Under the pieces are notes generated by a model that saw nothing but the letters and a program-made list of their open reading frames with translations, was not told the DNA's origin and made no database searches. From an uncultured bacterium (lineage in GTDB: Bacteria; Desulfobacterota; BSN033; UBA1163), in the NCBI GenBank assembly GCA_938002255.1, contig CALLAL010000030.1, positions 1-63,395 on the forward strand: a stretch of DNA of 63,395 nucleotides. Reading direction: 5' to 3'. A program made the position numbers and the translations under genes. Below, in pieces: positions 1-63,395 of the stretch; within the stretch, counting starts at the first letter, position 1; each line of letters opens with the position of its first letter.

Positions 1-452
1 CCCAATATAAGGGGATATTCCATTCGAGAACGATCATTAAGGTTTACTTCCACATGCATTCGTTTTGATCCCAAACACAATTCAATTTCCACAACCGGCC
101 GACGCTCACGAGAACTCGAAGATCGTATATGACAATGGCGGATGAGCGGGAGTTTGATCAGAACATTTCCATAATTCTCAGAAAGCCTGAATTGGGCAAC
201 TTTATCCTTAATGGTCAGATCACGGACATCCAATGAAGTCATACCCGCCCCTGTATCGATACGTGCTGGGAGTTTCACTCCCCATGGGAAAAGAACAACT
301 TCTTCCACTGCACCGATCAACGTCTTGGTTTTATCTTCGGCATGAAGAGCTGGAGAAGAAAAGATGGCGATAATAAATGGCAATATAAGAAAAATAACTC
401 TATTGATCCGTCGCTCATTCAAATCTACAAAACATCCTTTGGTTGAACTCAT
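1..452 (-). CDS. Retropepsin-like (DUF785 / RimB-type) exported protease, C-terminus cut by window edge
   Basis: I translated this from the minus strand; about 150 residues are visible and the gene runs off the left edge. Residues 18-38 form a hydrophobic signal or anchor, so the protein is probably exported. The aspartyl-protease-like motif D66-T67-G68 is followed by a basic RSSSSRERRP stretch and a late NLNDRSRMEYPLILG block, a pattern typical of the ATP-dependent zinc protease / retropepsin-like family (COG4067, DUF785), often paired with RimK-type ATP-grasp enzymes. The start at 452 has an AAGGGG ribosome-binding site. It lies 15 bases downstream of the HtrA gene, so it is probably the last gene of the same operon. 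Substrate unknown. Confidence 0.75.
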   Translation of the reverse strand, partial: MSSTKGCFVDLNERRINRVIFLILPFIIAIFSSPALHAEDKTKTLIGAVEEVVLFPWGVKLPARIDTGAGMTSLDVRDLTIKDKVAQFRLSENYGNVLIKLPLIRHCHIRSSSSRERRPVVEIELCLGSKRMHVEVNLNDRSRMEYPLIL

Positions 453-467
453 GATGGAAGCCCCTTT

Positions 468-1637
468 TTATCCTTCCTTCTTTTCCAATTCTGCTTTTTC
501 AGGCATGGCCGCTGTTGTGACTTCGATCATCAATGGCCTTCCTTCTCTGATGATATTGAGTTTCACCTTCTCGCCAACCTTTTTCCTCTGGATCGCTTTC
601 ACAAGTTCGGTCACATTCTGAACGGGTTGTCCATCCACTGCTTTAATAATATCTCCAGAAACCAGGCCTGCCTTTTCGGCACCGGTACTCGGATGGACCT
701 CACTCACAAGGACTCCCTCCTTTTCTTTTACTTTAAAATGTTCTGCTAATTCAGAGGTGAGATCCTGGGCACTAATCCCCAGCCAGGGGCGGACAACCTT
801 CCCTGTTTTAATAAGATCATTCAAAATCTGTTTGGCCATATTGATAGGAATAGCAAATCCAATCCCTGTTCCTGGCTGAATGATCATAGCATTGATACCA
901 ATTACTCCCCCATCGATATTGATGAGAGGGCCTCCACTATTGCCAGGATTAATGGAGGCATCAGTCTGGATGAAATCTTCATAAGTACCTGTTCCCAACC
1001 CCGAACGACCCTTGGCACTGATCACCCCTACAGTTACCGTATGTTCAAGACCAAATGGACTTCCAATGGCAATGGCCCATTCACCGACTTCGAGTTTATC
1101 AGAATCTCCGAGGGTGGCCACCGGAAGATCATTCGCCTTGATATGAAGGACAGCAAGATCTGTTTTTGAATCCTGACCCTTTACGGTTGCCGTAAATTCT
1201 CTTCCATCGTTGAGGCGAACTTTTACCTTATCTGCTCCCTCAATCACATGATTGTTCGTCAGAATATAGCCCTCCTTATCGACAATGACTCCTGACCCCC
1301 CACTTCTCTGTTTATATTGATATTCTTTTCCACCTTCAGGGGCCCCAAATCCAAAATTCCTGAAGAAATCCTCAAAGGGACTTCCTCTAAAAAAATCCGG
1401 ACCCAATCGATTCCAAGGTTGCACGGCAATGGTCTTTTCGGTGGTGATGTTAACCACAGAAGGTTGGACTTCTTTTGCCACTTCAACAAAGGCCTGGCCA
1501 AGAGATTTGATAGTTGGAATTTCATTGTGTTTGGGCAAAGAGTCTGCACGGTTTCTATTCGTTAAGAAAAAAAGACTTAATAATATGGATATTACAACGA
1601 AACCTATAATCCATCCTTTAATCTTATTTCTATCCAT
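468..1637 (-). CDS. HtrA/DegQ-type periplasmic serine protease with one PDZ domain
   Basis: Serine endoprotease of the Do/HtrA family, which degrades misfolded envelope proteins. From the ATG at 1637 the protein has 389 residues: an N-terminal membrane anchor (about 9-26), a trypsin-like domain with triad H130 (TNNHVI), D160 (KTDLAVL) and S234 (GNSGGPL), and a single PDZ domain at about 285-375. A start four codons upstream (1649) is possible, but GGAGG lies five bases before the 1637 ATG, so I prefer that. One PDZ domain and an uncleaved anchor resemble DegS-like enzymes, but DegQ-like function is equally possible. It sits between the TPR gene and the retropepsin-like gene in one minus-strand operon. 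Confidence 0.93.
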   Translation of the reverse strand: MDRNKIKGWIIGFVVISILLSLFFLTNRNRADSLPKHNEIPTIKSLGQAFVEVAKEVQPSVVNITTEKTIAVQPWNRLGPDFFRGSPFEDFFRNFGFGAPEGGKEYQYKQRSGGSGVIVDKEGYILTNNHVIEGADKVKVRLNDGREFTATVKGQDSKTDLAVLHIKANDLPVATLGDSDKLEVGEWAIAIGSPFGLEHTVTVGVISAKGRSGLGTGTYEDFIQTDASINPGNSGGPLINIDGGVIGINAMIIQPGTGIGFAIPINMAKQILNDLIKTGKVVRPWLGISAQDLTSELAEHFKVKEKEGVLVSEVHPSTGAEKAGLVSGDIIKAVDGQPVQNVTELVKAIQRKKVGEKVKLNIIREGRPLMIEVTTAAMPEKAELEKKEG

Positions 1638-1663
1638 GGTTTCCTCCATCTATGGAACCTAAA

Positions 1664-2335
1664 CTACTTTTTTGAAAGAGCGGCCTTCATGGATTCGATT
1701 TCCTGTCTCACCATGATGGGTCTCTGGTCATCAGGGTCTAATATCGCTTCGAGCTTTAAAAACTCCTCCCAGGCCTTAATTGCCCCAGGGTAATCTTTCT
1801 TGTCATATTTCAAGACAACCCCCAGGTTGAACCTACTGTTCACGTGCAGGGGTTGATCCTGGGCAGCCTGCAGGAAGGCCTGTACGGCTTTATCAAATTG
1901 TCCTAACTTCCGATACATGATCCCCATGTCCGTTCTCACATCTGCGTTTTTAGGATCGATCTCGAGGGCTTTTGAATAGGCATCAATGGCTTCTTGATAC
2001 CGATCTGTATCGAAATAGGCGTTTCCGAGGGTAATCAGGGCTTCAAGATTGCGGGGATCTTTTGCAAGGATTGATTTGGCTGTTCGGATCTCTTCTTCAT
2101 ACTCGGCCCTGTTCTTTTCAGACCCTTCAGGAGCAGGGCTGACCATTGATGCAGGGGTAGGCGCCACCATTGGTTGGGTTTTTAAAATGGCAACTACTGC
2201 CCCAAGAATAAATCCAATGAGAAGGGAAACTGCGGAAATTAGAATGACATTCTGTTTACTAACACCTGCCTTTATGGGTTTAAGCTCTTTTTCTCCGAAA
2301 TTTTCAATTGGAGAGGGTTTCTTATTTTTCTTCAT
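1664..2335 (-). CDS. Membrane-anchored TPR-repeat protein
   Basis: 223 residues. A basic N-terminus is followed by one transmembrane helix at about 28-50 and three to four tetratricopeptide repeats from about 80 to the end (motifs such as LGNAYFDTDRYQEAI and MGIMYRKLGQFDKAV). TPR domains scaffold protein complexes; the partner is not evident. Its start overlaps the end of the preceding six-TM protein by 14 bases and it is followed 14 bases later by the HtrA gene, so translation is probably coupled. AAAGGAG precedes the ATG. A clear paralogue lies at 55826-56449. Confidence 0.85.
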   Translation of the reverse strand: MKKNKKPSPIENFGEKELKPIKAGVSKQNVILISAVSLLIGFILGAVVAILKTQPMVAPTPASMVSPAPEGSEKNRAEYEEEIRTAKSILAKDPRNLEALITLGNAYFDTDRYQEAIDAYSKALEIDPKNADVRTDMGIMYRKLGQFDKAVQAFLQAAQDQPLHVNSRFNLGVVLKYDKKDYPGAIKAWEEFLKLEAILDPDDQRPIMVRQEIESMKAALSKK

Positions 2336-3140
2336 TTGAATCTCCTTTATGATTTAATAGGTTATAGATAAGGGATTTTCCTCTCTTTTGAAGAAAATGG
2401 GAGTGAAAAACACTGAAGAAAGAGAAGGGTGGATAAAGAATCACAATGATCTGGAAAAGATACAAGATGGCCTCTGCCTTCTGGAATTGATTGAAGAGAC
2501 CAAATATTCCATAAAAACCAAAGAATATCGGCATCAGTGTCCCGGCATATTTTCCAATCATTCTAATTTCATGATTCTTTCGGTTAAAGTACCGAATTCC
2601 CATATCATCAAGTGTCCATAGCGTGGACAGAAGAAGAGAGATTATGATGGTGATCCCTGTTACGATCAGGAATCGTGCAACTTGGAATTTACCTGTTGGA
2701 ATCATGAGGGAGGCTGTAGCGACTTCACCTGTAACGATTTGAAGGACAAGAAGAAGTTTCGCTCCGAAGAGAAGACCAATGCCAATGCCCTGAAAGGGCC
2801 GAAGGAGCCAATGTTTTATAGGATGAAACTCAATATCCTCTTTTCCCTCAAATTGAATAAAGGCTTCATTTCTCCTCTGGACTAATTGACTCAGACCTTT
2901 GAAGATAGGAAATAGAATATAAAGAGGGAAGCAGAGGAGAAGCGTGATCCTCAAGAACCTGAAGAGTCCTTTGTAAACTGCCTCGTATCCTCTGAGAAAA
3001 GTGAAATCGCCTAAAAAGATGGAAAGGCCAATCGTAAGCATCAAAATCGCCACCGCATGGCCTATCTCCTTGGACCATTGGCGAAATTTAGACGATGGTA
3101 AAGAGGTCATCACTTCCATTGTCTCCTGTTTCCCATTCAA
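2322..3140 (-). CDS. Six-helix integral membrane protein of unknown function
   Basis: Up to 272 residues with six predicted membrane helices and short loops. I do not recognise a family. It overlaps the zf-HC2 gene upstream by 53 bases if the first ATG is used; internal ATGs at 3119 and 3110 are alternatives (an AGGAG lies just before 3119), so the true start is uncertain. Placement between a zf-HC2 protein and a TPR/HtrA pair suggests a role in an envelope stress or membrane complex. No catalytic motif is visible. Confidence 0.7.
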   Translation of the reverse strand: MNGKQETMEVMTSLPSSKFRQWSKEIGHAVAILMLTIGLSIFLGDFTFLRGYEAVYKGLFRFLRITLLLCFPLYILFPIFKGLSQLVQRRNEAFIQFEGKEDIEFHPIKHWLLRPFQGIGIGLLFGAKLLLVLQIVTGEVATASLMIPTGKFQVARFLIVTGITIIISLLLSTLWTLDDMGIRYFNRKNHEIRMIGKYAGTLMPIFFGFYGIFGLFNQFQKAEAILYLFQIIVILYPPFSFFSVFHSHFLQKRGKSLIYNLLNHKGDSNEEK

Positions 3141-3333
3141 TATCCAAGGTAAGATCGTTTGGTATATAAAACTTTTCCTTAAAGATCTGGGAAACCCTTT
3201 TTAACTCATCCAGATAGGATTGGCATCTCCCACATTGAGAAAGGTGCTTTAGAAGCGTAATCACCTTTTTCCCTCTTAATTCCTGATAGGAATAAAGGAT
3301 CAAAGATTCCTCATATCTTGGACATGGGTTCAT
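3088..3333 (-). CDS. zf-HC2 domain protein (anti-sigma-factor-like)
   Basis: 81-residue protein with a C4...H30-x3-C34-x2-C37 zinc-binding pattern typical of the zf-HC2 domain found in zinc-containing anti-sigma factors. It lacks the membrane segment and periplasmic sensor of full-length anti-sigma factors; the six-TM protein encoded next may replace it. No ECF sigma gene adjoins it in the window, so an anti-sigma role is not demonstrated. GGAG lies seven bases before the ATG. It is the first gene of the operon running through HtrA. Confidence 0.75.
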   Translation of the reverse strand: MNPCPRYEESLILYSYQELRGKKVITLLKHLSQCGRCQSYLDELKRVSQIFKEKFYIPNDLTLDIEWETGDNGSDDLFTIV

Positions 3334-3495
3334 TTTTCAACTCCAGTTATCTGCAGATAATGCTTGCTGCCTCTTCTTGTTTCGTAAAAACTCAATCCAC
3401 AGATGAAGGCTCGCTCCGATGTCTTCATAAAAATTGCAATGCCGGCTTTCTATAAAATGATGGTTATTTCTGCAATGGATTTTGGTAGTCAGGCC

Positions 3496-4476
3496 TTAAG
3501 GGTTGTCCTTTTCAAGCGTAAACTTACCTCGGTTTACCCATTCAGCAACTCCACCATCAAAGCTGGCAACATTGTCAAATCTTGCAATTTTCTTTAGGGC
3601 AAACCAGGCAACAGTTGACCACATACCGGAATTGCAGTCAGTTATAATAGGCTTATCTCTGCTAATCCCCAAATTCTGCAACTCGTAAGTGATCTGCTGG
3701 GCAGATTTGAAAGTCAAATCTGCGTGTAAATATAAGGGCGCAAAATAATTAACCGACCCCGTGATATGGCCTCCGATAGGAACAAAAGCTTGCTTTGTCT
3801 TGCCCGTGTAATCAGAGGGACTTCTGGAGTCTAATAAAATTGGGGATTTATTTTTGACCGCATTTATGACCTCTTCCAGCGTGGCAAGGTTTTCTGGCTT
3901 AGTCTTAGTAAAGGCCAAAGAAAAATTTCCGGGTAAGATTTTTTTCATTTCTGTTGTGATGGGACGTCCTTCGTTACGCCACTTTGAAAATCCCCCATCA
4001 AGGACAGAAATATTATTTACGCCATAGTAGTCAAGGGTCCAAAAAACTCTTGTAGCACACATTATGTCTTTGGGTATCCGCCCAGGATAAACAATTACGA
4101 TTAGAGAATCATTGTTAACTCCAAGCTTGCGGAGTAATTTTTCAAAATCAGCCCTTGGTAGTATCTCACTTGGCACATCCGGAGCGGGATCAAACATAAA
4201 TTCTGTATATAATGCAAAAGCGGAATTTGGTAAGTGCCCCTCACTAAACTTAATTGGGGTTTTATCTGACCTTATATCTAAGATAACGAGGTTTCTGTCA
4301 TCAATATGTGAAGCCAACCATTCTGTGCTAACAAGTGGTGGGGTTGTAGGTTTTTGCATCGAAATTCGATTCTCAGTACTCTGTTCGGCTGAAAAAATCA
4401 CCCCATTCACAAAAAATAGACTGCAGAAGATAACTAGGAATAGTATTGATATGGGTTTTCTAAATATGTTAGACAT
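3496..4476 (-). CDS. Exported sulfurtransferase with tandem rhodanese domains
   Basis: 326 residues with a signal peptide (about 1-30) and two rhodanese domains. The N-terminal rhodanese domain lacks the catalytic cysteine loop; the second carries C281 in a DCNSGMWS loop, as in thiosulfate or 3-mercaptopyruvate sulfurtransferases. The enzyme would move sulfane sulfur to thiol or cyanide acceptors in the periplasm. AAAGGAG precedes the ATG. The gene is visibly more AT-rich in codon use than its neighbours and is flanked by a zf-HC2 gene and a short zf-HC2-like remnant, which suggests late insertion. Confidence 0.9.
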   Translation of the reverse strand: MSNIFRKPISILFLVIFCSLFFVNGVIFSAEQSTENRISMQKPTTPPLVSTEWLASHIDDRNLVILDIRSDKTPIKFSEGHLPNSAFALYTEFMFDPAPDVPSEILPRADFEKLLRKLGVNNDSLIVIVYPGRIPKDIMCATRVFWTLDYYGVNNISVLDGGFSKWRNEGRPITTEMKKILPGNFSLAFTKTKPENLATLEEVINAVKNKSPILLDSRSPSDYTGKTKQAFVPIGGHITGSVNYFAPLYLHADLTFKSAQQITYELQNLGISRDKPIITDCNSGMWSTVAWFALKKIARFDNVASFDGGVAEWVNRGKFTLEKDNP

Positions 4477-4501
4477 TTAAGTATCTCCTTTCTTTTGTTA
4501 G

Positions 4502-4576
4502 TTAAATATCCGACAATAAATCAAGATAAGATCTTGATTGCTCATCAATTATTTCATATCTTAGACACGGATCCAT
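4502..4576 (-). pseudogene. Remnant of a second zf-HC2 gene start (24 codons)
   Basis: A short minus-strand frame with an excellent ribosome-binding site (GGAGGAG) encodes MDPCLRYE followed by 16 more codons and a stop. Its first residues closely match the start of the zf-HC2 protein at 3088-3333 (MNPCPRYE), but the zinc-binding HxxxCxxC part is missing. It is either a decayed duplicate or a leader-like peptide in front of the sulfurtransferase. Confidence 0.45.
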
Positions 4577-4612
4577 TTTTCTCCTCCAATCGATTTCCTT
4601 GAGATTCCTTTA

Positions 4613-4951
4613 TCACACTTTTTCAGCGTGAACCTCGGGGATGGTCTTATGGCGTTTAATTTCTTGTCCACAATAGGGGCAAAAGATTGCCTCACCTTTT
4701 TTGGAGAGGGACGAATCTTTCAAAGCCTTAAAAAAGTATCCTGCAATCAAAATTCCAGCCACAATCAAGATTAACATCCCGAAAAAGGGAAAAACTGGCC
4801 AAATCCTCGGGCCGAAATAGTGATATCTCAAACCCCACATGGGATAAGGTATAGGATAGAATGGCCAGACGTGGAAAAAGATTTTGTAAATGATCCCCAC
4901 GACCACCAAAATTCCTGCAACAATCAATCCCCAGCGAAAAAAAGTTTTCAT
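4613..4951 (-). CDS. Small two-helix membrane protein with C-terminal zinc ribbon
   Basis: 112 residues: a membrane helix at about 7-27, a proline/tyrosine/tryptophan-rich loop, a second helix at about 56-74, then a FCPYCGQEIKRH half zinc ribbon. Function unknown. AAAGGAGG lies eight bases before the start. An IS200-like element is inserted just upstream of the ribosome-binding site, so its native promoter may be separated from it. Confidence 0.7.
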   Translation of the reverse strand: MKTFFRWGLIVAGILVVVGIIYKIFFHVWPFYPIPYPMWGLRYHYFGPRIWPVFPFFGMLILIVAGILIAGYFFKALKDSSLSKKGEAIFCPYCGQEIKRHKTIPEVHAEKV

Positions 4952-4979
4952 CGATTTATTCCTCCTTTATTGTTTTTAC

Positions 4980-5552
4980 AGGTCATGCCAGAAAACCCCA
5001 GGCTTTTAAACCTGGGGATGAATGGCATCCTTTCGAAGCGAAGCCAGGTAAAACATGGCGAAGCGGAGCAAATTCCGACATGATCTGGCTATGGCTAAAT
5101 ATCAGACTGGGTCCCATACGAAACACCGCTTGCAGTACCACCTGGTGTGGATACCGAAATATCGTCGGCGTGTACTGCGAGGCAAAATGGTCAGCCGCCT
5201 GAGAAAGTTGTTATACGAAGCATGCCGGATCAATAAGTGGTGGATCAGTGAGCTGAGTATCCAGGAGGACCACATGCATCTTATCATCCAGGCGAAGCCA
5301 GAGGATAGTGTGGCAGAAGTGGTACAGAGGCTGAAAGGGGGAACGAGTCGGGTGATAAGAAAAGAGTATCCGGAGCTGGAAGAGTTTTTATGGGGAGATA
5401 GTTTTTGGGGGGATGGGTATTTTGCCGAGACAGTAGGCAAGGTTGATGAAGAAGTCGTGCGGCGATATATCAAGGAACAACGTCGGTAATCATGCCAGAT
5501 CATGTCAGCAAGTCCTGAAACCACCGGCTTTAGCCCGGGGAGTGGGTTCATT
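4980..5552 (+). mobile_element. IS200-type insertion sequence (tnpA only)
   Basis: A single Y1 transposase gene is bracketed by subterminal hairpins expected of IS200/IS605 elements: left CCCCAGG-N8-CCTGGGG at 4996-5017, right a GC-rich imperfect palindrome at 5521-5546. A TTAC tetranucleotide lies just outside the left end and TTCATT just outside the right palindrome, so the exact cleavage points are estimates. No tnpB/ωRNA partner is present. A similar ATTCCTCCTTTA sequence occurs on both sides of the element. Confidence 0.75.
5055..5489 (+). CDS. tnpA: IS200/IS605-family Y1 transposase TnpA
   Basis: 144 residues, within the size range of TnpA single-strand DNA transposases. It has the HUH metal-binding motif H73-M-H75, the GYFAETVG block, and the C-terminal YIKEQ motif with nucleophile Y138 and Q142 spaced as in characterised enzymes. 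It therefore looks intact. A start at 5091 is possible, but 5055 has AGG at good spacing. Confidence 0.92.
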   Translation: MAKRSKFRHDLAMAKYQTGSHTKHRLQYHLVWIPKYRRRVLRGKMVSRLRKLLYEACRINKWWISELSIQEDHMHLIIQAKPEDSVAEVVQRLKGGTSRVIRKEYPELEEFLWGDSFWGDGYFAETVGKVDEEVVRRYIKEQRR

Positions 5553-5574
5553 CCTCCTTTACTATTACTATTTT

Positions 5575-6489
5575 TTACCGGCGGTAACCCTTTCGAGGTC
5601 CCCTGCCAACCCCAACATTGATCCCGAATTCTGTCCCCATTCCAAGCATGCAATCCGATGGGAGTTGGTCCAGTTGTTCATTCGTGAATATCGAGCGTGC
5701 CTTGATCTGATAATAAAGGGAGAGACGTTCAAGTTTTGATTGAAGTTCCAGGATCCTGCTCTGGCGGTCAAGAATGATCTTTGGATCAATCCTGGGATCA
5801 GAAACCAATTCGCGAAACTCAACATTTGAGATCATCAGGTTTCTGCGGATGGGAGCTGTCTCGGCATAAAAAGAATTCTGGAGATCCCTTAAGGCTTTTA
5901 ACTGTTCTGTTGTTAGAAGACTTGATAAAGATTTTGAACAGTTTCTTCCTACTGCTGACCCGAAAGAAGGTCTATACTGAACATATAGAGGCTCCTCTGC
6001 CTTTGAGTATGGGAAGTTAAAGAGCGTAATGAGAAAGAAAACGAATACAAGTGCTATGCTCTTAAAAATAGTCTTAATCTTTGACTTATTGGAACTCTGC
6101 GGAAAAGAATGAGCTTCATCGCTTTTGGAACTTGAAAGAACATCAAGAAAGGCAAAAAATTTTCCCCAAACAATAGGTTTGTGTAAAAGACCGTCGATCT
6201 TCTTCGTGATCGCTTTTCCCTTAATCTCTTCGTTCACAAGAGCGCTCATCAAAATTGTCTTTAACTCAGGTTGGATGACTTTCGCCCTCTGTATCAGCTC
6301 AAATCCATCCATTCCGGGCATTTGGAGGTCAGTAATGAGAATATTAAAACATTCCTTGTTAAGACACGTAACCGGATCCTCTCCACCAGCACAAGATTGA
6401 GTCTCATAACCTGAGCTTTGAAGGAGTTTTTCCATTACACCTCTTGAGAACTCATCATCTTCAACGATTAAGATTCTTCTCGTTTTCAT
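5575..6489 (-). CDS. Response-regulator receiver fused through a membrane helix to a Spy/CpxP-like periplasmic domain
   Basis: 304 residues in one open frame. Residues 1-118 are a CheY-like receiver with acidic pair D11/D12, phospho-acceptor D54 (LITDLQMPGMDG), S82 and K104. A basic linker leads to a membrane helix at about 141-159. Residues 185-275 form a helical domain like Spy/CpxP/ZraP (LTTEQLKALRDLQ, then an ITPIQQ-like APIRRNL stretch), and the tail is Gly/Arg-rich. The topology predicts a cytoplasmic receiver and a periplasmic chaperone or metal-sensing domain. There is no internal Met at the junction, so a split gene is unlikely. It lies last in a run with two Spy-like genes. Function inferred only. 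Confidence 0.85.
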   Translation of the reverse strand: MKTRRILIVEDDEFSRGVMEKLLQSSGYETQSCAGGEDPVTCLNKECFNILITDLQMPGMDGFELIQRAKVIQPELKTILMSALVNEEIKGKAITKKIDGLLHKPIVWGKFFAFLDVLSSSKSDEAHSFPQSSNKSKIKTIFKSIALVFVFFLITLFNFPYSKAEEPLYVQYRPSFGSAVGRNCSKSLSSLLTTEQLKALRDLQNSFYAETAPIRRNLMISNVEFRELVSDPRIDPKIILDRQSRILELQSKLERLSLYYQIKARSIFTNEQLDQLPSDCMLGMGTEFGINVGVGRGPRKGYRR

Positions 6490-6509
6490 GGTCTAACCTC
6501 ATGAATCTG

Positions 6510-6549
6510 AGAGAGGGATAGGAAAGGAGTCTCAATCCTATCCCTCTCT
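6510..6549 (-). other. Perfect 14-bp intergenic hairpin
   Basis: AGAGAGGGATAGGA (6510-6523) and its exact complement (6536-6549) enclose a 12-base loop between the Spy-like gene and the receiver-Spy fusion. No T-tract follows on the minus strand, so it is not a standard terminator; an mRNA-processing or stabilising element that sets relative expression is more likely. Confidence 0.6.
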
Positions 6550-6557
6550 GATCAAGA

Positions 6558-6914
6558 TTATGGTGTTATCACCTTGAGGATCTCTGTTCTCAACTTAGTT
6601 GATTCCTGCTGGAGTTTATCCACAAGGTCGAAAATCTCCTTCTGCAAGGCATTGATCCTCGCCTGATCTGGATTTTGCTCGAGCCATAGACGCCTAAGTT
6701 CTAATTTCTTTGAATACAGCTCTTGTTGAATCGGGGTGATCTTTTCAAAATGGGCCTGCTGAAGGGCTAAAATCTTTTGGGACTGCTCAGGAGTTAGATT
6801 CGGGACCATAGGTCCCACACCATAAAATCTGCCTCCCCATGGGCCGGCCAATGCTGCCGAGGCCATCAGTGCCAACGCCAAAACCAAACTCATTAAACCT
6901 ATTGTCTTTTTCAT
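6558..6914 (-). CDS. Periplasmic Spy/CpxP/ZraP-like protein
   Basis: 118 residues: signal peptide (about 1-23, ending near ALA) and a four-helix-type region with LTPEQSQKILALQQ and ITPIQQELYSKK motifs, characteristic of the LTxxQ family. Such proteins are periplasmic chaperones or zinc-binding stress proteins induced by envelope damage or metals. AAGGAGGT precedes the ATG. It lies between a longer paralogue (6997-7446) and the receiver-Spy fusion, all on the minus strand. Confidence 0.85.
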   Translation of the reverse strand: MKKTIGLMSLVLALALMASAALAGPWGGRFYGVGPMVPNLTPEQSQKILALQQAHFEKITPIQQELYSKKLELRRLWLEQNPDQARINALQKEIFDLVDKLQQESTKLRTEILKVITP

Positions 6915-6962
6915 ACTAAGGACCTCCTTTTCGTAAATTGGTTAAATAGGTTAGTTGAAAGT

Positions 6963-6985
6963 GGGCAGGGATAAATTCCCCGCCC
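6963..6985 (-). other. Intergenic GC hairpin
   Basis: GGGCAGGG and CCCCGCCC form an imperfect stem around a 7-base AT-rich loop just after the stop of the 6997-7446 gene. It lacks a following T-run on the minus strand and may be an attenuator or 3'-end stabiliser within the Spy operon. Confidence 0.4.
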
Positions 6986-6996
6986 GTTCGTTTGTC

Positions 6997-7446
6997 TTAC
7001 CAGCGACCCATACGGCTCATCTTCATCCCACGGCCCATTCCTAAACCACCATAGAGAGAGAGTTGAGCCTGTTGCTCTGGAGTGAGAACCTTCCGAATTT
7101 CAAGCCTAAGATGAGTAGCCTTCTCGGTGATTTTGGCCTGAAGGTTCAAAATCTCCTTCTGGAGGGAAGTGATTTTGACCTGATCAGGAGTTGGACTCAG
7201 CCACAGACTCCGGAGCTCGGTCTTTTTTTTCAGAAGATCCTGCTGAATCGGTGTGATCTCATCCAGATGGGCTTTCTGCAGAGCCTGAATCTTGGAGGAT
7301 TGCTCTGTGGTCAGGTTGGAAACGGCAGGGTAACCATATCCATATCCTGGCCCAAACCCTCTGCCCATCCCTCCAGCAAAGGCCATCGTTGCCATCAGGG
7401 CGACTGCTAAAACGAGGCCTAAACCAATGATGCTTTTCTTTTTCAT
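6997..7446 (-). CDS. Periplasmic Spy/CpxP/ZraP-like protein (longer paralogue)
   Basis: 149 residues with a signal peptide (about 1-25), a Gly/Tyr-rich segment after it, the LTTEQSSKIQALQKAH and ITPIQQDLLKKK motifs, and a Met/Gly/Arg-rich C-terminus that could bind metal. Same LTxxQ family as the next gene; the two align well through the helical core. The ribosome-binding site AAAGGAGGTGA is near-perfect. In ZraPSR systems a zinc-binding ZraP is controlled by a sigma-54 two-component pair; a similar pair is encoded divergently here. Confidence 0.87.
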   Translation of the reverse strand: MKKKSIIGLGLVLAVALMATMAFAGGMGRGFGPGYGYGYPAVSNLTTEQSSKIQALQKAHLDEITPIQQDLLKKKTELRSLWLSPTPDQVKITSLQKEILNLQAKITEKATHLRLEIRKVLTPEQQAQLSLYGGLGMGRGMKMSRMGRW

Positions 7447-7569
7447 TCGGATTCACCTCCTTTCTTCTGAATTTTTTAGTGCCTCAGTCTATTGCTTGAC
7501 CTCTGAGGAGAAAACGGTTGATGAAGTTCTTGTCAGGGCGAATAAGATAGACCGATAATGTCGCTTTAA

Positions 7570-7890
7570 TTAACAGCGGAGAGGCACCGCCCTTGAGGGG
7601 ATACTTGAGGGGATATTGGAAGTCATTAAGCGAGAGTTGAAACCCTGTGAACTTGGGGAATGAACAGATGTGGATTCAGAGACCATTTCAAGTAAATCTG
7701 TAATCCCATGGTTTTCTTGAGAGACGATAAAGTTGAAAAGGCAGGGGTTGCATTTAATCGATTGCTTGCCTTGAGAAAATGGACAACCCGCTCCAATTTT
7801 TTGGACAAAGTTTAATGGAGTTATCCCTAAAAGGATCGGAATAAGAATCATTGCGAGTATGGTGAAAAATAATTTGTATCTACCAGACAT
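7570..7890 (-). CDS. Small exported or membrane-anchored protein with Cys cluster, unknown function
   Basis: 106 residues with one hydrophobic N-terminal segment (about 7-27) followed by a CPFSQ...CNPC arrangement (three cysteines within about 15 residues). The C-terminal half is Ser-rich and low in recognisable structure. I recognise no family. GAGGG lies before the ATG, and a sigma-54 promoter ends about 29 bases upstream, which supports the gene being real and the first of the Spy-like transcription unit. Confidence 0.6.
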   Translation of the reverse strand: MSGRYKLFFTILAMILIPILLGITPLNFVQKIGAGCPFSQGKQSIKCNPCLFNFIVSQENHGITDLLEMVSESTSVHSPSSQGFNSRLMTSNIPSSIPSRAVPLRC

Positions 7891-7929
7891 TAATTAGAAC
7901 CCTCTTATAATGAACTTGAGCTTAGAACT

Positions 7930-15991: not shown

Positions 15992-18205
15992 ATGGCTGTT
16001 TCAAGAAGAGAGTTTATGAAATTGAGTGGGGCTGGGGCAATTGCGCTTCTATTCGGAGATCAATTTAGAGCCTTTGAGGTAATCGCACAGGAAAAGGGTC
16101 TTGACACCAAGATTGTTCACACGGTTTGTCAGGTCTGTTCAGGTGGATGTGCCATGAAAGCCTACGTCCGGGATGGCCGTTTGGTCGAATTAAGGGGAAA
16201 CCCTGATGACCAGATCAGTCGGGGAATTCTCTGTGTTAAAGGGATTTCGGCAATTCAATGGCTTTATGATCCTGATCGCATCAAGTTTCCCATGAAGCGG
16301 ACCAATCCCCAAAAGGGAATAGGTGTCGATCCGCAGTTTATAAGAATCTCCTGGGATGAGGCTTATGCCACGATTGCTCAGAAATTCAACGAGTATAAAG
16401 AGAAGTTTGGACCCGAATCCATTGCTTTTATCATGAGGCCGCAAAACTTCGCACAACGCCTTGCCAAAGCCATTGGAACACCTAACTATATTTCTCATCA
16501 CAACACCTGTTACACGACCCAAGAGGTTGTTTGGGGAGCTACCGTCACCGGAAAGGGCAAACCCTGGACCCAGGATTATGCAAACGCCAAGTACATCCTT
16601 TCCTTCGGATGGGATATGCCGGGTAAGGCCAAAAATATGCAGACCCAGAACTTTCTTGCTGCCATAGACAAAGGAGCAAAGGTTACTGTCCTCGATCCAA
16701 GATATACTCCAACCGCATCAAAAGCCGATCTCTGGATTCCGATCAAGCCAGGAACAGATTTGGCTTTTGCTTTAGCAATGATCAACGTCATTATTACTCA
16801 GAACCTTTATGACAAACAGTTTGTCGATGATTTTACTGTTGGATTTGATGAAGTGAAAGAGTTTATCAAACCCTATACGCCTCAATGGGCTTCGAAGATT
16901 ACGGAAGTTCCGGCCCAGACGATAGAAAAAGTCGCCAAAGATTTTGCCACTATGAAACCCGCCATCGTCGCTACCCATAAGCGTGATGCCGCCGGGCCCA
17001 ACTATGCCAATTCCTGGAGGCTGGCCCACGCCCAGGTGATTCTCATGGGTCTGGTCGGGACGATTGACCGCCTCGGCGGCCATATTATGGAGCGAATGCC
17101 AAAATTTCCATCGCTCGACTCGGTCTATCCTGCACCCCCCTATCCGAAGCCAAAGGCAGCCCGTGTTGACGGGATGGAGAAATTTCCTCTGCTTCTCAAA
17201 ACAGGAAAAGGGTCGTTCAGCACCTTTCACCGGGCTGTGCTTGAAGGGAAACCCTATCCAATCAAGGCGGCCCTTGTTAGAAAACACAACGTCTTCGCTT
17301 TTCCGGACGCTCCCAGCATGGTAGAGGCCTTGAAGAAACTTGAGTTTATGGTGGTCCTGGATATCCATCCCTCTGAGATGATCCAGCTCGCGGATATTGT
17401 TCTCCCGGATCATCATTTCCTTGAGGGAAGTGCCATTGTCGGTCGCCAATATTTTGGCCTCTATCCCCAGGTTGCCATTCAACAACCTGTGATTAAACCC
17501 CTTTACGAAACGAGAGGATTTCGGTCGATTATCCCCGAGCTTGGAAGGGCTATGGGGCTTGGAGACTATTTCAAAGATGTTTCTCCGGGTGGCTATGATG
17601 AGGCCTGCCTGAAAGCCATTGGCACGTCGATGGAAGAGCTGAAAAAATCGCCTAATGGCCTCTGGGGAGAAGCCAAACCCTTTGTTCCGACCAAAGAGTT
17701 CAATACCCCTTCGAAGAAGATTGAGCTTTATGCATCCGAATTTAAGAAATATGGGTATGATCCTCTCCCGGCTTGGAAAGAAAAGAAAGTTAAACCGTCA
17801 AAAGAATATCCTCTCTATTTTGTGACGACCCGTCCCCCTGTCTTCATCCATTCAACCCTGCAGAATCTTGAATATAACATTCAGATCTATCCTGAGAATT
17901 TGTGCTACATCAATACCGAAACAGCAAAGAAATTAGGGGTGAAAGACGGGGACTATGTAATGGTCGAATCACCTGTCAATAAGATTAAAGTTAAAGCCAA
18001 AGTGACAGAGGGAATTCGACCTGACACCGTCTGTGTGGATCATGGTTTCGGTCACTGGAGTAAAGGAATGACAAAAGCCTACGGCAAGGGTTCAAACGAA
18101 GGGGATCTGATCCCTGCCCAATCTACCCAGGAGATGCTCGATGCCAATGATCCTTCCATGTCAGAAAATATGAATGACCTCTGTGTGAGAGTGTATAAGG
18201 CATAA
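15992..18205 (+). CDS. Tat-exported molybdopterin oxidoreductase catalytic subunit (Psr/Phs/Arr type)
   Basis: 737 residues of the DMSO-reductase superfamily. A Tat signal (SRREFMK) is followed by a [4Fe-4S] site C46-x2-C49-x3-C53-x27-C81. C173 in the HNTCYTT segment is positioned to ligand Mo or W, which favours polysulfide/thiosulfate or arsenate reductase-like relatives over DMSO or TMAO reductases (Ser). The C-terminal MopB-binding domain is present. Genes for a TorD chaperone and a four-cluster ferredoxin subunit follow; no NrfD-type membrane anchor is encoded, so electron entry is unclear. TGAGGAGGTT precedes the ATG. The substrate cannot be fixed from sequence alone. Confidence 0.88.
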   Translation: MAVSRREFMKLSGAGAIALLFGDQFRAFEVIAQEKGLDTKIVHTVCQVCSGGCAMKAYVRDGRLVELRGNPDDQISRGILCVKGISAIQWLYDPDRIKFPMKRTNPQKGIGVDPQFIRISWDEAYATIAQKFNEYKEKFGPESIAFIMRPQNFAQRLAKAIGTPNYISHHNTCYTTQEVVWGATVTGKGKPWTQDYANAKYILSFGWDMPGKAKNMQTQNFLAAIDKGAKVTVLDPRYTPTASKADLWIPIKPGTDLAFALAMINVIITQNLYDKQFVDDFTVGFDEVKEFIKPYTPQWASKITEVPAQTIEKVAKDFATMKPAIVATHKRDAAGPNYANSWRLAHAQVILMGLVGTIDRLGGHIMERMPKFPSLDSVYPAPPYPKPKAARVDGMEKFPLLLKTGKGSFSTFHRAVLEGKPYPIKAALVRKHNVFAFPDAPSMVEALKKLEFMVVLDIHPSEMIQLADIVLPDHHFLEGSAIVGRQYFGLYPQVAIQQPVIKPLYETRGFRSIIPELGRAMGLGDYFKDVSPGGYDEACLKAIGTSMEELKKSPNGLWGEAKPFVPTKEFNTPSKKIELYASEFKKYGYDPLPAWKEKKVKPSKEYPLYFVTTRPPVFIHSTLQNLEYNIQIYPENLCYINTETAKKLGVKDGDYVMVESPVNKIKVKAKVTEGIRPDTVCVDHGFGHWSKGMTKAYGKGSNEGDLIPAQSTQEMLDANDPSMSENMNDLCVRVYKA

Positions 18206-18215
18206 GAAGGAGAAA

Positions 18216-18899
18216 ATGAACCGATCGATTGCTCGAAGTCATGTCTATAATATTCTCTCTCTCTGCTATACCTATCCAGATGAGAAGGTGGGTTCCTGGA
18301 TCATCGAAAAGGATTGGATCAGAGAGTTGAGGGATGCTTTGGGCTGTTTGACCGATGAAACCTTTGAAGAGTACTTTGACTCTTTTGAAAAATTCCTATC
18401 AGGGAAAAGAGAGGAAGTCGGCCTTGAGATGGCTCGAGAGTATACCCGACTCTTTATTAATGGATTTCCCAAGGTCGTCGCTCCTCCCTATGGCTCTGTC
18501 TATCTGGAAAAAGAAGGGCGTGTCTTTGGTAAAACAACTTCAGGGATTTTGCAATTTTACCATAAAACAGGTTTTACCTTAAAGGAAGATCTTGGCGACC
18601 TTCCCGACCACATCGCCCATGAACTTGAATTTATGGGAATCCTGACAGCTCAAGAAGCGGAAGCCACAGGAACAGAAAGAGTAAGATTGGAAGAAGTCCA
18701 GATGAACTTCTTGTCCCAATATCTCCTCTCCTGGATCCCTGCTTTCTGTGGAAAGGTGAAACAGGATAGCCGATTGGCTTTTTATCAGACTTTGGCTGAC
18801 CTGACGGGAGAGTTTCTTCAATTGGAAAAAAATTATCTGGGGATTCCTGAAGAGGTGAATACCCAGCAAACGATTGATTCCGAAATCAGAGGAGGTTGA
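18216..18899 (+). CDS. TorD/NarJ-family molybdoenzyme maturation chaperone
   Basis: 227 residues, all-helical, with the diagnostic DLPDHIAHELEFMGIL motif and the APPYGSVYLEKEGRVFG segment of the TorD/DmsD family. Such proteins bind the Tat signal of the catalytic subunit and help insert the molybdopterin cofactor before export. The gene lies 10 bases after the catalytic subunit and ends just before the Fe-S subunit start, in one operon. Confidence 0.9.
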   Translation: MNRSIARSHVYNILSLCYTYPDEKVGSWIIEKDWIRELRDALGCLTDETFEEYFDSFEKFLSGKREEVGLEMAREYTRLFINGFPKVVAPPYGSVYLEKEGRVFGKTTSGILQFYHKTGFTLKEDLGDLPDHIAHELEFMGILTAQEAEATGTERVRLEEVQMNFLSQYLLSWIPAFCGKVKQDSRLAFYQTLADLTGEFLQLEKNYLGIPEEVNTQQTIDSEIRGG

Positions 18900-18901
18900 A
18901 C

Positions 18902-19483
18902 ATGGCAAAACGATATGCAATGGTAATCGATTTAAGGCGATGTGTGGGGTGCAACGCGTGTACCGTAGCCTGCAAGCAGGAATGGCCCGATAAGATCCCC
19001 CCAGGGGAATTTCGTACGAAAATTAAAGAGATTGAAAGTGGGAAATACCCCAATGTAAAGATGGTTTATCGCAGAACGGCCTGCATGCACTGTGCGGATG
19101 CGCCCTGTGTTAAAGCCTGTCCGGTTGAACCGATCAAGGCTTCACGGAAAACGCCCGAAGGGATCACAATTGTCGATGAGAAGCTCTGCATCCAGTGCGG
19201 CGCGTGTGTTGAAGCCTGTCCCTATAAAGTTCGTTACTTAAATACAGACAATAAAATTAATGACAAAGCTGATTCCTGCAATTTCTGCTATCCCCGGCTT
19301 CAGAAAGGGGAAAAACCTGCCTGTACGATTAACTGTGTAGGGAAAGTATTTACCTTTGGTGAAATCAATGATCCAGAGGTACAGAAGAAGTTAAAATTAG
19401 CGAAACCTCTCAAACCCGAATTTAAGACAAAACCTTCTGTCTATTACATCCCCTTCGGTACCCGAAAATGGGATACGATTTAA
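18902..19483 (+). CDS. Four-cluster [4Fe-4S] electron-transfer subunit (PsrB/DmsB type)
   Basis: 193 residues from the ATG at 18902 (AGGAGG six bases upstream; the in-frame ATG at 18896 is less likely). The first motif is C14-x2-C17-x2-C20-x3-C24, followed by CMHCADAPCVKACP, CIQCGACVEACP and CNFCYPRLQKGEKPAC, giving the 16 cysteines of DmsB/PsrB/TtrB-type subunits. It carries electrons to or from the molybdopterin subunit. It has no signal of its own and should be co-exported with the Tat partner. Confidence 0.92.
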   Translation: MAKRYAMVIDLRRCVGCNACTVACKQEWPDKIPPGEFRTKIKEIESGKYPNVKMVYRRTACMHCADAPCVKACPVEPIKASRKTPEGITIVDEKLCIQCGACVEACPYKVRYLNTDNKINDKADSCNFCYPRLQKGEKPACTINCVGKVFTFGEINDPEVQKKLKLAKPLKPEFKTKPSVYYIPFGTRKWDTI

Positions 19484-19554
19484 GATAAGGGAACCCCCAT
19501 TCAACCTTAGTGACGGGGGAAATAGGTTTTCATCTTCTGGAAAGATAGTTAGGG

Positions 19555-19603
19555 AACAGGCACCCCTTGTGGATCTCATTCAAAAAGGGATGCCTGTTTT
19601 TTT
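19555..19603 (+). terminator. Rho-independent terminator of the molybdoenzyme operon
   Basis: AACAGGCACCCCTT (19555-19568) pairs with AAGGGATGCCTGTT (19585-19598) with one mismatch and is followed by seven T. It lies between convergent genes and overlaps the stop codon of the gene on the other strand. Confidence 0.8.
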
Positions 19604-20510
19604 AGGCAATCAGGTCGGGACGGGGGATTTCGGACTCGCAGGGGACTCCAGTTTGACAGAGGCCGCAGGCGGGTGGCGGATTCTGTAAACCATAACTGAG
19701 CCGTTTTACATTTAATGGTTCGGAATGGATGTATTCATGGCATTTGTCTTTATCATGGCCGTTTTCCGTGATGGCTCCAGCAGGACATCTCGGGATACAC
19801 TTTCCGCATTTTTCATTTCGAAAGAGAAGGCAATTCTCTTTGTAATGGCGATGTTTCTTCTCTGTAGGAGTCAATTTTAAAAGAGTGACCACACTTCCTA
19901 TCCTGACAGCGATCCCTTTGGGAGTAATAAAACCGTCATTGAGGCTAAAGGTTCCAAGTCCGCAGGCATAAGCTACATGACGCTCTGACCAGGGAGAGGC
20001 CCATCCTACTTTTTCATCATGAATGAATTGAAACGAGGGCATCAGGATAGGAGCAACAGCCACGAAACCCAAATCTTCAAGAAATCCAACCACATGCCTT
20101 CGCAGGCCATTGTTGCAGGTTTCACCAAAATCCCTTGTGTAAGCCCAGAGTTTTGATGGAAAACGATCTTCTTTCCGGTTGCTCTTTCTTGTATCTTCTG
20201 CAGTGGGCAAAATCCATGAAATGACGCTGATCTGCTCTACCTCCGGCAGAAGAAGTTCCTTACCTTTTTCCTTCAAGGCATGAGCGATGATCTCTCTCGG
20301 AGTAAGATGAAAGGAACCAATAATCCTTTTATAATCGAAAAAGAGGGAATCCAATCCAGAGGCAAACCCGACCAGGGGTTCTTCCCAATATCTTCCGTGA
20401 TCCAGTTGGATTCTTCGGTTCTGCACACTTTCATGGATGAAGTTTTTGATAAGTTGTTCGAGGACCTGGTTGGGATCCTTAAGGAAAACAACTTTATCTT
20501 CTTTTGTCAT
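19602..20510 (-). CDS. QueG-like 4Fe-4S protein
   Basis: 302 residues. The C-terminal half has two [4Fe-4S] motifs (CLLFRNEKCGKCIPRCP, then C...CGLCQTGVPCES) and the middle has the WSERHVAYACGLGTFSLNDGFITPKG segment seen in epoxyqueuosine-reductase-like proteins. It is shorter and more divergent than QueG, so tRNA modification is not assured; relatives serve as Fe-S reductases in several pathways. AGGAG precedes the ATG. It converges on the molybdoenzyme operon. Confidence 0.75.
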   Translation of the reverse strand: MTKEDKVVFLKDPNQVLEQLIKNFIHESVQNRRIQLDHGRYWEEPLVGFASGLDSLFFDYKRIIGSFHLTPREIIAHALKEKGKELLLPEVEQISVISWILPTAEDTRKSNRKEDRFPSKLWAYTRDFGETCNNGLRRHVVGFLEDLGFVAVAPILMPSFQFIHDEKVGWASPWSERHVAYACGLGTFSLNDGFITPKGIAVRIGSVVTLLKLTPTEKKHRHYKENCLLFRNEKCGKCIPRCPAGAITENGHDKDKCHEYIHSEPLNVKRLSYGLQNPPPACGLCQTGVPCESEIPRPDLIA

Positions 20511-20617
20511 CCGTTGCTCCTGCCCTCAGGTTTAAATGTGAATCAGGTTACTTAACCTATTGATTTAATTGGCCATACTTGAGTCACCCAATGGACTTAA
20601 CAAACACAATAAACCTT

Positions 20618-21046
20618 TCAATCCTTCTCCATATTCGTTACATCGAACCCCCTTTTTTCATGAAACCCTTCCAATTTACAACGATATTCCTCAATGGCCA
20701 GTCTTAGTGCATCCATAGCGATCGTGAAACAGGGGGTTTTTTCTTTGGGCAACTGAGCAAGGATTTCTTTTGACGTTTCCTCAGATATTTTGATGGCTTC
20801 TTCAATCGAGGCACCTTTAATCCGATCCGTCAGGATGGAACTGGTTGCTATGGCTGCCCCACATCCGAAAGTCTTAAATTTTGCATCGACAATCTTATCA
20901 CCATCCACTTTAATATACATTTGCATAATGTCACCGCAGGAGGCATTACCCACTGTGCCAACCCCATCGGGATTGGAAATTTCACCAACGTTATTCGGAT
21001 TCTGAAAGTGTTCGATTAAGAATTTTGGATACTTAGCCATAATCAA
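20618..21046 (-). CDS. IscU/NifU-type Fe-S cluster scaffold
   Basis: 142 residues with the three scaffold cysteines in [17 protein letters not shown] and [12 protein letters not shown] contexts. The third site differs from the usual HCS, and the C-terminus carries an extra approximately 15-residue tail. It would hold nascent [2Fe-2S]/[4Fe-4S] clusters. The gene overlaps cysE by 4 bases, but no cysteine desulfurase lies beside it. A second scaffold gene is at 52123-52512. Confidence 0.9.
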
Positions 21047-21720
21047 TCCTCACTGGGAATGGTTTTGCTATTCAGATCTTCCAGCCTTTCCAATCGTTTG
21101 ACTCTTTCCTCCAGTTTATTGTGGAGCTGGAGAAGCATCTTTACGATATCTGATAAGGGATCCGGAAGATTTCCATGTTCAAAGTCAAGTTCCACTTTCT
21201 CGGGAGTTAAGGACTCTACAATCCGGCCTGGAACTCCTACAACCGTGGCTCCTGGAGGAACGGGTTTCACCACAACCGACCCCGATCCAATTCTGGCTCC
21301 ATCGCCTACCGTGATGGCCCCAAGGATAATGGCATTCGAACCGACCACGACTCGGTTTCCAAGGGTAGGGTGACGTTTCTTCTTTTCGAGCGTCGTGCCT
21401 CCGAGGACCACGCCTTTGTAAATCAAACAGTCATCCCCAATTTCGGCTGTTTCGCCAATGACCACACCCATGCCGTGGTCGATGAAAAGCCGTCTGCCAA
21501 TTTTTACACCCGGGTGAATTTCAATGCCGGTAATCCAACGGCTGAAATGAGAGATCAACCGGGCAAGGGTAAACCATTTCCGAAGATAGAGAGCATGAGC
21601 AATGCGGTGAAACCAGATCGCATGAAGTCCCGGGTAGCACAGGAGGATCTCTACATAATTCTTGGCAGCAGGATCCCGTTCTTTAATTGTGTGAATATCT
21701 TCCTTCAACCGCTCGAACAT
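21043..21720 (-). CDS. cysE: Serine O-acetyltransferase
   Basis: 225 residues. Left-handed beta-helix acetyltransferase with [24 protein letters not shown] and [14 protein letters not shown] motifs; catalytic His in the DHGMG and RHPT segments. It makes O-acetylserine from serine and acetyl-CoA, the substrate of cysteine synthase. The short N-terminus resembles EpsC/NifP-type enzymes. The overlap with the Fe-S scaffold gene suggests coupling of cysteine supply to Fe-S assembly. Confidence 0.93.
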
Positions 21721-21897
21721 GCGGTTAACCTGTCCCTGAAGAAACTATGGAATCCGGTTACCATTCTAACTCAATTCAGGGGATAAAAACAATGTAAGGT
21801 TCAATTTGTTTTTTTTGCAACTCCTGTGTGAAAGACATCCTCTTGTGGGATTAGAGAGGCAGCCTAACGACGGGGATGTGTAGCAGAGGGTGGAGGT

Positions 21898-22407
21898 TTA
21901 CTTTTTAATAAAAGCGGTCTTTTCATCAAATTGCTTCCAGAAAGCCTCATCAACCTTCTTCCAGTTCTCTCCCCAGTGAGCATTAAAAAATCCTCCGAGT
22001 TTCTCCAACAGGCGACTCCATCCTGGCAGATATTCATACTTCAAGACATCTTCGAGGAAGGGGACAACCTCCCCCAATTTCTCTTTGGGTAAATAAGCCC
22101 TGGCTCCCTTCTCAATGGATTTCCGTAAAGACTCTGTATTGAGGGAATGGGCGGTGAGCATGACCACGGGAAAATGACGGCTGACGGCAAGATCGAGTAG
22201 ATCAAACCCCCGAACGCCCATAATGTCAAGGATGACAAGATCATAGGTCAGGGTCATCATCCTCTCGACTGCTTCCTGATACGTCGTGGCTTTATCAAAA
22301 CGACATTGAGGGGCGGCTTCCTTGATTTCCTCCTCGAGAAGTGTGAGGACATCTGGTTCATCGTCCACGGCAAGAATCAATTTATGATTTAAGATAGATT
22401 CTTTCAA
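21898..22407 (-). CDS. Receiver-domain protein with conserved C-terminal extension (copy 1)
   Basis: 169 residues. CheY-like receiver with AVDDEPDV, phospho-acceptor in VILDIMGVRGFD, MLTAHSL and YLPKEKLG; followed by a approximately 45-residue tail (YLPGW...FFNAHWGENW) shared with the next gene and with the hybrid kinase at 23506. There is no DNA-binding domain. The three copies probably act in one phosphorelay; output unknown. Confidence 0.82.
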   Translation of the reverse strand: MKESILNHKLILAVDDEPDVLTLLEEEIKEAAPQCRFDKATTYQEAVERMMTLTYDLVILDIMGVRGFDLLDLAVSRHFPVVMLTAHSLNTESLRKSIEKGARAYLPKEKLGEVVPFLEDVLKYEYLPGWSRLLEKLGGFFNAHWGENWKKVDEAFWKQFDEKTAFIKK

Positions 22408-22442
22408 TATGGCTTCCTCCTTCCCAGCATTTCATTTTGGCA

Positions 22443-22943
22443 TCAATCGCTCGAAATCTTACCCCACTCCTGCCATTTCATCCCTGTCTTCTTTTCCCAA
22501 TCCGATTCGAATCGAGAATCAAAGAACCCTTTCAATTTGTCCATCAACTTTTTCCATCCTGGGAGATAGTCCAATTTTAAGGTATCCTCAAGAAAAGGCA
22601 CAATCTCTCCCAATTTTTCTTTGGGGAGATAAGCCCGTGCCTTCATCTCAAAGGAGCGTTTTAACGCCTCGGGGCTGAGGGCATGGGCTGTCAGCATGGC
22701 AACCCGAAGGTTTCGGCTTACCGCTAATTCGAGAAGATCAAACCCCCGAACGCCCATGATATCAAGGATGACAATGTCATAAGGATTGGATTTAATTTTT
22801 TCGGCAGCCTCTTCAAAGGTTGTTGCCTTTTCAAAGTGACAACTGGGTGCAGCTTCCTTGATCTCCTCCTCCAGAAGAGTTAACACATCCGGTTCATCGT
22901 CAACCGCCAGAATCCTCTTCCCATCCAATATCGATGTCGCCAT
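22443..22943 (-). CDS. Receiver-domain protein with conserved C-terminal extension (copy 2)
   Basis: 166 residues, strongly similar to the protein at 21898-22407 over its whole length: AVDDEPDV, VILDIMGVRGFD, MLTAHAL, YLPKEKLG, then the YLPGW...FESDWEKKTGMKWQEW tail. The two lie 35 bases apart in the same orientation, which suggests tandem duplication. A good sigma-70 promoter lies upstream (22982-23010). Confidence 0.83.
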   Translation of the reverse strand: MATSILDGKRILAVDDEPDVLTLLEEEIKEAAPSCHFEKATTFEEAAEKIKSNPYDIVILDIMGVRGFDLLELAVSRNLRVAMLTAHALSPEALKRSFEMKARAYLPKEKLGEIVPFLEDTLKLDYLPGWKKLMDKLKGFFDSRFESDWEKKTGMKWQEWGKISSD

Positions 22944-23505
22944 ATTCTACCCATCCTTTTCTTTGAACATTTTCGTATCTACCTATAGATGAAACCTGAA
23001 AATCTGTCAAGTAAAAAAACTTGATTATTTAAAAAGCTCTGGTATATTGGGATAAAGTGTTGCGATGGGGTAAGGGGATGATACGTTTCTTGAGCGGATG
23101 GTTAGGTCTGAGTCTGAATGAACACATCAGTCCCTATCTCGAAGATTTCCCCCTTCTCTCAAATATATTTTTCGGAAGATCAACTTTTCCAAGCTTGTCT
23201 CCGAGCCAATCGAAATGATGGAACAGGGATTTTCTTCCCTTTACACTTATTGTATTTCGGCACCTTTGACGGTTCAAGACCTATGCCCAGAGAGATGGGT
23301 TTTAGATTTCTGTGAGGAGTGAACGAGGCCGGTGCCTTCCGACGACCCAGCTCTCTGCCCGAGAAAAATTTCCGCGTGCTCCAATTGTAAAAAATAGACG
23401 ACAGTTATTCATCGGGGAGAAACCCCTTCTGCCTGTTATTTCAAATTCGATTAAGGTCCTTGTGTCACATGTTATAATCCTATAAAATGAATAGGTGGCT
23501 CCACC
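22944..23505. other. 562-bp intergenic region between divergent receiver and hybrid-kinase genes
   Basis: Apart from the leftward promoter at 22982-23010 I find no intact gene. Several short frames on both strands are broken by stops. The stretch could include decayed coding sequence upstream of the hybrid kinase, but no family is recognisable. Confidence 0.4.
22982..23010 (-). promoter_or_regulatory. Sigma-70-type promoter for the two receiver genes
   Basis: On the minus strand TTGACA is followed after 17 bases by TATAGG, about 40 bases before the ATG at 22943. Confidence 0.65.
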
Positions 23506-24762
23506 ATGAAAATTAAAGAACAGCTGTTTGACCTTCTCATCCATGATCTTCGTGGTCCTCTCTCGATTGCTTCAACCAGCGCCAACAACCTGCTCCATAA
23601 ATCAGAGCGATATGGTCCTCTAACCAATCAGCAGAAGAGAGTCCTGGAGGTCATCTTGAGGAATGTTCGCAAATCTCAGACCCTCGTCCAGCAGATGGTC
23701 CAGCTCCTCCTCTCGGAAGAGAAGTTATTCCACCATAGACCCTTCTCCATTCAAGAAGCCTTAAAAGATTCACTGGTAGAAGCTCTCGAGACCCTGATGC
23801 CGGACGAGGCTTTTTCAGAGATTGAGAAGGACGAAGAATTCCAGCGCATGCTCCAGGACCATGGAATTAAGATTGAGTTTACTGGGAAGTACTGTAACTC
23901 TCCTTTCTGCCACGATCCGGATAAGTTTCGGCAGATTTTGATCAATTTAATTAGCAATGCTCTCAAATACAGGCGGAATCTTGTTCGGGTTTGCATAAGC
24001 GGTGAAGATGACCTTTTCGTCTCAGTTGAGGATGACGGTCCGGGAATCCCTTTGGGAAAAGAGGAGGCCATCTTTGAACGTTTCTTCCAGTTTAACGAGA
24101 AGAAACGAACGGAGATCCCGGGTTTAGGACTCGGGCTCATCGGTGTAAAGGTTATGGTGGAGGCGATGGGTGGGGAGATCCGATTCGTCAGTCTCAAAGA
24201 TACGGGAACCTGTTTCACGATTAGAATTCCTGCGATTCCGTCAGTCAATGAGTCTGAAAAGGTAAAAAAGTCCGTTTTGGAAGGTAAAAAGGTTTTAGCC
24301 GTGGATGATGAACCGGACGTTCTGGAGGTTCTGGAAGAGGAAATCCGGGGGGCCTGCCCTTCGTGTAAGATTGACAAGGCAACCACTTTTGAGGAAGCAG
24401 AACAATTGTTGAAGTCAAATCATTATGATATCGTTATCCTCGATATCATGGGAATTAAAGGTTTCGATCTTCTGGAACTGGCAGTCAGCCGGAATTTCCG
24501 GGTGGCCATGCTCACCTCCCATGCTCTCTCTTCGGAGGCACTTAAACGTTCCTTTCAACTGAAGGCCCGATCCTATCTCCCCAAGGAGAAACTGGGTGAG
24601 ATTGTTCCTTTCCTCGAAGATGTATTAACCTATGAATATCTCCCCGGATGGAATCTCCTTTATGAAAAGTTGAAAAGTTATTTTAACGGAAAGTTCGGGC
24701 CTGATTGGGAGAAGAAAACCGGTCTGGACTGGCATGAATGGATTAAGAGCAAGAACCGGTAA
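23506..24762 (+). CDS. Soluble hybrid histidine kinase with C-terminal receiver of the same type
   Basis: 418 residues with no membrane segment and no N-terminal sensor. HisKA H-box HDLRGPLS at about residues 13-20, HATPase with NLISNALKYRRN, DDGPGI and GLGLGLIG motifs, then a receiver (AVDDEPDV, VILDIMGIKGFD, YLPKEKLG) and the YLPGW...DWEKKTGLDWHEW tail shared with the two stand-alone proteins encoded divergently. AGGTGG lies seven bases before the ATG. The sensor input is probably supplied by another protein. Confidence 0.87.
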   Translation: MKIKEQLFDLLIHDLRGPLSIASTSANNLLHKSERYGPLTNQQKRVLEVILRNVRKSQTLVQQMVQLLLSEEKLFHHRPFSIQEALKDSLVEALETLMPDEAFSEIEKDEEFQRMLQDHGIKIEFTGKYCNSPFCHDPDKFRQILINLISNALKYRRNLVRVCISGEDDLFVSVEDDGPGIPLGKEEAIFERFFQFNEKKRTEIPGLGLGLIGVKVMVEAMGGEIRFVSLKDTGTCFTIRIPAIPSVNESEKVKKSVLEGKKVLAVDDEPDVLEVLEEEIRGACPSCKIDKATTFEEAEQLLKSNHYDIVILDIMGIKGFDLLELAVSRNFRVAMLTSHALSSEALKRSFQLKARSYLPKEKLGEIVPFLEDVLTYEYLPGWNLLYEKLKSYFNGKFGPDWEKKTGLDWHEWIKSKNR

Positions 24763-24820
24763 AAAATTTATGAGTCGATAAGGCCACCGGCAGGAAAACC
24801 GACTATGTTTGTCCCCCCCT

Positions 24821-26413
24821 CTATTTTTCAGGCAGAAACCCCTGAGGTGTTTGAGGCTGGGGGGTAGATTCTTCGAGGATCAATCTGTCGTCACCGGGGT
24901 CAGGTTTGAATTCCAGTTGGCGTTTTTTCGCCTCCTCGACATAAGAGCCCACTTTGAGGCGGATTTCTCCATCAGGAATGACAACGATGGCCGAATCACC
25001 CAGGACAGGACATCTCTGCTCACAAAATCCGCAGCCGTTACACTTCGAAGCAATCACAAAAGGACGGCGAAATCCTTCCACAGTACGAAAGACGATCGCA
25101 TTGTAGGGACAGATTTCATCGCAGATCAAGCAGATTTTGTTCTGAGCCCAGACCAGACATTTCTCTTTGATTAAAATGGCTGTTCCCACTTTGGCATGAT
25201 TCTTCTCTTCAAGAGAGACAGAGCGGATGGCCTGGGTAGGACAGACTTTGCCGCAGACATTGCAATTCTGATCGCAGGGGGCCAGGCGGAGATCCATCTT
25301 GGGGGTCCAGAGCCCTGAGAACCCTGTTTCCCATAAGCAGGGTTGGAGCGTGTTGGTGAGACAGGATTTCATACATTCACCGCACCGGATACAGGTTCGA
25401 AGGAATTCCGCTTCAGGGATTGATCCTGGAGCCCGAATGATCTGAAGTTTGCTTTGCCGGTGAGCAAATGGAGTTTGCAAAGCGAGGAATCCGGCTCCCA
25501 ATCCACCGGCCACTGAATAGATGAACCCCCGGCGTGAAAAATCGACCTTGGAATCTTCTCCTCCAAGGGTGAGGGAAGCTGGAAAGGTGATAGCGTTCTG
25601 GGGGCAGACTTTTGCACAGGTGCGGCACTGGATGCACTCTGGAAGGTGAGTTCTGTTTGGATCCTCCGGAATAGCTCCCATGGGACAACTCTTCTGGCAT
25701 TTCATACATTCGTTGCACGCCTCACTCACTTTCCGTTTGAAGAGACTCAGGGGAGAGATCAGACTGAGGAAGGCGCCCAGAGGGCAAAGATAACGGCACC
25801 AGAATCGGGGAACGAGACGGTTGAGGCCAATGATGCCTCCGAAGATGAGGAAGGTGATGGAAGACATATAGAAGACAGGTTGGAAAAGGTGCGTATGAGA
25901 GAGAGAAACCCATCCAAAGGCTTTTGAGATCGGCCGGAGGAGGTCCAGAAAGAGGTTGATCGCGGTGATCGTTACTGGATAGAGAAAGAAGGTATAAAAA
26001 CGCGTCAACAGTGAGAGGGGATCCAAGAGAAAGGCAAGAGACAAACCCGTGACGGCTGCAGTCATAAAGACGATCAGGAGAACATATTTTATTTTCCTGA
26101 GACTCGATTCCGTTTTAAGGCTTCCTCTTTTTTTCTTTCGAAAGAAAAGTGAATCGAGACAGTCGATTGAGGCTCCCATGGGACAGACGTAGGCGCAGAA
26201 GAATCTGCCAATGAGAAGTGTTGCCCCAATGATTACAAGGCCCCATAGGGCTCTACCGATGATCTCCCGTGCTGCAAAGATGGCATTGAGGCCTAAAAGC
26301 GGATCGAGGCGAAGATAGATATCCGCAGGAAGCCAGTCCGGAAGCTTATAGGTGGCAAAAAAGAGGAGAAGCGAAAAGAGGAGAAGGGAGAAAGCTTGAA
26401 GGATTGTTCTCAT
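24821..26413 (-). CDS. NapH/NapG-like membrane polyferredoxin fusion
   Basis: 530 residues. The first about 250 residues are a NapH/CcoG-like membrane domain with several helices and two CxxxCP motifs (CAYVCPMG, CRYLCPLG). Then come two 4Fe-4S motifs (CNECMKCQKSCP, CIQCRTCAKVCP), a short hydrophobic SRRGFIYSVAGGLGAG segment, and a NapG/MauM-like half with four more clusters (CIRCGECMKSC, CNVCGKVCP, CLICDEICP, CNGCGFCEQRCP). It should move electrons across or along the membrane. It overlaps the DUF362 gene by 4 bases. Confidence 0.87.
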   Translation of the reverse strand: MRTILQAFSLLLFSLLLFFATYKLPDWLPADIYLRLDPLLGLNAIFAAREIIGRALWGLVIIGATLLIGRFFCAYVCPMGASIDCLDSLFFRKKKRGSLKTESSLRKIKYVLLIVFMTAAVTGLSLAFLLDPLSLLTRFYTFFLYPVTITAINLFLDLLRPISKAFGWVSLSHTHLFQPVFYMSSITFLIFGGIIGLNRLVPRFWCRYLCPLGAFLSLISPLSLFKRKVSEACNECMKCQKSCPMGAIPEDPNRTHLPECIQCRTCAKVCPQNAITFPASLTLGGEDSKVDFSRRGFIYSVAGGLGAGFLALQTPFAHRQSKLQIIRAPGSIPEAEFLRTCIRCGECMKSCLTNTLQPCLWETGFSGLWTPKMDLRLAPCDQNCNVCGKVCPTQAIRSVSLEEKNHAKVGTAILIKEKCLVWAQNKICLICDEICPYNAIVFRTVEGFRRPFVIASKCNGCGFCEQRCPVLGDSAIVVIPDGEIRLKVGSYVEEAKKRQLEFKPDPGDDRLILEESTPQPQTPQGFLPEK

Positions 26414-27333
26414 GCTGTTCCTTTATAAATTTTAAGCTGATCTGTATCAATCTTTCCGAGCCCCCGCTGATGGGCGATGAGCAGATGTTCCACCTGTCTG
26501 CCCTTAAAATTCTGGCCGTACCATGGAGCAACCGTGACGCCATAAGAATCCACTGCCACAGGGTCTGTACCGGCAATGATGAGATTCAGTTTTTTTACTT
26601 CCCCCGGTCCTCCAGGACCACCTGAGATGAGAGCGCGGGTCGCATCGAGAATCGTTAACCGGGGTTTGATCGCCGTTGCAAGATCTACAAGGGCTTGATT
26701 GATATTAAGTCGAGAGTGGAAACTTTCCCGATCCCAGATCAAACCCATCAGTCCTTTAATGCCAAAACTGATACCTGTTGCAGAGTGAGATTTTGCAACG
26801 GGAAGATTGATGAGGAGATCACTTTCCAAAACCTCCTGGATGACCTCCACCCGGTCCAATGCCTTTCCCTGCGGAATTTTGATCTCTTTAAAAAATTTTC
26901 TTTCCTGGAACGTTGCAACATGAGTTCTGGGGATGGTCTTGCAGGCTTCACGGATACCGGTACGCTCCAGACAAAGCTCTGGTCGATGGAGGGTGTGATC
27001 AAGGATGACCACCTTCGCCGCTCCTGCCTGGATACAAGCCTCTGCCACCGCAGCCACGACCTGAGGATGGGTGGTGGCTCCGAAGTCAGGCGTTCGGGCA
27101 AAGGACATATTGGGTTTGAGAATCACCCGATTTCCTTTTTCTACGAAGCGGGAGATTCCCCCGAGGGATTCGAGGGCCTTCTTTGTGGCAGCAGAAGGTT
27201 CTCCGGAGATTACAAAAAGGTCATATTCTTCTCTGGCTTGCGAAAAAGAGGGATGGCTTGCAAGAGCCAGTGTGGCTCCGGCCATTGCCGTTTTGAGGAA
27301 CCTACGACGAGTTATTTTATTATGGATATCCAT
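26410..27333 (-). CDS. Tat-exported DUF362 protein
   Basis: 307 residues with a Tat signal (TRRRFLK, then a hydrophobic stretch) and a DUF362 domain: ILKPNMSFARTPDFGATTHPQVVAA, AAKVVILDHTLHRPE, and LLINLPVAKSH. DUF362 proteins are often adjacent to Fe-S or polyferredoxin genes; the biochemical role is unknown. No Fe-S cluster motif of its own is visible here. Translationally coupled (4-base overlap) to the polyferredoxin, implying a shared periplasmic redox task. Confidence 0.87.
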   Translation of the reverse strand: MDIHNKITRRRFLKTAMAGATLALASHPSFSQAREEYDLFVISGEPSAATKKALESLGGISRFVEKGNRVILKPNMSFARTPDFGATTHPQVVAAVAEACIQAGAAKVVILDHTLHRPELCLERTGIREACKTIPRTHVATFQERKFFKEIKIPQGKALDRVEVIQEVLESDLLINLPVAKSHSATGISFGIKGLMGLIWDRESFHSRLNINQALVDLATAIKPRLTILDATRALISGGPGGPGEVKKLNLIIAGTDPVAVDSYGVTVAPWYGQNFKGRQVEHLLIAHQRGLGKIDTDQLKIYKGTA

Positions 27334-27718
27334 GAATCACTCCTTCTGGTCAATACCCGGCTGCTTCAAATTGACCCCTCTACCCTTTCTTCCCCCAATT
27401 TCGGCACGTTAGATCACTTCAGTGACGGGTATCGTTTTAATTCTTCCTCGAACCGTTTGAGGTATTTCAGACGGAGAGAAGTCTCGTTAAATTAAGTATG
27501 CCCCATATGTATCTATCCTGCCAGTGGAGGCCAATTTCTCCGTGGTGAGGATCGGAGAGGACAGAATGCTCCCCGAAAATAAGTTGCCCTATGGAATTTC
27601 AGGGGATGAGTCAAAGGGGCTTTATGATACAATAGGTATTCCCTTCGAAGGCTTTTCCCCCCGCCTCCCCGATCTAAAATTCGTTTTAAATACTTTTCAG
27701 AGATCTCTCTACAGGCCC
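27334..27718. other. Intergenic region between DUF362 operon and lexA
   Basis: About 385 bases between divergent genes. I see no intact gene or strong secondary structure; short frames on both strands do not resemble known proteins. The lexA promoter and operator begin at 27719. Confidence 0.5.
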
Positions 27719-27749
27719 TTGACAACTAAACAAATGTATAGTATACATT
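27719..27749 (+). promoter_or_regulatory. lexA promoter with overlapping palindromic operator
   Basis: TTGACA (27719-27724), a 17-base spacer and TATACA (27742-27747) form a near-consensus sigma-70 promoter. The palindrome AATGTATA-G-TATACATT (27733-27749) covers the -10 box and is a strong candidate for a LexA binding site; autoregulation is inferred. Confidence 0.75.
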
Positions 27750-27816
27750 AATCACAGTTTGGAGTGGGGAGTTCGGAGCAACACACTGAAACAAAACCTG
27801 ACTTAAAGGGGAACTT

Positions 27817-28443
27817 ATGGAACTGACGGAACGGCAGGGAGAGATATTGAGTTTCATCCAGGCATTTATCAAGGAGAGGGGTTATCCCCCTTCAATCAGA
27901 GAAATCGGCGAGCATTTTCATATCTATCCGCGGGCAGTCTTTGATCACCTGAAGGCTTTGGAAAAGAAAGGCTATTTGAAACGGGAAGGTTCCATGTCGA
28001 GAGGCATTGAACTTCTTACCTTTCAAGGAGAAAGGTTCCATGGGAAAGGGGAGAAGCCCACGATCCGGGAGATTCCCATTCTCGGCAGGGTTGCTGCAGG
28101 GAAGCCAACCTTCGCTTTGGAGAATGTGGAGGGAAATATTCCACTTCCAGCAGAATGGGTAACAGGAAAGGAGACCTTTCTCCTTAAGGTGAAGGGCGAC
28201 AGCATGTCGCCTTATATCCTACCCGGTGATTTTGTGATCGTTCACTCCCAGCCCTCGGCTGAAAACGGAGATGTTGTGGTGATGTTGATGGGTGAAGAAG
28301 CTACGGTGAAGCGGTTTTTTAAAAGAGAAGGAAAGGTTGAATTAAAACCGGACAACGAACGCTGGGAGACGATTCAACTTGAAGAAGGATCAGGAGAGGT
28401 TCAGGTTTTAGGAAAAGTCATTGGGATTTTCAGGAAGGTTTGA
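27817..28443 (+). CDS. lexA: LexA repressor
   Basis: 208 residues, normal length. N-terminal winged helix-turn-helix (SIREIGEHF...AVFDHLKALEKKGYL), A94-G95 cleavage site (GRVAAGKP), catalytic S129 in GDSM and K165 in ATVKRF. It represses SOS genes and is cleaved upon RecA activation. It opens a gene set with a RecA-like protein and a family-B polymerase, all on the plus strand. AAGGGG precedes the ATG. Confidence 0.93.
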   Translation: MELTERQGEILSFIQAFIKERGYPPSIREIGEHFHIYPRAVFDHLKALEKKGYLKREGSMSRGIELLTFQGERFHGKGEKPTIREIPILGRVAAGKPTFALENVEGNIPLPAEWVTGKETFLLKVKGDSMSPYILPGDFVIVHSQPSAENGDVVVMLMGEEATVKRFFKREGKVELKPDNERWETIQLEEGSGEVQVLGKVIGIFRKV

Positions 28444-28464
28444 GCTTCTTAAGGTGATGAGGAC

Positions 28465-28578
28465 ATCAGGGAATCAGGAGGCAACATACCAGGATACCAG
28501 GACATTATGAGCCCCGGGCTTCAACCCTGATACTCTGATGAACCACTGTCCTGCAATCCGATCTTCTGATTACCTGAT
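28465..28578. repeat. Nested inverted-repeat element between lexA and the RecA-like gene
   Basis: ATCAGGGAATCAGGAG (28465-28480) pairs with CTTCTGATTACCTGAT (28563-28578) with two mismatches, and an inner CAGGACA/TGTCCTG pair is at 28498-28504 and 28547-28553. There is also a short TACCAGGA tandem. The whole could fold as one long hairpin; it may be a MITE-like intergenic repeat. Confidence 0.5.
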
Positions 28579-28598
28579 AACCTAATTTGGATAGAACG

Positions 28599-29285
28599 AT
28601 GGATCAATCGTTGCTCGCTCTGTTCGATGAAGTCCTATCACAAGTTGAAACCGGTCTCCCGAAAAAGATTCTGTTTCAGGGCGAAGGGGCAGCAGGGATG
28701 GCTTCTTATACAGCGGGTTGGATGGCAAGCAGGGGAATGGAGGTGATTATGCTCGATGGGGCAAATCGCTTTGATCCTTATGTGATTTCATCCTTTGCGC
28801 GAAAGGCGTTGATAGCTCCGGAAGAGATTCTTAAGAGGATTCGAATCGCAAGGGCCTTCACCTGCTACCAGATGGCAACCCTGATGGAACGATTGGGTTC
28901 CCTCCTAAAAACCCTGGGAACACCGCCTCAGCAGAAAATCCAAGTGATCCTTTTGGGGTTGCTCAACACTTTCCTGGATGAGGATGTGCCGGAGAGAGAA
29001 GTTGGCCCTCTTCTGGAAAGAACCCTGGAACACGTTAAGAACATGGCTTCGGAGGGTGTGCCTTTCATTCTATTTCAATCGTCTGTCGCTTCCGGTTCTA
29101 AAAGAGCCTATCTCATGAAAAGAGTCTCACACTTTTCTGATCTGGTCTGGAAGATATCGCTTGAAGATGAGGAGCCAAACATGATGTTGTACAAGAGAAG
29201 GGAGTCAACCCATAGAACATGTTATCATGCCTCTCTCATGCATCCCCCTCATCTTAATCTTCTCCCGTCAGGGGAGGGGATATAA
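28599..29285 (+). CDS. RecA/RadB-fold protein with degenerate Walker A (ImuA-like role)
   Basis: 228 residues from the ATG at 28599 (the TTG at 28587 is less likely). The KKILFQGEGAAGMASYTAGWMA segment sits where RecA-family proteins have Walker A, but lacks the Gly-Lys-Thr. VQVILLG-like strand IQVILLGLLNTFLD resembles Walker B. It is smaller than RecA and may act as a RecA-binding or polymerase-recruiting factor, as ImuA does in imuA-imuB-dnaE2 cassettes. That comparison rests on gene order and fold impression, not on close sequence identity. Confidence 0.6.
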   Translation: MDQSLLALFDEVLSQVETGLPKKILFQGEGAAGMASYTAGWMASRGMEVIMLDGANRFDPYVISSFARKALIAPEEILKRIRIARAFTCYQMATLMERLGSLLKTLGTPPQQKIQVILLGLLNTFLDEDVPEREVGPLLERTLEHVKNMASEGVPFILFQSSVASGSKRAYLMKRVSHFSDLVWKISLEDEEPNMMLYKRRESTHRTCYHASLMHPPHLNLLPSGEGI

Positions 29286-29371
29286 TTTGTTTGTTTTGTT
29301 CTTTTTTGATATTAGGATTTCGAATTTGTTTCGAATGTCGATATTCGAGTTTTGGATTTAAGGGGTTAACG

Positions 29372-29686
29372 ATGGGACGGACCGTTTTGCCTTTCAGTCA
29401 AGTTTTAGAGCAGGAGATTCAGGAGTGGCGAAAATTTCGAAGGGGCTTGCGTAAAGAGGATCAGCAATTTCTCGACCGGCTCTTCGAAAGGGCGAGGCTC
29501 CATGTCCAGGCAGGAGTCTATGCCTCCAGGCCCTGGCCTTTTGAGACGATTCTTATCTCCATCCTCATCGAACATGAGAAAGCTCTGGTGGAATTGAAAG
29601 AGAAGTTGAAAACATTCGGGGAGCGGAATCATTTCATCCCCTCATCCCATTCCTCTCCCACCGGGGGAGAGGGAGACCATTGTTGA
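29372..29686 (+). CDS. Small conserved-position protein of the lexA-polB cassette
   Basis: 104 residues from the ATG at 29372 (AAGGGG seven bases upstream; frame open from 29291). Predicted helical, basic, no known domain; core segment about 10-85. Its stop TGA overlaps the polymerase ATG by one base (TGATG), so expression is coupled to the polymerase. Possible accessory subunit. Confidence 0.65.
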   Translation: MGRTVLPFSQVLEQEIQEWRKFRRGLRKEDQQFLDRLFERARLHVQAGVYASRPWPFETILISILIEHEKALVELKEKLKTFGERNHFIPSSHSSPTGGEGDHC

Positions 29687-31944
29687 TGCAACTCCACGGA
29701 TGGCTCTTCGATCTCTATCCGCTTGACTCCGCGATGGTTCTCTGGATCAAAGTCGAAGGCGGAAAGATCCATCGACTGGAAGATCCTTTCCGGTCCCGAT
29801 TCTATGCTCAGGGAAAGAAGAGAGATCTGATGGCCCTGTTCGATTCACTCCGTCAACGCAGATATGCTGCTGGCTATCAGTGGACCCGAAAGAAGGAGTT
29901 CTGGAGCGGAGATGAGGTTGAGGTGATGGAGATCGAGATGAGCCATCCAGAGCATTACGGTCGGCTCCCGAGGATTCTTCCCGCATGGGAGAAGCATATC
30001 ACCTTCTACAACTGCGATATCCCGCCCCCTCAAGCCTACCTTTATGAAAAGAGACTCTTTCCAACAGGTCGATGCATTGCTGAAGTCGAGGGAGCGCGGG
30101 TTTTTAGAATCGGGCTTGATCCATCAGACTCGGTTTGGATCGATGACGGTAGTCTGCCGGATCTACAGGTGATGCAGATTCGGATGGAGGGGGAGTCCGT
30201 CCGCCAAAAGAGTCTTCTGATCGAATACGAAGGATACCGGATGGAGATGGAGGAGGTGGATATCGGAGAGATCAACCGGTTGATGAAACAAGTGGACCCC
30301 GACGTGATCCTGAGTGATTACGGCGATGCTTCTCTTCTTCCTCTCCTTTTCTCCTTAGAGAGAAGAGTCAGGGTGCCCATCCCCTGGGACCGGGAACCCC
30401 ATCCCATTGCGAGGCAGATCGACCCGAAAGGCTACTCTTACTTCTCCTATGGTCGAACCTACTATCGGGCTCCTGCCCACCTCTTTTTCGGGAGATGGCA
30501 TATTGATCGGAAGAATTCCTTTCTCTACGGAGAGTCCGGGTTGGAGGGCGTGATCGAGCTGGCGCGACTGGGAAAGATTCCAGTTCAACGAATGGCGCAC
30601 ACCTCTCCTGGAACTGCCATCACCTCGATGCAGATGGACCGGGCGTTTCAGGAAGGCATTCTCATTCCCTGGCGAAAGGGGGAACCCGAACAATTCAAGA
30701 CCGCCTGGGATCTGCTCGTTGCAGATAAGGGAGGTCTTGTGTTTCAGCCAAAGCTCGGGGTGTTTGAAGATGTCGCGGAGATTGACTTTGCGTCCATGTA
30801 TCCTACGATCATGGCCATGCACAATATCTCTGCGGAGACCGTGCTCTGCCGATGCTGTGAGAACCATCGGGTTCCAGAGGCAGGCTATACGATCTGTGAG
30901 AAACGGGAAGGCATCGTTCCCAAGACGCTCAAGCCTATTCTAAAGAGAAGGGCGTGGCTGAAGGAGAAAATGAAACAGTCTGGAGGTCGGGGTTCGGTCG
31001 TTACGACCGGGGAGTTCGGAGAGCCAAACCATGAACAACAGACGATGGAGATACGACACGTGGATTCAGAGGTTTACAACCGAAGGCAGACGGCGCTGAA
31101 GTGGATGCTGGTCACCTGTTTCGGATATCTGGGCTATCGAAATGCTCGCTTCGGAAAGATTGAAGCCCACGAAGCCGTCACGGCTTTTGGAAGAGAGAAA
31201 TTGCTTCAAGCAAAGGAGATCTGTGAAGAGGAGGGATTTGAGCTCCTTCATGCCATCACCGATTCGCTCTGGATTCGAAAGGAAAGATTGGAGGAAGAAG
31301 AGGTACTTGGGCTCTGTCAGAGGATCAGCGAGGTCACCGGAGTCACGATGAGTCTGGAAGGGATCTACCGGTGGATCGTTTTTCTTCCCTCAAAAGGAAA
31401 TCGGGAAAGCCCTGTGGCGAACCGTTATTTTGGTCTTTTTAAAAACGGAAAGATCAAAGCCAGAGGATTAGCGTTTCGGCGGAACGACACACCTCCTCTC
31501 ATTCGGGAGGCTCAGGTCCAGATGATGGAGCTTTTGAAAAGAACAGAGGACCCCCGAGATTACCGGTTAAAGATTGCAGAGATTTTAGACATCTTCTTTG
31601 ACTATGGTCTGTTGTTGAAAGAGGGCCGGATGAAACCAGAAGATCTCATCCTTACCAAACGGATTTCACGGGAACCAAATGCCTATAAGGTGGATAGTCT
31701 CACGGCCCTTGCAGCCCAGCAACTGGAAGATATAGGGATTCCGATCCATCCCGGGGAGAAGGTAAAATATATGATCAAAGACGCTTTATCGAAAGATAAA
31801 AATGAACGAGTGAAACCCTACCTCCTGGTAGGACCGGATGACACCTTTGATCTTAAAAAATACCAAGAGATGCTGGCAAAAGCGACTGAAGAGCTCCTGA
31901 TCCATTTCGGCTACGATGCCAAGCGTCTTCTCTCATTCCTTTAA
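29686..31944 (+). CDS. Family-B DNA polymerase, exonuclease site degenerate
   Basis: About 752 residues from the ATG at 29686 (numbers below count from the in-frame TTG at 29680). Polymerase motif A EIDFASMYP with D369, motif B region K474...FGY, motif C HAITDSLW keeping D528 while the first Asp of the usual DTDS is Ile. The exonuclease I motif reads NCDIPPP instead of DxE, so proofreading is probably lost. A C390-x-C-C...C406 cluster may bind zinc. These traits recall PolB2-type enzymes. Presence behind lexA suggests damage-induced, possibly error-prone synthesis. Activity of the polymerase site is plausible because both essential Asp remain. Confidence 0.85.
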   Translation: MQLHGWLFDLYPLDSAMVLWIKVEGGKIHRLEDPFRSRFYAQGKKRDLMALFDSLRQRRYAAGYQWTRKKEFWSGDEVEVMEIEMSHPEHYGRLPRILPAWEKHITFYNCDIPPPQAYLYEKRLFPTGRCIAEVEGARVFRIGLDPSDSVWIDDGSLPDLQVMQIRMEGESVRQKSLLIEYEGYRMEMEEVDIGEINRLMKQVDPDVILSDYGDASLLPLLFSLERRVRVPIPWDREPHPIARQIDPKGYSYFSYGRTYYRAPAHLFFGRWHIDRKNSFLYGESGLEGVIELARLGKIPVQRMAHTSPGTAITSMQMDRAFQEGILIPWRKGEPEQFKTAWDLLVADKGGLVFQPKLGVFEDVAEIDFASMYPTIMAMHNISAETVLCRCCENHRVPEAGYTICEKREGIVPKTLKPILKRRAWLKEKMKQSGGRGSVVTTGEFGEPNHEQQTMEIRHVDSEVYNRRQTALKWMLVTCFGYLGYRNARFGKIEAHEAVTAFGREKLLQAKEICEEEGFELLHAITDSLWIRKERLEEEEVLGLCQRISEVTGVTMSLEGIYRWIVFLPSKGNRESPVANRYFGLFKNGKIKARGLAFRRNDTPPLIREAQVQMMELLKRTEDPRDYRLKIAEILDIFFDYGLLLKEGRMKPEDLILTKRISREPNAYKVDSLTALAAQQLEDIGIPIHPGEKVKYMIKDALSKDKNERVKPYLLVGPDDTFDLKKYQEMLAKATEELLIHFGYDAKRLLSFL

Positions 31945-31978
31945 GAAAGCCTGTCTGCGGGTTTCCTCGATCTGAGAA

Positions 31979-32006
31979 TTGACAACGACGGTTTTTATGC
32001 TATTTT
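31979..32006 (+). promoter_or_regulatory. Candidate sigma-70 promoter
   Basis: TTGACA and TATTTT separated by 16 bases, about 50 bases before the small coiled-coil gene. Confidence 0.4.
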
Positions 32007-32054
32007 TAATAGAAAGTCTTTTAAAAAAGAGTGAACAACTCACGGGAGGTATGT

Positions 32055-32237
32055 ATGGGGAAAGAAGAGCGATTGCAAGAACTGAAGGCCAAGCTTGAGG
32101 AACTAAAAAAGAGGGATCCTTCCCATTGTTCGGGGACCGAGACCTTCATCGGTCATACGGGACATACGATGTCCCCCGAACTCTTCCAGCAGATCGAGGC
32201 TCTGGAGGAAGAGATTAAGCAATTAGAAAAATCATAA
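32055..32237 (+). CDS. Small coiled-coil protein
   Basis: 60 residues from the ATG at 32055 (GGAGG five bases upstream). Two heptad-rich helices (EERLQELKAKLEELKKR and QIEALEEEIKQLEK) flank a CSGTETFIGHTGHTMSPE loop with Cys and two His that could bind metal. Function unknown. Confidence 0.7.
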   Translation: MGKEERLQELKAKLEELKKRDPSHCSGTETFIGHTGHTMSPELFQQIEALEEEIKQLEKS

Positions 32238-32383
32238 TCCATTCCTCACTTCTGATTCTGCAATCCCTTTGTCCAAACCTCAAGATCATTTCCGTCTCCC
32301 CGATTCCAGAGAAGGAGATTACCTATTCTTCCATACCCTTTTCCTATTTCTGAGAGGGTGGGTTATAATTTTATTTACCAACC

Positions 32384-33943
32384 ATGGCATCTCTTGATCT
32401 TCTCTTCATCCATGTTCCCAAATTTAATAATTATTACCGGCCGTATGGTCCGTATATGACCGTTAATCTCATTCCCATGGGGACTCTTGCTCTGGCTGAT
32501 CTTATCCATCAGGCGGGTTATCAAACCAGAATCTTGCATCTCGGTGTGGAATGGATTGAAAGGGGACACTTTACTCCTCAACCCTATCTCAAGGGACAAG
32601 AGGTGAAGGTGGTGGCTATCCCTCTTCATTTTCATCCTCAATCCTATGATGTGTTGCAGGTGGCCAGCAAGGTTAAAGAGAACCACCCCAATGTTTTTAT
32701 TGTTTCTGGCGGCTATACCGCTAGTCTCTTTCATCGGGAAATCTTATCGCAGTTTCCTCAGATCGACGCGATCATTCGAGGAGACGCAGAAGTTCCTCTC
32801 CTTTCCTTGATGAACGCTTTTAACGAAGGAAGAGGGTTAAAAGACATTCCTAACCTCTCCTGGAGGGACGGGGAAGAGATTATCGAAAATCCTCTTGCTT
32901 ATGTGGCGTCCGAAGGCGATTTAGACCGATCGTCTTATACCCATTTTTCACTCCTTTATGATCATAAAACTTATATCCATCATATCGGGATGCCCTTTGT
33001 CTGGTCAAAGGGTCTATCAAAAGAGAAGAACCGAAAATATTTTCATCTCGGCTATCCTCTCTTTCCACTGAATATCGGTAGAGGATGTTCTGGAAATTGC
33101 ACCTGGTGCGGAGGAGGGAGCCATGCCCAGCAGGTGGTAAATGGGAGGAGAAGGGTTGTTTTCCGGTCACCTGAGGCGGTATGTCAGAGCATGGCTGATG
33201 CCTTGGAGATGGGGTATGAGATGTTTAATATTGCCTTCGATCCTGGTCGAGAAGGAGAAAAATATTATGCAGAGCTCTTTCCCCTCGTTAGAAAGAACCG
33301 TCTCCAAACGAGAGTCTATTTTGAATCCTTCTCGCTTCCCTCTGAAAGTTTTCTTGAGAGTTTTGCCAAGACCTTTATCCTCGATGGGTCGGTCCTCGCT
33401 CTTTCACCCGAATCCGGCGATGAGCATATAAGGGGCAGAAATAAAACATTTTCCTATTCGAATGATGCTTTAATGAAAACCATTGCTTCGGCTGAACGGT
33501 TGGGGATCAAGGTTGATCTCTTCTTTTCCATGGGCATCCCAGGGGAGAAACACCCCGACCTGTTTAAAACCGCTAACTTTCGAAAGGAGATCAAGCGACG
33601 ATTCAAAAGGATTGGAAGGATCTGGTCCTCGCCGATCACCCTTGAGCCTGGTGCTCCCTGGCACCTCTTCCCTGAAGAGTTTGGAATTGTTTCGACCCGA
33701 AGGTCCTTTTTGGATTTCTATCGGGCCAGTTCGCCCGAAGGAGGAGGATTGGGTTACTTTATTCCCGATTATCAAAAGAATGGAATCGGGATGGACGAAA
33801 AAGGTTTTGAAGCTCTCTTAAAAGAGGTGAAGTGCAAGAAATTCTGTTCTCTTCATCTTAATCCAACAAAGGCAAGCCCTCCCCTTCTGGGAAGGCTTTT
33901 TTGCCGATATCTGAGCTGGCGATTGAGAGGCCGTCATGAATAA
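32384..33943 (+). CDS. Radical SAM enzyme with N-terminal B12-binding-like domain
   Basis: 519 residues. The N-terminal approximately 150 residues have a Rossmann-like B12-binding fold (GTLALADLIHQAGY..., VVAIPLHFH, IVSGGYTASLF, IIRGDAEVPLL), although the DxHxxG cobalamin motif is not obvious. The radical SAM cluster is C235-x3-C239-x2-C242 (GRGCSGNCTWCGGG). Such enzymes methylate or rearrange unreactive carbons. It is the first gene of an eight-gene, tightly overlapping set and overlaps the next gene by 8 bases. Substrate unknown. Confidence 0.88.
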   Translation: MASLDLLFIHVPKFNNYYRPYGPYMTVNLIPMGTLALADLIHQAGYQTRILHLGVEWIERGHFTPQPYLKGQEVKVVAIPLHFHPQSYDVLQVASKVKENHPNVFIVSGGYTASLFHREILSQFPQIDAIIRGDAEVPLLSLMNAFNEGRGLKDIPNLSWRDGEEIIENPLAYVASEGDLDRSSYTHFSLLYDHKTYIHHIGMPFVWSKGLSKEKNRKYFHLGYPLFPLNIGRGCSGNCTWCGGGSHAQQVVNGRRRVVFRSPEAVCQSMADALEMGYEMFNIAFDPGREGEKYYAELFPLVRKNRLQTRVYFESFSLPSESFLESFAKTFILDGSVLALSPESGDEHIRGRNKTFSYSNDALMKTIASAERLGIKVDLFFSMGIPGEKHPDLFKTANFRKEIKRRFKRIGRIWSSPITLEPGAPWHLFPEEFGIVSTRRSFLDFYRASSPEGGGLGYFIPDYQKNGIGMDEKGFEALLKEVKCKKFCSLHLNPTKASPPLLGRLFCRYLSWRLRGRHE

Positions 33944-35138
33944 GATCTTTCTTGTGGATGGCACCCTGAGAGAGGGTGAGCAGGCTCCAGGGGTCTTCTT
34001 TACCCGGGAGGAGAAAATTGAGATTGCAAAAGCCTTGGATGGGTTGGGCGTGCCGATTCTGGATGTGGGAATGCCATCCATCTCAGAAGAAGAAAGAGAA
34101 GCGATTCATGAAATGAGTCATCTGGGTCTGAAGGCATCGGTTGGTGTTTCCCTCAGGTTGAAAAAGGAAGAGGTGGATCAGGCGATCCAGTGTCATGTGA
34201 AGGAGATCTTCCTGATCTGTCCGGTTAGTTCCCTCCACCTCAGATTAAAACTTGGAATGGATGAAAAGGGAGTCGAGACACTTGCTAAAGGGGTGATTGA
34301 GTATGCTTCTCGAAAGGGGCTTCTGGTCAATTTGGTGGCAGAAGATGCTTCAAGGGCTGAAAGGTCCTTTGTTCAAGCCCTTTGCAGGGACGCCTATCAA
34401 TGGGGAGCCCAGAGAGCTTTTCTTTGCGATACGGTAGGAGTCATGGAACCCTTCCAGATGAAGGAATGGGTCAAAAAGATACGGGACAGCATTCCGCCAG
34501 AAATGGGGCTGGGGGTTCATTGTCATAATGATTTTGGCCTTGCCACAGCCAATACCCTGGCGAGCATTGAGGCAGGAGCGACCTTTCCTTCAGTGACCGT
34601 CAATGGAATTGGCGAAAGGGCTGGGAATCCATCTCTTCACGAGGTGATTCTCTCGCTGGAGAAAATTCTTCATCGGGAGCACGGGATAGAGATCAGAAAC
34701 CTCTATTCTCTCTCTCGTATGGTTGAAACCTACTCAGGCATTTTCATGCCCGCCCATGCTCCTATCATTGGCTTTAATGCTTTCAGGCATGAATCCGGCA
34801 TCCATGTAGATGGGATTTTAAAGAATCACCAGACCTATAAAGCCATTGATCCGCAGGAGGTGGGGAGAGAATCCTCTTTTGTCCTGGGAAAGCATACAGG
34901 AATACGGACAGTCCTTCATCTTTTGAAACAGCGAGGATATGAAGCGAAAGAGGAGGAGTTAAAGGATATTCTGAAACGGGTTAAGGAGCGGAAGACAGCT
35001 GTAGAGAAAAAGGGGATCAGAGAGATGGCTAAGAAGGTGGAAGCATATTATAAAGAGAATCTCGATTTTCCTATGGAGACGTTCTGGGAGATTGTGAAAG
35101 AGGTTTTGGGGCAAGATGGTTCAGGGTATAACAGGTAA
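33936..35138 (+). CDS. Homocitrate/2-isopropylmalate synthase-like acyltransferase (NifV/AksA/LeuA family)
   Basis: 400 residues. Claisen-type DRE-TIM enzyme: DGTLREGEQAPG near the N-terminus, metal-binding HCHND (about residue 195), NGIGERAGN, and the C-terminal FRHESGIHVDG segment. Members condense acetyl-CoA with a 2-oxoacid. There is no long LeuA regulatory domain, so it is closer to NifV, AksA or homocitrate synthases. The 2-oxoacid substrate cannot be read from the sequence. It overlaps both neighbours and is followed by matching aconitase-type subunits. Confidence 0.87.
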   Translation: MNKIFLVDGTLREGEQAPGVFFTREEKIEIAKALDGLGVPILDVGMPSISEEEREAIHEMSHLGLKASVGVSLRLKKEEVDQAIQCHVKEIFLICPVSSLHLRLKLGMDEKGVETLAKGVIEYASRKGLLVNLVAEDASRAERSFVQALCRDAYQWGAQRAFLCDTVGVMEPFQMKEWVKKIRDSIPPEMGLGVHCHNDFGLATANTLASIEAGATFPSVTVNGIGERAGNPSLHEVILSLEKILHREHGIEIRNLYSLSRMVETYSGIFMPAHAPIIGFNAFRHESGIHVDGILKNHQTYKAIDPQEVGRESSFVLGKHTGIRTVLHLLKQRGYEAKEEELKDILKRVKERKTAVEKKGIREMAKKVEAYYKENLDFPMETFWEIVKEVLGQDGSGYNR

Positions 35139-36363
35139 AATTATTCAGGATCACGCCGATGGGCGGAAAGAGGGAGCCTACCTCTCCGTTAAAGTAGATT
35201 TCATCCTTCTTCACGATCCCACCTTTGCCCTGATCCTCCCTGAATTGAAAGCCTCTGGAGAGGAGATCTGGGATAGAACAAAGGTTCTTCTCACCGTAGA
35301 TCACTTTGCCCCTCCTTCGTCCACGGAGAGGGCGAATATGGTGAAGGAGGTTCTCTCCTTTGCCGTCGGAAAGAAATTACCTCATCTTTCTATCTATCAA
35401 GGGATCTGCCACCAACTCCTGGTAGAAGGACCCTGGTTGAAGCCCGGCCAACTGATCCTCGGAGCGGATTCTCATACGGTTACAGGGGGTGCGCTGGGTT
35501 GTCTGGCAACAGGTTTGGGTTCAACCGATATTCTTTACAGTCTCATTACCGGAAAGACCTGGCTCAGGCCTCCCGAAGTGGTTCGAATCAATTTCCGTGG
35601 GAATCTACCTCCCTATCTCATGGGTAAGGACATTATTCTGGATCTTCTTGGGAGATACGGAGAGGGTGGATTCCTTTATCAAGCAATGGAGTTCTTTGAC
35701 ACCGATGAGGCCATTTCTATGGATGACCGATTTGCCATCTGCAACATGGTCGTTGAAGGCGGGGCAAAGAATGGACTCTTCATGCCTGACCGGGTGACAG
35801 AAGAATTTTTAATTGAACGAGATAACGGGTTGAACTCTTCCTTCCAGCGGTTCGATGAAGAGTTGACTTACTCGAAAAAAATTGAAATGGACCTTTCTCA
35901 GCTAAAACCAAAGATTGCCCTTCCTCACAGTCCTGCAAAGGTTGTTGATGTTGAGGAAGTCGATGGAGAACCAATTGACACCATCTTCATCGGGTCCTGC
36001 ACTGGAGGAAGATTAAGAGATATAGAGGTGGTTTCAACACTCCTCAAAGGAAGAAAGATCGCGCAAGGCGTGAACCTCCTGGTTTGCCCTGCTTCTCAGA
36101 AGATCTATCTGCAGGCAATTGAGAAAGATTATTTAACCACACTCATCGAAGCAGGAGGCGTGGTGCTTAACCCAAGCTGTGGCCCATGCGGAGGCATTGA
36201 TAAAGGGATTCTTGCCAAAGACGAGAGATGTTTGAGCACGTCGAACAGAAATTTTCAGGGAAGGATGGGAGATCCATCCTCAAAGGTCTTTCTCTCATCG
36301 CCTCTTACAGCCGCTGCCTCTGCCCTCACAGGTCGCATTGTTGATCCCAGAGAGGTAATGTGA
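35116..36363 (+). CDS. Aconitase-family large subunit (LeuC/AksD/homoaconitase type)
   Basis: 415 residues, the size of the short LeuC2/AksD class. [4Fe-4S] ligands lie in GSCTGGR and NPSCGPCGG; GADSHTVTGGALGCLATG and DHFAPPSS are the family signatures. With the small subunit encoded next it should isomerise the alkylmalate made by the preceding enzyme through dehydration and rehydration. Overlap with the synthase gene is 23 bases; overlap with the small subunit is 4. Confidence 0.9.
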   Translation: MVQGITGKIIQDHADGRKEGAYLSVKVDFILLHDPTFALILPELKASGEEIWDRTKVLLTVDHFAPPSSTERANMVKEVLSFAVGKKLPHLSIYQGICHQLLVEGPWLKPGQLILGADSHTVTGGALGCLATGLGSTDILYSLITGKTWLRPPEVVRINFRGNLPPYLMGKDIILDLLGRYGEGGFLYQAMEFFDTDEAISMDDRFAICNMVVEGGAKNGLFMPDRVTEEFLIERDNGLNSSFQRFDEELTYSKKIEMDLSQLKPKIALPHSPAKVVDVEEVDGEPIDTIFIGSCTGGRLRDIEVVSTLLKGRKIAQGVNLLVCPASQKIYLQAIEKDYLTTLIEAGGVVLNPSCGPCGGIDKGILAKDERCLSTSNRNFQGRMGDPSSKVFLSSPLTAAASALTGRIVDPREVM

Positions 36364-36878
36364 TGGCACTTCCTGAGATCATCTCCGGCCAGGTCTGGAC
36401 ATTGGGTCCTCATGTCAATACAGACCTTCTTCACCCCCCTTCACATTTTACACCGGATGAGAAGAAGATGAGGGAAGGCATTGAAGAAGGGATCCTCAGG
36501 TTGGGTGGGAAGGTGAAAAAAGAAGGACCAGAAGTGGGATGGATCATTGTGGCAGGAGAGAATTTTGGATGTGGGTCGAGCAGGGAGACATCGGCGAGAG
36601 GCCTGTTGGCTTTTGGCGTGAAAGGGGTCGTGGCCTATTCCTTCGCCAGGATTTTTATGCGAAGCCTGATCAACCTTGGGATACCGGTTTTTGAGTGCAG
36701 GGAGATTCAGGAGCATGTCAGGAATGGGGAAATGATTCGTATTTTGATGAGAGAGGGTTGGATTGAAACTCAGGACTCAAAAAGATTTTCCTTTTCAGAG
36801 ATGGATCTTCATTTCAAAAAGATTCTCGAAGTAGGGGGCCTTCTTCATTATCTTCGGAGAGAGAGGCATGGGTTATGA
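36360..36878 (+). CDS. Aconitase-family small subunit (LeuD/AksE type)
   Basis: 172 residues. FGCGSSRETSARGLLAFGVKGVVAYSFARIF is the small-subunit signature. The loop that reads substrate chain length in known isopropylmalate or homoaconitate enzymes (usually around DTDxIxPxRYL) is here NTDLLHPPSHF, so substrate choice is probably different. Partner of the large subunit just upstream; 11-base overlap with the FAD protein downstream. Confidence 0.9.
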   Translation: MMALPEIISGQVWTLGPHVNTDLLHPPSHFTPDEKKMREGIEEGILRLGGKVKKEGPEVGWIIVAGENFGCGSSRETSARGLLAFGVKGVVAYSFARIFMRSLINLGIPVFECREIQEHVRNGEMIRILMREGWIETQDSKRFSFSEMDLHFKKILEVGGLLHYLRRERHGL

Positions 36879-38079
36879 TTATGATGTGATTGTCGTCGGA
36901 GGGGGACCCGCGGGATTAAGTGCGGCTATCCGAACAAGGTGGATCAAGAGATTTAAAGCCATTCCCTGCAGCACCCTTCTCATTGAGAATGGTTATCTGG
37001 GAGGACTGGCTTCCTGGCGGGGATGCCTTTTCACAGGTCCCTCATGGAAGATGGACAGAAAGGATCTGGTTCAACGACTTGTGAGGGATGTGGATCACCT
37101 TCAAATTGAGGTTCATCAAGGAAGGGTAAGCCGAATTCAGACGGAAGGTCCTGTAAAAGAGGTTGTCACTTCAAAGGGAAAGCTCTTCAGATCATTAGCT
37201 GTCGTCATCGCCACCGGAATAAAAGTTCTTTTTAATGAACGGGATTATCTTGGCCGGGGATTAGAAGTGACGAGCATGGGATATGAGTTCATCGTTTCTC
37301 AACTGAAAAAGTTTATCACCAAAAGGGAGAAACAGAGGCTTGTAGTGGTGGGAAGCGAAAAGGTCCAAAACCTCCTCCCTTTGATTCGAGACCTCAACCA
37401 GAGCCGATCTCCTATGCTATTCGTGATTGAAGGACAGGGAGAAAGAAGTGGCGATATTCTCAGGGGGTGGGTGGAACGATATTGGGGAAGTGAGAAACTT
37501 GAAGGCATGACGGTTAGAACATCGAAAGGGCTTCAGAAGATCAAATGCGATAAGGTTCTGTTAGACTTTAACTCCTATGAACTTTCCCCCGTATGGAGGA
37601 TCGCGTTTGAAACCAGAGGGATCGGCTCTCTTTTCATCAACGTCAATTCAGATATGGAGACCTCGATCCCCGGTCTGTTTGCCGCAGGGGATGTGACTTC
37701 CGGGGGGTATAACTCCTTTGCAAGGGCAGTAGCTCAGGGAATGGCGGCAGGTCTAAGCGCGTATCGCTATGTCTTTCGAGAAAAATTTGGAATTGAACCG
37801 CCCCTCTTTGCCTATCGTCCGATGGACTTTACGATTCCGTCAGACTTTCGAGAACTGCCTTCCCTTAAGAAAGATCTTCTTCCTAAATCCCTGGTCGATG
37901 AAGAAGAGATCAAAAAGTTACTGGGAAAGAGGTGGGCCTGGTTGGCGCAATATCTTAAGGGAGAGCTTACGATCAAGGAGATTTCAGAAAGACAAAGACT
38001 GAATTCCGAAACCTTGGAAAACATATTGCAACGATTGGTTGAGAAGAAGATGATTACTTTTCACATCGAGGTCCCATGA
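36868..38079 (+). CDS. FAD-dependent oxidoreductase with C-terminal helix-turn-helix-like tail
   Basis: 403 residues. Dinucleotide-binding GGGPAGLSAA at the N-terminus and PGLFAAGDVTSGGYNSFARAVAQG late in the chain place it near the thioredoxin-reductase/geranylgeranyl reductase-like flavoproteins, but the CxxC of thioredoxin reductases is absent. The last about 55 residues (LTIKEISERQRLNSETLENILQRLVEKK) resemble a winged helix. It may oxidise or reduce a pathway intermediate in place of the missing isopropylmalate-type dehydrogenase; that is inference. Confidence 0.8.
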   Translation: MGYDYDVIVVGGGPAGLSAAIRTRWIKRFKAIPCSTLLIENGYLGGLASWRGCLFTGPSWKMDRKDLVQRLVRDVDHLQIEVHQGRVSRIQTEGPVKEVVTSKGKLFRSLAVVIATGIKVLFNERDYLGRGLEVTSMGYEFIVSQLKKFITKREKQRLVVVGSEKVQNLLPLIRDLNQSRSPMLFVIEGQGERSGDILRGWVERYWGSEKLEGMTVRTSKGLQKIKCDKVLLDFNSYELSPVWRIAFETRGIGSLFINVNSDMETSIPGLFAAGDVTSGGYNSFARAVAQGMAAGLSAYRYVFREKFGIEPPLFAYRPMDFTIPSDFRELPSLKKDLLPKSLVDEEEIKKLLGKRWAWLAQYLKGELTIKEISERQRLNSETLENILQRLVEKKMITFHIEVP

Positions 38080-39203
38080 TGAGGGAATTGGATAAAGAAG
38101 TCCGAGATCTGGATGAAAGAATCCTCCACTTTATCGGGAAGGGAATTGATAACCAGGACGAAAAAACATTTAACCAACTTGCCCTTGAGATTTTTGAACT
38201 TCAGGTTAAATGGATTCCCCTTTACCGGCGCTATTGTGAGAAGAGGGGAATCCTGCCCGAGAAGATCTCTTCCTGGGAAGAGATTCCAGCCCTTCCCACA
38301 GATGCATTCAAGGTCGCAGAACTCGCGATGTTTCCGTCTCAGATCGTGAGGACCTTTTTGACAAGTGGGACAACTCGGCCAGAGGAGAGAGGGAAGGTTC
38401 ATTATGATGAAGGAGGGTTGAGGCTGATGGATGGGACGATTCAAACCGCTGCCGCCTCTTTTCTCTTCCCTGATGGAATGAAGACTAAGATCCTGATCAT
38501 TGCCCCTTCTCCAGAGATTGCTCCTTCGATGATCATGGCCTACGGCATGAACCGCTTGAGGGAATTTTTCGGCTTGCCTCAAAGTGGTTTTCTGGTGACT
38601 GAGAAAGGTTTTGAAGTCGAAACCCTTGTCAGGGAACTTCGTTCTTCGGAAAACGAAGGCATCCCGGTCACGATCTGTGGGGGGTCTTTTGGCTTTGTCA
38701 ATTTTTTCGACTATTGCCACGAACGAGGGTTGAGGTTCAAGCTCCCAGTGGGCTCTCGTACCCTTGATGCGGGTGGGTTTAAAGGGAGAAGCAGGGAGGT
38801 GAAACGAGAAGACTTTGTTAGGGAGTGTGAGGAGATCCTTGGAATCAGAACAGAATATTCTATCAATCTACTCGGAATGACAGAGATCGGTTCTCAATTT
38901 TATGACAGCACCCTAAGAAATTTTTATCAGGGATTATCTCTGCCGGTGGCAAAAGTGAATCCCCCCTGGACCCGTACCGTTGTGGTTGACCCAGAGAACC
39001 TTAAACCCTTGCCAGAGGGAGAAACCGGTCTGCTTAAACATTATGATCTGGCGAATCGAGGTCATATCCTTGCGATTCAGACTGATGATCTGGGAAGAAG
39101 AACGCCAGAGGGATTTGAGGTTTTTGGCAGATCGAAGGACGAAGCTACAAGGGGATGTTCCCTTACGATCGATGAGATGACCCGCATTGAAAGGGGAAGA
39201 TAA
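38076..39203 (+). CDS. LuxE-like acyl-protein synthetase
   Basis: 375 residues with the ANL-like LTSGTTRPEERGKVHYD adenylation loop and a late GLLKHYDLANRGHILAIQTDD block typical of LuxE family. LuxE activates a carboxylate as acyl-AMP and hands it to LuxC, which reduces it to the aldehyde. No luxA/luxB is present, so the pair is not for light production. It overlaps the FAD gene by 4 bases and the LuxC-like gene by one (TAATG). Confidence 0.87.
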   Translation: MMRELDKEVRDLDERILHFIGKGIDNQDEKTFNQLALEIFELQVKWIPLYRRYCEKRGILPEKISSWEEIPALPTDAFKVAELAMFPSQIVRTFLTSGTTRPEERGKVHYDEGGLRLMDGTIQTAAASFLFPDGMKTKILIIAPSPEIAPSMIMAYGMNRLREFFGLPQSGFLVTEKGFEVETLVRELRSSENEGIPVTICGGSFGFVNFFDYCHERGLRFKLPVGSRTLDAGGFKGRSREVKREDFVRECEEILGIRTEYSINLLGMTEIGSQFYDSTLRNFYQGLSLPVAKVNPPWTRTVVVDPENLKPLPEGETGLLKHYDLANRGHILAIQTDDLGRRTPEGFEVFGRSKDEATRGCSLTIDEMTRIERGR

Positions 39204-40642
39204 TGGAACTTCTTGAATTGGAAGCCTACCGGGTTCCTTCCCGATTCAAAGATTGGATCAGAATCTTACGAACCACAATCTACGAAGACGGCCCGACTCG
39301 GATCCATTTAAAGATTCCGACGGTGGATCCGATCTTCATTCAATCGCTTACCCGTTATTTGAAGGAAAAGAGAAAATCTTATCTCGCCGATCTTCCGATC
39401 GAAACGATTGTCCATGTTCTGGATGAAGCCTCGAGGAGATGGCTGGATCAGAATTACCCTTTAAGGCGTCTCGCTCTAAAGGTCATTCCCCAGATCACCG
39501 GATTCTCCCAGGAAGTTGTGGCGGCGAGCATTGATGCTGAGATGGAAAGCTCTCTCCGGGAGGATCTGTGGCGCGCCCTCTCACTGGAAATTGGAGATCC
39601 CCTCTTTTTAAACGATTTTCAGTACTCTCCTTTGCTGGGAGGCTACAGTCGGGCCTTTGGCCCAGAGCTGATGGTCTCCATCTTTTCAGAAAACATTCCT
39701 GCTCTCCCCCATCTTCTTTTTATGAGGTCAGCCCTGATCAAATCAGCGTGCCTCGGAAAAGTGGCTGCTGGAGAACCGACGTTTGCTCCCCTCTATTTAA
39801 AAACGATCGAAGAGATCGATCCAGAGATGGCAGAATGTATGGCGGTGCTTTACTGGCAAGGGGGAACAACAGAAATCGAGTCCATTCTTTTTGAAGAAGC
39901 TGATGCTGTTGTCTTATTCGGAGGCGTGGAGACCTGCAAGGCTCTCCTCGAAAAAGTTCCTCGTAACGTCAAAACGGTCGTCCATGGCCACCGCTTGGGA
40001 TTTGGAGTCATCGGACAGCAGAATATGAAACGTCAGAAACTGGAGAGATTGGCCGAGGCGGTTGCCCTGGATTGTTCGATGTTTGACCAACAGGCTTGCC
40101 TTGCACCCCACCTCTACTACCTGGAAGAGGGAGGGGAGGTGGGACCCAAAGAATTCTGTGAGGCTGTGGCGGCCGCGATGGAGAGATTAAATCAGAAGAT
40201 GCCAAGAGGAAGGCTCACGGCCCATGAGGCTTCAACCATCCATCAACTCAGAGCGTCCTATGAACTGAGAGAGATAAAAGGGGAGGAGGTTCGAGTTTTG
40301 GCCTCTCCCTCTGGAACGGATTGGACGGTGGTCTATGAGAGGGATCCCGGAGTCTTTTCTCCCTCGCCATTGAATCGGTTCATCAGATTTTATGGCGTGG
40401 AAGACATCTTCCAGATCCCTTCATCACTAAAATCCGTAGGTCCTTTTTTGCAGAACGCAGCGGTTGCCATTGGGGATCGACGGGAAAAAGAGTTCATCAA
40501 AGTCTTGGGTGAGCTTGGAGTTTCCCGAATTACGTCGCCGGGGAAGATGGCTCTTCCCTCGATGATGTGGCATCACGACGGGATCTCTCCTTTAGCGTCC
40601 TTGCTTCGCTGGTGCGATGTGGAGAAAAAGGAAGACTTTTAA
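39203..40642 (+). CDS. LuxC-like acyl-CoA/acyl-protein reductase
   Basis: 479 residues of the aldehyde-dehydrogenase-like LuxC family. Catalytic Cys is C299 in SMFDQQACLAPH; the VLFGG and VKTVVHGHRLGFGVI strands form the NAD(P)H site. It would take the acyl group activated by the LuxE-like protein and release an aldehyde. The gene is translationally coupled to LuxE upstream and is followed 15 bases later by the U32-family gene. Confidence 0.9.
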   Translation: MELLELEAYRVPSRFKDWIRILRTTIYEDGPTRIHLKIPTVDPIFIQSLTRYLKEKRKSYLADLPIETIVHVLDEASRRWLDQNYPLRRLALKVIPQITGFSQEVVAASIDAEMESSLREDLWRALSLEIGDPLFLNDFQYSPLLGGYSRAFGPELMVSIFSENIPALPHLLFMRSALIKSACLGKVAAGEPTFAPLYLKTIEEIDPEMAECMAVLYWQGGTTEIESILFEEADAVVLFGGVETCKALLEKVPRNVKTVVHGHRLGFGVIGQQNMKRQKLERLAEAVALDCSMFDQQACLAPHLYYLEEGGEVGPKEFCEAVAAAMERLNQKMPRGRLTAHEASTIHQLRASYELREIKGEEVRVLASPSGTDWTVVYERDPGVFSPSPLNRFIRFYGVEDIFQIPSSLKSVGPFLQNAAVAIGDRREKEFIKVLGELGVSRITSPGKMALPSMMWHHDGISPLASLLRWCDVEKKEDF

Positions 40643-40657
40643 AAGGAGATCATCTTC

Positions 40658-41848
40658 ATGCGTTATTCGATTGCAACCAATTGGGATCTCTCATTGCTGG
40701 ATCGATTGGAAGGAACATCGGTTGAGAGTCTCTATGGCCAAATGTGGGGGGATCCTCTTGGGGGAGGTCGGATGTCTCTGTTCATCCCAAAGGTTGGAAG
40801 GAATGAGGTCGCCACCTTTATTACGGAAACGAGAAAAAGGGGATTTGGGTTTAACTATCTCATCAACGGAACCTGCCTCGACAATCTGGAATTTACGAAA
40901 AAAGCCTACGAAAATATTGCTGGGCATCTCGAGTGGGTCGCCTCGACCGGTGCCGATATGGTAACGGTGACCCTTCCGTTTCTCGCTGAAATGGTCAAGA
41001 AAGAATTCCCTCATCTCAAGGTAGCCGTCTCCTCTTTCGCACGAGTGCAGAATGTTCACCTGGCGCGTGCATGGGAAGAGATGGGAGTAGCAAAGATCAT
41101 TCTGCCCGAATCGGTCAGCAGGGATTTCAAAAGTCTTCGACTCATCCGGAAGGCGGTCGGTTGCGAGCTGGAGCTGATAGCCAACCACTGTTGCCTCTTT
41201 CAGTGTGTCCTCGACCTTCACCACAGAAATATGGTTTCTCACGGCTCACAGGCTGATCATCCATGCGGTGGTTTTGCGCCGGATTATTGTAAATTGGCCT
41301 GTCAACGTTTGAAGATCCTGAAGCCTGTTGAATTGATCAAATCCACCTGGATTCGGCCTGAGGATGTTCCTTATTATGAAGAGATTGGGATCGACTGTTT
41401 GAAGCTGGTGGAGAGGTTTCGGGGCACGGAGAGTCTGCTTCACATTATTCAGGCCTATGAGGAGAAGCGGTTTGATGGAAATCTGGTTGAACTTCTCACC
41501 CTTCCTCAGCAGGGAGTCTATCTGTCGCCTAATCTGGATCTTCTTAACCGAAATGATCTCATTGAACCCGAAAAGATGGAACAGGTGATGGCTGTTTTGC
41601 GAGAACCTTTTCCAGGAAGGGTTTATATCGATAATCGAAAACTGGATGGGTTTCTTGAACATTTTAAAGAGACGGATTGCTTTCGAATGGATTGTAGACA
41701 GTGTGGCTATTGTGAATCGGTTGCCCGGAAAGTCATTTCGATGGATGAGCAATGGAGAGAGGAGATGATTTCAAGATTTGATCAAGCCCTGGAGAGGTTG
41801 ATTACGGGTGAGATCGCAGGCCTTCATGCGAGAACCTTGACGGAATGA
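40658..41848 (+). CDS. U32-family protein (UbiU/V- and RlhA-related), Fe-S candidate
   Basis: 396 residues. U32 'peptidase' core with SSFARVQNVHLARAWEEMGVAKIILPES followed by a cysteine-rich stretch (ANHCCLFQCVLDLHH...HPCGGFAPDYCKLAC) and a C-terminal CRQCGYC. Related proteins (UbiU, UbiV, RlhA, TrhP) are Fe-S enzymes for oxygen-independent hydroxylation rather than proteases. AAAAGGAG precedes the ATG. It closes the eight-gene cluster and may introduce a hydroxyl group; this is inference. Confidence 0.82.
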   Translation: MRYSIATNWDLSLLDRLEGTSVESLYGQMWGDPLGGGRMSLFIPKVGRNEVATFITETRKRGFGFNYLINGTCLDNLEFTKKAYENIAGHLEWVASTGADMVTVTLPFLAEMVKKEFPHLKVAVSSFARVQNVHLARAWEEMGVAKIILPESVSRDFKSLRLIRKAVGCELELIANHCCLFQCVLDLHHRNMVSHGSQADHPCGGFAPDYCKLACQRLKILKPVELIKSTWIRPEDVPYYEEIGIDCLKLVERFRGTESLLHIIQAYEEKRFDGNLVELLTLPQQGVYLSPNLDLLNRNDLIEPEKMEQVMAVLREPFPGRVYIDNRKLDGFLEHFKETDCFRMDCRQCGYCESVARKVISMDEQWREEMISRFDQALERLITGEIAGLHARTLTE

Positions 41849-41887
41849 TGGTCTGGGGTTATGAAATAAAACATTAAGGAGCATCTT

Positions 41888-42535
41888 TTGATCTCGGAGT
41901 TGACACAATGGATCTTAGAACTGATGAGGGCTCATGGCCAGCTCTCGGTCTTCATCGGAGTGATGATTGAACAGGTGATCGTGCCCATCCCCTCGCCAAT
42001 GATTATCATGGGAGCGGGGGCTATCCTGATTCCGCCTGACCTTTCGATTTCGAAGGCATTTCTCCAAATCCTCTGGACCATCGTTCTCCCCGGAACCTTT
42101 GCTTCTACCCTTGGGTCTTATATCGGATATGGGATCAGTTATTATGGGGGAAAGGCTCTGGTGATTCGTTTCCAAAGATTTTTAGATGTGGATTGGGATC
42201 AGATCGAAAGATTGGAGAGGCGTTTTCAGGGAAAGAGAGAGGTATGGAGCCTCTTTCTCTTTCGGGCTATCCCTGTCTTTCCTCTTTCTTTGGTTTCTGT
42301 TTTTGCAGGTCTTTTACGCATCGCTATCAAACCTTTTACCTTTTATACTTTTTTAGGGTCTATCTTCCGCTGTCTCTTTCTTGGTTTTGTAGGATGGTGG
42401 GTTGGGGCGACCTATGAAAAGATTGCGACCCACATCAACTCGTTGGAAACGATCGTATCCGTCTTGATGTTGTTGATGATGGGGGGTATTCTTGGATATC
42501 TCTATTATAAGTTTAGAAGGCAGAATCTCAGGTAA
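41888..42535 (+). CDS. DedA-family membrane protein
   Basis: 215 residues starting with TTG (AAGGAG six bases upstream). Multi-helix protein with EQVIVPIPSPMIIMGAGAIL, LPGTFASTLGSYIGYGISYYGGK and FLFRAIPVFPLSLVSVFAGLLR motifs, including the conserved Arg. DedA/DTT proteins are undecaprenyl-phosphate or phospholipid translocases or transporters. Possibly in the same transcript as the U32 gene. Confidence 0.88.
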   Translation: MISELTQWILELMRAHGQLSVFIGVMIEQVIVPIPSPMIIMGAGAILIPPDLSISKAFLQILWTIVLPGTFASTLGSYIGYGISYYGGKALVIRFQRFLDVDWDQIERLERRFQGKREVWSLFLFRAIPVFPLSLVSVFAGLLRIAIKPFTFYTFLGSIFRCLFLGFVGWWVGATYEKIATHINSLETIVSVLMLLMMGGILGYLYYKFRRQNLR

Positions 42536-42612
42536 GACTCAGGACAGAACTTGATTTAATATTTTTGGGATCAGGGGGGTGTTCAATTCCACATGGAAAG
42601 GAGGTTTAGGAC

Positions 42613-42801
42613 ATGAAGGTAACCGTTGATGAGGAAACCTGTGTCGGTTGTGAGGCGTGCGTTGACACCTGTCCAGAAATATTTGAGATGGTAGGGGATA
42701 AAGCACGGGCAAAGATGGAAAATGTCCCGGCTGATCTTGTAAAGTCCTGTAAGGAAGCAGCTGAAAACTGTCCTGTTGAAGCCATTCAATTGGAAGATTA
42801 G
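42613..42801 (+). CDS. [4Fe-4S] ferredoxin
   Basis: 62 residues with a single-cluster motif CVGCEACVDTCP and a distal CP (ENCPVEAI); the DTCPEIFEM sequence is typical of monocluster ferredoxins. Cytoplasmic electron carrier. AAAGGAGG precedes the ATG, and a strong terminator follows directly. Confidence 0.93.
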   Translation: MKVTVDEETCVGCEACVDTCPEIFEMVGDKARAKMENVPADLVKSCKEAAENCPVEAIQLED

Positions 42802-42807
42802 AAACAG

Positions 42808-42849
42808 AAAGGGGCATTCCGAAAGCTGGAATGCCCCTTTGAATTTTTT
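42808..42849 (+). terminator. Strong rho-independent terminator after the ferredoxin gene
   Basis: Perfect 13-bp stem AAAGGGGCATTCC / GGAATGCCCCTTT with a 7-base loop, followed by six T. It lies between convergent genes. Confidence 0.93.
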
Positions 42850-42860
42850 CGCGGAAGGGA

Positions 42861-44183
42861 TCAATCAAAATATTCTTTAATCTCCTTATAGCGACTGGGA
42901 TCCCGGAGTCGTTCGAGGGCTTTGGCTTCGATCTGCCGGATCCTCTCGCGGCTGAGTCCGAATTGCCTTCCGATCTCCTCAAGGGTGCATTCCCCGTCTT
43001 CTCCAATTCCGAAGCGAAGCCTAAGTATCTTTTCCTCCCTTGGTGAAAGTCCAGAAAGGAGTTTGCTGATTTGATGAACCAGGTCTTTCTCCAATAAAGA
43101 GTCAGCAGGAGAGAGACTCTTCTCATCAGGGATAAGATCTTCAAGGGTACTATCTTCTTCACCGATGGGCATATCAAGAGAGATCGGTTCCTCGATGAGG
43201 TTTAGGATTTTCTCTACATCATTCAGAGGGATACCGCTATCCTTGGACAATTCCTGGGAAGTGGGTTCCCGACCTAATCTCTTAACCTGATCTTTAAATG
43301 ATTTCATCATTTTACCTTTAATTTCAAAGAGATAGTTCGGTATACGTATCGTTCTTGACTTCTCAGCAAAAGCCCTTAAAATAGCCGCTCGGATCCACCA
43401 GGAGGCATAGGTGCTAAATTTATAACCTTTGGTATAGTCAAACTTGGCCATTGCTTGCATTAGACCAAGATTCCCTTCTTGGATAAGGTCGAGAAAAGAG
43501 AGACCCCGGTTTGCATATCTTTTCGCAATACTGACTACTAAACGGAGATTGGCCTGAATTAATGCATTTTTGGCCTCCTGGGTTTCAAGGATGGCTCGCT
43601 GATGTCTGTTCAGCATCTCCTTGTATTTCTTGCTTTTTTCCCTTCTCTCAGAGAGGGACATCTTCGCCTTTTTCCCATTCTTACCTTTAGTTTTTTGGCT
43701 ATGCCGGCTACTCCCATTCTTTTTTTTGCCATTCTTCTGATCAGTTTGTGAAGAGAGTTGAGCCTTCAGGCGGTTAGCTTTTGCCTCAAGATCTTTAATT
43801 AATTCTTCTCCTTCTTTTATCCTCTTTGCGAGATCCACTTCTTGTTCAGGTGTTAAAAGTGAAATCTTTTCAAGGCTTTTTAGATATTCGAGAGTGATAT
43901 CATGAGGATAAAAGTATGGTTCATCCTGCTGGAGGTTTTGTTCAGTTTGTACCTCTTCATGGTCATCAATGATAACTTCTTCTCCTGCCTGGAGCTCGAA
44001 TTCGTCGAGGGTTGTTTCATCCAAATCACCCGTATGAAGGATAGCAGGATCGATGATAGGGTTTGCCGATATTGTTTCTTCGAGCATAGATGGATGGGTA
44101 GTTTCCTCGGTTGCGAGCTGTCCCGACAGGCTCAATTCCTCTCTCTTTTTTCCGTTTTGCCTGCCCTGCCTCAATTTAATCAA
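42861..44183 (-). CDS. RNA polymerase sigma-70 family factor
   Basis: Up to 440 residues. Region 1.2 (DITLEYLKSLEKISLLTPEQEVDLAKRI), region 2 (LVVSIAKRYANRGLSFLDLIQEGNLGLMQAMAKFDY and FSTYASWWIRAAILRAF), region 3, and region 4 (CTLEEIGRQFGLSRERIRQIEAKALERL) are complete. The region 2.4 sequence differs from primary sigma, so it is probably a group-2/RpoS-like factor. A Lys-rich insert of about 60 residues separates regions 1.2 and 2.1. The acidic N-terminus is unusual. Start is TTG, at 44183 or at 44174 (the latter ten bases after AAGGAG). Confidence 0.9.
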   Translation of the reverse strand: MIKLRQGRQNGKKREELSLSGQLATEETTHPSMLEETISANPIIDPAILHTGDLDETTLDEFELQAGEEVIIDDHEEVQTEQNLQQDEPYFYPHDITLEYLKSLEKISLLTPEQEVDLAKRIKEGEELIKDLEAKANRLKAQLSSQTDQKNGKKKNGSSRHSQKTKGKNGKKAKMSLSERREKSKKYKEMLNRHQRAILETQEAKNALIQANLRLVVSIAKRYANRGLSFLDLIQEGNLGLMQAMAKFDYTKGYKFSTYASWWIRAAILRAFAEKSRTIRIPNYLFEIKGKMMKSFKDQVKRLGREPTSQELSKDSGIPLNDVEKILNLIEEPISLDMPIGEEDSTLEDLIPDEKSLSPADSLLEKDLVHQISKLLSGLSPREEKILRLRFGIGEDGECTLEEIGRQFGLSRERIRQIEAKALERLRDPSRYKEIKEYFD

Positions 44184-44630
44184 ACTCCTTTCTTTTTGTA
44201 TAATAAAAAAAACCCCTTCCAGAGAACTAAACTGTGGAAAGGGAGAACCACCCGAATGATCTTAACTTACCTATTTTTATTATTAGTATTTTATTAAAAA
44301 AATTATATATTAAACACCCAAAACAGGTGATTCATCCATCCTTAGTTCTAATATATTCAAAAGAGAGGCATTTGTCAAGAAATATTTATTTTAAAAATTA
44401 TTTAATATAATCAAATAGTTATAAAATTTTTTATCAAATCTCTAATTTCATATAGGATTTGTTGTATAATTTTTAATAATATGAAGAAAGTAATTTTAAA
44501 GCCAATATGACAAAAAATGGAAGGGTTGACTTTCACAGGACCCTTCTTTTATATTGAGTAAAATTATTTCTAGATTTGATAGTCATATACCATTTTGTCA
44601 AATAAAAAACTGATAAGTGAGTAATATTAA
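44184..44630. other. AT-rich intergenic region between divergent sigma-factor and PHP genes
   Basis: About 450 bases of low-GC sequence. It holds the leader hairpin at 44205-44243 and presumably divergent promoters. No ORF, repeat or RNA gene is recognisable. Confidence 0.5.
44205..44243 (-). terminator. Terminator-like hairpin in the leader of the sigma-factor gene
   Basis: On the minus strand CCCTTTCCA pairs with TGGAAGGGG (one mismatch) and is followed by eight T, just 22 bases before the translation start. No gene lies upstream on that strand for over 380 bases, so it probably acts as a transcription attenuator. Confidence 0.65.
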
Positions 44631-45482
44631 ATGGGATATGTTGATCTCCACCTCCATACAACAGCGTCAGATGGGGTAAAAACGCCTTCAGAAATGGTAA
44701 GATATGCAAAATATAAAGGGCTCCAAGCCATTGCGATTACTGACCATGATACGATCGAAGGGTTAGGGGAAGGTTTGGCAGAAGGGGAGAGGATAGGATT
44801 TGAGGTGATACCAGGTATAGAAATTAGCGCTGAACATTCCCCCGGCTCCATGCATCTACTCGGATATTTTATAGACACCAGTGATTCTCTCCTTAATGAG
44901 CGATTGAAGTACCTTCAGAAGGCAAGGGAGGAAAGAAATCCCAGAATGGTAGAAAAATTGAATCAATTAGGGGTTCATATTACGTATGAGGAAGTCCTAA
45001 AAGTTTCAGGAGGGGGGCAGGTCGGACGCCCCCATTTTGCCCAAGTTTTAATTGAAAAGAAGTATGTGAAGAATTTCCAGGAGGCTTTTGACCGATATCT
45101 AAAGAAAGGAGCTCCTGCCTATGTGGATAAACTAAGATTCACTCCGGCAGAAGCCATTCGTTTTATTCAAGAGGCAAGAGGGGTTGCTGTATTAGGCCAT
45201 CCCAATACCCTTGGGTTAAATGGATACGGGGAACTCGAGAGGCTCATCGCTGATCTGATTAAGGTGGGCTTAAAGGGAATCGAGGTGTTCTACCCGGAGC
45301 ATTCCGCTTCAGAAATTGCCCAATATAAAGGACTTGCTGAAAGATACGGTCTCGTCACAACCGGTGGGACCGATTATCACGGGTTAGAGAAAGAGGGTTT
45401 AGATGTTGGTGTGGGAAAGGGAGATATGAAGCTTCCCTATTCCATTGTAGAAACACTTAAAACGGTTCGAAACCAGTCTTAA
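44631..45482 (+). CDS. PHP-domain phosphoesterase (YciV/RNase AM-like)
   Basis: 283 residues with the PHP metal motifs HLHTTASDG, ITDHDT, EISAEH, GHPN and GTDYHG. The family includes 3',5'-nucleoside bisphosphate phosphatase / RNase AM. No polymerase domain is attached. Full length for the family. Confidence 0.9.
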   Translation: MGYVDLHLHTTASDGVKTPSEMVRYAKYKGLQAIAITDHDTIEGLGEGLAEGERIGFEVIPGIEISAEHSPGSMHLLGYFIDTSDSLLNERLKYLQKAREERNPRMVEKLNQLGVHITYEEVLKVSGGGQVGRPHFAQVLIEKKYVKNFQEAFDRYLKKGAPAYVDKLRFTPAEAIRFIQEARGVAVLGHPNTLGLNGYGELERLIADLIKVGLKGIEVFYPEHSASEIAQYKGLAERYGLVTTGGTDYHGLEKEGLDVGVGKGDMKLPYSIVETLKTVRNQS

Positions 45483-45503
45483 ATATCATTGGAGGGATAC
45501 ATT

Positions 45504-45920
45504 TTGGTTGTTGTTCTTTTATTAATCATAACGGCTCTCTTATGGGGAGCAACCCCTATTCTTGAAAAGATGGGTTTGGCGAGAGTCGATCCACTCGTTG
45601 GGGTGACGATCCGAAGTACCATTGTCACGGCAGGTCTTTTAATCCTTACATTTGCTTTGGGAAAGGGCAGGGAGTTAGTTTCGCTGGATGGCAGAAGCGT
45701 CCTGCTTTTTGGCGTAAGTGGCATGATGGCAGGTCTTCTTGGGATGTGGGCTTATTACGCAGCACTCAAACTGGAGGCTACCTCTAAAATCGTTCCCATC
45801 GCAGCCTGTTACCCACTGGTCACCGCTATGCTCAGCGCTCTCATTCTTCATGAAGGATTCAGTTTTTCAAGACTCCTCGGAACGGCCTTAATCGTCTCAG
45901 GAATTTGGCTGGTCAAATGA
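45504..45920 (+). CDS. Single-domain EamA/DMT-superfamily transporter-like protein
   Basis: 138 residues from a TTG at 45504 with GGAGGG seven bases upstream (the in-frame TTG at 45489 is inside the ribosome-binding region). Four to five membrane helices with ALLWGATPILEKMGL at the start and KLEATSKIVPIAACYPLVTAMLSALILHE near the end. Half-size relative to ten-TM DMT proteins, so likely a dimer. Substrate unknown. Confidence 0.85.
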   Translation: MVVVLLLIITALLWGATPILEKMGLARVDPLVGVTIRSTIVTAGLLILTFALGKGRELVSLDGRSVLLFGVSGMMAGLLGMWAYYAALKLEATSKIVPIAACYPLVTAMLSALILHEGFSFSRLLGTALIVSGIWLVK

Positions 45921-45976
45921 TCAAATAACACATAACCGTTGCTATCACATTACCATTTAAAAAACAGGAGAAAGGA

Positions 45977-46081
45977 ATGAAAAGGCGAAATAAGACTAAT
46001 CGATTGAAAGCAGCATTAAAGAGAAAGAATGTCAGGAGTTGCTTAAGAAAATCAAAGGGTGAGAGGAAGTATCCCTCCTAA
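45977..46081 (+). CDS. Very small, highly basic protein (34 aa)
   Basis: ATG at 45977 follows AGGAG at good spacing and opens a 34-codon frame with about 15 Lys/Arg and one Cys. Composition resembles small nucleic-acid-binding or ribosome-associated peptides. I recognise no family. The strong ribosome-binding site supports translation, but size limits confidence. Confidence 0.45.
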   Translation: MKRRNKTNRLKAALKRKNVRSCLRKSKGERKYPS

Positions 46082-46193
46082 TTTAGAATATCATCTCATG
46101 GTCTCTTGATCGATCTTTCCTGATTGACAATCGACCTCTTTTCTTTTACCCTTTGGAATTTTCTTTTAAACAAAATTCTAACTACTTCTCTGT

Positions 46194-47489
46194 ATGAAGC
46201 GTTTTGAGTCCCCAAGCTTAATCTTTTCCGATTCAGAGGGCAAGATCTTCGATCATCCCCATCTTAAAGTGGCAGGTAGATCCGGGGAACGATTCGTCCA
46301 GCCCGACCCTTCAGAATATGTTCCTCTTCCCAGAGGAAGTCAACTTTTTACCCTACCCGGAAGAATCCCTGTTGGCTGGGATGAAGATTCAGAGACTTTC
46401 AGAGCGGTCTCCAAAATAAAATATGGCAGGAGAAACCTTCTGTGTCATGCGGTGTCAGCCTTTCTCCCTCCCGGCTATGTTCGTACTCTCCTTCCGGCAA
46501 CCCGACTCAGAGCAAAAGCTCCTATCTTACCTTTATGGGCTTATAGTTCTGTGGGCTGGAAAGATGGGAAGTTTTGGGCAACAGGAATTCGAGTTGATCT
46601 TAACCCGCACTGGGATCCTAAATACTTTGGTGATGACAACCTTTTGAAAAAAAAAGTTCATCTTATCCTGAAAAAAAAATTTCAAAATCGGCTGCTTGTT
46701 CAGCTCAGCCGATGTGCCTTGGAATATCACTGTTTTGCGGCAAAGAATGTCTTTTTAAAGAGATGGGAGTGCCCACTTCCCACCTCTCCCTCGTGTAATG
46801 CTTCTTGCCTTGGGTGTATCTCCCTTCAACCCTCAGAATGTTGTCCGGCATCGATGGAAAGAATTGACTTTGTTCCTACTCCTGAGGAGATTGCAGAGAT
46901 TGCTGTGCCACATCTGAAGGAGGCAGAGGATGCGATCGTCAGCTTTGGCCAGGGATGCGAGGGAGAACCCCTGATGCAATGGCAACTTCTTGAAAAGGCG
47001 ATCCGAACATTTCGGGGGGAAACAGATCGGGGGACGATCCATCTCAATACCAATGGAAGCCTTCCTCAAAAGATTCGAAGATTGTGTGAGGCAGGCCTTG
47101 ATAGCCTCCGGGTTACGCTGAATAGTCCTCATGCAACATATTATACTCGCTACCATCAACCCAAAGGCTATAGATTTGAAGAGGTCGTAAAAACCTTGAT
47201 CATTGCCAAAGAACAGGAAATCTATACATCGATCAACCTCCTCGTCTTTCCAGGATTTACGGACAGAGAGAGAGAGATCGAAGGGCTGATCAGGTTGATT
47301 CGTAAGACAAAGATCGATCTCATTCAAATGCGTAATCTAAATATTGATCCGGATCTTTATCTCAGAGAGATGGGAGGAGGGGAAGGAGTGGGGATTCCCA
47401 GGATGATGGAAATTCTTAAAAGGGAATTTCCCCAACTTCAGTTTGGTTATTTTAACAGAACCAAGGAAAGATTCTATTCTCATGATTGA
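46194..47489 (+). CDS. Radical SAM protein
   Basis: 431 residues. An unusual approximately 200-residue N-terminal part precedes the radical SAM cluster motif CNASCLGC, followed by C-PSECCP and SAM-binding segments (IVSFGQGCEGEPL, GTIHLNTNGSLP). The N-terminal part has several conserved-looking Cys/Trp but I do not know its family. The start lacks a clear ribosome-binding site. Overlap with the AzlC gene suggests co-transcription. Reaction unknown. Confidence 0.82.
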   Translation: MKRFESPSLIFSDSEGKIFDHPHLKVAGRSGERFVQPDPSEYVPLPRGSQLFTLPGRIPVGWDEDSETFRAVSKIKYGRRNLLCHAVSAFLPPGYVRTLLPATRLRAKAPILPLWAYSSVGWKDGKFWATGIRVDLNPHWDPKYFGDDNLLKKKVHLILKKKFQNRLLVQLSRCALEYHCFAAKNVFLKRWECPLPTSPSCNASCLGCISLQPSECCPASMERIDFVPTPEEIAEIAVPHLKEAEDAIVSFGQGCEGEPLMQWQLLEKAIRTFRGETDRGTIHLNTNGSLPQKIRRLCEAGLDSLRVTLNSPHATYYTRYHQPKGYRFEEVVKTLIIAKEQEIYTSINLLVFPGFTDREREIEGLIRLIRKTKIDLIQMRNLNIDPDLYLREMGGGEGVGIPRMMEILKREFPQLQFGYFNRTKERFYSHD

Positions 47490-48195
47490 TTACCCATTTA
47501 AAGAGGGAGCCAGAACCGCCCTTCCGATTGTTTTCGGATATCTTCCCGTTGGAATGGCCTTCGGTGTTTTGGCACGGAAGGCAGGACTGAGCACCTTCGA
47601 GGCAGGAGGGATGAGCCTTCTCGTCTATGCAGGAGCCAGTCAGTTCATCGCCGTTGAGATGATTTCAAGAGGAGCCCTCTGGCTTCCAATTGTGCTGACG
47701 ACCTTTTTCCTCAACCTCAGACACCTCCTGATGAGTTCGTCCCTCTCACTTTATTTCAATGAAAGCCGTTTCAGGATTCTTGGCCTTCTCTCCGCCCAGT
47801 TGACAGACGAATCTTTTGCTGTGGCGATGTCTGATTCATCGAAAATTGTAAACCGGCCTACCTATCTTTTAGGACTACAGATGACTGCCCAATTGGCCTG
47901 GATTGGAGGCACTGTGGGCGGTACCTTATTTGGAGGAATGATCGATCATCAATCTTATGGGATACCTTTCGCTCTCCCATCGCTTTTTATCTGCCTTCTC
48001 CTTCTCCAGATTCGAAAGGCCCATCACCTTTATCTCACGGCCATCGCAGGAATCCTTTCGATTTTTTTTAAGTGGGTATTTCCAGGAAGCTGGTACATCA
48101 TCCTGACAGCTTTATTCGCTTCGGGAATTGGAATGTTGATTCATCCCAAAACCTCTCAAGAAGGAGAGGGTAAGGAGCAGAAAAGTGAGACTTGA
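47482..48195 (+). CDS. azlC: AzlC-type branched-chain amino acid exporter, large subunit
   Basis: 237 residues from the ATG at 47482 (frame open to 47443). Signature GYLPVGMAFGVLARKAGLS and GASQFIAVEMI; several membrane helices. With AzlD it exports branched-chain amino acids or similar compounds. The start overlaps the stop of the radical SAM gene. Confidence 0.9.
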   Translation: MIDYPFKEGARTALPIVFGYLPVGMAFGVLARKAGLSTFEAGGMSLLVYAGASQFIAVEMISRGALWLPIVLTTFFLNLRHLLMSSSLSLYFNESRFRILGLLSAQLTDESFAVAMSDSSKIVNRPTYLLGLQMTAQLAWIGGTVGGTLFGGMIDHQSYGIPFALPSLFICLLLLQIRKAHHLYLTAIAGILSIFFKWVFPGSWYIILTALFASGIGMLIHPKTSQEGEGKEQKSET

Positions 48196-48502
48196 AATCT
48201 TCCTCCTTATCCTTGGGATGGGTCTGGTCACTTTCCTTCCCCGGTTCCTTCCGATGGCCCTGCTGAGCCGTTGGGTGATTCCAGAAAGGATGAAAATGGG
48301 GCTGGAAGGCTTCCCTATCTCGATTTTAAGCGCCATCGTCTTTCCCATTCTTTTCTTCGACGGAGAAGGGAAAATGGGAATTCAACTTCCATACCTTATT
48401 TCTGCTATTCCGGTTTTTTTCTTTGCCTGGAAAGTCAAGAGCCTCTGGGGGTCCGTCATCCTGGGAATGATAGTTTATGGGGGGCTGGGGTATGTCTTTT
48501 AA
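48185..48502 (+). CDS. azlD: AzlD-type branched-chain amino acid exporter, small subunit
   Basis: 105 residues beginning with GTG (AAGGAG seven bases upstream). Three to four membrane helices with the family motif GLVTFLPRFLPM near the start. Overlaps azlC by 11 bases, the usual arrangement of the two-subunit exporter. Confidence 0.9.
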   Translation: MRLEIFLLILGMGLVTFLPRFLPMALLSRWVIPERMKMGLEGFPISILSAIVFPILFFDGEGKMGIQLPYLISAIPVFFFAWKVKSLWGSVILGMIVYGGLGYVF

Positions 48503-48574
48503 GACGCAAAGGGCATAGCGCAAAGCGCATAAAGTAAAAAGATTTACTAAAGTTTAACGCCGTGTCTTAGGAAC

Positions 48575-49150
48575 TTAAAGTTTTTCTGCGATCAGACTGG
48601 CAACGGCTTTCCTCCTTCCTCCTTCCTTAAAGATTCCTTCACGGTAGAAGAGGATTCGGAAGTCTTTAAAAAGCCGGAGGAGTTCATTGGGTTTTAAGAA
48701 ATACCGTGCCCGTTTTGGGCCTTCGACACCGATCTGTCTCTGTTCGAGAATATAGGTCTCGAAGATCACCCTGCCCCCTGTTTTGAGTCCCCTTTTTATC
48801 TTCGGAACGAGGCTTCTCATGAGAAAATAGAAGTCAATGATCAGATCATATTTCTCCTTCTCGATTCGATAGGTTTTCAAATCAGCATAAACCGTATGGA
48901 TTTTTACCCCTTTCTCTCTTGCGAGGGCTTTGGTTTTTTTTAGACCAGCCCTGGATATGTCCACTGCATCAACCTTAAATCCTTTCTGAGCCAAAAAGAC
49001 TGCATTCCTTCCTTCCCCTGAGGCAAGGTCAAGGGCTTTCCCTTTGGGCAGTAGCCGGATATATTTTTTTAAAAAAGGATTAGGCTCTTTACCAAAGGTG
49101 AAATCTTTTTCCTTAAACCTCTCGTCCCACCGCTTCTGATTTGATTTCAT
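48575..49150 (-). CDS. Class I SAM-dependent methyltransferase (TehB-like)
   Basis: 191 residues from the ATG at 49150 (GGAGGAAG upstream; an ATG at 49162 is also in frame). Motif I ALDLASGEGRNAVFLAQKG and motif II VDAVDIS are clear; RWDERFKEKDFTFGKEPNPFL at the start is typical of TehB/thiopurine-type methyltransferases. Substrate unknown, possibly tellurite or a metabolite. Confidence 0.87.
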   Translation of the reverse strand: MKSNQKRWDERFKEKDFTFGKEPNPFLKKYIRLLPKGKALDLASGEGRNAVFLAQKGFKVDAVDISRAGLKKTKALAREKGVKIHTVYADLKTYRIEKEKYDLIIDFYFLMRSLVPKIKRGLKTGGRVIFETYILEQRQIGVEGPKRARYFLKPNELLRLFKDFRILFYREGIFKEGGRRKAVASLIAEKL

Positions 49151-49162
49151 TTCTTCCTCCAT

Positions 49163-49684
49163 TTTAACCTTACCATTCGATCATTTTGGGGTCAACTCCT
49201 TGAGGTTACCCTTAGACACTGGAGAGATTAATGGGAAAAGTGGATGAGGGTATAGATAATCCTCTATACTGAGACCCTTGTGAATTGAACACGCCAAGAG
49301 TGCAGAAGTATCGGAGCCTTAGCTACTGATGGGAACAGATGTCTTTGTTTTAATTCTTGAGACTGTGGCGATCTACCTTCTGGTCCTCTATGCCACTCTC
49401 TTCTCTCTTCGTTCTGCTGCAATAAGATATGATCCAATAATTAGTATAAATTCAAAACATTAGGGACAAAATATAGACATAAGCTTAACTGTTTAATATA
49501 ATAATATTTCTACCTGTATTTTTTTGTTATTCCTTCATCTCATTGTCATTTTTTAAACAAAATTTAATAATTATTCACAGGCTTTTGGAAAATTGATATT
49601 TTAAAAAGGGTTTTTTTAAAAAATTTTATTAATAATTTAAAACAGTTAGGTTTATAATATATATAAATTGTATATAGATAACCA
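49163..49684. other. AT-rich gap with no clear gene
   Basis: The stretch becomes very AT-rich after 49440. It holds one 44-codon hydrophobic frame at 49329-49463 (one predicted membrane helix, no ribosome-binding site), which may be a gene fragment, and a low-complexity minus-strand frame that I regard as chance. Confidence 0.45.
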
Positions 49685-49700
49685 TGGTATAAATATTGCT
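49685..49700 (+). promoter_or_regulatory. Sigma-54-type promoter for the lipoprotein gene
   Basis: TGGTATAAATATTGCT has -24 GG and -12 TTGCT with correct spacing and tolerated substitutions (TGGYRYR-N4-TTGCW). Predicted start of transcription is near 49712, about 45 bases before the ATG, which has AAGGAGG. Confidence 0.6.
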
Positions 49701-49757
49701 TTTTATATAACTTTAAAAATATAAAGATGAGTTCTATGCTTTCCAAGGAGGGGGATT

Positions 49758-50396
49758 ATGGTAAAAAAGGTTTTTTGGATTCTTGTTTTAATTTTTGTTT
49801 TGAGTGGATGTGCTGGCATTCCTGTTCGAGAACCGGTAAAGGAAGATCGCTCTGTTCCTGTGGGTAAAATAGAAGGAAATCAATTTCTGGGAATCCGGTT
49901 TCCATTCAATGTTTCAGCCCCTCCAGGATGGAAAATAGCAACGGAATTTCCGGCCTTTATGGTTGAACTGGGTTATGAGAAAGAGGGGTTGGAAGAGTCT
50001 GAAGTTTTTATTTTTAATCCATCAACTCAATCAAATCTTCAGATAGATCTTACACCAGCGGGGAGATACTCGAAGTTTAGTCAGGAAAAGATGGAAGGGT
50101 TAGTGACTGCAGCCCTGGGGGGATTTATCGAAGAGCTTGAACAAGAGCATGGCAAAGGGATAAAAGTTACCCCCGGGCCTACCGAACCTGTTTCTCTTAA
50201 AGGAGTTCAGTTTGCTGCGAAAAAGTATGCAACCTATACCATTAAAGGGGTTAAAAGGGAACAGGGTTGGATTTATGGTTTCACAGAACCCTATCAACTC
50301 TTTATTCTCTATATGATTTTGGAAAAAGAAGCTGATAAAGATCGGGAGGACATAAAAAGAATTTTAGGGTCTTTTGAGGTGGTTCATACTAAATAA
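49758..50396 (+). CDS. Lipoprotein of unknown function
   Basis: 212 residues with a lipobox LSGC at Cys19 after a hydrophobic signal. The mature part looks like a small alpha/beta domain (FNVSAPPGWKIATEFPAFMVELGYE...), similar in appearance to proteins that sense or buffer envelope stress, but I recognise no family. It is preceded by a sigma-54-type promoter and followed 20 bases later by the zinc-ribbon protein gene. Confidence 0.8.
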   Translation: MVKKVFWILVLIFVLSGCAGIPVREPVKEDRSVPVGKIEGNQFLGIRFPFNVSAPPGWKIATEFPAFMVELGYEKEGLEESEVFIFNPSTQSNLQIDLTPAGRYSKFSQEKMEGLVTAALGGFIEELEQEHGKGIKVTPGPTEPVSLKGVQFAAKKYATYTIKGVKREQGWIYGFTEPYQLFILYMILEKEADKDREDIKRILGSFEVVHTK

Positions 50397-50416
50397 CAAA
50401 GAAAGGAGAAATTTAA

Positions 50417-50668
50417 ATGGCAGAACACACTGAAACCAAAGTTTATAAATGTAAATCCTGTGGGATGGTTACCACGGAGAGGGGCCATCTTTGTAGCCCT
50501 CAAGAGATAAAAAAAGCCTATACCTGTGAGTACTGCGGGGTCACCGTAACGAATCCAAGGCATGTCTGTAAACCCAAAGTCGCAAAACTGAATTATGTTT
50601 GCGATGCCTGTGGTCGTGTTGCTGTCTCTCAGGAGGAGTTATGCAAACCGGTGGAAATTAAGAAGTAA
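50417..50668 (+). CDS. Triple zinc-ribbon-repeat small protein
   Basis: 83 residues made of three near-identical units of about 25 residues: (Y)KCKSCGMV...HLCSP, (Y)TCEYCGVT...HVCKP, (Y)VCDACGRV...ELCKP. Each has CxxC plus a third Cys and sometimes His. It is probably a metal-binding protein. AAAGGAG precedes the ATG. Possible operon with the lipoprotein; a terminator follows. Confidence 0.82.
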   Translation: MAEHTETKVYKCKSCGMVTTERGHLCSPQEIKKAYTCEYCGVTVTNPRHVCKPKVAKLNYVCDACGRVAVSQEELCKPVEIKK

Positions 50669-50716
50669 CGTTTAAATTGTCTATCAAATCGTTTTTATTT
50701 ACGGTTCTCCCTTCCC

Positions 50717-50747
50717 CCATCAGTCCTTTGGATTGATGGTTTTTTTT
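50717..50747 (+). terminator. Rho-independent terminator after the zinc-ribbon gene
   Basis: CCATCAGTCC / GGATTGATGG (one G-T pair) with a three-base loop followed by eight T. Confidence 0.9.
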
Positions 50748-50852
50748 ATCATGAGGAATTGAATTTTAGTAAAAGATTGATTAATTAAATTACGTCGATG
50801 ATTTCGATGAATTAAAAATCATAATGGATTATGCATAAAAAGGGGGGTCATT

Positions 50853-52040
50853 ATGGAGATTGTTGAACTTAAGAAAGGAATCTACTGGGTTGGAGCGATT
50901 GACTGGAATGTCAGGGATTTTCACGGTTATTCCACACCCACAGGGACCACGTATAATGCCTATCTGATCTTGGATCAAAAGAATGTGCTTGTGGATACCG
51001 TTAAGGCTCCCTTTTATCTTGAGATGTTAGGTCGAATTTCTGAGATTATTGATCCTTCGAAAATTGACATCATCGTTTCCAATCATGTGGAGATGGACCA
51101 TTCCAGTTCTCTTCCTCCATTAGTGGAAAGGATTGGAAACCCGACCATCCTAACCTCTGAGAGAGGGCAGAAGGGGTTAGAGAAACACTACAATAAGGCG
51201 ATGAATTTTAAAGCAGTCAAGACAGGAGAAACTTTTTCCATCGGGCGTCGCAGTCTCGTCTTTGTTGAAGCTCCCATGCTTCACTGGCCGGATAGCATGT
51301 TCACCTATATCCCGGAAGACCGTGTTCTCCTTCCGAATGATGCCTTTGGTCAGCACATCGCCACCTGCCAGAGATTTGAGGATGAGGTGGGAGATGAAGT
51401 GATGAGGCATGGAAGAAAATATTTTGCCAATATCCTCTGGCCTTTAGCTCCGCTCATTCTGAAAAAAATTGAAGAGGTGGAGAAGATGGGAATCCCTATT
51501 GATATAATCGGACCAAGCCATGGTCTGATCTGGAGAAAGAATCCTGGCCGAATTATTCAAGCTTATAAAACATGGAGTGAGGGGAAATCGAGCAAAAAAA
51601 TCCTGGTGGTTTATGATACGATGTGGGGCAGCACGGAGGTTCTGGCAAAAGCGATTTTGAAAGGGTTGATCGAGGAAGGGGTTGAGGCAAAACTTCTCCA
51701 TCTACGTTCTAACCATCGGAGCGATATTATCGACGAAATGCTCGAAGCAAGGGGTATTTTATTGGGTTCTCCTACCCTAAATAATGGAATGTTTCCAACT
51801 ATGGGAGATTTCCTGACGTATATGAAAGGCTTAAAACCGAAGGGGAAAATTTTTGGCCTTTTTGGCTCCTATGGATGGGGAGGAGGTGCCCTCAAAGAGA
51901 TCAAGAGATATCTTGAACAGGAGAAGTTTGAGATCTGGGAGAAGGAGATGACCGTGCAATATGTCCCAGGTCCTGAGGAGATCCAGAAGGCGATTGAGTT
52001 TGGAAAGGAGTTTGCTAAAAAAGCGAATGGCACGGATTAA
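50853..52040 (+). CDS. FprA-type A flavoprotein (diiron oxygen or NO reductase)
   Basis: 395 residues: metallo-beta-lactamase-like domain with diiron ligands in NHVEMDHSSS and HWPDSMFTY, ending with GPSHGLIWR, then a flavodoxin domain (VVYDTMWGSTEVLAKAI). Such enzymes reduce O2 to water or NO to N2O, protecting anaerobes. A GGGGGG-type ribosome-binding site precedes the ATG. Monocistronic. Confidence 0.94.
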   Translation: MEIVELKKGIYWVGAIDWNVRDFHGYSTPTGTTYNAYLILDQKNVLVDTVKAPFYLEMLGRISEIIDPSKIDIIVSNHVEMDHSSSLPPLVERIGNPTILTSERGQKGLEKHYNKAMNFKAVKTGETFSIGRRSLVFVEAPMLHWPDSMFTYIPEDRVLLPNDAFGQHIATCQRFEDEVGDEVMRHGRKYFANILWPLAPLILKKIEEVEKMGIPIDIIGPSHGLIWRKNPGRIIQAYKTWSEGKSSKKILVVYDTMWGSTEVLAKAILKGLIEEGVEAKLLHLRSNHRSDIIDEMLEARGILLGSPTLNNGMFPTMGDFLTYMKGLKPKGKIFGLFGSYGWGGGALKEIKRYLEQEKFEIWEKEMTVQYVPGPEEIQKAIEFGKEFAKKANGTD

Positions 52041-52122
52041 AGGGAATTACAAAATTAGGGGGGATTCATGCCATTCCTTCTCATTCGTGTCATTGGATCA
52101 TCACGTTGGGTGATCTTATACA

Positions 52123-52512
52123 ATGGAAAAGTTAACAGGGCCTTACAACGATATGGTCATCGATCATTTCACTCGTCCACGGAATATGGGAGAGATGGAA
52201 AATCCTGATGGGATAGGGGAGGCTCAAAATCCGGTCTGCGGCGATACCATGCGGCTTTACCTCAAAGTAGAGGCGGATCGGATTGTCGATGTTAAGTTTT
52301 TAACATTTGGTTGCGGTGCGGCGATTGCTTCATCGAGTCTTGCCACCGAGATGATCAAAGGGAAGACTCTTGAAGAGGTTCTTCAGATTAAGGATGAGGA
52401 TATTGTCAACGCCCTGGGTGGACTCCCCCCTTCAAAAATTCACTGTTCCGTCCTTGCCGAGTTGGCAATCCGGAGCGCAGTAGAGGATTACAAGAGGAAA
52501 ACAAATCAGTAG
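52123..52512 (+). CDS. IscU/NifU-type Fe-S scaffold (second copy)
   Basis: 129 residues with [21 protein letters not shown] and KIHCSVLAELAI, the three classic scaffold cysteine sites. It is closer to canonical IscU than the copy at 20618-21046. No desulfurase or chaperone genes adjoin. Ribosome-binding site weak. Confidence 0.92.
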   Translation: MEKLTGPYNDMVIDHFTRPRNMGEMENPDGIGEAQNPVCGDTMRLYLKVEADRIVDVKFLTFGCGAAIASSSLATEMIKGKTLEEVLQIKDEDIVNALGGLPPSKIHCSVLAELAIRSAVEDYKRKTNQ

Positions 52513-52538
52513 CCTGTGAAAACAAATCACCCTAAGGG

Positions 52539-53930
52539 GTGCGGCTATATATGATGGAGTTGAGGGCCCTTCGAATGATTGGAAAAGACTCTTGCCTCAG
52601 CCTATTAAAAAAAATAGTCGAGTATTCTTCCGCCGATCAAACCGAGGCTCTCCTTCTCACCGAAGATTCTTCTTTGACACGCTTTGCTCGATCGATGGTC
52701 CATCAACATGTGGCAGAAAAAAATTCTACTGTGATTCTCAAGGTTGTAAAAAATAAACGGATTGCGATCTTGACCACTAACCGACTCACCCCTGCTTCTT
52801 TAAAAGATTTGGTGAAAAAGGCCATCTCTATTGCTGAGGTCCAGAGTCCTAATGAGGAATTCATCTCACTCCCTTCCCCACAAAGGATTCCAGAGATCGA
52901 TACCTTTCACAAAAATATCCAAACGCTTACTCCAAAACGAAAGGTGAAGCTCCTTCAAGACCTCTTTAAAATTGTAAGAGAGAAGGGACTTGAAGCATCG
53001 GGTTCATTTTCGAACGGAATGGTTGAGGTTGCGGTAGTCAATTCACTCGGAGTGGAGGCTTATCAGAGATATTCAGATCTGGTCCTTCATTTGATCGTCC
53101 AGAACAACGAAAGCTCTGGTTACAGTAGTTTTGTATCAAGAAATCCTGATCAGTTAAATATTCCTATCCTTGCAGATGAGGCCATTCTAAAGGCTTCAAA
53201 GGGGATACCCATTCTGATCGAACCTGGTGAATATGAGGTGGTTTTAGAGCCTTATGCCGTGAGCGAACTTCTTTCCTTCCTCGGATATCTTGGTTTCCAC
53301 GCCCTCTCTGTTCAGGAAGGGCGAAGTTTCCTCTGTAATCGATTCGGGCAAAAGCTGGTCGATTCCAAAGTAACGATCTACGACGATGGTCTCGACCCTA
53401 AAGGGTTGCAGGTTCCGTTCGATTTCGAAGGGATTCCAAAGCAACGAGTGGTCTTCTTTGAGGAAGGTGTTGCTAAGTCTGTGACTTATGATTCGTTCAC
53501 CGGACATCGGGAAGGGAAACCTTCGACAGGCCATGCTCTTATCTCACCCAATACGGAAGGGCCTATTCCAATCAATCTCTTTATGAAGGAAGGAGACTCC
53601 TCCCTCGACGAAATGATCCGGTCTGTCCATAAAGGAATTTATGTAACGCGTTTTCACTACACCAACGTCGTAGAACCGATGAAGGCGGTGTTGACCGGCA
53701 TGACCCGTGATGGAACCTTTTTAATCGAAGACGGTGAAATCAAATCGCCCATTAAAAATTTCAGGTTCACGGAATCGGTTCTGAAGGCTCTTTCAAGGGT
53801 GAGTGCTGTTTCAAAGGATCGAAAAATTTGCTCGGAAGGGACAGTTTATTCGAGGCGGTTCATTACTGGAATTGTTGCTCCTGCCATCAAAGTGGATGGA
53901 TTTAACTTTTCGGGAGTTTCGGCGTTATAG
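52539..53930 (+). CDS. TldD/PmbA-family protein (TldE-like subunit)
   Basis: Up to 463 residues; GTG at 52539 or ATGs at 52551/52554 may start it. TldD/TldE family with features of PmbA/TldE: VVLEPYAVSELLSFLG and a late STGHALISPNT-like block, but no HExxxH zinc site in this subunit. TldD/TldE complexes process modified peptides or CcdA-type proteins. It is followed by the zinc-bearing TldD-like gene at 54054. Confidence 0.85.
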   Translation: MRLYMMELRALRMIGKDSCLSLLKKIVEYSSADQTEALLLTEDSSLTRFARSMVHQHVAEKNSTVILKVVKNKRIAILTTNRLTPASLKDLVKKAISIAEVQSPNEEFISLPSPQRIPEIDTFHKNIQTLTPKRKVKLLQDLFKIVREKGLEASGSFSNGMVEVAVVNSLGVEAYQRYSDLVLHLIVQNNESSGYSSFVSRNPDQLNIPILADEAILKASKGIPILIEPGEYEVVLEPYAVSELLSFLGYLGFHALSVQEGRSFLCNRFGQKLVDSKVTIYDDGLDPKGLQVPFDFEGIPKQRVVFFEEGVAKSVTYDSFTGHREGKPSTGHALISPNTEGPIPINLFMKEGDSSLDEMIRSVHKGIYVTRFHYTNVVEPMKAVLTGMTRDGTFLIEDGEIKSPIKNFRFTESVLKALSRVSAVSKDRKICSEGTVYSRRFITGIVAPAIKVDGFNFSGVSAL

Positions 53931-54053
53931 AAAACAAGGGGATCATGGGTCCAGGGGACCTGGGGTTCAATGGGACATAACTTGATAAGATGTGATCGGA
54001 TTTCCTCGAGTCTTGAATTCCAATGGATATTCGAAATCCAACCGGAGTAATGG

Positions 54054-55502
54054 ATGAAGGAACTCATTCAAAACATTCTGGACATAGCAAAGCTTAAAAA
54101 GGTGGATTACGCCGATATTCGTGTTGTCCATCGACGAACAGAAGAAATTGGAATCAAAAATGGAAAAGTAGAAGCTTTTACCTCTGATGAGGATTTGGGG
54201 TTTGGTATCCGAGTTCTTTACCGCGGTGCTTGGGGATTCGCCTCCAGTTCTAAATTAACGAAGACAGAAATAGAAAAGATTTTTGGGAAGGCGCTCAACA
54301 TTGCCAAAGCCAGCTTTCGGGGAGGAGGTCAAGGAGTGAATTTTCCTCCTTTGAGTCCGAAAGTGGGTCAATATACAACACCTTTTTCGATCCATCCCCT
54401 CGATGTGGCTCCTGAAGAGAAGCTCAATCTTCTGCTGACTTGCGAAGAGATTCTTCGAAACCATAAGGGCATAAAGATTGCAGAAGCCTTCATGGGGTCT
54501 TATTACATGGCTAAAACGTTTGCTTCAACAGAAGGTTCTTATGTTGAACAAACGATTGTGGAGTGTGGTGCTGGCATTTCAGCCACTGCCATCAACGATA
54601 CGGAGATGCAGATCAGATCCTACCCTAACTCTTTCAGGGGCAACTTTGCTACCAAAGGATACGAATGGATCAAGGGTCTTGATCTCCAGAGCCATACCGA
54701 ACGAATCGCTGAAGAGGCGATTCAGCTTCTCTCAGCCACGCCCTGTCCATCCAAAACAACCACTCTTATTCTTGACGGTTCTCAGGTGGCTCTCCAGATT
54801 CATGAATCGATCGGTCACCCAATAGAACTTGACCGAATTCTGGGAACAGAGGCGAGTTATGCAGGAACCAGTTTCATCAAACCGGAAATGGTCGGGTCTT
54901 TTCGGTATGGTTCAGAGATGGTCAATGTCGTAGCCGATGCGACCTACCCTGGGGGACTTGGCACTTTCGGTTATGATGATGAAGGAATTCCTGCCCAGAG
55001 GGTTCCCATTATCTCTCAGGGGATTCTGGTCAATTTACTTACATCAAGAGAGACGGCCTCGGTGCTGGGGAAAGAGAGTAATGGGACGATGAGGGCTGAC
55101 GGCTGGAACCGAATCCCTTTAATTCGGATGACAAACATTAACCTGGAGCCAGGGGAATGGACGTTAGAGGATATGATTGCGGATACTGAGGAAGGTGTTT
55201 TTCTTTCAACCAACCGGAGTTGGTCGATTGACGATCAAAGAATCAATTTCCAGTTTGGGACAGAGATTGGCTGGGAGGTTCAGAACGGAAAGATAGGGAA
55301 GATGATCAAAAACCCTACCTATACAGGCATTACCCCTCAGTTCTGGAATTCCTGCGACGCGATTGCTAATCGAAATTACTGGCAGATGTGGGGGACACCC
55401 AACTGCGGGAAAGGAGAACCGGGCCAGGTGGCCCATGTGGGGCATGGTGCTTCGCCTGCACGGTTCAGGAATGTCCGGGTGGGAGTGATGAATAACGTAT
55501 AG
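54054..55502 (+). CDS. tldD: TldD-like metalloprotease subunit
   Basis: 482 residues with the zinc-binding HESIGHPIELDR motif and the GTEASYAGTSF and CGKGEPGQVAHVGHGASPARF segments of TldD. It should be the catalytic partner of the TldE-like protein encoded 124 bases upstream. It may mature a peptide natural product or remove damaged proteins; no precursor-like gene is visible nearby. Confidence 0.92.
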   Translation: MKELIQNILDIAKLKKVDYADIRVVHRRTEEIGIKNGKVEAFTSDEDLGFGIRVLYRGAWGFASSSKLTKTEIEKIFGKALNIAKASFRGGGQGVNFPPLSPKVGQYTTPFSIHPLDVAPEEKLNLLLTCEEILRNHKGIKIAEAFMGSYYMAKTFASTEGSYVEQTIVECGAGISATAINDTEMQIRSYPNSFRGNFATKGYEWIKGLDLQSHTERIAEEAIQLLSATPCPSKTTTLILDGSQVALQIHESIGHPIELDRILGTEASYAGTSFIKPEMVGSFRYGSEMVNVVADATYPGGLGTFGYDDEGIPAQRVPIISQGILVNLLTSRETASVLGKESNGTMRADGWNRIPLIRMTNINLEPGEWTLEDMIADTEEGVFLSTNRSWSIDDQRINFQFGTEIGWEVQNGKIGKMIKNPTYTGITPQFWNSCDAIANRNYWQMWGTPNCGKGEPGQVAHVGHGASPARFRNVRVGVMNNV

Positions 55503-55660
55503 GGGAGAAGGGCAAGGCGCAACGTGTAAATTACCTTAGGCAGATAACAGACAGATAAGTTGAGATGAACAAAGTTTTTATCCAACAGGAGAAATGATCG
55601 GGTTAGGTGGTGAAGTTTTGAGGGTTTGAGATTTTCCCTATGCTATGCTCCATGGGGACC

Positions 55661-55816
55661 TTACTTTTCTTTTTTAGTGACATCTTCGGCGTAGCCTTCG
55701 CGAAAGCCTTCGACGACCTTCTCCGAGACCTTCTTGGTCGCCTTAAAGATCTTTTTTAGGCCCTCCTTAAAGAGCTCTTTGGCCTCTTCCAGTTCTTCTT
55801 TTTCTTCTTTTGTCAT
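55661..55816 (-). CDS. Small amphipathic helical protein (51 aa)
   Basis: Minus-strand frame starting ATG at 55816, ten bases after the stop of the TPR gene: MTKEEKEELEEAKELF... It is rich in Lys and Glu with a heptad-like pattern, so probably one long helix. Too short to assign. Position and composition suggest co-translation with the TPR protein. An AAAGG lies just before the start. Confidence 0.55.
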   Translation of the reverse strand: MTKEEKEELEEAKELFKEGLKKIFKATKKVSEKVVEGFREGYAEDVTKKEK

Positions 55817-55825
55817 GCCTTTCGC

Positions 55826-56449
55826 CTACTTGGAAGCCGAGGGTTTTGGGGAGGGAAAGGTCTCACCCATCTGTTTCATCTTCACAATCTGGGCTTTTAA
55901 GCGATTCGCCCTCTCACTATTTAAATCGACTTTCAGATAGTCTTCCCAGGCTGCGATTGCTCCTTTGACATCCTGTTTGTCGTGAAGGAGGACAATCCCG
56001 ATATTATAACGGCTGTTTAGATGTTTGGGATCGCTCTGAGCTGCCTTTTTAAACTCCTCAATGGCGCGGTCGAAGTCACCCAATGCCCTGTACATAATTC
56101 CCATATCTGTTCTCACATCCGCATTGTCCGGTTTAACCCTAAGGTACTGGCTGTAAGCTTCGATAGCTTCCTTGGGCTGTCCGGTATCGAAGTAGAGGTT
56201 TCCGAGTTCAACCAGCGCAGGAAGGTTTTTGGGATCTTTTTTAACGATATCCTTCAGAGATTTAATCTTTAGATTTACTTCAGCAGGGTCAGGGCCTGTT
56301 GGGGTTTCCGGAAGTGCCATCTGGGGTTTTTGCCCCATGGCTACCTTGTCCACTCCTTTGGTTCCTCGTAAGATAGCGACAGTGGCACCGGCGACAAATC
56401 CAACCAGAAACGCAATCAGGAATCCAAGAATCGCTGTCTCTTTTTTCAT
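55826..56449 (-). CDS. Membrane-anchored TPR-repeat protein (paralogue)
   Basis: 207 residues: transmembrane helix at about 7-29, then three or four TPRs (LGNLYFDTGQPKEAIEAYSQYL, MGIMYRALGDFDRAIEEFKKAA). It closely resembles the protein at 1664-2335 in layout and sequence. AAAGGAG precedes the ATG. The small 51-aa gene follows it. Confidence 0.85.
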   Translation of the reverse strand: MKKETAILGFLIAFLVGFVAGATVAILRGTKGVDKVAMGQKPQMALPETPTGPDPAEVNLKIKSLKDIVKKDPKNLPALVELGNLYFDTGQPKEAIEAYSQYLRVKPDNADVRTDMGIMYRALGDFDRAIEEFKKAAQSDPKHLNSRYNIGIVLLHDKQDVKGAIAAWEDYLKVDLNSERANRLKAQIVKMKQMGETFPSPKPSASK

Positions 56450-56940
56450 ACGGTCTCCTTTAAGTCAAAATTATCTTAACATAGAACAGATCAAACGGAA
56501 AGGTCATTTTTCATAAATATCCTGGTCCTTTTCAGTCTCTGGAACCAAAAGGTTACAGAAAAGGTAATCCTTCAGTCATGGGGTATGATAGATGGTAAAA
56601 GGGTTGGAACATTCCTTTAACTGAGAGTTACCAGAAAAAGTAATCCCTCAGTGATGGGGTGTTTTCGGTTTAAAAGGGTTGGAACGTTCCTCCTCCAAAA
56701 CCTTGAATAGCGGTTATAAGAGGTTACCCTCATCGGGGCCCTCATGCCCTTTGAATCGGATTTTTTTCAATTAGATTTGGTCGTTTTGACGAACAGAGGT
56801 TTCGCTTCAAGGTTTTTCCAAAGGAACCTCCCAACCCTTTTTTATTGAGGGGTTACCAGAAAAATATGTTTTACTTTGATTTTTTAAGGATCTAATGGTA
56901 AAAATAATTGTCTGGACCGATTGGAAAAGGAGGAACGACG
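56450..56940. other. Intergenic region carrying tandem repeats
   Basis: About 490 bases without a gene. It contains two 65-base copies of a repeat (56551-56615 and 56626-56690) and a partial third in mixed orientation near 56823-56868. Confidence 0.6.
56551..56690 (+). repeat. Imperfect tandem repeat, 75-bp period, with GGAACGTTCC palindrome
   Basis: Two copies (65 bases each, starting 75 bases apart) share GTTAC..AGAAAA..GTAATCC..TCAGT.ATGGGGT and AAAAGGGTTGGAAC.TTCC. The second ends in the perfect palindrome GGAACGTTCC; the first has GGAACATTCC. Parts recur at 56823-56868. Purpose unknown; could be regulator sites or an ncRNA-like element. Confidence 0.6.
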
Positions 56941-57189
56941 ATGAAGTGTTATGTCTGTGCCAAACAAGGGGTTGAGGAAGAAGCGGTGGCGATCTGTATC
57001 GTTTGTGGAATGGGACTTTGTCTCGGGCATGCCTTTAAAGAGGCGTTAGAAGTGAAGGATATCGTGGATTGGGGTTTTGGGACAGAGACGATTGTCTACC
57101 CTCATACCATCCCCAGGTTCATTTGTGCGGAATGTAAATTGGCTATTGCACAGAGGAAGAAAGGGGCTCCCAAAGGATCAACAGGATAG
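56941..57189 (+). CDS. DUF2180-like small zinc-binding protein
   Basis: 82 residues from the ATG at 56941 (AAGGAGG upstream). Two paired Cys motifs (CYVCAKQGVEEEAVAICIVCGMGLC and CAEC) and a conserved GLCLGHA segment match the DUF2180 family, which is frequent in archaea and some anaerobes. Function unknown. It may be acquired by transfer. Confidence 0.78.
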   Translation: MKCYVCAKQGVEEEAVAICIVCGMGLCLGHAFKEALEVKDIVDWGFGTETIVYPHTIPRFICAECKLAIAQRKKGAPKGSTG

Positions 57190-57341
57190 TCAAACCACAG
57201 AGCCATCGATACGGTTTTATTCCCTAAAAATGGAACCTTGGTAGGTTGGAATACATGTTACCGTTGATTTAAATAACTTATTATGGATGGTTTTAAATCA
57301 AAAAGATTGTTTTTTATCATTTAATCGCTGATAATGGTTTT

Positions 57342-57707
57342 ATGAAGAAGATACTTGTTGTTGAGGATGAGGAGGGGTTAAGGCTTTTCTATAAAGAAGA
57401 ACTTGAAGCAGAAGGGTATGAAGTGATCACCGCTCGGAATGGTAAAGAAGCCATTCAGGAGCTGGAAAAGGGAAGGCCAGACCTGATTATTCTTGACATT
57501 GTCATGCCCGTTATGGATGGGATGGAGGCTCTCGGGAAGATCGTGGGAAAGGACCGAAAAATTCCCATCATCCTTAATACCTCTTATTCCGGATATCGAG
57601 ACGACTTTATGAGCTGGGTGGCAGACGCCTATGTGACCAAGTCGAGCGATCTCGAGGAGTTGAAAGCTAAAGTCAAAGAACTTTTAGAGAAGCGTCGAGG
57701 GCAATGA
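57342..57707 (+). CDS. Single-domain response regulator
   Basis: 121 residues: CheY-like receiver with VEDEEG, phospho-acceptor in LIILDIVMPVMDG, NTSYSG and VTKSSD. The usual Lys is present in the TKSS segment. No output domain. It overlaps glgC by 4 bases, suggesting co-translation, though a link between phosphorelay and glycogen synthesis is only inferred. Confidence 0.88.
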   Translation: MKKILVVEDEEGLRLFYKEELEAEGYEVITARNGKEAIQELEKGRPDLIILDIVMPVMDGMEALGKIVGKDRKIPIILNTSYSGYRDDFMSWVADAYVTKSSDLEELKAKVKELLEKRRGQ

Positions 57708-58909
57708 ATAAAGTCGTGACCATGCTTCTGGCCGGAGGCCGCGGTGAAAGGCTTTATCCGTTAACCCGGGATCGAGCCAAACCTGCAGTCCCCTTTGGTG
57801 CTATTTACCGGATCATCGACTTCACCCTTTCCAATTGTATCAACTCTGAAATTAGACGAATTTACGTCCTGACCCAATATAAATCGACCTCCTTACATCG
57901 TCACATCCAATTCGGATGGAGTATCCTCTCGCCAACTCTTGGAGAATTCATCGAAGTCATTCCGGCCCAGCAGAGGATCGATGAACACTGGTATCAGGGA
58001 ACCGCAGATGCGATCTTTCAAAATCTTTACACCTTGCAGAATGAAAAGCCGGATCTCGTCCTCATCCTTTCAGGAGATCACATCTACAAAATGGACTACC
58101 GAAAGATGATCGCTTTTCATCTGGATCGAAAAGCCGATCTTACCATTGCGGCTATCCGAATGGACCGGAGTTTATCAAAAGAGTTTGGTGTGATTGAGGT
58201 AGATCCAACGTGGAAGATCATCGGATTTCAGGAAAAGCCTGAAGCTCCCAAGACCATCCCCGGAGATCCAGAAGGAATACTTGCCTCCATGGGGATCTAT
58301 GTCTTCAATACAGAGATTCTGGTGAGAAGGCTGATTGAAGATGCCCGATCCGATTCGAGTCATGATTTTGGAAAGGATATCATTCCATTGATGATCGATA
58401 AGGACCGGGTGTTTGCCTTCGATTTCAGGGAAGGAGATTGTGGTAAGGAGGGATACTGGAGGGATGTAGGGACCATTGACGCTTATTATGAAGCCAATAT
58501 GGATCTGGTTTCAGTCACACCCAAACTCAATCTCTATGATCCTGAATGGCCTATTTTTACCTATCAGCCTCCTTATCCTCCAGCAAAGACGGTTCTTCTT
58601 GAAGAAGGAAGAATAGGGACAGCCCTCAACTCCATCCTCTCCCATGGTTCGATCATCAGCGGAGGAAGCGTCAAGCGATCGGTTCTATCTCCCAAAGTCA
58701 AGGTCCACAGTTATGCAGAGATTGAAGATTCGATCCTTTTGTCGGGAGTCGAAGTTGGCAGATATGCCAAAATCCGCAGGGCCATCATTGACAAGGAGGT
58801 TCAAATCCCAGAGGGAATGCGCATCGGGTATGATTTCGAAGAGGATGCCAAACGTTTTACCGTAACTGCATCTGGGATCGTTGTCATTCCCAAGTGGATT
58901 AAGCTCTGA
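57704..58909 (+). CDS. glgC: Glucose-1-phosphate adenylyltransferase
   Basis: 401 residues. Nucleotidyltransferase domain with LAGGRGERLYPLTRDRAKPAVPFG, YRIIDFTLSN, GTADAIFQNL and SGDHIYKMDY, then a left-handed beta-helix C-terminus. It makes ADP-glucose for glycogen. No glycogen synthase adjoins it in this window. Confidence 0.95.
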   Translation: MNKVVTMLLAGGRGERLYPLTRDRAKPAVPFGAIYRIIDFTLSNCINSEIRRIYVLTQYKSTSLHRHIQFGWSILSPTLGEFIEVIPAQQRIDEHWYQGTADAIFQNLYTLQNEKPDLVLILSGDHIYKMDYRKMIAFHLDRKADLTIAAIRMDRSLSKEFGVIEVDPTWKIIGFQEKPEAPKTIPGDPEGILASMGIYVFNTEILVRRLIEDARSDSSHDFGKDIIPLMIDKDRVFAFDFREGDCGKEGYWRDVGTIDAYYEANMDLVSVTPKLNLYDPEWPIFTYQPPYPPAKTVLLEEGRIGTALNSILSHGSIISGGSVKRSVLSPKVKVHSYAEIEDSILLSGVEVGRYAKIRRAIIDKEVQIPEGMRIGYDFEEDAKRFTVTASGIVVIPKWIKL

Positions 58910-58917
58910 GTCCTCTC

Positions 58918-59094
58918 TCAGCTGATATCAAGGATGTCACTGATGTTGATCTCCAGCATTTTTACTGAGGCGAGAATCCGGCTAGCATTCCGATCAACGG
59001 CTTGAATTCCACCGGAAAGTTCTTTCAATTCCTCCGCTGCCTTTTTGATTTTTTTAATACGAACCTCCATCTTTCTAAGTTTTGCAGGGCTCAT
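58918..59094 (-). CDS. Small helical protein
   Basis: 58 residues from the ATG at 59094, which has AGAGG five bases upstream (the frame also opens with GTG at 59100). Basic amphipathic helix-rich sequence (KLRKMEVRIKKIKKAAEELKEL). Convergent with glgC. Function unknown. Confidence 0.55.
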   Translation of the reverse strand: MSPAKLRKMEVRIKKIKKAAEELKELSGGIQAVDRNASRILASVKMLEINISDILDIS

Positions 59095-59274
59095 TTTCAC
59101 CTCTCATGTCATACATTCAAATATCGACATCCGAAATAAATCCTAATTTCAAAATTCAAATTTCCAAAACTATTTTGTTTTAAACATGTTTGTTTTGGTC
59201 ATTTGAAATTCTTTCGACCTTCGCCCCGATAGGGGCAGTCATAACGACCGAATTTCCTGCTTCGGTTTTCCTCG

Positions 59275-60624
59275 TCAACCGTGTTTCCTAAGGTCCTTAA
59301 ATCTTTTGGCTTTCACCTCGTATCGGGGGAGGGAGTTATATGGATGAACCTCAATGTTATAACCGAGGTTCGTTTTTAATCGGAGTTGATCTTTGAGCTG
59401 GTTGAGGATAGCCTCGCGATTTCCTTCTGCTTCCGGCAGTAGTTCAATTTTTAAGCTAATATCGTCTAAATCTCCTTTCTTGGTCACAACGATCTCAAAT
59501 TCATTACTCAACCCTTTGATGGACCGAACCACCTCTTCAATGGCTGAGGGAGCTATGAGGACGCCTTTAATTTTGGTAATGTCATCTGCTCTCCCGACCA
59601 CTCCTCCCTTAATGATACGGAAGGTTCTGCCACAAGGGCAAGGGTCTTTTGACCATTCGGCTACATCTTTGGAGTCAAATCGAATGCAGGGTTGAGCGAT
59701 ACGGTCAAGGGCCGTAATGACGATTTTCCCTCTCCGTTCCGGTTCTTCAATGATCTCTCCCGTTTCAATATCTTCTAACTGGGTGAGGAAGAGTGCCTCA
59801 TTTACGTGAAGCCCACCGGGTTGGGCCGTACATTCAAACCCCCAGGCTCCGATCTCGGTAGCTCCCACATGGTCATAGACCTTTGCGTTCCAGGCCTCTT
59901 CCATCCTCTGTTTGGTGGAAGGAATGCTTGCTCCAGGTTCACCTGCGCAGGTGATCTTCCGGACGGTTAAATCCTTCGCAGGGTCAATTCCCAATTTCTT
60001 TTTTGCCGTATCGGCCATCCCCAGGACATATGTCGGAGTCGCCATCATGGCGGTTGCCTTTAATTCCTGAATTTTTAAAATACGTGCCTCGGTATCAAGC
60101 ACGCCTCCGGGTACAACCTCACACCCAATCTTTTCAGCTGCATAATGGCCTGCCCAGAAGGCAACGAAGATGTTATATCCGAAGGGCAAAAAGACGCGGT
60201 CTGTATTTCGATACCCCTGAGCGTAAAGAAGATAAGCCCAGCACTCTGCCCACCATTCCCAGTCCTGCCAGGTGTCGGGCTGATAAACGGGTGTTCCTGT
60301 GGTTCCACTGGTTTGCCGGAATTCGGTCACTTCTTCGAGAGGGACGCAAAGAGCATCTCCATAAGGGAAGGGGTCTTTTCTCTGGATATCCCTCATCATG
60401 GCTTTTTCGACTTTTGGAACTTTGGAGACATCCTCATAGGTTTTAATGTCTCCAGGTTCGAGGCCTGCCTCCTGATAAAGTTTCCGATGGAACTTTGAAC
60501 GGTCATAAGCCCATTGGACAATCTTCTTAAATTTGTTGAGTTGGAGTTGTCTCATTTTTTCCATCGGGAGTGTTTCGACGATGGGATTCCAGTAATATTC
60601 AGCCCCCTTTGTTTTCCTGGTCAT
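59275..60624 (-). CDS. Phenylacetate-CoA ligase family protein (PaaK-like)
   Basis: 449 residues. ANL enzyme with P-loop TSGTTGTPVYQPDTWQDWEWW, GATEIGAWGFECTAQPGGLH and the C-terminal GVVGRADDITKIKG segment of PaaK-type ligases. It activates an aryl or other carboxylate with ATP and CoA. AAAGGAG precedes the ATG and a good sigma-70 promoter lies upstream. Precise acid unknown. Confidence 0.9.
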   Translation of the reverse strand: MTRKTKGAEYYWNPIVETLPMEKMRQLQLNKFKKIVQWAYDRSKFHRKLYQEAGLEPGDIKTYEDVSKVPKVEKAMMRDIQRKDPFPYGDALCVPLEEVTEFRQTSGTTGTPVYQPDTWQDWEWWAECWAYLLYAQGYRNTDRVFLPFGYNIFVAFWAGHYAAEKIGCEVVPGGVLDTEARILKIQELKATAMMATPTYVLGMADTAKKKLGIDPAKDLTVRKITCAGEPGASIPSTKQRMEEAWNAKVYDHVGATEIGAWGFECTAQPGGLHVNEALFLTQLEDIETGEIIEEPERRGKIVITALDRIAQPCIRFDSKDVAEWSKDPCPCGRTFRIIKGGVVGRADDITKIKGVLIAPSAIEEVVRSIKGLSNEFEIVVTKKGDLDDISLKIELLPEAEGNREAILNQLKDQLRLKTNLGYNIEVHPYNSLPRYEVKAKRFKDLRKHG

Positions 60625-60663
60625 TTTAAACTCCTTTGTATAAAAAATTTTTTAACTGTCAGA

Positions 60664-60692
60664 ATTTTAAGAAGGCGACCATTCTTTGTCAA
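60664..60692 (-). promoter_or_regulatory. Sigma-70 promoter for the PaaK-like gene
   Basis: Minus strand TTGACA, 17-base spacer, TAAAAT, about 40 bases before the ATG at 60624. Confidence 0.7.
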
Positions 60693-60707
60693 CCCTCAAC
60701 ATTAGTT

Positions 60708-61463
60708 TTAATTCTCCATTCCTTCGAGAAAGGCCCTTACATTTTTCCCCAGGACAGAGTGGTTATAGCCTCCTTCAAGGACACCAAATCTTCTTCCTTG
60801 ACATCGTTCGAGAGAAATTTCTTTAACCCATTGTCCAATGTCTCTATAATCCTCCGTTTTTAACAGGCCTCCCCAATCTTCTTCATGGCGGTCAAACCCT
60901 GCGGAAACCCCGATGATCTCAAAAAGTCTTTCTGTTCGAAGGGCCGTTTGGATTTCGTTTAAAAAGGATTGCCGATTCGTTCCTTCGGGATGGACATAGA
61001 TGACCTCTCGTGAACCGCTGAACGTGTTGGCCGTGCCATCTCCGTAGTGAAGATCGAAATCGAGAATCAAAGCGCTTTTGATTTTCTCTTCACTTAAAAG
61101 TTTCTTGATCGCAATGGCAATATTATTGAAATAACAGAATCCCCAGCATGAATGGGGGCTGGCATGATGTCCTGGAGGCCGGATCAAACCAAAGGAAGGT
61201 TCTCCTTCGAAAGCCATCTCTGCTGCAAGAATAGCGCCTCCCACAGCAAGGAGGCCCACTTCATAAACCTGCGATTCCCTTTTGACCGAATGGATATGCT
61301 GCCTTCCATGAACCCTCTCCAGGTCCCTTTCTGTTGCAGGTGGTGGGTCGATAAACTCAAAATCCTTCTCCAGCGCCTTCACAATGGATTCCATCCTTCC
61401 CTTTGACGCTGCAGGATCAGATGTATACACCTCATAAAATCTCGGATGAAAGATCACTTTCAT
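60708..61463 (-). CDS. Histone-deacetylase-superfamily protein
   Basis: 251 residues with HHASPHSCWGFCYFNN, the metal-site DFDLHYGDGT, and GVSAGFDRHEEDWGG. It is shorter than classic AcuC but keeps the HDAC-family Zn/Fe site. Such bacterial members deacetylate acetoin-system proteins, acetyl-polyamines or small amides. AAGGAGG precedes the ATG. Lies next to a PaaK-like ligase in the same direction. Confidence 0.87.
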   Translation of the reverse strand: MKVIFHPRFYEVYTSDPAASKGRMESIVKALEKDFEFIDPPPATERDLERVHGRQHIHSVKRESQVYEVGLLAVGGAILAAEMAFEGEPSFGLIRPPGHHASPHSCWGFCYFNNIAIAIKKLLSEEKIKSALILDFDLHYGDGTANTFSGSREVIYVHPEGTNRQSFLNEIQTALRTERLFEIIGVSAGFDRHEEDWGGLLKTEDYRDIGQWVKEISLERCQGRRFGVLEGGYNHSVLGKNVRAFLEGMEN

Positions 61464-61723
61464 AGATTTTCCTCCTTACCATTAGGAATTATAAAATCAA
61501 GATTATCACAAAACGGGTCATCATGGGTAACATATTTAAAAGTTTAAAAAGCGATTTTTCAGGTTAAACGTTAACCCATCAAAAGATTCCTTTAAGCAGG
61601 CCTACCTGATTGGAGGAAAGGCTCCATTCAGAGGCAATGAATGGGAGGAGAAGGTAGATGGAATCAAACCATCATCGAGAAAATGGAAAGCGCAGAAGGA
61701 AAAGAGGGATCGGGTTTTGCTTT
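61464..61723. other. Gap between HDAC-like and EamA genes
   Basis: About 260 bases without a recognisable gene. A small perfect hairpin CCATTCA-N7-TGAATGG is at 61624-61644. Confidence 0.4.
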
Positions 61724-62605
61724 TCATTTTGCCAGCCCGATCAGGAGAAGTCCTATGGTCATCAGGGTAACGCCTACCAGGCGGGTTATCCGGCTTTTCT
61801 CCTTTAGAAAGACCATTCCCATCAAGGCACCGAAAAGGGCTCCCACTTGGCGAAAAGCCACAACATAGCTAACCTTACTCATGGTCATCGCCATAAGGAC
61901 CAGAAAGTAAGCGCCATTCTGGAGAAGTGAAATCCATAGAATTTCCTTCTTTGATTCGCTCCAGACCTTCCAGAGAGCGTTTTGTTTTCTGATGGCGAGA
62001 TAGATTCCTGTATGAATCGTCATCGATAGGTTGATGAACCAGAGATAAAAGATCGGGTGAACCATTTGAACGCCCACTTTATCGATGACGGAATAGATCG
62101 AACTGGCAATGGCTGCCAAAAGGGCAAGGAGATAGGATCGGGAGAGGGAAGGATGGGAGCCTGGGATCATATGTTTCAAATGAAACCCTTTCAAAGAGAT
62201 GAAATAAAGCCCGATGAGCACCAGACCTATTCCTGAAATTCCCAGAGGAGAGAGTGTTTCTCCAATCAAAACAATCGCCCAGAACTGAGTGAAGAGGGGG
62301 GCAGAACGGGAGATTGGATAGACCAATGAGAGATCGCCTCCGTGATAGGCCTGGATCAGGCAGATAAAGTAGATCGTTTCGAAAAAGCCCGACAGGATGA
62401 CAAGCCACCAGAGTTTCCCGGGAGGGGCCAGAAATAGAGAAGGAAAGACGCTGAACCCGATGAAGAAAGGGAGATAGAGGAGAATTCCCCACAGAAAGAC
62501 CCAGAAGAAAAATTCAATAGAAAAGTTTCCCCTCTTGGTGAAAAAGTTCCAGGAAGAATGGATGAGGGCTGAAATCAGGACGAGGAGGATGCTGAGAGGC
62601 GTCAA
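61724..62605 (-). CDS. EamA/DMT-family transporter (ten helices)
   Basis: 293 residues with two EamA halves and about ten membrane helices; GDLSLVYPISRSAPLFTQFWAIVL and VSYVVAFRQVGALFGALMGMVFLKE are the paired inner motifs. Exporter or importer of unknown metabolite. It overlaps the NUDIX gene by 4 bases. Confidence 0.88.
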   Translation of the reverse strand: MTPLSILLVLISALIHSSWNFFTKRGNFSIEFFFWVFLWGILLYLPFFIGFSVFPSLFLAPPGKLWWLVILSGFFETIYFICLIQAYHGGDLSLVYPISRSAPLFTQFWAIVLIGETLSPLGISGIGLVLIGLYFISLKGFHLKHMIPGSHPSLSRSYLLALLAAIASSIYSVIDKVGVQMVHPIFYLWFINLSMTIHTGIYLAIRKQNALWKVWSESKKEILWISLLQNGAYFLVLMAMTMSKVSYVVAFRQVGALFGALMGMVFLKEKSRITRLVGVTLMTIGLLLIGLAK

Positions 62606-63159
62606 GGTTTTTTCAATCCTTCCGGGTATCGAAGAAAATAATGGGTGAAGGCCGCGATGACAATGGCGTGATCGATCGTCCCGTTTCGCACCATCTTCGG
62701 AATCTCGACAAGAGGGGTGAGAACGGTCTCGATATCTTCGGTCTGATCGGGGCTGGGATCAGAGACCTTCTTCATCTCTCTGGCGACAAAGGTATGGCAG
62801 CGATTGTTAAAGATGGCAGGGTTGGGATTGACCTCTCCGATCTTGATCCATTCGTCTGCCTGATAGCCAGTCTCTTCCAGGAGTTCCCGCGAAGCTGCCT
62901 CTTCTGGAGAGTCGCCCTCATCCACCAGACCTCCTGGAATCTCAAGGGTTACCTCTCTTGAGCCATGCCGGAACTGCCTCACCATCACCACCTGATGATC
63001 GTCGGTAAGAGGGATGATGTTAACCCAGTCGTTCGATTCGATGATGTAAAAGTCGTGTTCGAGGTTGGTTCTTGGAGAACGGACAAGGTCTGTCCTTACG
63101 GAAAAGACGCGGTAGGAAGTTCGGGACTGGGTTAGAATTTTAGGCCAGGGTTTGATCAT
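62602..63159 (-). CDS. NUDIX hydrolase (ADP-ribose pyrophosphatase-like)
   Basis: 185 residues from the ATG at 63159 (AAAGGAGC upstream; frame open to 63243). Nudix box GGLVDEGDSPEEAASRELLEETGY is complete, and the proline-containing segment downstream (VNPNPAIFNNRCHTFVA) fits ADP-ribose-type NUDIX enzymes. Hydrolyses nucleoside diphosphate derivatives. Confidence 0.9.
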   Translation of the reverse strand: MIKPWPKILTQSRTSYRVFSVRTDLVRSPRTNLEHDFYIIESNDWVNIIPLTDDHQVVMVRQFRHGSREVTLEIPGGLVDEGDSPEEAASRELLEETGYQADEWIKIGEVNPNPAIFNNRCHTFVAREMKKVSDPSPDQTEDIETVLTPLVEIPKMVRNGTIDHAIVIAAFTHYFLRYPEGLKKP

Positions 63160-63297
63160 GACAGGGCTCCTTTGAAGGTTTATACGGATTCTATTGGGGG
63201 AAAAAAGATTTGTCAAATCTGTTCGAAGAAACCGGTCTAACATATTCTTGACAGATGGTGTTTAAATCGGTCATAGACAGATGTCATAGTAAATCGA

Positions 63298-63395
63298 TGA
63301 CCCCATTTCGAACGGTTAAAAGCCAGAGGATCTCCGAACGGATTGTCCAGCAGATCAAAGAGGGTGGGGCCAGGCTGGGATCAACTGGGCACCCG
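63298..63395 (+). CDS. Start of a GntR-family regulator, truncated by window edge, possible frameshift
   Basis: An ATG at 63298 opens a frame whose first residues, TVKSQRISERIVQQIKEG, match the N-terminus of GntR/FadR regulators. The next conserved block (PGDxLP) appears one frame over as GPGWDQLG, so a single-base change or sequencing error at the contig end is possible. No strong ribosome-binding site. Confidence 0.4.

Follow-up and report, generated by a model that had tools for sequence, protein, structure and literature searches.

What does a response-regulator receiver do when it is placed in front of an export signal and a Spy-like periplasmic domain? This question is raised by a gene at 5575-6489 (minus strand) of the window, the whole 63,395-nucleotide stretch of DNA analyzed here, which stems from an uncultured bacterium of the Desulfobacterota. 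An earlier note on this DNA had described the product as a cytoplasmic receiver joined by a membrane helix to a periplasmic Spy/CpxP-like domain. The open reading frame runs from an ATG at 6489 to a TAA at 5575 and encodes 304 amino acids with no internal stop. The chain begins with an intact receiver, continues through a charged linker and a single hydrophobic helix, and ends with a domain assigned to the ZraP/CpxP/Spy superfamily (here termed Spy3). The described layout is thus borne out by the uninterrupted frame, by Pfam and by full-length homologues.

Full-length fusions were found in 4 of the 17 genomes of our family sample, namely the window genome (G000), G010 (71% identity, 304 aa), G011 (70%) and G015 (46%, 301 aa), the latter three belonging to genera other than that of G000. 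Since these three genomes were assembled separately and share the identical layout, an artefact caused by a frameshift or a chimeric contig was rejected. For the same reason, the stop or frameshift between the domains that the earlier note had named as its refutation is unlikely. Separate translation of the periplasmic half was likewise rejected for the window gene: ATG, GTG and TTG are absent from codons 86-165, so that this half cannot use an ordinary internal start. Possible internal start codons are present in the fusions of G010, G011 and G015. We conclude that this uncommon signalling protein genuinely exists and that its layout is kept across genera. A literature search for a receiver-helix-Spy-like architecture found no paper on it among those listed, and a term search of the domain-survey paper PMC4558063 returned no match; the layout therefore seems undescribed, as the earlier note had supposed.

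The receiver domain covers aa 1-120 (6130-6489, minus strand) and includes D11, D12, D54, S82 and K104. Pfam assigns Response_reg (PF00072) to aa 6-106, the score of 73.2 bits being well above the cut-off of 30.2 (E 2.4e-20), and AlphaFold2 models the domain with a pLDDT mostly above 90. D54, previously proposed as the phosphorylatable residue, is in the right position for this role, with D11 and D12 and K104 also present and S82 in the Thr/Ser place. Together with P105, the residues D11, D12, D54 and K104 are invariant in all four fusions, and the Thr/Ser position is occupied by Thr in the other three. Judged by these residues, the phosphorylation site of the receiver is predicted to be intact. 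Omega values of 0.10-0.13 were obtained for the receiver over synonymous distances above 1 (Nei-Gojobori, three pairs with estimable dS), and the G015 receiver shares 55-57% identity with the other three fused receivers. The receiver is under purifying selection.

The periplasmic Spy3 half (aa 165-304; 5578-5997, minus strand) was assigned from a weak Pfam match, its similarity to a neighboring protein and structural matches. The Metal_resist profile (PF13801) matches aa 190-272 of the fusion with 18.1 bits, below the cut-off of 29.2, and PF07813 was not reported by Pfam. Homology to ZraP, CpxP and Spy is supported indirectly via Spy1, a 149-aa exported ZraP-like protein encoded at 6997-7446 (minus strand), which passes the cut-offs of both PF13801 and PF07813 and which the Spy3 half matches at E 7.5e-10 (over 7024-7326). 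In line with this, a joint profile of Spy3 and its sister proteins (A1) finds ZraP at E 1.4e-14, but a profile of Spy3 alone (A2) finds it only at E 0.18. Modelled by AlphaFold2 apart from the rest of the chain and folded with the window proteins Spy1 and Spy2, the periplasmic half forms a long helical hairpin with a core pLDDT near 90. ZraP, CnrX and CpxP chains lead the PDB ranking of this model, with Foldseek E values from 0.008 upwards and none below 0.001. Omega values of 0.10-0.14 for the Spy3 half (Nei-Gojobori, three pairs with estimable dS) show that it is under purifying selection as well. Cys184 and Cys280 flank the helical hairpin and are invariant in all seven Spy3 domains; a disulfide or a metal site is possible.

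Among the structural matches, ZraP of the E. coli and Salmonella ZraPSR system (PDB 3lay) is the best, with a VIA Z of 9.4 over 80 residues and an rmsd of 2.5, followed by CnrX (9.1), NccX (8.5), CpxP (8.3) and Spy (8.0), although for helical matches neither Z values below 13 nor Foldseek E values above 0.001 are decisive. ZraP is not known to carry a receiver. CpxP and Spy, soluble periplasmic proteins with no known cytoplasmic domain, would share the superfamily fold, and LTxxQ-type motifs are found at both hairpin ends of the window half; they differ in that the own sequence match of the Spy3 half remains below the Pfam cut-off. CnrX and NccX, metal sensors of Cupriavidus with a Spy-type fold, are anchored in the membrane by an N-terminal helix and have an anti-sigma factor as partner, but carry no receiver.

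The two halves are joined by a fast evolving linker, modelled as disordered (aa 121-137; 6079-6129, minus strand), and by a hydrophobic helix that ends in a signal-peptidase-like site (aa 138-164, ending FNFPYSKA followed by EE; 5998-6078, minus strand), as judged by AlphaFold2, the length of the hydrophobic core and the invariant Ala164. In the whole-chain AlphaFold2 model the receiver is confident, residues 124-137 are disordered, a helix spans 138-157, residues 158-180 are again disordered, and helices follow over 180-286. Of the initial list of 32 receiver loci, 23 entered the alignment for this full-length model; stops led to the omission of L035 and L089, and L058, L064, L070, L072, L094, L096 and L103 were also omitted, unchecked. 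Lys residues at 135, 137, 139 and 143 precede the helix and Glu-Glu follows it, so that an N-in/C-out orientation is expected, in agreement with the proposed placement of the receiver in the cytoplasm and the Spy-like domain in the periplasm. For the same three pairs, the Nei-Gojobori omega amounts to 0.19-0.56 in the linker and 0.38-0.97 in the helix. Non-synonymous change in the joining segment is 2 to 9 times faster than in either domain, the pair G000-G015 being saturated at synonymous sites and yielding no usable domain ratio.

Ala164 occupies the -1 position of a signal-peptidase-I-like site and is invariant in all seven Spy3 homologues, where it is followed by E, Q or K and then by E or D. 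The -3 residue is Ser in G000, Thr in G010, Pro in G011 and Ser in G015 among the fusions, and Ser in G014, Leu in G006 and Ser in G013 among the unfused homologues, in which the helix region of the fusion corresponds to a plain N-terminal signal-peptide-like segment. The hydrophobic core measures 17 residues in G000, 19 in G010, 17 in G011 and 12 in G015. Because the alanine is invariant also in the three homologues without a receiver, a cut between the receiver and the periplasmic half is possible, and the two would then come apart. The short core of G015 fits a signal peptide better than an anchor and favors a cut, and we consider cleavage after Ala164 by signal peptidase I probable from these sequence features. 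Against this reading, the cores of 17-19 residues in G000, G010 and G011 could stay uncut, and G011 carries Pro at -3. If the chain is cut, single-chain trans-membrane signalling would fail, leaving a receiver that is kept at the membrane and produced in parallel with a periplasmic protein.

These observations bear directly on the proposal of the earlier note that phosphorylation of the receiver alters the periplasmic domain, or the reverse, in one intact chain with the helix as an uncut anchor as in CnrX. Such coupling is consistent with the uninterrupted single chain kept in four genomes, with a helix modelled as 20 residues, and with CnrX and NccX, which have this type of fold and rank close behind ZraP in the structural comparison. 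It is weakened by the signal-peptide-like nature of the helix with its invariant Ala, the short G015 core, the disordered linker, the fast-evolving join and a receiver alpha-1 helix unlike that of the regulator belonging to the neighboring kinase, and we know of no precedent for a receiver that signals through a single helix. Coupling through the chain is thus not the most likely mode of action; we consider it unlikely, and this part of the earlier note is left without support.

The fusion is the last of a row of four genes on the minus strand. The row starts with a small exported Cys-containing ORF of 106 aa (7570-7890, minus strand), kept as 102 aa in four other loci, and continues with Spy1 and Spy2, the latter a 118-aa exported ZraP-like protein (6558-6914, minus strand) that matches PF13801 above cut-off. 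A putative sigma-54-like promoter, TGGCATTGAGGTTGCT, lies at 7930-7945 (minus strand), with 10 of 12 consensus matches and its TGG 55 nt before the first gene. All five loci with the 102-106-aa ORF carry such a site 51-57 nt before the first gene, with a score of 10 or 11 out of 12, and a score of 10 was reached in 0.31% of 20,000 random draws of 200-nt stretches of the window (0.0031). In G010, where the small ORF was not seen, a weaker sigma-54-like site (9 of 12) is located 109 nt before Spy1.

The gap before the fusion gene contains an intercistronic hairpin (6490-6557, minus strand; -29.1 kcal/mol). Strong hairpins of -25 to -32 kcal/mol precede the Spy3 gene in all seven loci, fused and unfused alike (the window, L128, L129, L130, L131, L108 and L132), and their stem sequences differ, with the exception of G000 and G010, which are the same. 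This arrangement suggests that the Spy3 gene is expressed at a level different from that of the preceding Spy genes. Another strong intercistronic hairpin is found at 6915-6996 (minus strand).

On the downstream side, a 112-aa membrane protein with a weak zinc-ribbon match (4613-4951, minus strand) follows directly after the fusion in G010 and G015. An IS200-type Y1 transposase at 5055-5489 (plus strand) lies between the fusion stop and the 112-aa gene in the window; since no more than about 24 bp separate these genes in G010, the element at about 4983-5546 is an insertion in the window. The stretch 4613-4982 is 99.7% identical to G010, a member of another genus, compared to 82% for the adjoining fusion region and 92% for 2336-3336, which points either to DNA exchanged recently or to an assembly in which sequence was wrongly placed.

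Divergent from the Spy operon, the plus strand encodes a triplet consisting of a PhnD-like periplasmic binding protein (8146-9078; PF12974, E 2.7e-63), a membrane histidine kinase with an sCache domain (9075-10550; Pfam) and an NtrC-type sigma-54-dependent response regulator (10568-11941; Pfam). Orthologues of the kinase occur in 6 of the 17 family genomes, and in all six the triplet is intact, with the regulator beside the kinase. The NtrC-type regulator, the kinase and the sigma-54-like promoter beside ZraP-like genes resemble ZraPSR, from which the window differs by the additional PhnD-like protein. Moreover, the window kinase reaches 224.1 of the 479 bits of the ZraS equivalog cut-off and the regulator 456.4 of 760 for ZraR. 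Both are far below, and by these cut-offs the triplet is not ZraSR proper. Two tandem PhnD-like genes precede the kinase in G011 and G013 (L154, L155), compared to one in the window. Another ZraPSR-like cluster, which combines a kinase with ZraP-like genes, was observed at L009 (C36 of the window genome), L015, L016, L021 and L023; the L009 cluster also includes an NtrC-type regulator, and such clusters occur in several genomes of the genus.

The kinase at 9075 had been put forward as the phosphodonor of the receiver. Its orthologues are present in six of the seven genomes with a Spy3 domain and in none of the ten without, a co-occurrence for which a hand calculation gives 7/12376 under the assumption of independent genomes, which these genomes are not. 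The triplet is adjacent to the Spy3 locus in G000 and G006, about 17 kb away in G015, and on a different contig in G010, G011 and G013. The specificity of phosphotransfer is largely set by helix alpha-1 of the receiver. Within the fusions, 9-13 of 13 alpha-1 positions are identical to G000, and within the triplet regulators 9-11 of 13, but fusions and triplet regulators share only 2-3 of 13. This mismatch makes the kinase at 9075 a doubtful donor in spite of its co-occurrence with the Spy3 domain. Among the other receivers of the window genome, no close alpha-1 match was found: the best share 4-5 of 13, and no candidate partner kinase emerged from this comparison, which covered 51 of 53 receivers, the neighboring regulator included (L004 and L005 not counted). 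Receivers can also bind kinases of which they are not substrates, an example being the sequestration of kinases by non-cognate regulators (PMC10368727).

The mismatch also counts against a second explanation, in which the fusion would grip the kinase at 9075 with two hands, the Spy domain on the sensor outside and the receiver on the kinase core inside, and by this feedback would silence the very system that had induced the operon. The co-occurrence just described argues for such an inhibitor, even though the genes are not adjacent in every genome. So do known cases: CpxP binds CpxA (PMC4160245), zinc-bound ZraP represses its own operon (PMC10848872), and Osp, a single receiver, inhibits CckA in a feedback loop (PMC9430884). 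Besides the divergent alpha-1 helix, G006 and G013 speak against it, as both keep the kinase without a receiver, and we likewise see little likelihood in this explanation. An intact membrane-spanning response regulator with a periplasmic ZraP-like output, reading phosphate inside and the folding or metal state outside, and touching a kinase from both sides, appears equally improbable.

Spy3 domains without a receiver are encoded in G006, G013 and G014 as proteins of 174-175 aa that start with the signal-peptide-like segment. In a 395-genome phylum sample, taken from a larger group, the Spy half has matches with an E value of at most 1e-9 in 36 genomes, and no open frame above 236 aa with this half was found there other than the four known fusions. 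A full-length search of this sample, which scored 5 candidates per genome in the matches listed, likewise found fusions in this family only. A 344-genome sample from the phylum of a Geobacteraceae MAG recovered five loci already known, which assigns the window to that phylum (Thermodesulfobacteriota in the NCBI lineage of Geobacteraceae). A 398-genome sample from the phylum of a Magnetococcales MAG gave no match, a search that had no positive control and does not imply absence. A search of named genomes for the layout returned receivers only among the best 80 of 564 matches. In the samples searched, fusions were thus found in this bacterial family only.

A quick tree of 92 rows, built from the fusions and 88 of 203 receiver stretches (duplicates removed from the 90 with the best scores), groups the four fused receivers in a single clade (SH-aLRT 99). 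In the tree of the Spy3 domain, fused and unfused members are interleaved, forcing at least two state changes, and the fused G015 pairs with the unfused G013 at a support of 99/99. A single fusion event with at least two later losses gives the best fit and is the probable history; transfer of the operon between genera is a possible alternative. A recent fusion private to the window species, an idea derived from the unfused G006 homologue, was rejected in view of the fusions in G010, G011 and G015. Some lineages maintain the receiver, and in others it is dispensable, because G006, G013 and G014 keep Spy3 without it, G006 and G013 together with the kinase. A functionless passenger receiver, placed before a signal peptide by chance and tolerated since the cut removes it, would agree with its absence from three of seven homologous loci, the state changes on the domain tree and the narrow distribution, but is very unlikely given its low omega over long synonymous distances, its invariant active-site residues and the identity retained between the most distant fusions.

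We tentatively favor the reading that the fusion is exported as a ZraP-like protein whose cytoplasmic tail is the receiver, the chain probably being cut, with the receiver remaining tethered to the membrane and acting on a second two-component system. The fusion would then represent a ZraP-like periplasmic accessory protein with a working receiver placed before the export signal. All four genes of the row, up to and including the fusion, would be activated by the triplet's NtrC-type regulator acting at the sigma-54 promoter. The Sec system would insert the helix such that the receiver stays cytoplasmic while the Spy-like domain comes to lie beyond the inner membrane, and signal peptidase I would probably cut after Ala164 in most molecules. 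Each cut would release one ZraP-like protein into the periplasm, as a chaperone or a sensor, and leave one receiver anchored by the remaining helix, so that the two products arise in equal number. The receiver might be phosphorylated by a kinase other than that at 9075 and could serve as a phosphate sink, competitor or connector, so that activation of the envelope-stress operon would alter the phosphate flow in a second two-component system. Besides the points raised above on the cut and on the partner kinase, two observations weigh against this mechanism: the hairpin before the fusion may mean low expression, and the receiver is absent in G006, G013 and G014 and hence dispensable.

The proposed tethered receiver has partial counterparts. 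Single-domain response regulators that serve as sinks or kinase inhibitors, such as Osp on CckA, likewise consist of a receiver without a DNA-binding output and may act on kinases (PMC9430884); they are soluble, whereas the fusion receiver would be tethered and made in a fixed ratio to a periplasmic protein. The archaeal MetOD3 similarly comprises a membrane-anchored response regulator output domain but is archaeal and rare, and the excerpts of PMC5847659 mention no Spy-like domain. The best reading is that the fusion is unusual within two known kinds, as a response regulator with an unusual output and as a ZraP-like accessory protein.

The usual outputs of receivers, DNA binding or an enzyme activity, are intracellular. 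If the present reading is true, the phosphate state of a two-component system would be linked to what is delivered beyond the inner membrane or, alternatively, a receiver would be fixed at the membrane in step with the synthesis of stress proteins. The natural unfused versions in close relatives provide a ready comparison for the contribution of the receiver.
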